Below are positions 1 through 23,305 of a stretch of 23,305 bases of DNA, piece after piece (positions within the stretch are counted from its first letter, which is position 1; the number at the start of each line of letters is the position of its first letter). Location: IMG/VR virus record IMGVR_UViG_3300030104_002731, positions 1 through 23,305 of that record. One strand, given 5' to 3'. Source of the stretch: a virus. The notes under the pieces were generated by a model, which was given only the letters and a program-made list of their open reading frames with translations, was not told the DNA's origin and did no database searches. The translations under genes and the position numbers were made by a program.

Positions 1-354
1 TATGGTGTAGAAAATTATGACTCACCTCATCACTATGAATCTATTGAGGTAAAAGACTCTACCAACAACTTAACCATACTAAAAAAGGGACTTGAAGTCC
101 CTTCTGATTACAGTTTTTCTTACTTTGATGTTGCTTTACAACAACAAAAAATTGTTACTGGCATCACTAAGTCTGTATCAAATTATGAGTATGAAGTAAA
201 TATTCAAGACAATAAAAGGAATATATTCATACTTAAAGATACCTTAATTCAAACTGTTGTAAATGAGATTCAAAAACTAATGACATATCCAGAAGGTAGT
301 TCTCAATATGTCAATAGAAATATAGTGAAAGGAGAGAATATAAATCTCTATTAA
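1..354 (+). CDS. Probable baseplate wedge protein, gp53-like (3' part only)
   Basis: An open frame enters from the left edge and stops at TAA 352-354, giving the last 117 residues of a protein. It has a PHHYE motif near its start and a mixed alpha/beta tail ending in a helix that resembles the C-terminus of T4-type gp53 (charged residues, then a helix before the end). gp53 is a baseplate wedge subunit of the tail. The assignment rests on this weak resemblance and on the T4-like setting, so another small structural protein is possible. The stop codon directly abuts the gp32 stop on the opposite strand, leaving no room for a terminator between the two convergent genes. Confidence 0.5.
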   Translation, partial: YGVENYDSPHHYESIEVKDSTNNLTILKKGLEVPSDYSFSYFDVALQQQKIVTGITKSVSNYEYEVNIQDNKRNIFILKDTLIQTVVNEIQKLMTYPEGSSQYVNRNIVKGENINLY

Positions 355-1299
355 TCAGGAGTCTGCGAGTTTAGCAAAATATGACATAGCATCGTCGCCA
401 TCATCATTGTCATCAACAGAGGGTGCTGCATCAGTAACTTTTGATGCCTTGTAAGAATCTTCAAGCTTTCGCATGACTTCTTCTTCACTGACACTCTTTT
501 GTTCTGTTGCTGCATAGTTATCATATTCTGTTTCCTCCTCTACTGGTGCTCTACGTGTTGACTTATTCCCAAGAACATAATCAAGACGCTTCTTCAGATC
601 ATCATAGGATTTAAACTGATCTGCAGCAGTGAAGGCAGAAAGTGAATACTGCTTCTTCCAAAGTGCCTCAAGGGCATCATCATCATCCAGGAGAGGACTC
701 TGACTATCAAACTCAGAGGAGTCATAGTTCCAGTAACCAGCAACCTTCTTCAACTTCAGTTTAAAGTTAGCACCCTGCCAGAAGTCAAAAGGATTGATTG
801 GAGTTTCATCCTCAAATTCAGGTTGCATTGCACCCATGATCTTATCAAAGATCTTCTTGCCAAACTTATAGAGGAATACACCTCCTTCATTCTGTGGATT
901 AGCAGGATCTTTGACAACATAAATGTTGGCATAGAAGGACAGTTTACGCTTTTGCTTGCGCACAGTATCCTTATCTGATTCATTACCACTGTTCCAGAGT
1001 TCCCTGTTCAATTCTCCTACAGGGTCCTTTCCTCCCACAGTAGTCAGGGAGTTTTCAATATACCATCCACCAGGTCCTTGGAAGGCATGGGAAAAGAGTT
1101 TCACCCAAGGGAGATCTTCTCCTTCAGGAGCAGGCAGGAAACGAATTACAGCATAACCATTACCTGACTTGTCCATCTCTGGTTTCCAGAGACGCTCATC
1201 TGCACCCCCACCTTTGTTATTCATCTTGTCAGCTTCCTTAACCAATTTGTTGGTCAAGGCGCCCAAAGAACTTTGCTTTTTAAGGTCTTTAAAAGACAT
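355..1299 (-). CDS. 32: Single-stranded DNA-binding protein gp32
   Basis: This 314-residue protein matches the T4 gp32 plan. A short basic N-terminus (KDLKKQSS, the place of the LAST motif used for cooperativity) is followed by an OB-fold core (RLWKP, FLPAPEG, GGWYIE, NPFDFWQGANFKLKLKK) and a long acidic tail ending DDNDDGDDAMSYFAKLADS. gp32 coats single-stranded DNA during replication and recombination and recruits gp59 and other replisome parts. His71 aligns with the T4 zinc-binding histidine, but the three T4 cysteines are replaced and the whole protein has no cysteine, so a T4-type zinc site cannot form. A GGAG ribosome site lies 10 bases before the ATG. The gene has its own promoter at 1370-1398. 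Confidence 0.95.
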   Translation of the reverse strand: MSFKDLKKQSSLGALTNKLVKEADKMNNKGGGADERLWKPEMDKSGNGYAVIRFLPAPEGEDLPWVKLFSHAFQGPGGWYIENSLTTVGGKDPVGELNRELWNSGNESDKDTVRKQKRKLSFYANIYVVKDPANPQNEGGVFLYKFGKKIFDKIMGAMQPEFEDETPINPFDFWQGANFKLKLKKVAGYWNYDSSEFDSQSPLLDDDDALEALWKKQYSLSAFTAADQFKSYDDLKKRLDYVLGNKSTRRAPVEEETEYDNYAATEQKSVSEEEVMRKLEDSYKASKVTDAAPSVDDNDDGDDAMSYFAKLADS

Positions 1300-1369
1300 T
1301 GTTTGTATTCTCCGTATTGAATGTATTTGGTCTGTGTCCTTTAGCTTGGTAGAGGATCAGGCAGCCTCT

Positions 1370-1398
1370 AATATAAGGTATTTAGGCAGGGTTGTCAA
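1370..1398 (-). promoter_or_regulatory. Sigma70-type promoter of gp32
   Basis: Read on the minus strand, TTGACA (1393-1398) is followed after exactly 17 bases by TATATT (1370-1375), a near-consensus host-type promoter. The -35 box overlaps the stop codon of the upstream DUF1825-like gene. The spacer contains CTAAATA, similar to motifs proposed as late promoters in marine cyanophages. The expected transcript start is near 1363, giving a leader of about 60 bases that is A-rich close to the ATG. Confidence 0.75.
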
Positions 1399-1730
1399 CC
1401 CTGATTTCTGATGGTCCTTTTCATGTTGTTGATCATGGCAGTCATATTTTTAAACACTGTTGGCAGATCAGTGTTCTCTGGGAACCCAATCATCCTTGCC
1501 TCCTGCATGATGTTCTCTTTCATCTCCTGTGCTGCTGGATCCTGAGACAAACTGAGTCTGGTATAAAGAACTTGTTGTTTGATTAAAAGTTCTTCAAGCA
1601 TATCAATATGTTCAAGTTTTTCATCGCCATCCATGACATGAAACTTGAACACACTCTGATAGATTTTCTCTTGGAGATCAGTAATATCCTGCATCTCCTT
1701 CTTAACAAATTCTGAATCGAAGAAACTCAT
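1395..1730 (-). CDS. DUF1825-like cyanobacterial-type protein
   Basis: This 111-residue helical protein begins MSFFDSEFVKKEMQDI and keeps the pattern of the cyanobacterial DUF1825 family: a FFDS start, long amphipathic helices, and a LLIKQQVLYTRLSLSQD segment followed by a C-terminal helix. Family members are about 100 residues and are essentially confined to cyanobacteria and their phages; function is unknown. The ATG overlaps the gp59 stop as ATGA, so it is probably translated with gp59. Its place between gp59 and gp32 suggests a link to replication or host takeover, but that is only context. Confidence 0.7.
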   Translation of the reverse strand: MSFFDSEFVKKEMQDITDLQEKIYQSVFKFHVMDGDEKLEHIDMLEELLIKQQVLYTRLSLSQDPAAQEMKENIMQEARMIGFPENTDLPTVFKNMTAMINNMKRTIRNQG

Positions 1731-2329
1731 ACTACTATACTTTTGAGAATTTTTCTGTACTTAATAACATCAATATGTAGGAATGAATCATACTTAGACA
1801 TCCTCATAGAGAGAAATTTCCATACTGGATCATCAAGTTTTTTATCAAAGTTATTTTTGAATCCTATAACTTTATTTAAGAGAACCAGAGATTCCAGGGA
1901 GATATTTTTACCAAGATGTTCTTTCACAATGAGTGGGTGTTTTGTTCCCTGAATGTGAAACATATCATCAAATTTCTTACCAGTAAATACATTTTCAATC
2001 TCTGTTTTAAATGTATAACTCAGGGATTGGAGTCTTTTTTTCCAGTCTGTGTAGTTTTGTTCTCCATTTCTGACGATCTCTCCAATCCAAAGAGATTGTG
2101 GATCGTCACAACTGACAAAATTGCTAACAAAAAACTCCACCACTTCTGCATCATCTTTCTGTCTACTAAGTTTTTCAAAGAAGTACCTATCACGTCTCTT
2201 ATAGAAACTTTCAAGAGAAGCACGTGACTTACCACCATATCTATGGTAGTCATACTTTTCTTTTGTGAAGTGGTTCTTTAAACCAAGATAGGATTTGTAA
2301 GCATCAAAAGGTGTCACCTTAGGAATCAT
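1727..2329 (-). CDS. 59: Loader of gp41 DNA helicase, gp59
   Basis: This 200-residue all-helical basic protein contains segments diagnostic of T4 gp59: FDAYKSYLGLKNHF near the N-terminus, YKRRDRYFFEKLSRQ, FFVSNFVSC, LWIGEIV, and a C-terminal segment rich in Lys and Tyr (KYRKILKSIVV). In T4, gp59 binds gp32-coated forks and loads the replicative helicase. The length is close to the T4 protein (about 217 residues). The gene overlaps gp33 upstream and the DUF1825-like gene downstream, each by ATGA, in the conserved cyanophage order gp33-gp59-(DUF1825)-gp32. Confidence 0.9.
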   Translation of the reverse strand: MIPKVTPFDAYKSYLGLKNHFTKEKYDYHRYGGKSRASLESFYKRRDRYFFEKLSRQKDDAEVVEFFVSNFVSCDDPQSLWIGEIVRNGEQNYTDWKKRLQSLSYTFKTEIENVFTGKKFDDMFHIQGTKHPLIVKEHLGKNISLESLVLLNKVIGFKNNFDKKLDDPVWKFLSMRMSKYDSFLHIDVIKYRKILKSIVV

Positions 2330-2595
2330 AATGGAAGTTTAGCATGACTAGTTTTTTTGAGGAGGTTCAGTTCCATTGCCTCACACTTCAATTTTTCTTT
2401 CAGGGGTTTGGACATCAACTTAGGAACTGATTCAATGTCCACATTATTCTTTTCACAGAAGAAGACAATGGCATCAATGTATGACATGTCTTTATTATCA
2501 TGAGCAATGCCCTCTATCTCCTCAGCAAATTTCTTTGAAGAGTAGAACTTATTCTCTATAAGTTTATTGATGCTGTCTTCAGTTGACTGTGGCAT
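2326..2595 (-). CDS. 33: Late promoter-binding protein gp33
   Basis: This 89-90 residue protein starts at MPQSTEDS. The frame is open further upstream, but that part lies inside the nuclease gene, so the shorter start, with a 17-base overlap, is preferred. The C-terminal half (SYIDAIVFFCEKNNVDIESVPKLMS, then LKEKLKCEAMELNLL) matches the gp33 pattern of T4 phages. gp33 bridges host RNA polymerase to the sliding clamp and activates late transcription together with gp55. It is translated just before gp59 and ends in the ATGA shared with it. Confidence 0.88.
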   Translation of the reverse strand: MPQSTEDSINKLIENKFYSSKKFAEEIEGIAHDNKDMSYIDAIVFFCEKNNVDIESVPKLMSKPLKEKLKCEAMELNLLKKTSHAKLPL

Positions 2596-3253
2596 AATCT
2601 GATAACTTATATTCAACAAACTCTCTAATATATTTGGAGAGTAAGTTGATGTACTTACGCTTATCATATTCTTCATAGACCTTAACCTCTCCATCCTCGC
2701 ATGTCATAATAATAATGAACTTCTTAACCATTATACCAGTCATCTCATATAACATGCAAGCATAGGCTGCACATTGTACAAAGTGACTATCCACCCATGC
2801 CCTTGGTTTGGGTTTCTTTGATGTCTTGAAATCAATTACAGCAAGTTCTCCATCATATTCAGCAATACAATCCACAGTACCAGCAACACCCAGTTCATAA
2901 CTGAATAGGGATTGCTCAATAGCATGGACATTATCTATCTTATCCAGGGTAGGTTTTGCCTGTACAAAAAGGTACTGCGAAAGTGGTTGGACTCCAGGTA
3001 GTTTGCGGTTAAGAAGATGAGACTCAGCAAGACTATGAAAGTCTGTGCCCCTAGATGTTGCCTGTTTGGTGACTCTGTTTGCTTCATCATTACCTACCTT
3101 TGCCCTCCACTCCCTGAAGATTTCACGTTGGTAATGACTAATAATGGAAGTGATGGAAACTAATTTTTTACCATCTGGTGTGTCATAATATCTTACACCA
3201 TCAATAGTCTCTCTTGTGAGACTAGGATAATCAACTTCAATGTGTGTGAACAT
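2579..3253 (-). CDS. PD-(D/E)XK nuclease (RecB/Cas4-type exonuclease)
   Basis: This 224-residue protein carries the PD-(D/E)XK core: RGTDFH with His73, Glu113, GTVDCIAEYDG with Asp128, AVIDFKTSK with Asp141 and Lys143, and the QCAAY motif at 160-164 typical of RecB-like members. The expected activity is metal-dependent DNA cleavage. A role in recombination or in degrading host DNA is plausible for a lytic cyanophage but is not shown. Its start shares TAATG with the end of phoH and its end overlaps gp33, so it is translated within the replication operon. Confidence 0.9.
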   Translation of the reverse strand: MFTHIEVDYPSLTRETIDGVRYYDTPDGKKLVSITSIISHYQREIFREWRAKVGNDEANRVTKQATSRGTDFHSLAESHLLNRKLPGVQPLSQYLFVQAKPTLDKIDNVHAIEQSLFSYELGVAGTVDCIAEYDGELAVIDFKTSKKPKPRAWVDSHFVQCAAYACMLYEMTGIMVKKFIIIMTCEDGEVKVYEEYDKRKYINLLSKYIREFVEYKLSDYATVN

Positions 3254-4020
3254 TACATACCTAATTCATGTTTTGCTACAATGTATTCCTTGACCAGACC
3301 ACTTCTACAGATGTCTTCTGGTCCAAACTCTACCATACTGAATGAAGGCATGTTCTTAAGGATGCGAATGAAATCAATTATTCCATTCTTTTCACCTGTC
3401 TTGACCAAATCAGTTTGGGTCGCATCACCACAGAAATGAATCTTGGAGTTTTCACCCACCCTTGTAATGATTGAGTCAAGCTCATGGAAGTTCAGATTCT
3501 GGAACTCATCAACAATGAGAATAGCATTATCAAAGGTTGTTCCCCTGATAAAGGATGTGCTCCAAAAACTAATAGTGCCCTGTGCTTTCAGATTAGCATA
3601 CAGCATTTCAAAAGCATTGTCATCAGGCATCTCAAACATATATTTTACCATATTCTTATAGGGAATCTGATAGATGTCTGATTTGTCCTCATGATCACCA
3701 GGTAGGAAACCAATCTCTCTTGTAGGTACAAGGGACCTCACAATGTAGATCTTCTCATAAGGTGTCTTTTGATCTAAGACATCCTTAAGTGCATTATAAA
3801 GGGTAATAAAGGTCTTTCCAGTGCCAGCACATCCGTAAGCAACAGTGTGTTGGTCTTTGGTGTATTCCTGAAAGAAGAGATCTTGATTCTCTGTAAGGGC
3901 TTCAATCTTCTTGATATAATCAAGATTGATTGGTTTTTTTCTTTTCATAGTCTTGTTACTCATACCAAAGGGCACTGGATTATTAGTGCTTCCAATTCCT
4001 GCTTTACTTTTTCTTGGCAT
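3253..4020 (-). CDS. phoH: PhoH-like P-loop ATPase
   Basis: This 255-residue protein has Walker A GCAGTGKT (63-70), a Walker B/DE box at LIVDEFQN (Asp171, Glu172), the PhoH segment RSLVPTREIGFLPGD, and CGDATQTDL near the C-terminal part. PhoH proteins are ATPases of the superfamily 1 helicase type and are very common in marine phages. The link to phosphate starvation comes from E. coli and may not hold in phages; an RNA or DNA role is equally possible. A basic stretch (MKRKK) precedes the domain. It is followed by the nuclease through a TAATG junction. Confidence 0.93.
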   Translation of the reverse strand: MPRKSKAGIGSTNNPVPFGMSNKTMKRKKPINLDYIKKIEALTENQDLFFQEYTKDQHTVAYGCAGTGKTFITLYNALKDVLDQKTPYEKIYIVRSLVPTREIGFLPGDHEDKSDIYQIPYKNMVKYMFEMPDDNAFEMLYANLKAQGTISFWSTSFIRGTTFDNAILIVDEFQNLNFHELDSIITRVGENSKIHFCGDATQTDLVKTGEKNGIIDFIRILKNMPSFSMVEFGPEDICRSGLVKEYIVAKHELGM

Positions 4021-4028
4021 ACTACTAT

Positions 4029-4313
4029 TTAATCATTACCTTGTGTTGTTCCCAGATTTCTGGTTCTTGCTAATCTTCCAGAAATACCTCCTGATTTTTC
4101 TGCTTTCTTAAGAACTTCACCCCATCCAGGATTTTTATTCACAAGTTTGTCTCTCCATTCACCAACTTCAATTCCCATGCCTGGTGAATTTTCAGGAGTA
4201 AAATATCGTTCCCATTCAGGATTATCAATTTTCCATTGATCCCAGTCATGAACACTCATACTTACTTCCTTCTGTTCCCCAGTTTCTTTGTTTAGAACAG
4301 GGTATGTTGCCAT
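4029..4313 (-). CDS. Small FmdB-like protein without cysteines
   Basis: This 94-residue protein (MATYPVLNKETGEQKEVSMSV at the start) follows the outline of small phage proteins related to the FmdB zinc-ribbon family: a MATY/MPTY beginning, a TGE turn, an acidic-aromatic middle (NPEWERYF), and a basic flexible tail after a KNPGWGEVLKK segment. The usual CxxC pairs are absent and there is no cysteine at all, so it is not a working zinc ribbon of the known kind. Function is unknown. A clear GAGG ribosome site lies 7 bases upstream of the ATG. It sits between thyX and phoH. Confidence 0.72.
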   Translation of the reverse strand: MATYPVLNKETGEQKEVSMSVHDWDQWKIDNPEWERYFTPENSPGMGIEVGEWRDKLVNKNPGWGEVLKKAEKSGGISGRLARTRNLGTTQGND

Positions 4314-4340
4314 AAAGTTACCTCAGAGTATTTTTATTTA

Positions 4341-4982
4341 TTAAGACCAGTCAAGTGCCTGGGAAATAGTAGGAAACTGCTCAACAAAGATTTCCTTACA
4401 GGAGTTAGCAAGGTCCATGTGTTCCTTCTGTGTACCATTAGCAGACCTCAGATCTATGTAATGAACCCATGAACGAATTGAACCGCTCATGTACATTTTA
4501 GTAGGGATACACATGGGAAGCACATTACGAGCACACTCCTTTGCCACGCCCCTATCAAGCATCTGTTCATATAATGCCATGGAGGAATCAAACAGGGTCT
4601 GCATTTGAATCTGCATCTTCTGATTTTCAAAAGGATCCAAATCATCTGTACTGTTCTGACGATTCTTTGTGTCCTGCCTTCTCAATTCTGGAAGTGGAAT
4701 CTGTTTACCCAACAGTGAGGAATCAGCATACCTTTGAGAGAACTCTTGGTATGTGAAAGATCTATGACGCAGCACCTGAGCTGCAATTGCCCTGGTTGTG
4801 GACAACTCAAGGGTCATAAATGCTTGCTCAAAAATACTCCAATGCTTGTGCTTGATACAGTATTTAAGAAGACCCTCAAAGGAATCATTGTCCTGATTCT
4901 TAGGATTTGAAACACGAGCACAGTAAGCAATATGCTTTTCAGCATCTGGTGTTACTGATAAAAGAGTTGCATGATGATTCAT
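4341..4982 (-). CDS. thyX: FAD-dependent thymidylate synthase ThyX
   Basis: This 213-residue protein carries the ThyX signature RHR (72-74) with Ser82 and Arg84 in RHRSFTYQEFSQR. It also has the C-terminal RSWVHYIDLRSANGTQKEH segment that binds dUMP and FAD. The enzyme makes dTMP from dUMP with methylene-tetrahydrofolate and reduced flavin, supplying thymidine for an AT-rich phage genome. Length and motif order are normal. The start overlaps the stop of the preceding 56-residue gene as ATGA, and it is the first large gene of the replication run. Confidence 0.95.
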   Translation of the reverse strand: MNHHATLLSVTPDAEKHIAYCARVSNPKNQDNDSFEGLLKYCIKHKHWSIFEQAFMTLELSTTRAIAAQVLRHRSFTYQEFSQRYADSSLLGKQIPLPELRRQDTKNRQNSTDDLDPFENQKMQIQMQTLFDSSMALYEQMLDRGVAKECARNVLPMCIPTKMYMSGSIRSWVHYIDLRSANGTQKEHMDLANSCKEIFVEQFPTISQALDWS

Positions 4983-5149
4983 TTCTTTTCTGCTTTCCTA
5001 ACTTTTTTAAGCTCTCTAAGTTCTGCTTTGATTGCTTGATAAGCATCCTCAGCACTAATCTTACCACCCATCTCCATGGCAGTAAAGCACTCAACCCTTG
5101 TTCCAAAGTGTTGAAGTGCTCTCTCAAATGTGTCTAATTCTTCATACAT
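4979..5149 (-). CDS. Small conserved-looking protein (56 residues)
   Basis: The frame starts at ATG 5147-5149 and ends with TGA sharing ATGA with thyX. The product begins MYEELDTFERALQHFG and ends with a lysine-rich helix (ELKKVRKAEKK). It is predicted helical with no known domain. Junctions on both sides (TAATG upstream, ATGA downstream) fit perfectly, which is strong support that this short frame is a real gene. Function is unknown. Confidence 0.8.
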   Translation of the reverse strand: MYEELDTFERALQHFGTRVECFTAMEMGGKISAEDAYQAIKAELRELKKVRKAEKK

Positions 5150-5319
5150 TAGTCTGGATACCCATCATCGTCATTGAATACCTCATCATAGTCTGCAATA
5201 GGAATATCATATTTAGTATCATACTTATATGCCTGTGGATCAGAGTAAACCTCTGATTCCAACTCATCAACAATAAGTTTCAACTTAGAAATGATCTTTT
5301 TAAGTTTATCCTTTTCCAT
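5149..5319 (-). CDS. Small acidic protein (56 residues)
   Basis: The frame starts at ATG 5317-5319 and stops with TAA joined to the next ATG as TAATG. The product begins MEKDKLKKIISKLKLIVDELE (a coiled-coil-like helix) and ends in an acidic tyrosine-rich tail (YDEVFNDDDGYPD). No known domain is seen. The ATG follows directly on the T-run of a terminator hairpin, so there is no ordinary spacer for a ribosome site; the G-rich arm of the hairpin is the only purine-rich stretch upstream. Confidence 0.75.
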   Translation of the reverse strand: MEKDKLKKIISKLKLIVDELESEVYSDPQAYKYDTKYDIPIADYDEVFNDDDGYPD

Positions 5320-5345
5320 AAAAAAATGGGGGTCTTCACCCCCAT
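5320..5345 (-). terminator. Intrinsic terminator abutting a start codon
   Basis: An 8-bp perfect stem, ATGGGGGT / ACCCCCAT (5326-5333 and 5338-5345), has a 4-base loop and is followed on the minus strand by seven T. It ends transcription arriving from the DUF4278-like gene. The T-run touches the ATG of the next gene. Confidence 0.85.
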
Positions 5346-5372
5346 GATATCATCTTCTGATTGTTTTGGCAA

Positions 5373-5540
5373 TCATTTGGTGTAAGTACGTCCACGATAG
5401 CAGAAGGTGCCATGAGTCTCAGTGGACTCAACACAACGTGTATCATACTCAACACCACGATATGTGGTATGAGAGATCTGAGCGTCATGCAGGGCAGCAG
5501 CCTTTTTGATCTGCTTGCGGATAAGGTTAAGTGTATTCAT
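5373..5540 (-). CDS. DUF4278-like small protein (55 residues)
   Basis: The start at 5538-5540 is chosen because AGGAG lies 8-9 bases upstream; the frame is open beyond it, but without such support. The product begins MNTLNLIRKQIKKAAALHDAQ and ends in the pattern YRGVEYDT...FCYRGRTY. This repeated YRG(x)xY motif is typical of the cyanobacterial DUF4278 family. Function is unknown. It is the second gene after the strong early promoter and is followed by a terminator, so it is probably made early and in quantity. Confidence 0.75.
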   Translation of the reverse strand: MNTLNLIRKQIKKAAALHDAQISHTTYRGVEYDTRCVESTETHGTFCYRGRTYTK

Positions 5541-5581
5541 GATGATTACTCCTAAAGTAGTTGGATTAGAGATCCGTTCCT

Positions 5582-5743
5582 TTAGTCGTTTGCGTCCCAT
5601 GGGCAGTGAGGGGTTGATTCCTCAATGGTAAGAATGATTTCCTTCTTGACAATACTATTCATTTTATCGTGTGCCTTAACCCTGTTGATAATATCAACAG
5701 CATCAGTACACTTCAAATCAGCGTAAAGTAAAAAATTAATCAT
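5582..5743 (-). CDS. Small early protein (53 residues)
   Basis: The frame runs from ATG 5741-5743 to TAA 5582-5584, with GGAG about 10 bases upstream. The product begins MINFLLYADLKCTDAVDII and ends HCPWDAND. It is not recognised. It is the first gene behind the TTGACA-17-TATAAT promoter, with a leader of about 50 bases, so it is a candidate early host-directed protein. That role is inferred only from promoter position. Confidence 0.72.
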   Translation of the reverse strand: MINFLLYADLKCTDAVDIINRVKAHDKMNSIVKKEIILTIEESTPHCPWDAND

Positions 5744-5802
5744 GGGATGAACGCTCCGTTCCGCGACTTACTTGCGTCTCTTATGAGATGAACGACAGGT
5801 CT

Positions 5803-5831
5803 ATTATAGACCATCTTTATTTATGTGTCAA
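5803..5831 (-). promoter_or_regulatory. Consensus sigma70-type early promoter
   Basis: On the minus strand TTGACA (5826-5831) is followed after 17 bases by TATAAT (5803-5808), a full match to the bacterial consensus. The -10 box lies in the centre of a palindrome, GGTCTATAATAGACC (5798-5812). The spacer also contains CATAAATA (5818-5825), one base from the T4 late motif. Transcription would start near 5796 and serve the 53- and 55-residue genes. Confidence 0.85.
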
Positions 5832-5849
5832 TGTGTTGGTTTATACACA

Positions 5850-6110
5850 TTAGTTTATTCTTTCTAAATTCTTCAGGTAATGAAGGGTCTCCTTCAGGGT
5901 TCCCCTATGGTCAACACCAACCTGAACCTGAGGATACTCTGCATCCATACCAAACTCAGCATTGAATTGTCTCTGTGTAAAGTCCTCATCAAGATAGAAG
6001 ACCCTCACATCCTCATCAACACTGCGTAGAAGACTCTCTGCCCTTTCACACTCCAGACTATGGTTAGACCATATTACTGCTTGAACCTTAGTCACGTTGC
6101 CTCCAGTCAT
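5850..6110 (-). CDS. Glutaredoxin-like protein with altered active site
   Basis: This 86-residue thioredoxin-fold protein aligns with small phage glutaredoxins: AVIWSNHSLECERAESLL replaces the usual CPYC helix, and QFNAEFGMDAEYPQV carries the cis-proline loop. The first catalytic cysteine is a serine (Ser18-Leu-Glu-Cys21), so ordinary dithiol exchange is not expected, and the usual GG of the glutathione site reads RG. It may bind rather than reduce. A GTG at 6095, preceded by GGAGG, is an alternative start that would shorten the overlap with the upstream gene from 23 to 8 bases. A canonical copy lies at 8197-8442. Confidence 0.75.
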   Translation of the reverse strand: MTGGNVTKVQAVIWSNHSLECERAESLLRSVDEDVRVFYLDEDFTQRQFNAEFGMDAEYPQVQVGVDHRGTLKETLHYLKNLERIN

Positions 6111-6405
6111 CTGTCCTATCTTGGTGAAACCACTCTGCTATCTCGTCTGTGTTTTGGAATCCCTTTGTGTGATTAGATGGGTCAGGATCCCCCAGTCCCA
6201 TCTGTATCATAAAATCATCAAGACCACCCCTTTCAACATCAGGGTTGGCAGCAATTCTTCTTGCCTTGTTCAACATTTCATATGCACTTCTGTTTGCCTT
6301 GGCTAACTTGTTTGCCCAGATCATATCATCAAGATTGACCTCCTCACCATTGATAATACGTGAGCAGATAAACTCCAATCTAAGTCTGTATTTTGTTGAG
6401 AGCAT
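6088..6405 (-). CDS. Uncharacterised helical protein (105 residues)
   Basis: The product begins MLSTKYRLRLEFICSRIINGEEV and continues with helices rich in Lys, Arg and Ala (WANKLAKANRSAYEMLNKARR), then a Gly/Asp-rich segment (GGLDDFMIQMGLGDPDP) and an aromatic, charged tail. It has no signal peptide or membrane segment and no domain I recognise. It lies 4 bases after the upstream stop and overlaps the glutaredoxin-like gene, so it is part of the small-gene operon. Confidence 0.75.
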   Translation of the reverse strand: MLSTKYRLRLEFICSRIINGEEVNLDDMIWANKLAKANRSAYEMLNKARRIAANPDVERGGLDDFMIQMGLGDPDPSNHTKGFQNTDEIAEWFHQDRTDDWRQRD

Positions 6406-6409
6406 TTAT

Positions 6410-6682
6410 CTAAAGGGGATTTCCGTTTTTATCCAATAGTCCCAGTTTCTTTACCTGAGATAGATTAGATTTCTCTTGTTTCTTTAATTTTTTATACTGC
6501 TTGATAAGTTTTGCCACCTCACCCTTGGATATATTTACCTTTAACTTATCCTCATTCTCAACAAATCCAAGACCTGCTTTCTTTGTCTCCTCCTTAGAGT
6601 CAACATAATCATTAATCACATCTTGAATCTCATCCCTGATAATAGAATTAATCTGTTTTTCTAGTTCCTCATCAGAATTCAT
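6410..6682 (-). CDS. Uncharacterised Lys/Glu-rich protein (90 residues)
   Basis: This is a highly charged, probably coiled-coil protein (MNSDEELEKQINSIIRDE at the start, then KQYKKLKKQEK in the second half), ending in a short LLDKNGNPL turn. The tail resembles phage proteins that finish with a DKNGNPL-type motif, but I cannot name a family. The start overlaps the upstream stop as ATGA. Function is unknown. Confidence 0.75.
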   Translation of the reverse strand: MNSDEELEKQINSIIRDEIQDVINDYVDSKEETKKAGLGFVENEDKLKVNISKGEVAKLIKQYKKLKKQEKSNLSQVKKLGLLDKNGNPL

Positions 6683-6936
6683 TTCTTCTTCTCCTCAGGT
6701 GGTTTATTGCCCCACATTTTGGGATTAATTCTACCCTCTGCTTGATCAAATCTAATGAAATCTTTTTTGTAAGTATCATAGTAATGGTCAAACAGTTCTG
6801 TTTGCTTACCACAGTTTGTGATGTCATAGGTCACCTGACCCTCTTTCAAATACTTAACAAGATATGCTGTATAAGGTAGGCTCTTGTCCTTTGAAAGCTC
6901 AGGATCACATGCCTCATGAATGATTTTAATTCCCAT
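6679..6936 (-). CDS. Uncharacterised protein (85 residues)
   Basis: The product begins MGIKIIHEACDPELSKDKSLP, has a beta-like middle (TAYLVKYLKEGQVTYDITNC), a tyrosine-rich helix (FDHYYDTYKKDF), and a proline-lysine tail (KPPEEKKK). Two cysteines are present without a metal-site spacing. The start shares TGATG with the upstream gene and the end shares ATGA with the downstream gene, so it is translated in series. It is not recognised beyond being typical of cyanophage small-gene runs. Confidence 0.75.
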   Translation of the reverse strand: MGIKIIHEACDPELSKDKSLPYTAYLVKYLKEGQVTYDITNCGKQTELFDHYYDTYKKDFIRFDQAEGRINPKMWGNKPPEEKKK

Positions 6937-7400
6937 CAGATTCTATCTCCCCATTTGATGTCAGGATATGCTTCTTCAACTGTTTCTTTTTTAAGTTTGT
7001 ATTTTGATGTTAGTTGACTATCTTTGACCAGGCAGATAATCTCTGCTTCATCTGGGTGAAGTCCTTCCAATAGTTGAATGAACATTGACTCCCTTCTAAG
7101 TGAAGATAGGGAGTCATTACCACCCTTGACAAAGTGGTAGAGATTCTTCCACTCCTTTCTAAGGGAGGTATGATCAGTGCCCAAAGGTGCTTCATTCTTT
7201 TTATAAGGCACCTGACCCTCAGGCATTACACTGATAGCAGTCTCATCAAAGTTCCAAATCAAAACAGACTTCAACGCATCACATTCATATTTTTTGAGAA
7301 TCTCAATTTTCTTTTTGAGAGTTCTTTGCTTGCTCACAAGATCAAGGATCTCATGGAGGAATGGATTAGGTGGAAGTTTTGTAGATGTAGATGTTGCCAT
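6936..7400 (-). CDS. Uncharacterised T4-like phage protein (154 residues)
   Basis: The product begins MATSTSTKLPPNPFLHEILDL. It has a lysine-rich helical region (KQRTLKKKIEILKKYECDALK), a hinge (MPEGQVPYKKNEAP), and a helix-rich second half with FVKGGNDSLSSLRRESMFIQLLEGLHPDEAE. The pattern of a small helical domain with LRRE...LLEGLHPDEA recurs in hypothetical proteins of T4-like phages, where the function is unknown. It is soluble with no signal peptide. An AATAAATA late-like motif lies about 16 bases upstream, at the end of the preceding gene. Confidence 0.8.
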   Translation of the reverse strand: MATSTSTKLPPNPFLHEILDLVSKQRTLKKKIEILKKYECDALKSVLIWNFDETAISVMPEGQVPYKKNEAPLGTDHTSLRKEWKNLYHFVKGGNDSLSSLRRESMFIQLLEGLHPDEAEIICLVKDSQLTSKYKLKKETVEEAYPDIKWGDRI

Positions 7401-7424
7401 GGTTTTTCAATTCAGTGTGAATAT

Positions 7425-7643
7425 TTATTCTGACTCAGAAAAGTCTTCAGGGTTTTCAAATCTTACAGCAAGAATATCATCTGCTATAAATTGTCCATTC
7501 TCATCAAAACATTCTGGGTGTGTTGGAATGTATTGTGCATTCCTCTCATAGACATATTCTTTTACAAGATATCCTACCACACCACCAACAATTAGAAATA
7601 AAATTGAAATGATTGATGATAGAGTTAGAGTTACAGCTAACAT
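7425..7643 (-). CDS. Small membrane protein (72 residues)
   Basis: A single N-terminal membrane segment (about residues 5-28, LTLSSIISILFLIVGGVVGYL) is followed by an acidic soluble tail (PTHPECFDENGQF...ENPEDFSESE). A good ribosome site (GGAGAG) precedes the ATG. Function is unknown; such proteins in phages often act at the host membrane. It lies directly after the 77-residue gene, with its start 1 base after that stop. Confidence 0.75.
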   Translation of the reverse strand: MLAVTLTLSSIISILFLIVGGVVGYLVKEYVYERNAQYIPTHPECFDENGQFIADDILAVRFENPEDFSESE

Positions 7644-7644
7644 T

Positions 7645-7878
7645 TTACTCTCCTGGATTCTTTTTTCTAAAGTCCAAGTAGAAATGAAAATAGAACTCTA
7701 TGTCTCTGTTTAAGAAGGAGAGCATATTTCCAAATCTTACTTGAAAAGTCTTTGGAACTGAAGTCTTCCTCCTCTTTCTAAGTAGTAACTCTACCCCACG
7801 GTTAATATGAGTTAAGTTACTGGTAGTTTTATTTAGAGGTCCTCCTTCTTTTTCTTCCTGGTCTTTTTTCTTGCTCAT
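7645..7878 (-). CDS. Small basic protein (77 residues)
   Basis: The start is set at ATG 7876-7878 (MSKKKDQEEKEGGPLNKT). The frame is open upstream, but that part lies inside the neighbouring gene, and another ATG at 7890 is possible. The middle is strongly basic (LLLRKRRKTSVPKTFQVRFG) and the end is aromatic (IEFYFHFYLDFRKKNPGE), suggesting nucleic-acid or membrane-surface contact. It overlaps the upstream gene by about 50 bases in another frame. No family is recognised. Confidence 0.65.
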   Translation of the reverse strand: MSKKKDQEEKEGGPLNKTTSNLTHINRGVELLLRKRRKTSVPKTFQVRFGNMLSFLNRDIEFYFHFYLDFRKKNPGE

Positions 7879-8197
7879 ACTTCCAAGCATCCTGTAGTAA
7901 ATTGTACAAATAATCTTTGATCTTGCGTGCCTCTGGTTTACCCAGATGACCATAACCCTCTCTCAATTGTTTGTGTTCAGAGTCATTACCACCCTCCAAA
8001 TAATCTTCAAGGTCAAGAATCAAAGTATTAATCTCAGCAGCTGCAGGAGAATCAATGAATGATTCTACATCCCTCTTTGTTGCCTTGATGCTATGAAGGT
8101 ATTCATACATGTTAAGCATGAACTTACCCTTAAAGGCATAATCAATAGTGTGTTCAACAACATCATACATTTGATAGAGTTCCCAACCTTTGTCCAT
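7829..8197 (-). CDS. Uncharacterised helical protein (122 residues)
   Basis: This mostly helical, charged protein begins MDKGWELYQMYDVVEHTID and contains EINTLILDLEDYLEGGNDSEHKQLREGYGHLGK-type segments, finishing with a very basic tail (RPGRKRRRTSK). The tail suggests nucleic-acid binding. The start shares TAATG with the glutaredoxin gene, which supports the chosen ATG. It is not recognised as a known family, and the 3' end overlaps the 77-residue gene. Confidence 0.75.
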   Translation of the reverse strand: MDKGWELYQMYDVVEHTIDYAFKGKFMLNMYEYLHSIKATKRDVESFIDSPAAAEINTLILDLEDYLEGGNDSEHKQLREGYGHLGKPEARKIKDYLYNLLQDAWKYEQEKRPGRKRRRTSK

Positions 8198-8442
8198 TAA
8201 ACCAAATTGTTTTCTTTGAGATATTTAACTGTTTCCATACATCCACCAATTATCTTATCACCATGTTTAACTTTTGGGAAGGTGGCATCCTGACCAAAGT
8301 GATAAAAATATTCTTCCCTGGTGAAGTGTTTCCCCATCTTATACACAATGTGTGGAAGTTCTGCAAGCTCTAAAACCTTAATGATTTTAGTACAATAAGG
8401 GCATCCATTCTTAGAATATACTATGTACCTTTCTACTTCCAT
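8197..8442 (-). CDS. grx: Glutaredoxin
   Basis: This 81-residue protein has the classical glutaredoxin features: YSKNGCPYC with Cys14 and Cys17, the cis-proline loop TFPKV near residues 54-58, and GGCMETVKYL, the glutathione-binding GG. It reduces disulfides, most likely keeping phage ribonucleotide reductase active as T4 NrdC does. It is translated between the 61-residue gene (10-base overlap) and the 122-residue gene (TAATG). It is a diverged paralogue of the altered copy at 5850-6110. Confidence 0.92.
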   Translation of the reverse strand: MEVERYIVYSKNGCPYCTKIIKVLELAELPHIVYKMGKHFTREEYFYHFGQDATFPKVKHGDKIIGGCMETVKYLKENNLV

Positions 8443-8618
8443 GTGTCTCTAATTGATGGATCTTTTTTAAGTTTAAAAAAACTATCCCAGGAGCATATGC
8501 AGACCTTGTATCCAGGGTAGTTCTTATCAACCATTTGAGAGTAGGCCATGCAGGTGGGATAATCACCCTTGAACCATACCTCCTTTAACTCATGTATGAC
8601 CACATGATCTGAGATCAT
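8433..8618 (-). CDS. Uncharacterised protein (61 residues)
   Basis: The product begins MISDHVVIHELKEVWFKGDYP and contains several Cys and aromatic residues (TCMAYSQMVDKNYPGYKVCICSWD). It is soluble, with no family recognised. The start shares ATGA with talC and the stop overlaps glutaredoxin by 10 bases. Being framed by these two genes in tight coupling supports a real gene. A redox-related role is only a guess from its neighbour. Confidence 0.72.
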   Translation of the reverse strand: MISDHVVIHELKEVWFKGDYPTCMAYSQMVDKNYPGYKVCICSWDSFFKLKKDPSIRDTWK

Positions 8619-9289
8619 AGGATGTTACTCACAGGTACAAAGTTAGTTCTAACAACCTCTTCCCAGTCAGTCTCAAACTTTTGCATACCATCATTAGTTA
8701 GCATGTGGTCATACATCTGTTCCAGGACACTAGGTGGCATTGTAACAATCTCAGCACCATTGTACCAAGATCTGATTGCTCTTTGAACAGATCTAATTGA
8801 GGCAGAGAGAACCTGTGTCCTAATACCATGAATACGATACAGTTCAGAGATGCTCCTGACAACCTCCAGACCTGCCACTGATTGGTCATCCAACCTGCCT
8901 ACAAAGGGACTGACATAGGATGCCCCTGCCTTGGCAGCCAGGACTGCCTGAGCAGCACAGAAGATGAGCGTGACATTGGTTCTGACCTTCTCACCAGAGA
9001 GTGCCTTACAGGCCCTCAACCCTTCCCTTGTACAGGGCACCTTGATTGTACTGGCACCACCAAATTTGTCAACCAGTCTCAGACCCTCATTATACATCTC
9101 ATTGGCATCACCCATGACCTCCATACTGATGTCAGGAACCCCAATATCCTTGATCTCCTGATAGACATCATCAGGTCTTTTACCTGCCTTCATGATCAAT
9201 GTGGGGTTAGTTGTGACCCCATCAACCATTCCAGTCTCAAAATACTTTTTAATGGTATCAGTATCTGCTGTATCCAGAAAGATTTTCAT
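8615..9289 (-). CDS. talC: Transaldolase (TalC type)
   Basis: This 224-residue single-domain TIM-barrel protein has the Schiff-base lysine Lys83 in STIKVPCT, FLDTAD at the start, DGVTTNPTLI, and NVTLIFCAAQAVLAAKAGASYVSPFVGR. It belongs to the short fructose-6-phosphate-aldolase/transaldolase group carried by many cyanophages. It transfers dihydroxyacetone units in the pentose phosphate pathway and so helps make ribose-5-phosphate for nucleotides. It partners with gnd at the right edge. Both ends are joined to neighbours by ATGA. The codons and length look intact. Confidence 0.96.
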   Translation of the reverse strand: MKIFLDTADTDTIKKYFETGMVDGVTTNPTLIMKAGKRPDDVYQEIKDIGVPDISMEVMGDANEMYNEGLRLVDKFGGASTIKVPCTREGLRACKALSGEKVRTNVTLIFCAAQAVLAAKAGASYVSPFVGRLDDQSVAGLEVVRSISELYRIHGIRTQVLSASIRSVQRAIRSWYNGAEIVTMPPSVLEQMYDHMLTNDGMQKFETDWEEVVRTNFVPVSNIL

Positions 9290-9480
9290 TTAGTTAAATA
9301 CTCCCTTTCAGATTTATATAAAAAAGATTTTTCATCATCAAAATACATATTGATTCCCTGTTGAAGTTCAGGAAGCAACCATTTATGAACTGGCAAACAC
9401 TGTTCCCAGTTCACAGGTTGAATACAGTTCATAACAACAACAGCCCAGAAGGCACTAAGATGATTTATTATTGTCAGCAT
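9286..9480 (-). CDS. Small protein before talC (64 residues)
   Basis: The start is set at ATG 9478-9480 (MLTIINHLSAFWAVVVMNCIQ). A GTG at 9507 would lengthen it by 9 residues but increases the overlap with the upstream gene from 26 to 53 bases. The N-terminal third is hydrophobic, possibly a weak membrane segment, and the remainder is mixed (LLPELQQGINMYFDDEK). It ends in ATGA with talC. The function is unknown; it is probably co-translated with talC. Confidence 0.68.
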   Translation of the reverse strand: MLTIINHLSAFWAVVVMNCIQPVNWEQCLPVHKWLLPELQQGINMYFDDEKSFLYKSEREYLTK

Positions 9481-9778
9481 TGTATGGATGGGCAGGTTTA
9501 AACTCACCCTCTTTGAATGGTACTGACTTAGTTAGGTCCCTACGAGATTCATTACTTATAATGATGAAAGCATCCTTATTATACTTAATAGTGCCAAGGG
9601 GTGATTGCCATTTCTTATTGTAGACCTCCCCCACATCAATACCAGAGACAGAGCAACCTCCAATCTCCACAACAAGGTTGTCTCCAACTTCCCAACCCAG
9701 TTTATTTGCTATTACTGCAATCTGATCTACCACAGAGTTTTCCATGACAGATTCTTCTGGTTCAAGATTTCCAAGCAT
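9455..9778 (-). CDS. Uncharacterised protein (107 residues)
   Basis: The start is set at ATG 9776-9778 (MLGNLEPEESVMENSVVD). A second ATG at 9745 (MENSVVDQIAV) is a fair alternative, since the first directly follows a terminator T-run. The product has a helix, then beta-like segments (NLVVEIGGCSVSGIDVGEVYN, then TIKYNKDAFIIISNE), and a Pro/Lys/Asn tail. No domain is recognised. It precedes the small gene and talC in the same direction, with overlapping ends. Confidence 0.7.
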   Translation of the reverse strand: MLGNLEPEESVMENSVVDQIAVIANKLGWEVGDNLVVEIGGCSVSGIDVGEVYNKKWQSPLGTIKYNKDAFIIISNESRRDLTKSVPFKEGEFKPAHPYNADNNKSS

Positions 9779-9803
9779 AAAAAAAGAGGGTATGAACCCT
9801 CTT
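9779..9803 (-). terminator. Intrinsic terminator abutting a start codon
   Basis: The stem AAGAGGGT / ACCCTCTT (9784-9791 and 9796-9803) has a 4-base loop and is followed on the minus strand by a run of T ending at the ATG 9778. It would end the psbD-side transcript after the 70-residue membrane protein gene. The layout is the same as at 5320-5345. Confidence 0.82.
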
Positions 9804-9809
9804 AGTATA

Positions 9810-10022
9810 TCAAGTATCATCACCTTTGTAAAGTCTTTCCAGTTTTTCCCTTGATAGGTCAACATACATGACTTCCTCACCAGGTGCAGGTGCTTCTGGA
9901 TGTTGTGGTCTGGGTTTCATATCCACATTGATGGATTGAACATTAGCCCACATCATTGCAAAAGCAGAACCTGCAATAATTGCAAAAAGAACAAAGTAAA
10001 CAAATACCTCTATTCCTAGCAT
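9810..10022 (-). CDS. Small membrane protein after psbD (70 residues)
   Basis: The start is set at ATG 10020-10022, preceded by GGGGTAATAAA. An N-terminal membrane helix (residues 3-25, GIEVFVYFVLFAIIAGSAFA) is followed by a Pro-rich linker (RPQHPEAPAPGEE) and a charged helix (LSREKLERLYKGDD). It is typical of cyanophage core membrane proteins next to psbD; the function is unknown. An upstream ATG at 10052 would overlap the 40-residue gene. Transcription from the psbA/psbD side ends at the terminator just after it. Confidence 0.8.
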   Translation of the reverse strand: MLGIEVFVYFVLFAIIAGSAFAMMWANVQSINVDMKPRPQHPEAPAPGEEVMYVDLSREKLERLYKGDDT

Positions 10023-10026
10023 TTTA

Positions 10027-10149
10027 TTACCCCATGTGTCTGAAATTTTCATATAAAATTCTAGACATATTATAGATGGTTCTTACCAGTTTAACTGATA
10101 AGTAACCAATACCAAAAGCCAAAGTAAATGTGGCAATTGATTCAATCAC
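10027..10149 (-). CDS. Tiny membrane peptide coupled to psbD (40 residues)
   Basis: A GTG at 10147-10149 overlaps the psbD stop as GTGA, and the frame runs to TAA 10027-10029. The product reads (M)[19 protein letters not shown], a likely single transmembrane helix, then a basic tail ([20 protein letters not shown]). The GTGA junction mirrors the clear case at 21478-21481, and the positive-inside tail looks like a genuine small membrane protein. Small one-helix subunits are a hallmark of photosystem II, so a role near D2 is possible, but I recognise no known subunit. Confidence 0.62.
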
Positions 10150-11201
10150 AGTGCATTACCTCTTGGAAGAACTTCCTCAGGGAATACAAAGTTCTCATGT
10201 GGTTGGTCAGCAGGTGCCATCCATGCTCTGAGACCCTCATTCAAGAGAATATTCTTGGTGTAAAAAGTCTCAAACTCTGGATCCTCAGCCGCTCTAAGCT
10301 CCTGACTAACAAAGTCATAAGCACGAAGGTTGAGAGCAAGACCAATAATCCCAATGCTGGAAACCCAGAGTCCCATAACTGGAACAAAGAGCATAAAGAA
10401 ATGAAGCCAGCGCTTGTTACTAAAAGCAATGCCGAAAATCTGTGACCAAAATCTGTTCGCAGTGACCATTGAATAAGTCTCCTCCTCTTGCGTGGGTTCA
10501 AAACCACCAAAAGTAGTGGACTGTTCTCCATCCTCAAAGAGGGTGTTTTCAACTGTGACTCCGTGAATAGCAGACAGAAGTGCTCCACCCAGGATACCTG
10601 CCACTCCCATCATATGAAATGGATTCAAGGTCCAGTTGTGGAATCCTTGAAGGAAGAGTAGGAATCTAAAAATTGCTGCCACTCCAAAAGATGGAGCGAA
10701 AAACCAGCTTGATTGACCCAGAGGGTAGATGAAAAAGACGCTAACAAAGACAGCGATAGGACCAGAAAAAGCAATAGCATTGTAGGGACGGATACCGATG
10801 AGACGTGCCAGTTCAAACTGGCGGAGCATGAAACCGATTAGAGCGAATGCACCGTGGAGAGCAACAAAGGACCAAAGCCCTCCAAGTTGGCACCACCTGA
10901 TGAAACTTCCCTGAGCCTCAGGACCCCAGAGAAGAAGAAGACTATGACCCATAGCATCAGCAGGCGTTGAGACTGCTGCTGTAAGGAAATTCGCGCCTTC
11001 AAGATAAGAACTTGCCAGTCCGTGGGTGTACCAACTGGTGACAAAAGTAGTGCCAGTAAGCCACCCACCAATAGCAAGATAAGCTGTAGGGAAAAGGAGA
11101 ATACCAGACCAACCCACAAAAACGAACCTATCGCGTTTAAGCCAGTCATCCAGGACATCAAACCACCCTCTCTGTGTTGGTTGTAAAGTTGAAGCAACCA
11201 T
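10146..11201 (-). CDS. psbD: Photosystem II reaction centre protein D2
   Basis: This 351-residue protein is near identical in plan to cyanobacterial D2 (352 residues), with five membrane helices. TyrD is Tyr159 in FFIYPLGQ, with its partner His188 in LQGFHNW, and the chlorophyll ligand is His196 in NPFHMMG. The family segments [16 protein letters not shown] and [21 protein letters not shown] are present. With D1 it binds P680 and the quinones in the thylakoid membrane, replacing damaged host D2 during infection. GGAGG lies 12 bases before the ATG. It is downstream of psbA with one small gene between and probably shares its transcript in part. Confidence 0.98.
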
Positions 11202-11203
11202 GA

Positions 11204-11407
11204 CTATTTAAAACCTCCATTAGTTTTTTTCTTACTTTCTTTTCTATCCAATACAGTGACTGTACAATCACCCCAATTACGAGCACACTCAAACCAGTGA
11301 GATCTTAGTTGATCATAATCATCAAATATAATGGACTTACCATCAGATTCTAACTGATATTGATGCCTGTCGTATGGTTCATTGGAAGTTTGTTCAAAGT
11401 ATGGCAT
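11204..11407 (-). CDS. Uncharacterised protein between psbA and psbD (67 residues)
   Basis: This soluble acidic-to-basic protein begins [21 protein letters not shown] and contains [20 protein letters not shown], then a basic tail ([13 protein letters not shown]). It has two cysteines and no known domain. Its ATG lies about 20 bases after the T-run of the psbA terminator, so expression needs either read-through or an unrecognised promoter. The stop is 2 bases before the psbD ATG, and the psbD ribosome site lies in its end. Confidence 0.75.
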
Positions 11408-11429
11408 ACAAATCTTAACATAGGGATAG

Positions 11430-11457
11430 AAAAAAATAGAGGGTCATAAGACCCTCT
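11430..11457 (-). terminator. Intrinsic terminator after psbA
   Basis: An 8-bp perfect stem, AGAGGGTC / GACCCTCT (11438-11445 and 11450-11457), has loop ATAA. On the minus strand it is followed by A and then seven T. It lies 20 bases after the psbA stop and would separate an abundant psbA message from the psbD region, with some read-through. Confidence 0.88.
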
Positions 11458-11477
11458 CTTGAATCTATTCTATTTTA

Positions 11478-12560
11478 TCAACCAACTGCGGGAGCAGAGA
11501 GACATGCCACAGGGGTTGTTTCCACAGCAGCAAGGTCAAGGGGGAAGTTGTGTGCATTTCTTTCATGCATAACTTCCATACCCAGGTTTGCTCTGTTAAG
11601 GACATCTGCCCAGGTGTTCAGAACTCTACCCTGACCATCAAGGATGGACTGGTTGAAGTTGAAACCATTGAGGTTGAATGCCATGGTGCTGACACCAAGA
11701 GCAGTGAACCAGATGCCAATTACAGGCCATGCAGCCAGGAAGAAGTGCAGACTTCTGCTGTTGTTGAAGGATGCATATTGGAAGATCAGACGACCAAAGT
11801 ATCCATGAGCAGCAACAATGTTGTAGGTCTCTTCTTCTTGTCCAAACTTGTAACCATAGTTGAGTGAATCATTTTCAGTGGTCTCACGAACCAGTGAAGA
11901 TGTAACCAGTGAACCATGCATCGCAGAGAACAGTGAACCACCAAAGACACCAGCAACTCCCAGCATGTGGAAGGGGTGCATCAGGATGTTGTGCTCAGCC
12001 TGGAATACAAGCATGAAGTTGAATGTACCAGAGATGCCAAGAGGCATACCATCAGAGAATGAACCTTGACCAAAAGGATATACCAGGAATACAGCAGATG
12101 CAGCAGCAACAGGAGCACTGTAAGCAACGCAGATCCAGGGGCGCATACCCAGTCTGTAGGAAAGTTCCCACTCACGACCCATGTAGCAGAAGATGCCAAT
12201 GAGGAAGTGGAAGACTACCAACTGGTAAGGACCACCATTGTAGAGCCACTCATCAAGTGAGGCAGCTTCCCAGATGGGGTAGAAGTGGAGACCAATAGCA
12301 TTAGAACTAGGAACAACAGCACCAGAGATGATGTTGTTTCCATAGATGAGTGAACCAGCAACTGGTTCTCTGATGCCATCAATGTCTACAGGGGGTGCTG
12401 CCACGAAGGCAACAATGAAGCAGATTGTAGCAGCCAGCAGGGTAGGAATCATGAGGACTCCAAACCAACCTACGTAGAGGCGGTTATTGGTGCTGGTAAC
12501 CCAGGAACAAAACTGTTCCCAGGATGATACGCCTTGTTGGCGTGTAAGTGTTGAAGCCAT
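11478..12560 (-). CDS. psbA: Photosystem II reaction centre protein D1
   Basis: This 360-residue protein is a complete D1 with no intron. TyrZ is Tyr161 with His190; Asp170 for the manganese cluster is in GQGSFSDGM; His198 is in HPFHMLG; and the C-terminus DLA344 is followed by a 16-residue tail that CtpA would remove. Residue 130 is Glu, as in the high-light type of D1. It replaces photodamaged host D1 in the thylakoid. The start at 12558-12560 is the conserved MASTLTR; a GTG further upstream is ignored. It has its own promoter, a structured leader of about 150 bases and a terminator, so it is a separately regulated, highly expressed gene. Confidence 0.98.
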
Positions 12561-12712
12561 TGTCTTAAAAGGGTTATGTAATAGTGCGGGGAACACTGGT
12601 TAGAATATTCCTGATCTACCCTCCAGATCAGGTATTAAGGACTGTTGTTTAGACACGCTGTTTAGTCCTGGTGAGGCGTGATTGGATGGTGAGGAAATCC
12701 TCACCCCGTCCA
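12561..12712 (-). other. psbA 5' leader with three hairpins
   Basis: The leader between the promoter and the psbA ATG contains three inverted repeats. They are CCTGATCT / AGATCAGG (12610-12632, 8 bp, 7-base loop with GGAGGG), AGGACT / AGTCCT (12638-12669, 6 bp, enclosing two copies of TGTTTAG), and GGTGAGGA / TCCTCACC (12688-12705, 8 bp). None has a T-run, so they are not terminators in this direction. They may stabilise the psbA message or control its translation. Confidence 0.6.
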
Positions 12713-12714
12713 TG

Positions 12715-12748
12715 TATTTATATTAAGGCATAACTCACCATCTGTCAA
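12715..12748 (-). promoter_or_regulatory. Composite early and late psbA promoter
   Basis: On the minus strand TTGACA (12743-12748) and TAATAT (12720-12725) are spaced by 17 bases, a strong sigma70-type promoter. TATAAATA (12715-12722) is a perfect T4 late motif that overlaps the -10 box. The -35 box is half of the inverted repeat TGTCAACCCCTTGACA (12743-12758). psbA could therefore be read both early by host polymerase and late by the gp55/gp33 system. Confidence 0.85.
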
Positions 12749-12805
12749 CCCCTTGACACCAGTTCTAAAACCGTCTAGGATGGGCTTGTCCAGGATGATA
12801 AAGGA

Positions 12806-15196
12806 TTACTTAGGTTTCTTACGAGCCTTATCTCTGAAATCATCAATCTGTGGATAAGCAGTATCAGGCATTGACTTAGCAGAGATGGGATCCAATCTTT
12901 TATACTTGGCAGCAGTGTTCTCACCAGACTGAAGTTTAGGATGTACCTCACCTTGTGGTGCAGGGTCAGAAGGATACTCAGGTTTGATTTCCTTATTATT
13001 AAACACTTTTTTATCAGTTACAATTTGCTTAATCCTATTCACTTTCTCAAAGTTTTTAATATTTTTTTCAGTTGTAGAAACTTCTACATTGCCAAAAGGA
13101 CTCTTGAAGTCAGGGTTCTCCCTTAACATTGCTTTTTCATGAGCAATCAAATTTAGTTCTTCCTGCATTTCTCTTGTACGCCATTCACTCTTCTTAGTTC
13201 CTTGTTCAATCATATAATCAAATGCTTGTTTTCCATGACCAACCCTATCTTGAATAATATTATCTTTCTCAGTTGTCTCATAACCAGACCATCTTTTATT
13301 ATCTGATGCCCACTGCTGACCTCTAGCAATTGCTCTACCTACTAATTCATCAGTCTGTGAACTTGAAGTATCTTGATTAGAAAAATTAATCTTATACTTA
13401 GTAGGTGCCTCTTTAATCTCAACAGGTTTTCTAATTTCCCTAAGGATTCTTTTCTGATTAGAAATTCCCTCAGTTATTGTTTTTCTCTCCCTATTGTCTA
13501 AGAACTTAGGTCTATATGATTCATTTTTAGTTTGATTAATTGGATTATCATTGAATACTGTAGGATTGTTTGTAACTAACTTAACTTTTTCTTGTGCTTT
13601 TGGTGACAATTTAGAAAGTGGTACTTTAACCTCAGTCTTTACATCACCTCTAATATTTGATGGGTATCCTGCCATTCCTCCAGTATTTGGTGTTGTAGTG
13701 TCAATACCACCACCTGAACCTTCTCCATATCTATCAGACTTGGGTGGTTCTGAATATCTAACTGAATGGACCAAATCAGATATAGCTTGTTTTAATGGAT
13801 CAGGAACCTCTCCAGGATCTTTTGATTCAAGATTATGATATGCATGGTCTGTATATAACATGTATGGTTCACTACCATCTGGAGGAACAACTATTTGTGC
13901 CTGTGCCTGTCCAGCAGCTGCTAATGGATTATTTCTTCCAGCGAAACCCATTTCTGAACGAGTCATATAGGAAACTGGTCCAGTATTGTTTGGATATTGT
14001 ATTAAAGTCTGTGGTGTATGTGTATTAACTTGTCCATTTTTATCAACATAAAAATTATCATCAGAATATGGAATTGGTTCAGAAGTCACCTTAATATCAA
14101 TTCCAATAGCAGAATCTGGAATATTGTTAGCAAGTTTATCAATTGTACTTTGTGGAATATCTGATTGATTTACTTCTATTGGTTGGTTCATAAGAATTGA
14201 CTTTGCAATATTCGTAGAATAGTCTAATGCTGGAATGCCTGTACCAATTCTATTAGTTAATACATCAAGAAGAGTAGTAGTATATTGTCCCAGTGCGCTT
14301 CTACGTGCCAGATTACCAAGTCCACCAATGAGAGCACTAAGTGGTCCACCAAGTAGATCAAGGAATGGGCCACCTGCATCTTTATCATCTCCTGATTGGG
14401 ATGGTCCATTTAGATTTGGACCATCTCCTAGATTTGGTGATCCTCCTGAACCTACACCATTACCTGGTCCCATTCCAGGTCCTACTCCACCAAACATATT
14501 AGGAGGACAGTTGGGGCAACTTGGACCACCACTGATGGGTTCTTGAGGCACACCACCACTATAAAAGTATGGAATATTTGCGGCAAAGTTTCCACCTAAA
14601 ATTCTTTCTCTCATCCATAGTGCCATATCAAGAGTGAAGTTGGAATTAGTAAAATGTATCTGGTTTGATTCCCCATTCCAGACCCTTGCTCCTGCTTGAT
14701 GCAAATCAGCAGTTAATTGTCCTTGAACTGTTGCAAGTAAAACAAATTGTCTTGTATCTTTTTGCAAATACCCAATGTTTGTAAAATTATCGCTTCCATG
14801 ATTCTGCACATAACCATCAACTAATGGACCTAAAATAAAATGTCTACTATTGGGTGGTAGTGGTGATTTGACAGTGCCATCATCTGCTATCAATCCATCT
14901 GTATTTTTTCCAGTAGGATCATCACTCAGATAGTCCTGACTTGCATCTGCTTTATTTACTTCTCCCCAATCATTTCCTCCATCCCAAAAACCCTCAGGTC
15001 TCTCATAGAAAACCTCTCCTGCATTGCCTGGAATACCATCAGGGAAGTTACCATCAACATCAGGATAAAACTTTTTAGGTCTATCAGGTTTTCTGAGACG
15101 ATATCCTGCTGGATTCAATGAATACACTCCACCCATGTTATTTGTGGGTGTCTCCTTCAAAGTTTTGATAAGTTTAGTGAATCTATTCACAGTCAT
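12806..15196 (-). CDS. Large probable virion protein (796 residues)
   Basis: The N-terminal 210 residues look folded (NPAGYRLRKPDRPKKFYP, then NQIHFTNSNFTLDMALWMRERI). A Gly/Pro/Asn-rich flexible stretch at 212-275 includes CPNCPPN, and a hydrophobic helix follows at 277-297 (PFLDLLGGPLSALIGGLGN). The C-terminal 450 residues are polar and low-complexity, rich in Pro, Lys and Asn. There is no signal peptide. Size and composition fit a tail or capsid-associated protein of cyanophages, but no family is recognised. It shares TAATG with the oxygenase gene upstream, so the two are co-translated. A CATAAATA late-like motif lies 17 bases before the ATG. Confidence 0.85.
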   Translation of the reverse strand: MTVNRFTKLIKTLKETPTNNMGGVYSLNPAGYRLRKPDRPKKFYPDVDGNFPDGIPGNAGEVFYERPEGFWDGGNDWGEVNKADASQDYLSDDPTGKNTDGLIADDGTVKSPLPPNSRHFILGPLVDGYVQNHGSDNFTNIGYLQKDTRQFVLLATVQGQLTADLHQAGARVWNGESNQIHFTNSNFTLDMALWMRERILGGNFAANIPYFYSGGVPQEPISGGPSCPNCPPNMFGGVGPGMGPGNGVGSGGSPNLGDGPNLNGPSQSGDDKDAGGPFLDLLGGPLSALIGGLGNLARRSALGQYTTTLLDVLTNRIGTGIPALDYSTNIAKSILMNQPIEVNQSDIPQSTIDKLANNIPDSAIGIDIKVTSEPIPYSDDNFYVDKNGQVNTHTPQTLIQYPNNTGPVSYMTRSEMGFAGRNNPLAAAGQAQAQIVVPPDGSEPYMLYTDHAYHNLESKDPGEVPDPLKQAISDLVHSVRYSEPPKSDRYGEGSGGGIDTTTPNTGGMAGYPSNIRGDVKTEVKVPLSKLSPKAQEKVKLVTNNPTVFNDNPINQTKNESYRPKFLDNRERKTITEGISNQKRILREIRKPVEIKEAPTKYKINFSNQDTSSSQTDELVGRAIARGQQWASDNKRWSGYETTEKDNIIQDRVGHGKQAFDYMIEQGTKKSEWRTREMQEELNLIAHEKAMLRENPDFKSPFGNVEVSTTEKNIKNFEKVNRIKQIVTDKKVFNNKEIKPEYPSDPAPQGEVHPKLQSGENTAAKYKRLDPISAKSMPDTAYPQIDDFRDKARKKPK

Positions 15197-15744
15197 TAGT
15201 TGCTCGTAAAAATATTTATGAACTCTGTATTGATAGGATCAATATGAATGTTACCACCCATGAAAGCAATGTTAGTCACTCTGCTATGAGTGGTGTCAGA
15301 TGAAGTGGATGAAACATCGTGTAAGGTACTAGGTTCAATCCATATAAACCTATTTGGTTTAGCATATATGCTTTTGTATTCCTCTTCTATTGCATTTGTG
15401 ATACTTAACCTACCACCCCATTCCTCATCCCAATGTGGGTGAATATAGAATACATATCCCCCATTATCAACATGAGGACCATTGAAGTTACCATGTCCAT
15501 AGTCTGAAGGTCTGAATTGGTTATAACCAAATAATTTTACTGCTTCTTGAAAGTGATGTTGATACAAACCAATCTCTCTTAGTCTTTCAAGAACTAAATC
15601 TCTTATTTTACTGCAGAGTTCATCTCTGGGTTCCTCAAACTTAGCACCTTCATAGAAAGATGAGTTTGCAACCAAGGATGAGATTTCATCAAACTTGTCT
15701 TGAGAAAGAAAGTTATCAATAAGTATTGCTGACCTACAAGCCAT
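15196..15744 (-). CDS. 2-oxoglutarate/Fe(II)-dependent oxygenase
   Basis: This 182-residue double-stranded beta-helix enzyme has the iron ligands His91 and Asp93 (GPHVDNGG) and His142 (LHDV), with Arg155 (THSRVTN) binding 2-oxoglutarate. The strand WGGRLSI is typical of the prolyl-4-hydroxylase-like group. Such enzymes are frequent in cyanophages and usually hydroxylate proteins or nucleotides; the substrate is unknown. It is translationally joined on both sides (TAATG each), directly upstream of the Pro-rich 796-residue protein, which makes that protein a possible substrate. Confidence 0.88.
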   Translation of the reverse strand: MACRSAILIDNFLSQDKFDEISSLVANSSFYEGAKFEEPRDELCSKIRDLVLERLREIGLYQHHFQEAVKLFGYNQFRPSDYGHGNFNGPHVDNGGYVFYIHPHWDEEWGGRLSITNAIEEEYKSIYAKPNRFIWIEPSTLHDVSSTSSDTTHSRVTNIAFMGGNIHIDPINTEFINIFTSN

Positions 15745-15899
15745 TAGTATCTGAAAGTTTCAATATACTCTAATATCTTATTTAGATACATATCAGCATA
15801 ATATTTGTATTCAGAGGGACAGGTATCTTCTCTCAATTGATCCTTTACCTGATATAGTTTGGACTGCATTTCATATCTTGTAATATGTCCCCTAGGCAT
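15744..15899 (-). CDS. Small protein (51 residues) before the oxygenase
   Basis: The frame runs from ATG 15897-15899 to TAA, sharing TAATG with the oxygenase. The product begins MPRGHITRYEMQSKLYQVKD and ends with tyrosine-rich helical sequence (YYADMYLNKILEYIETFRY). It overlaps the upstream zinc-type gene by 8 bases. It is helical with no known domain, and the exact junctions support it as a gene. Confidence 0.72.
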   Translation of the reverse strand: MPRGHITRYEMQSKLYQVKDQLREDTCPSEYKYYADMYLNKILEYIETFRY

Positions 15900-16164
15900 C
15901 ATCTAAGTCCTCTGTAAGTTTTTTTATATTACCTGCTCTCTTCGTCCAGGTGTCTTTGTCCCCATATATATGACCTTTTTTATGCTTTGGATTTATACAA
16001 TCCCTACTATTCTTAAATCCACACACAAGATTACTCAGTGTCTCCTCATCTCCCTTCCTTCCAGTGGCCCAGATGTGATTACCATTTAACCATATGGCAC
16101 CACACACAGAGCATTCAACCCTACTAAGGGTCAAATCTGATAGTTCTTTGTCCAAGGATATCAT
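15892..16164 (-). CDS. Zinc-binding small protein, HNH-like remnant
   Basis: This 90-residue protein has a CSVCGAIW pair (CxxC), a His-rich middle (NGNHIWATG), a second pair in LVCGFKNSRDCINPKH, and a lysine-rich tail. The C..C...C....C/H spacing suggests a zinc knuckle as in small HNH proteins, but no complete HNH catalytic triad is clear. Similar zinc proteins occur in many cyanophages. It is the first gene of the leftward unit, with a GATAAATA late-like motif 16 bases upstream of the ATG. Confidence 0.75.
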   Translation of the reverse strand: MISLDKELSDLTLSRVECSVCGAIWLNGNHIWATGRKGDEETLSNLVCGFKNSRDCINPKHKKGHIYGDKDTWTKRAGNIKKLTEDLDDA

Positions 16165-16179
16165 AAGTAGATAACAAAC

Positions 16180-16187
16180 TATTTATC
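16180..16187 (-). promoter_or_regulatory. Late-like promoter motif (leftward)
   Basis: GATAAATA on the minus strand, one base from the T4 late consensus TATAAATA, lies 16 bases before the ATG at 16164 in the only divergent intergenic region of the window. The next gene and the oxygenase unit would be read from it. Confidence 0.5.
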
Positions 16188-16232
16188 TTTGGGTATTCTA
16201 AAACACATAAATCTATCATCAAATACTCATTT

Positions 16233-16240
16233 TATAAATA
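16233..16240 (+). promoter_or_regulatory. T4-type late promoter (rightward)
   Basis: A perfect TATAAATA lies 29 bases before the ATG at 16269, so the transcript would start about 16246. It is the only promoter seen for the rightward block of exported proteins, which implies late expression. No clear Shine-Dalgarno sequence lies before that ATG. Confidence 0.8.
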
Positions 16241-16268
16241 CAGACGCGACTGTCTCTCCTCAGAACAC

Positions 16269-16766
16269 ATGAAAAGGTTTATTCCTTTAATAATGCTTTT
16301 GATGACAGCCCCACTAGCAGCGAATGCTGGTGGTCTGGTACATAAAATGTCATCTAGTGTTCAACTTACGGTTGACTCTGCTAGGACAACTGCTACAAGG
16401 TTGGGTTCGCAATACTCTATCAGTGGTTCAAATGTGAACACAACTGATGGAACAACCGCAGGAACTATCTCTACTGGTGCTATTACCAGTGGTATTGCAG
16501 CTCCTGGCACAATCTCTGCCACTCAGAAGACTGCTGGTGAGGCATTCTCATTTAGCTCCTCCTACATTCAGGGTGATGCTGTTCCAACCTCTGCTCCTAC
16601 TGTAGGAACTGTTGGTAACTTCTCCAGTCAGACTTCTTACACTGCTGGTGCTGCTGGAGATCTAGCAGGAACCATTGCCACTGATGGTGGTGTTGCTATT
16701 ACAGCAGGCGGAGCTGGTACAACTGCAATAGGACAATTTGTTTCTGAGATTACTGTGATTGATTGA
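16269..16766 (+). CDS. Exported Ser/Thr/Gly-rich protein A
   Basis: This 165-residue protein has a typical signal peptide (MKRFIPLIMLLMTAPLAANA, cleavage after ANA). The mature part is almost entirely Ser, Thr, Gly and Ala, with many short repeats (GTISTGAITSG, TVGTVGNFSS) suggesting beta-rich fibrous structure. Motifs QYSISGSNVN and AGEAFSFSSSYIQG recur in the following gene as QYTVSGTNVS and PGKAFQFTTTYQG, so the two are probable tandem duplicates. Late promoter control suggests a virion or host-surface role. A function is not known. Exported proteins are unusual in a phage, since most structural proteins fold in the cytoplasm. Confidence 0.85.
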   Translation: MKRFIPLIMLLMTAPLAANAGGLVHKMSSSVQLTVDSARTTATRLGSQYSISGSNVNTTDGTTAGTISTGAITSGIAAPGTISATQKTAGEAFSFSSSYIQGDAVPTSAPTVGTVGNFSSQTSYTAGAAGDLAGTIATDGGVAITAGGAGTTAIGQFVSEITVID

Positions 16767-16773
16767 GGTAAAT

Positions 16774-17217
16774 ATGAGAAAATTATTTCTCCTTACCTTT
16801 CTATTAGGATCGCCAGTAATGGCGGTCCCAGTTGTTCCCAACTTTACTCAGGGTTCTATGACGTCCCACACGGAGACTACATCTAAACAGACTGAGACAA
16901 TTAATTCCATTGACTATGCAACAGGATGGCAATACACAGTATCTGGAACAAATGTTTCCAACAATGGCAAATCCCTTTTGCCACCAACAGTGAGGAACAA
17001 TGTGAATATGACACCCTTAGGTGGAATAGAAGGTCAGGTAACAAGCACAGCCACTGGTTTGGATTTCAGAAACTCCAACTTTTCAGTAACAAAACCAGGA
17101 AAGGCATTCCAGTTCACCACAACCTACCAGGGACCAGGGATAACAAATCAGACGGTAATTCAAAGAACAACAGAGGTTACAAGCGTCACAGATACAACAA
17201 GTATATTCACGCAATAG
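16774..17217 (+). CDS. Exported protein B, diverged copy of protein A
   Basis: The start is set at ATG 16774 because GAGGT lies 5 bases upstream; a start 15 bases earlier has no such support. This 147-residue protein has a signal peptide (MRKLFLLTFLLGSPVMAV, probable cleavage after VMA) and a Thr/Ser-rich mature part. QYTVSGTNVSNNG and KPGKAFQFTTTYQGPG match motifs of protein A. It ends in a Thr/Val-rich beta-like tail (RTTEVTSVTDTTSIF). It lies 7 bases after protein A, and its 3' part overlaps the frame of protein C. Function is unknown. Confidence 0.83.
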   Translation: MRKLFLLTFLLGSPVMAVPVVPNFTQGSMTSHTETTSKQTETINSIDYATGWQYTVSGTNVSNNGKSLLPPTVRNNVNMTPLGGIEGQVTSTATGLDFRNSNFSVTKPGKAFQFTTTYQGPGITNQTVIQRTTEVTSVTDTTSIFTQ

Positions 17218-18227
17218 TTTTAAGTGCAACAACATCCTTATCCCCTGCTCAGGTTTTGTCTGCGGATGTTGGAGGTGTATCCGCTACTGCTAATCCTATT
17301 GCTAATAGTTCTGGTTCTGTAACTAACCAAGCCATCCAGGTTTTACAGGGACCATATATCACAAACACATATGGTGGTGGGATCAGTTGTCAGGGTCCCA
17401 CTGCTAACTTCACGCCATATATTACTCACGCAAGGAATGATAAAGATCCCTTTGAAACCTATTATCTGGAACCACAATATGATGCCAGGGATTTTGAGGG
17501 AAGGATGGTTGAGGTTCAAAAGAATGTAAAGAATTGGCCATGGGAGACCTGGTATGATGACAGGACATATGTAAATTCTGATGGTGAGACCGTAAGGGCA
17601 TATGAGGATGGGCAGGATATGACCATCACAGTCATGGAGATGCAGGGAGATGGTGTTCCTGATAATCCAGGCAGTAGATTATGGGAGAAACCAGTTAGGA
17701 CTGGTCAGGCAAGAAACTACAGCACCAGTATTGGACTCTCAGCAACACTGTCACTACCACTTGATGGTGGACTTCAGGCACGATGTAAGAAGGCAGCAGA
17801 TACACAAACTGCATTAATGGCACAACAACTTGCCAATAAGAGATTGGACTTTGAGTTAGCAAGACTCAAGAACTGTGGAGAATTAATGCAGAAAGGAATC
17901 ACATTCCATCCCAGGAGTAATTATGCAAGGATATGTGCTGATGTAATGGTTCAGAATGTGAATGTGATTCAACAACACACACATTCAATTCCTAAACCTA
18001 CTTCTTCAATGGGCGAACAGAGCGCAGTTCCTTCACAGCGTGATTCCTCTGCCTCTGCTCAGCAACCCTCTCAGCAGAGGATTGTGGCGGGATCTTCTTA
18101 CCCCGTAAGGAGGCAACCTTCTTCAATACCTTCTTCACTATCGGTTTCACAACCTTTAACAAAAGGTCAGCAAGAGGCTTTGCAAGCAACGCAGAACTTG
18201 TCGCTACCACAGCAATTGAGGCGGTAG
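16926..18227 (+). CDS. Exported protein C with unclear start
   Basis: The only standard start codon is ATG 16926, but the first 80 or so residues read as a shadow of protein B. The part that looks real begins near 17172: RGYKRHRYNKYIHAIVLSAT, a basic then hydrophobic signal-like segment ending VLSADVGG. The mature part has GGGISCQGPTANFTPYI, NYSTSIGLSATLSLPLDGG (a beta segment) and a helix with conserved-looking Cys (ELARLKNCGELMQKGITFHPRSNYARICADV). A rare start such as ATT 17205 or a -1 shift from protein B could supply the true N-terminus. The last 230 bases overlap the opposite gene; this S/Q-rich tail may be dispensable. Confidence 0.68.
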   Translation: MAIHSIWNKCFQQWQIPFATNSEEQCEYDTLRWNRRSGNKHSHWFGFQKLQLFSNKTRKGIPVHHNLPGTRDNKSDGNSKNNRGYKRHRYNKYIHAIVLSATTSLSPAQVLSADVGGVSATANPIANSSGSVTNQAIQVLQGPYITNTYGGGISCQGPTANFTPYITHARNDKDPFETYYLEPQYDARDFEGRMVEVQKNVKNWPWETWYDDRTYVNSDGETVRAYEDGQDMTITVMEMQGDGVPDNPGSRLWEKPVRTGQARNYSTSIGLSATLSLPLDGGLQARCKKAADTQTALMAQQLANKRLDFELARLKNCGELMQKGITFHPRSNYARICADVMVQNVNVIQQHTHSIPKPTSSMGEQSAVPSQRDSSASAQQPSQQRIVAGSSYPVRRQPSSIPSSLSVSQPLTKGQQEALQATQNLSLPQQLRR

Positions 18228-18795
18228 TAGTTACAGCACCAGCATTAGGGATATTAAGCACAATCTGATCTGGTATTGATAGTGTCTCTGTAACTGGTAG
18301 ACACTCCTTACCAACCATCTCATAGGCAACAATCTTCTTATCACCCTCTATAAGTTTACCTACAGGGTTCTTTAACTGCTGCTCCCTGGTAGGACAATCT
18401 GTCTTAGTTGATGGTGGTTTAGGTGGTGCTGGAGCAGCAGGAGGTTTTACATCCTTTGGTTTTTCTGGTGGTTTTATGGGTGGAGGGGGTGGTGGATCCT
18501 GGTTAAGATCTAAATTGTTTGGATCATATGTGAGGGGATTAAAGGAAGGAGTACCTGCATCACAGATGGTAACTGATCCTTTATCATCCTCCTCTTTAAG
18601 ATTTACATTCTCACTACTATCCCTGTGTGATGTCACACAACCAGGCATATTCACAATTGGGGTTCCCACCAAATCAGTAACTGGTGGATATATTGGTAAT
18701 GCTTGAGGTGGATCACTTGTCAACCACCTGGGCATATCAGGGATAAAAACATCCCTGATATTAATATTATTTGTTCTAATATCAGGAATAGGCAT
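17998..18795 (-). CDS. Pro-rich membrane-associated protein (265 residues)
   Basis: The start is set at ATG 18793-18795, sharing TAATG with the upstream gene. The N-terminus MPIPDIRTNNINIRDVFIPD and the segment PRWLTSDPPQALPIYPPVTD are Pro-rich. A PPPPPP and KPP-repeat linker follows at about residues 98-135, then DCPTREQQLKNPVGK. There is a hydrophobic helix (TTASIAVVATSSALLAKP) and a strongly basic C-terminus (KPIVKKVLKKVASLRGKK). This plan recurs in marine T4-like cyanophages, where such proteins appear to be virion components; I cannot name one. Its 3' 230 bases run opposite the end of protein C. Confidence 0.82.
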   Translation of the reverse strand: MPIPDIRTNNINIRDVFIPDMPRWLTSDPPQALPIYPPVTDLVGTPIVNMPGCVTSHRDSSENVNLKEEDDKGSVTICDAGTPSFNPLTYDPNNLDLNQDPPPPPPIKPPEKPKDVKPPAAPAPPKPPSTKTDCPTREQQLKNPVGKLIEGDKKIVAYEMVGKECLPVTETLSIPDQIVLNIPNAGAVTTTASIAVVATSSALLAKPLADLLLKVVKPIVKKVLKKVASLRGKKIPPQSSAERVAEQRQRNHAVKELRSVRPLKK

Positions 18796-19331
18796 TAGCA
18801 ATCATTAAACGATGTTGCTATTTCTCCTCCTAGTTCACTCCCTACATTCTGTCCCAATAATGTTGCCCAACCAGCAGCTAACCATCCAACATAGGGAATA
18901 CCAGAGAGCACAGGGGCAAGTCCTGCTGTCATGCTAGCACCTACTATCCCTCCTGTTGATTCTCCAGCGCCCTCCTGCTTGATACATTCTAGGTTTTTTG
19001 CAGTCAACTTTCCCAAGTCACCACCCTGAAGGTGACGACCTCCATCCATTGTGTACTCCTCTTCAGTCACAATCACAGAGTTTCCACCAATACCAAAGAA
19101 CCCATTGTTCTTGTTAATATTTTTTCTAACACCCATAACCTTGGGGTCATTAGAGTTATAGTTTATACTATATCCATCCCTAGTCGCATCAACACTGTAG
19201 GATGTATAGTCTCCCACAGGTAGATTTATAACAGGAAGATCATCCTTGCTAATTAGATGACCCAGGATACCAATGTGAGCAACACCAAACAGTGTTCCAA
19301 CCGTCAATGCAGCCCATCTAAATGCTTTCAT
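18795..19331 (-). CDS. Membrane-anchored Gly-rich protein (178 residues)
   Basis: The start is set at ATG 19329-19331 (MKAFRWAALTVGTLFGVAHI), right after the stop of the upstream gene. The frame is open further upstream, but that part lies inside that gene. It has an N-terminal membrane helix, a beta-rich middle (SYSVDATRDGYSINYNSNDP, FFGIGGNSVIVTEEEY), and a Gly/Ala-rich hydrophobic C-terminal half (GGIVGASMTAGLAPVLSGIP, then GWLAAGWATLLGQNVGSELG) that could insert in a membrane. It forms a translational unit with the genes on both sides. Function is unknown. Confidence 0.8.
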   Translation of the reverse strand: MKAFRWAALTVGTLFGVAHIGILGHLISKDDLPVINLPVGDYTSYSVDATRDGYSINYNSNDPKVMGVRKNINKNNGFFGIGGNSVIVTEEEYTMDGGRHLQGGDLGKLTAKNLECIKQEGAGESTGGIVGASMTAGLAPVLSGIPYVGWLAAGWATLLGQNVGSELGGEIATSFNDC

Positions 19332-19332
19332 A

Positions 19333-19581
19333 TTAGAAGGGCAGACCAATACCACCACCAACACCAGATACACCACCAGTTGCTCCTGGTAGTTCTGGAA
19401 CTGCATTTTGTACAAGACCAGGAAGGGCACCACTGACTGCCTCTGTTGCAGACTTAATAACCTCTTCCTTCACTCCCTCAACAATAGATTCTCTATTGAT
19501 GACAACATATCCTGTTACCCCCACAATTGAAAGGGATACTATACCAGAAAAAATTGAAATTACATTCACAATTTTCTGCAT
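19333..19581 (-). CDS. Small membrane protein (82 residues)
   Basis: An N-terminal membrane helix (residues 6-28, NVISIFSGIVSLSIVGVTG) is followed by an amphipathic helix (VEGVKEEVIKSATEAV) and a C-terminal Gly/Val-rich tail (GATGGVSGVGGGIGLPF). The stop is immediately before the next ATG. A 7-bp inverted repeat at 19588-19613 lies just before its ribosome site, which is weak. The three genes 17998-19581 are likely made together and share membrane features; a joint role in the virion or in lysis is possible but unproven. Confidence 0.78.
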   Translation of the reverse strand: MQKIVNVISIFSGIVSLSIVGVTGYVVINRESIVEGVKEEVIKSATEAVSGALPGLVQNAVPELPGATGGVSGVGGGIGLPF

Positions 19582-19587
19582 GATACT

Positions 19588-19613
19588 ACTGCTACGTCAA
19601 TGTATATAGCAGT
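19588..19613. other. Inverted repeat between two genes
   Basis: ACTGCTA (19588-19594) and TAGCAGT (19607-19613) form a perfect 7-bp stem with a 12-base loop. On the plus strand it is followed by TTTATTTTTT, so it could stop rightward transcription. On the minus strand it sits just before the ATG at 19581 and could mask its start. Confidence 0.5.
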
Positions 19614-19615
19614 GT

Positions 19616-19771
19616 TTATTTTTTCCTTGTCTTTTCTTTTGTTTTATTAAAAATAATCACCTCAGTTCCGTCATGGGTGAATACCAATTCATCATCATGA
19701 TCCCAACAGAGTTCCTCATACAGGGCATTCAGTTTCTCCATGTCCTCAAAAAGAGCATTAGGGTTAGTCAT
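19616..19771 (-). CDS. Small protein after plastocyanin (51 residues)
   Basis: The frame runs from ATG 19769-19771 to TAA 19616-19618, starting immediately after the plastocyanin stop (TAAATG). The product begins MTNPNALFEDMEKLNALYEE and ends with a beta turn (LVFTHDGTEVIIFNK) and a Lys-rich tail. No known domain is recognised. The direct junction supports it as a real gene, co-translated with plastocyanin. Confidence 0.75.
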   Translation of the reverse strand: MTNPNALFEDMEKLNALYEELCWDHDDELVFTHDGTEVIIFNKTKEKTRKK

Positions 19772-20095
19772 TTACTTAACATGAATTTTGCCCACCATAC
19801 CTGCTGCATGGTGATGTCCACAATAAAAATCATAATCTCCAGTATCAGCAAAGATAATATCTTGGGTCTGACCAGGACTGAAGAATAGTGATTCTCTGGA
19901 AAGATCAGGACGACCTTCCACAATAATATTATGAGGTGGGAGCATACCATTTACAAAATGGATACTCTCTCCCTTACTGATTGTGATATCAGATGGCTCA
20001 AATAAAAGGAGACCATCTGAGTTCATTGCCACATCAACTGCCCAGGCAGGAGCAGCAAGGAAAAGTGTTGCTAGTAGTGCGAGTAGATATTTCAT
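19772..20095 (-). CDS. petE: Plastocyanin
   Basis: This 107-residue protein has a signal peptide (MKYLLALLATLFLAAPAWA) and a cupredoxin domain. The copper ligands are His55 (PPHNI), Cys92, His95 and Met100 (YCGHHHAAGM), with the spacing C-x2-H-x4-M of plastocyanin. It carries electrons from cytochrome b6f to photosystem I in the thylakoid lumen. With psbA and psbD it suggests the phage supports both photosystems' electron supply. The mature protein (88 residues) is slightly shorter than host plastocyanin (about 97-100). The start overlaps the upstream gene as ATGA. Confidence 0.93.
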   Translation of the reverse strand: MKYLLALLATLFLAAPAWAVDVAMNSDGLLLFEPSDITISKGESIHFVNGMLPPHNIIVEGRPDLSRESLFFSPGQTQDIIFADTGDYDFYCGHHHAAGMVGKIHVK

Positions 20096-20304
20096 ACGAT
20101 GTACTTGTCTATGATTTCTAGTTGTTCGTGGTAATGTGCAATCAGACCTATTTCCTTTTCAATAGATTCCATGATGTCTGTATGCTCACCAATACCACCA
20201 GGACTATTGAGAAAAATCTCAACATTCATCTGATGCTTTTTAATCTGACCCTTAGCATGTTGCATAAGGGCATCAATCATTTTTTCTCTAAGTGGGTTTC
20301 TCAT
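20092..20304 (-). CDS. Small helical protein (70 residues)
   Basis: The start is set at ATG 20302-20304 (MRNPLREKMIDALMQHAKGQ), 1 base after the upstream stop. Another ATG 18 bases earlier would overlap that gene. It is fully helical and charged, with a GIGEHTDIMESIEKEIGL segment, and is soluble. The same NPLREKMIDAL...GIGEH pattern is common in cyanophage small proteins with no known function. It ends in ATGA with plastocyanin. Confidence 0.8.
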   Translation of the reverse strand: MRNPLREKMIDALMQHAKGQIKKHQMNVEIFLNSPGGIGEHTDIMESIEKEIGLIAHYHEQLEIIDKYIV

Positions 20305-20305
20305 A

Positions 20306-20764
20306 TTATTCAAGTGTGCCATGAGCACGGCGGATTTCACGGAGTTGGCCAAAGTCCTTTTGCTTTGTACCTCCATCATAAGCCCAAGCATATCCTTCGT
20401 CAATCATTTGTTCGTTAAGGGACACCTCTGAGTCCCCAACATATAACCAGCCAAGAAGACGCCCATATTTCCCAACCCCACCAACAAGTTCAGTCCTAAC
20501 AGACAACTCAGAGTCACCACGTAGAGTGGTTTCCAGTTTCTCCTTGAGCCATTTGGTTGCATCAAGTCCAAGGGCCTTTTCCTCCAAGTCTCTGGTACGT
20601 TTTTCTGGTGTATCCACTCCAGCAACCCTTACCCTTTCTTTTTTGAGTAGGTCAAATCCTAAATCAATAGTAACGTCTATAGTGTCTCCATCAACTACCC
20701 TGTTGATCTTCACTACACGGAAGTTGTAACAACTCTTCCTGCTTGGCGGAACCATTGCTCCCAT
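20306..20764 (-). CDS. Staphylococcal-nuclease-like protein
   Basis: This 152-residue OB-fold nuclease has the family motifs: VVDGDTIDV with Asp25 and Asp27, RVAGVDTPE with Arg46, Asp51 and Glu54, and KYGRLLG with Arg102. These align with the catalytic Asp21, Arg35, Asp40, Glu43 and Arg87 of staphylococcal nuclease. Calcium-dependent cleavage of DNA or RNA is expected, perhaps to recycle host nucleic acid. There is no signal peptide, so it would act inside the cell. The N-terminus overlaps a membrane-protein gene by 74 bases. A later ATG (residue 4) or GTG (residue 18) would shorten the overlap only partly. Confidence 0.9.
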   Translation of the reverse strand: MGAMVPPSRKSCYNFRVVKINRVVDGDTIDVTIDLGFDLLKKERVRVAGVDTPEKRTRDLEEKALGLDATKWLKEKLETTLRGDSELSVRTELVGGVGKYGRLLGWLYVGDSEVSLNEQMIDEGYAWAYDGGTKQKDFGQLREIRRAHGTLE

Positions 20765-20894
20765 CAGAATCCTCTTCCATTCTCAATATATAGGCAATAA
20801 CATATGATGCACCCACCAAAAGTATAGCAATCATAACAATTACTGACCACACTGGATCATTAGGATTATCCAATGGTCTTAGGAGTAAATTCAT
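20691..20894 (-). CDS. Small membrane protein (67 residues)
   Basis: The product begins MNLLLRPLDNPNDPVWSVIV, with a membrane helix at about 15-37 (VWSVIVMIAILLVGASYVIA), then an acidic and Gln/Ser-rich tail (EEDSDGSNGSAKQEELL). The start shares ATGA with the upstream gene. The last 74 bases overlap the nuclease gene in another frame. Function is unknown. Confidence 0.72.
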   Translation of the reverse strand: MNLLLRPLDNPNDPVWSVIVMIAILLVGASYVIAYILRMEEDSDGSNGSAKQEELLQLPCSEDQQGS

Positions 20895-21151
20895 ATATTT
20901 AATGCTGTATCCAGTGCTTCTTTAGCAGAAATAAAAATAAAATGCAAACTTCCTGAGTTCTCTGTATATCTATGCTCTCCCATAACAAAACCTAGGGATT
21001 CATCCATTGGTCCACAGTCATCTCTAAACCCAATTGGTTCAACAAAATAAATTCCTGCATGAGCAACTGTTCTCCACCCAATGTCAACAAATCCTAATTC
21101 TCTAAGGGCACACTCAAGTTTTAAAGAATAACATGCTTCCTCTAATTTCAT
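20891..21151 (-). CDS. Uncharacterised protein (86 residues)
   Basis: The start is set at ATG 21149-21151 (MKLEEACYSLKLECALRELG) because it makes an ATGA junction with the upstream gene. The frame is open beyond, but that part overlaps. The product is a small alpha/beta protein (VDIGWRTVAHAGIYFVEPIG, then GSLHFIFISAKEAL). No family is recognised. It precedes the membrane gene at 20691-20894 in the same coupled series. Confidence 0.75.
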   Translation of the reverse strand: MKLEEACYSLKLECALRELGFVDIGWRTVAHAGIYFVEPIGFRDDCGPMDESLGFVMGEHRYTENSGSLHFIFISAKEALDTALNI

Positions 21152-21327
21152 GGATTTCTTGGGTCCATTCCCATATCTATTAGGTATTGATACCACCAAT
21201 TCTGATCCTTAATCATCCTCCAATTGGGAACAGGAAGATCCCTCTCTACTGTGTAATATTGATATAAGGAATCATCTATAATCTGTGCGATCTGTAAATT
21301 CTTCTTCCTCTGCGTCAACATCCTCAT
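21148..21327 (-). CDS. Uncharacterised protein (about 59 residues)
   Basis: The part with coding character is MRMLTQRKKNLQIAQIIDDS followed by YQYYTVERDLPVPNWRMIKD and an aromatic tail (WWYQYLIDMG). The frame is open upstream to 21405, but that region lies inside the membrane gene at 21272-21481, so a start near 21321-21327 is chosen with low certainty. The Tyr/Trp-rich end is distinctive. No family is recognised. Confidence 0.62.
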   Translation of the reverse strand: MRMLTQRKKNLQIAQIIDDSLYQYYTVERDLPVPNWRMIKDQNWWYQYLIDMGMDPRNP

Positions 21328-21481
21328 ATGGGTTTGCCACATAAGGTCCGTGTGGTTTTCTGGATTCTGCTCTGACATACCTTTGCTCATCGCTGGCTGC
21401 TGCAATCCATAAACTTAGTTTCATCACAATCCATATGACAACTAATGGACTTAAACATGCTATCAGAACATATTTATTCAC
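21272..21481 (-). CDS. Small membrane protein with GTG start (69 residues)
   Basis: The start is the GTG at 21479-21481, which overlaps the upstream stop as GTGA and follows AGAGGTAAT, a good ribosome site; no ATG fits as well. The product begins (M)NKYVLIACLSPLVVIWIVMK, with a membrane helix at about 3-24, then a charged tail (NPYEDVDAEEEEFTDRTDY). Function is unknown. Confidence 0.72.
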   Translation of the reverse strand: MNKYVLIACLSPLVVIWIVMKLSLWIAAASDEQRYVRAESRKPHGPYVANPYEDVDAEEEEFTDRTDYR

Positions 21482-21687
21482 ATTACCTCTCCCCAGGTGT
21501 CCCACCTGTCTTTAAAGTAGAAATTAGCATCAGTTAAGGTTCCACCTGGTGTCTCCTCATCAGACTCAGCCCAGAGGTGGCAGAACTTATGCATCTTATA
21601 TGATGCATTGACTGCCCTTACCCCATACATTCTTGCCAGTGTGGTCATGGCAAAACCATAACGCATTTTAATCTCTTCCTGTGACAT
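21478..21687 (-). CDS. Uncharacterised protein (69 residues)
   Basis: The product begins MSQEEIKMRYGFAMTTLARM, with a helical part (YGVRAVNASYKMHKFCHLW), an acidic loop (ESDEETPGG) and an aromatic end (FYFKDRWDTWGEVM). GAGGG lies 6-7 bases before the ATG. It overlaps the upstream gene by 20 bases and the downstream one by GTGA. No domain is recognised. Confidence 0.75.
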   Translation of the reverse strand: MSQEEIKMRYGFAMTTLARMYGVRAVNASYKMHKFCHLWAESDEETPGGTLTDANFYFKDRWDTWGEVM

Positions 21688-21898
21688 CTTCCCTCTCTGG
21701 TAGATCGCATTTTCTTAAACTATCTGCCTTGACCCTCACATCACAGGTGGTCTCCTCTAATTTCACAGGGTGTGCTGTACCATGACCATCATAGGCATCA
21801 GAATCATAGTAAACATTATCACCCTTGATAAATCCAAAACAGAGTGTTATCAATACAAATGGGATTGCAACCCAGATAAGTGCATCTGCTAATATCAT
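21668..21898 (-). CDS. Small membrane protein (76 residues)
   Basis: A hydrophobic N-terminus (MILADALIWVAIPFVLITLC) forms one membrane helix, followed by a polar, Asp-rich region (GDNVYYDSDAYDGHG) and a charged end (RVKADSLRKCDLPERED). The start shares ATGA with the upstream gene. Function is unknown. It belongs to the run of small membrane proteins between gnd and plastocyanin. Confidence 0.75.
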   Translation of the reverse strand: MILADALIWVAIPFVLITLCFGFIKGDNVYYDSDAYDGHGTAHPVKLEETTCDVRVKADSLRKCDLPEREDVTGRD

Positions 21899-22371
21899 TT
21901 GAAAAATACCTTGATACCTGCTGATGTTCTACCAGTTTTAAAATCATGAACACTTGAAAGGTGTTCAGCAAATAACTTTATACTATCACCATACTCAACA
22001 CCCATTGAGGCAAGTGGTCCATAAAAATCATCATTACTATCAAATGATGATTCATTAACACTGATGCCAGAGTAAATTGTTAGGTCCTTTGTAAGGGGTG
22101 CCATAACTTTTACTCCAGCATGATTAACACCAGGAAAATCATCACACTGTGTAGGTGATGATAGGTGTTCAATAAACAACCTTACATTTCTATGAATATC
22201 ATATTCAAGGCCAAACCCACCCATGGGTTCTCCAAAATCAAACTGTTCATCCTCATCAGTCACCTGATGATTAATCATTACATATGATTTAACCTCATCA
22301 GGTGTGATCATACCAAATGCCCCTGTAGCAACTATTCCCATAAGGGTCTGTGCTCCAATACATACGCTCAT
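21895..22371 (-). CDS. Beta-rich two-repeat protein (158 residues)
   Basis: The N-terminus MSVCIGAQTLMGIVATGAFG looks like a weak signal or membrane segment. The rest consists of two related units, at about 51-90 and 119-158, sharing the pattern G[FM]G[LV]EY...[VI][RK]LF[IA]EHLSS...AG[VI]KV. Alternating hydrophobic residues suggest amphipathic strands, as in small outer-membrane barrels, and the EHLSS element recalls the active-site region of lipid A deacylases, though this is weak. The ATG follows the gnd stop directly (TAAATG). Function is unknown. Confidence 0.75.
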   Translation of the reverse strand: MSVCIGAQTLMGIVATGAFGMITPDEVKSYVMINHQVTDEDEQFDFGEPMGGFGLEYDIHRNVRLFIEHLSSPTQCDDFPGVNHAGVKVMAPLTKDLTIYSGISVNESSFDSNDDFYGPLASMGVEYGDSIKLFAEHLSSVHDFKTGRTSAGIKVFFK

Positions 22372-23305
22372 TTAGGTGTGTCCCCCAAACATAAATCTCA
22401 TTGCACTGAGTAGTCTATTTCCAGTTGATGCTAATCCTCTTGAGTTAAAGCGCGCATACAGAGCATTGCTAATAACAGGGGTGGGAACACTGAGATCAAC
22501 AGCAGTGTTGACAGTCCACCTACCCTCACCAGAATCTGGTACTGATTCATCGAATTTATCCAATGAAGGATTATCACGTAGGACATTCGCAGTAAGATCA
22601 AGTAACCAGCTACTAATGACACTACCGCGACGCCATAACTCAGCAACTTCACCAACATCAATATCATAGCAGTAATTTTCTGGGTCTGCCATGGGAGCAC
22701 CTTTGGCTCCTGCTCCTTCAACATAACTCCTTCCTAGATTTGCTGAGTTTAAGATTTCAAATCCCTCAGCGTATGCTTGCATAATTCCATACTCTATACC
22801 ATTGTGAATCATCTTCACAAAGTGACCAGCACCTGGTGGTCCACAATGTAACCAACCATATTCAGCACTGGTTGCACCCCTGTATGGATCAGTGCGGGGG
22901 GCAGAGGCAATACCAGGCGAGAGTGACCGAAAGATTGGAGCGCAAGCAGATATTGTTGTAGATGCACCCCCAACCATAAGACAGTATCCACGCTCCATAC
23001 CATGAACACCACCACTAATGCCACAATCAATATATTGGATGCCAAATTTTGAGAGGTGCTCTGCCCTCCTCCTACTGTCCTTAAAGTAACTATCGCTGCA
23101 ATCAATAATAATATCTCCATCACCACAGTGTAATAGTAACTCATTAAGTGTTTCCTCAACTATTTCAGCAGGTATTGCCAACATAAAAATACCAGTTCCA
23201 GGGTTGTCATACATTCCCCAACCAGTCTTCACTTGTGTGACAAGTTCTTTAATTCCAGTGGTTACTCCATCAACAAAATCATTTTCATATGCCTCTTGGG
23301 CTTTT
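22372..23305 (-). CDS. gnd: 6-phosphogluconate dehydrogenase, decarboxylating (5' end missing)
   Basis: The frame is open to the right edge, so the N-terminal dinucleotide-binding start is outside the window; 310 residues are visible. Motifs are DCGISGGVHGMERGYCLMVGG (substrate loop), PPGAGHFVKMIHNGIEYG (catalytic Lys and HNGIEY), and a short C-terminal helical part ending RLLSAMRFMFGGH. The total size suits the short type found in cyanophages (about 340 residues). It makes ribulose-5-phosphate and NAD(P)H, complementing talC in the pentose phosphate route. A GTG at 23232 might look like a start but lies within the coding sequence. Confidence 0.93.
   Translation of the reverse strand, partial: KAQEAYENDFVDGVTTGIKELVTQVKTGWGMYDNPGTGIFMLAIPAEIVEETLNELLLHCGDGDIIIDCSDSYFKDSRRRAEHLSKFGIQYIDCGISGGVHGMERGYCLMVGGASTTISACAPIFRSLSPGIASAPRTDPYRGATSAEYGWLHCGPPGAGHFVKMIHNGIEYGIMQAYAEGFEILNSANLGRSYVEGAGAKGAPMADPENYCYDIDVGEVAELWRRGSVISSWLLDLTANVLRDNPSLDKFDESVPDSGEGRWTVNTAVDLSVPTPVISNALYARFNSRGLASTGNRLLSAMRFMFGGHT

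Follow-up and report, generated by a model that had tools for sequence, protein, structure and literature searches.

The nearest known arrangement to the one described here is that of the overlapped two-component spanins of the phage P2 type (PMC6139136), a pair of which one member is often missed by gene callers. In spanins, as at our locus, the gene of the second exported protein starts within that of the first, lies in another frame and runs past its end. A further point of comparison is the shift to an upstream start codon, which the abstract of PMC2268670 names as a mechanism that creates gene overlaps. Here, too, a downstream gene reaches 5' into its neighbour by way of an in-frame upstream ATG; a difference is that the extension is conserved over several phage lineages and its start is tied to the tryptophan codons of the upstream protein. 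The literature passages returned by our search contain no description of this overlap.

The window analysed here is the whole of a virus record of 23,305 bases, in which the forward genes A, B and C are followed by genes on the opposite strand. We conclude, with a probability of roughly 0.9, that C is a real gene translated from an ATG inside B, in the -1 frame, and that its product consists of a leader, a signal sequence and then a mature domain. The relevant features are as follows.

16269 to 16766, + strand: gene A, an exported protein with a signal peptide (phrog_564), used as the control for reading-frame statistics.
16774 to 17217, + strand: gene B, an exported protein with its own signal peptide (MRKLFLLTFLLGSPVMA), assigned by profile matches to DUF6322 / phrog_650.
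16926 to 16928, + strand: the proposed ATG start codon of C, made out of ...GGA TGG... (Gly-Trp) in B; GGA TGG is present in 124 of 124 relatives.
16926 to 18227, + strand: gene C, 433 amino acids from the ATG at 16926 (phrog_848).
16926 to 17217, + strand: the B/C overlap of 292 nt, with C in the -1 frame of B; it encodes the basic leader of C (about residues 1-97).
17205 to 17264, + strand: the hydrophobic, signal-sequence-like segment of C (residues 94-113, IHAIVLSATTSLSPAQVLSA) with a small-x-Ala cleavage-like site.
17998 to 18227, no single strand: an antisense overlap of 230 nt between the 3' end of C and gene D (17998 to 18801, - strand, phrog_570).

About 40% of the length of C is thus shared with a neighbouring gene, either B or D. 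The antisense overlap with D recurs in relatives and differs in length: its median is 230 nt for the clade of the window, and it measures about 105 nt in S-MbCM6-like phages and near zero in P-HM2-like phages. Elsewhere in the window, a 796-aa open reading frame on the - strand (12806-15196) is without a match at E<=1 in either PHROGs or Pfam. The protein encoded at 15196-15744, also on the - strand, matches the 2OG-Fe(II) oxygenase family PF13640 (E=1.9e-7), and PHROGs groups it with 'DNA endonuclease V', a family that looks misnamed.

B and C are members of cyanophage families without assigned function. B belongs to DUF6322 (PF19847 / phrog_650 / T4-GC 236), matching the full Pfam profile (positions 1-100 of 100, E=4.7e-36) with 123.8 bits, above the curated cutoff of 30.6, and phrog_650 with E=6e-53. 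C belongs to the family phrog_848 / phrog_1755 / T4-GC 235, as indicated by a match to phrog_848 (E=1.4e-123) that spans family positions 6-290 of 292. A comparison of T4-like cyanophages that reports virion proteomics (PMC3037559) does not name T4-GC 234-237 in the passages of it that were searched. Searches with C gave no match among PDB sequences and an uninformative result in NCBIfam, and an Rfam search of the region matched no known RNA element. A structure model of C is of low confidence (pLDDT 59, pTM 0.28); it leaves residues 1-90 unordered and places a short helix at the hydrophobic stretch (95-105), which is followed by a domain rich in beta structure and by a long helix (283-322). 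With this model, the best PDB match in a fold search reached E=0.099, and the strong matches in a viral library were to the protein's own family. The mature domain carries four invariant cysteines, which fits an envelope or extracellular protein, and C is probably an exported envelope or virion protein.

Several features differ from those of spanins. Both B and C are without a lipobox, the signal peptide of B is an ordinary cleavable one rather than the membrane anchor of an i-spanin, C has the modelled beta-rich domain plus long helix, and the part of C that lies in the overlap encodes a leader in front of the signal sequence. As regards i-spanin features, the low-confidence model (pTM 0.28) sets its beta-rich domain between helix 95-105 and helix 283-322. 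A spanin identity was considered and rejected, as no Cys of the kind found in an o-spanin lipobox stands at the predicted cleavage site of B (between SPVMA and VPVV) or of C (between QVLSA and DVGG).

Public records of C contradict one another, giving it as long, short or absent. The long form, reaching inside B, appears in GenBank for S-SM2, P-SSM7, S-RIM12, Syn33, S-RIM2, P-HM2, S-CAM22, S-SSM4 and SynMITS9220M01, with B left unannotated in some of these records. A short C is given for Bellamy, P-SSM2, P-SSM4, S-MbCM6, S-TIM5, ACG-2014g and KBS-P-1A, and C is unannotated in S-SCSM1 and S-SCSM2R. The long reading frame had therefore been recorded before, mechanically. In the T7-like podovirus KBS-P-1A (L173:2507-3315), where the annotated C is too short, the B-C pair lies between tail fibre and terminase genes, and 80 viral contigs resemble it.

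When the conserved domain of C was searched by tblastn against phage records, 428 records were returned, nearly all from cyanophages: T4-like Kyanoviridae together with S-TIM5, P-HM2 and a small number of T7-like podoviruses. Searches of viral contigs yielded about 440 loci, of which 410 were left after removal of duplicates; these loci are related by descent, and their counts are not counts of independent events. The isolates closest to the window are Bellamy and S-SM2. C lies in the -1 frame of B in 406 of the 410 loci, across Kyanoviridae, S-TIM5, P-HM2-like and T7-like cyanophages, with the frame relation broken only in L010, L150, L178 and L210.

In the window, the ATG at 16926 stands 12 nt past an in-frame TGA at 16911, and about 93 codons separate it from the signal-like segment downstream. 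The first-pass annotation had held that C lacks a normal start, with no ATG, GTG or TTG in the stretch from 16926 to that segment. This holds for 16929-17255 and fails at 16926, where an ATG stands in frame; the start codon is normal and its location unusual. The next NTG after it in the C frame is the TTG at 17256, where the hydrophobic stretch ends, and the near-cognates in 16929-17255 are ATA 16932, ATC 16941 and 16971, ATT 17106 and 17205, and ATA 17214. The same annotation had placed C in the -1 frame of B with an open overlap of about 290 bases, and the sequence bears out both the frame and the length (292 nt, 16926-17217).

Analysis of the relatives demonstrated that an upstream ATG is retained at a position characteristic of each clade. 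Measured from the B stop, it lies at -286 to -322 nt in 124/124 loci of the window's clade, at -163 to -175 in S-MbCM6-like (73/73), S-TIM5-like (12/12) and P-HM2-like (41/41) phages (126/126 in total), and at -190 in 74 of 75 podoviruses. The AG-345-A17-like clade has a TTG at -169 in 75/75 loci and an ATG at -136 in 51/75. In this more distant clade of Marine virus AG-345-A17-like loci (L386-L465), the -136 codon varies between ATG, TTG and GTG while the -169 TTG is invariant.

An NTG codon in the -1 frame is possible only on B codons that start with TG, and the C start always falls on a tryptophan codon of B, on different tryptophans in different clades. An A precedes the start TGG at 324 of 325 loci (AG clade left out), compared with 86 of 488 (~18%) of the B TGN codons outside the open run. 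The codon that supplies this base varies (GGA, TCA, ACA, CAA, AAA, AGA, GCA), and its third base is always A. C thus has a conserved start codon in the second frame. The S-MbCM6- and S-TIM5-like clades keep a Shine-Dalgarno-like GGAGTG motif about 8-10 nt before the ATG, and no convincing Shine-Dalgarno motif was found before the ATG in the window's clade. In that clade, the codons GCA ACA GGA before the C start (16893-16928) have unusually conserved third bases.

The frame downstream of these ATGs is open. In the window's clade a -1 run of at least 295 nt is open before the B stop in 124/124 loci, a count that is not conditioned on the ATG, and all 51 loci retrieved by a B query, irrespective of C, have a -1 frame open for at least 286 nt. 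Among 147 representatives no -1 stop was observed, a statistic that is partly conditioned on an ATG having been found within the same open run; with the B protein held fixed, 4.8 stops per sequence would be expected from the codons of the 5' part of B and 3.1 from the overlap's own codons. Synonymous reshuffling of B in the window's clade likewise predicts 4-6 stops per sequence. The first in-frame stop mostly lies 3-48 nt upstream of the clade's ATG, so that the open run shrinks or grows together with the start.

We consider that there is scarcely any chance at all that this openness is a by-product of the composition of B, or that the true start is masked by an error in the sequence or its assembly. 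B does contain much Thr and Ser and few codons starting with TG, which leaves almost no other NTG in the overlap. Reshuffles that keep both the B protein and the codon usage of the overlap nevertheless still give about three stops per sequence, and gene A, which is similar in character, is never stop-free (0/290 copies, with 6.4 -1 stops per 100 codons). Both frames are therefore open beyond the demands of one protein. A sequencing error was rejected because isolate genomes and hundreds of independent metagenome contigs show the identical arrangement. Only 1 of 124 close relatives has a plain ATG close to the signal segment, the finding that the first-pass annotation had expected of relatives if the window carried an error; this excludes a sequencing error or a local mutation.

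Two other routes to C were considered. In the first, which we regard as barely credible, C would be initiated at a non-AUG codon next to the signal segment (either ATT 17205 or ATA 17214), with this initiation coupled to the termination of B. The signal-like segment does sit directly at the B stop (TAG, ending at 17217), and the ATA/GTA that overlaps this stop resembles an ATGA start/stop overlap. However, codon 17205 reads CTT in 86, GTT in 21, TTT in 8 and ATT in 9 of the 124 close relatives, so that the rare ATT start suggested for the window is replaced in 115 of them. The codon at the B stop alternates between ATA (68) and GTA (55), being mostly CTG or TTA in P-HM2-like phages, and such a start would leave the long open frame and the conserved upstream ATG unexplained.

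The other route is a -1 ribosomal frameshift inside B that would yield a B-C fusion, and we judge it highly improbable. C does lie in the -1 frame, which is open over the whole overlap, and TTTAAAT occurs at -151 in 23 of 124 close relatives; a slippery heptamer (X XXY YYZ), however, is not conserved in any clade, and the locus does not qualify as a programmed frameshift. Openness begins at the ATG clade by clade, frameshifting does not need the conservation seen at the base that creates the ATG, and a fusion would have, besides the signal peptide of B, another hydrophobic segment in mid-protein. Of the possibilities raised in the first-pass annotation, that of a truly overlapping gene is upheld by the conserved ATG and the open -1 frame in relatives. 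Comparison of the junction across related phages, which it had proposed, identifies the upstream ATG inside B as the conserved start, rather than ATT 17205. B and C are a conserved overlapping gene pair, and the start is not an exotic one.

We therefore return to initiation at the upstream ATG and its consequences for the protein. In the pathway suggested by the sequence, a ribosome would initiate at ATG 16926 within B and would first make a leader, about 93 residues long, basic and disordered, from the DNA that also encodes the C-terminal two thirds of B. The hydrophobic signal sequence, encoded at the stop codon of B, would be made next, followed by the conserved mature domain. The leader would then constitute an extra-long n-region of a signal peptide that directs Sec export, and would most likely be cut off together with that signal peptide at the small-x-Ala site. 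It is unusual for a cleavable signal sequence to be preceded by an n-region of at least 90 residues. If the leader is discarded, its sequence would be free to drift while remaining stop-free, with selection mainly on openness.

The properties of the leader are consistent with this pathway. It is basic, and its length ahead of the hydrophobic stretch varies with the clade, at 41-118 residues. In charge and hydropathy it equals synonymous recodings of B that are free of stops, and selection on either property was rejected on this basis. At 4-fold sites of B, differences between relatives in the window's clade amount to 0.53 in the overlap versus 0.57 outside, and values in the overlap are somewhat lower in other clades (e.g. 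0.50 versus 0.60 in podoviruses). This near lack of constraint suggests that the amino acids of the leader are barely constrained beyond staying open. A small-x-Ala cleavage-like site follows the hydrophobic stretch in 372 of 375 sequences.

A variant with the same start holds that the leader is retained, as the cytoplasmic tail of an N-in membrane protein, or that it has a separate job after cleavage. This may be so because the leader is basic and predicted to be disordered, and because the long upstream start has been kept though a short one could easily arise near the signal segment. We consider the variant unlikely, as the composition of the leader equals that of the recodings, the 4-fold sites of B vary almost as freely in the overlap as outside, and the cleavage-like site is nearly always present. 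Similarly doubtful is the proposal that the long leader and the start inside B form a working device rather than a leftover. In such a device, a start on the B mRNA could determine how much C is made relative to B or when export takes place, or the basic leader could act in the cytoplasm before or after cleavage.

Here we have described what appears to be a start codon hidden about 290 bases inside the previous gene and conserved across hundreds of marine cyanobacterial phages. The start of a widespread cyanophage protein is thereby most likely settled where public annotations conflict or omit one gene. The locus provides a clear case of a long overlap in phages of up to ~250 kb, for which genome compression is no obvious reason. 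Since the start follows the partner protein's tryptophan codons from one lineage to the next, the constraint is visible and testable. If the leader is discarded after export, the arrangement suggests a simple form of overlap tolerance, in which the disposable part of the second gene is the part that lies in the overlap. Finally, if the long leader and internal start were a working device, T4-like and T7-like cyanophages would have in common a class of exported phage proteins whose signal n-regions are overprinted and very long.
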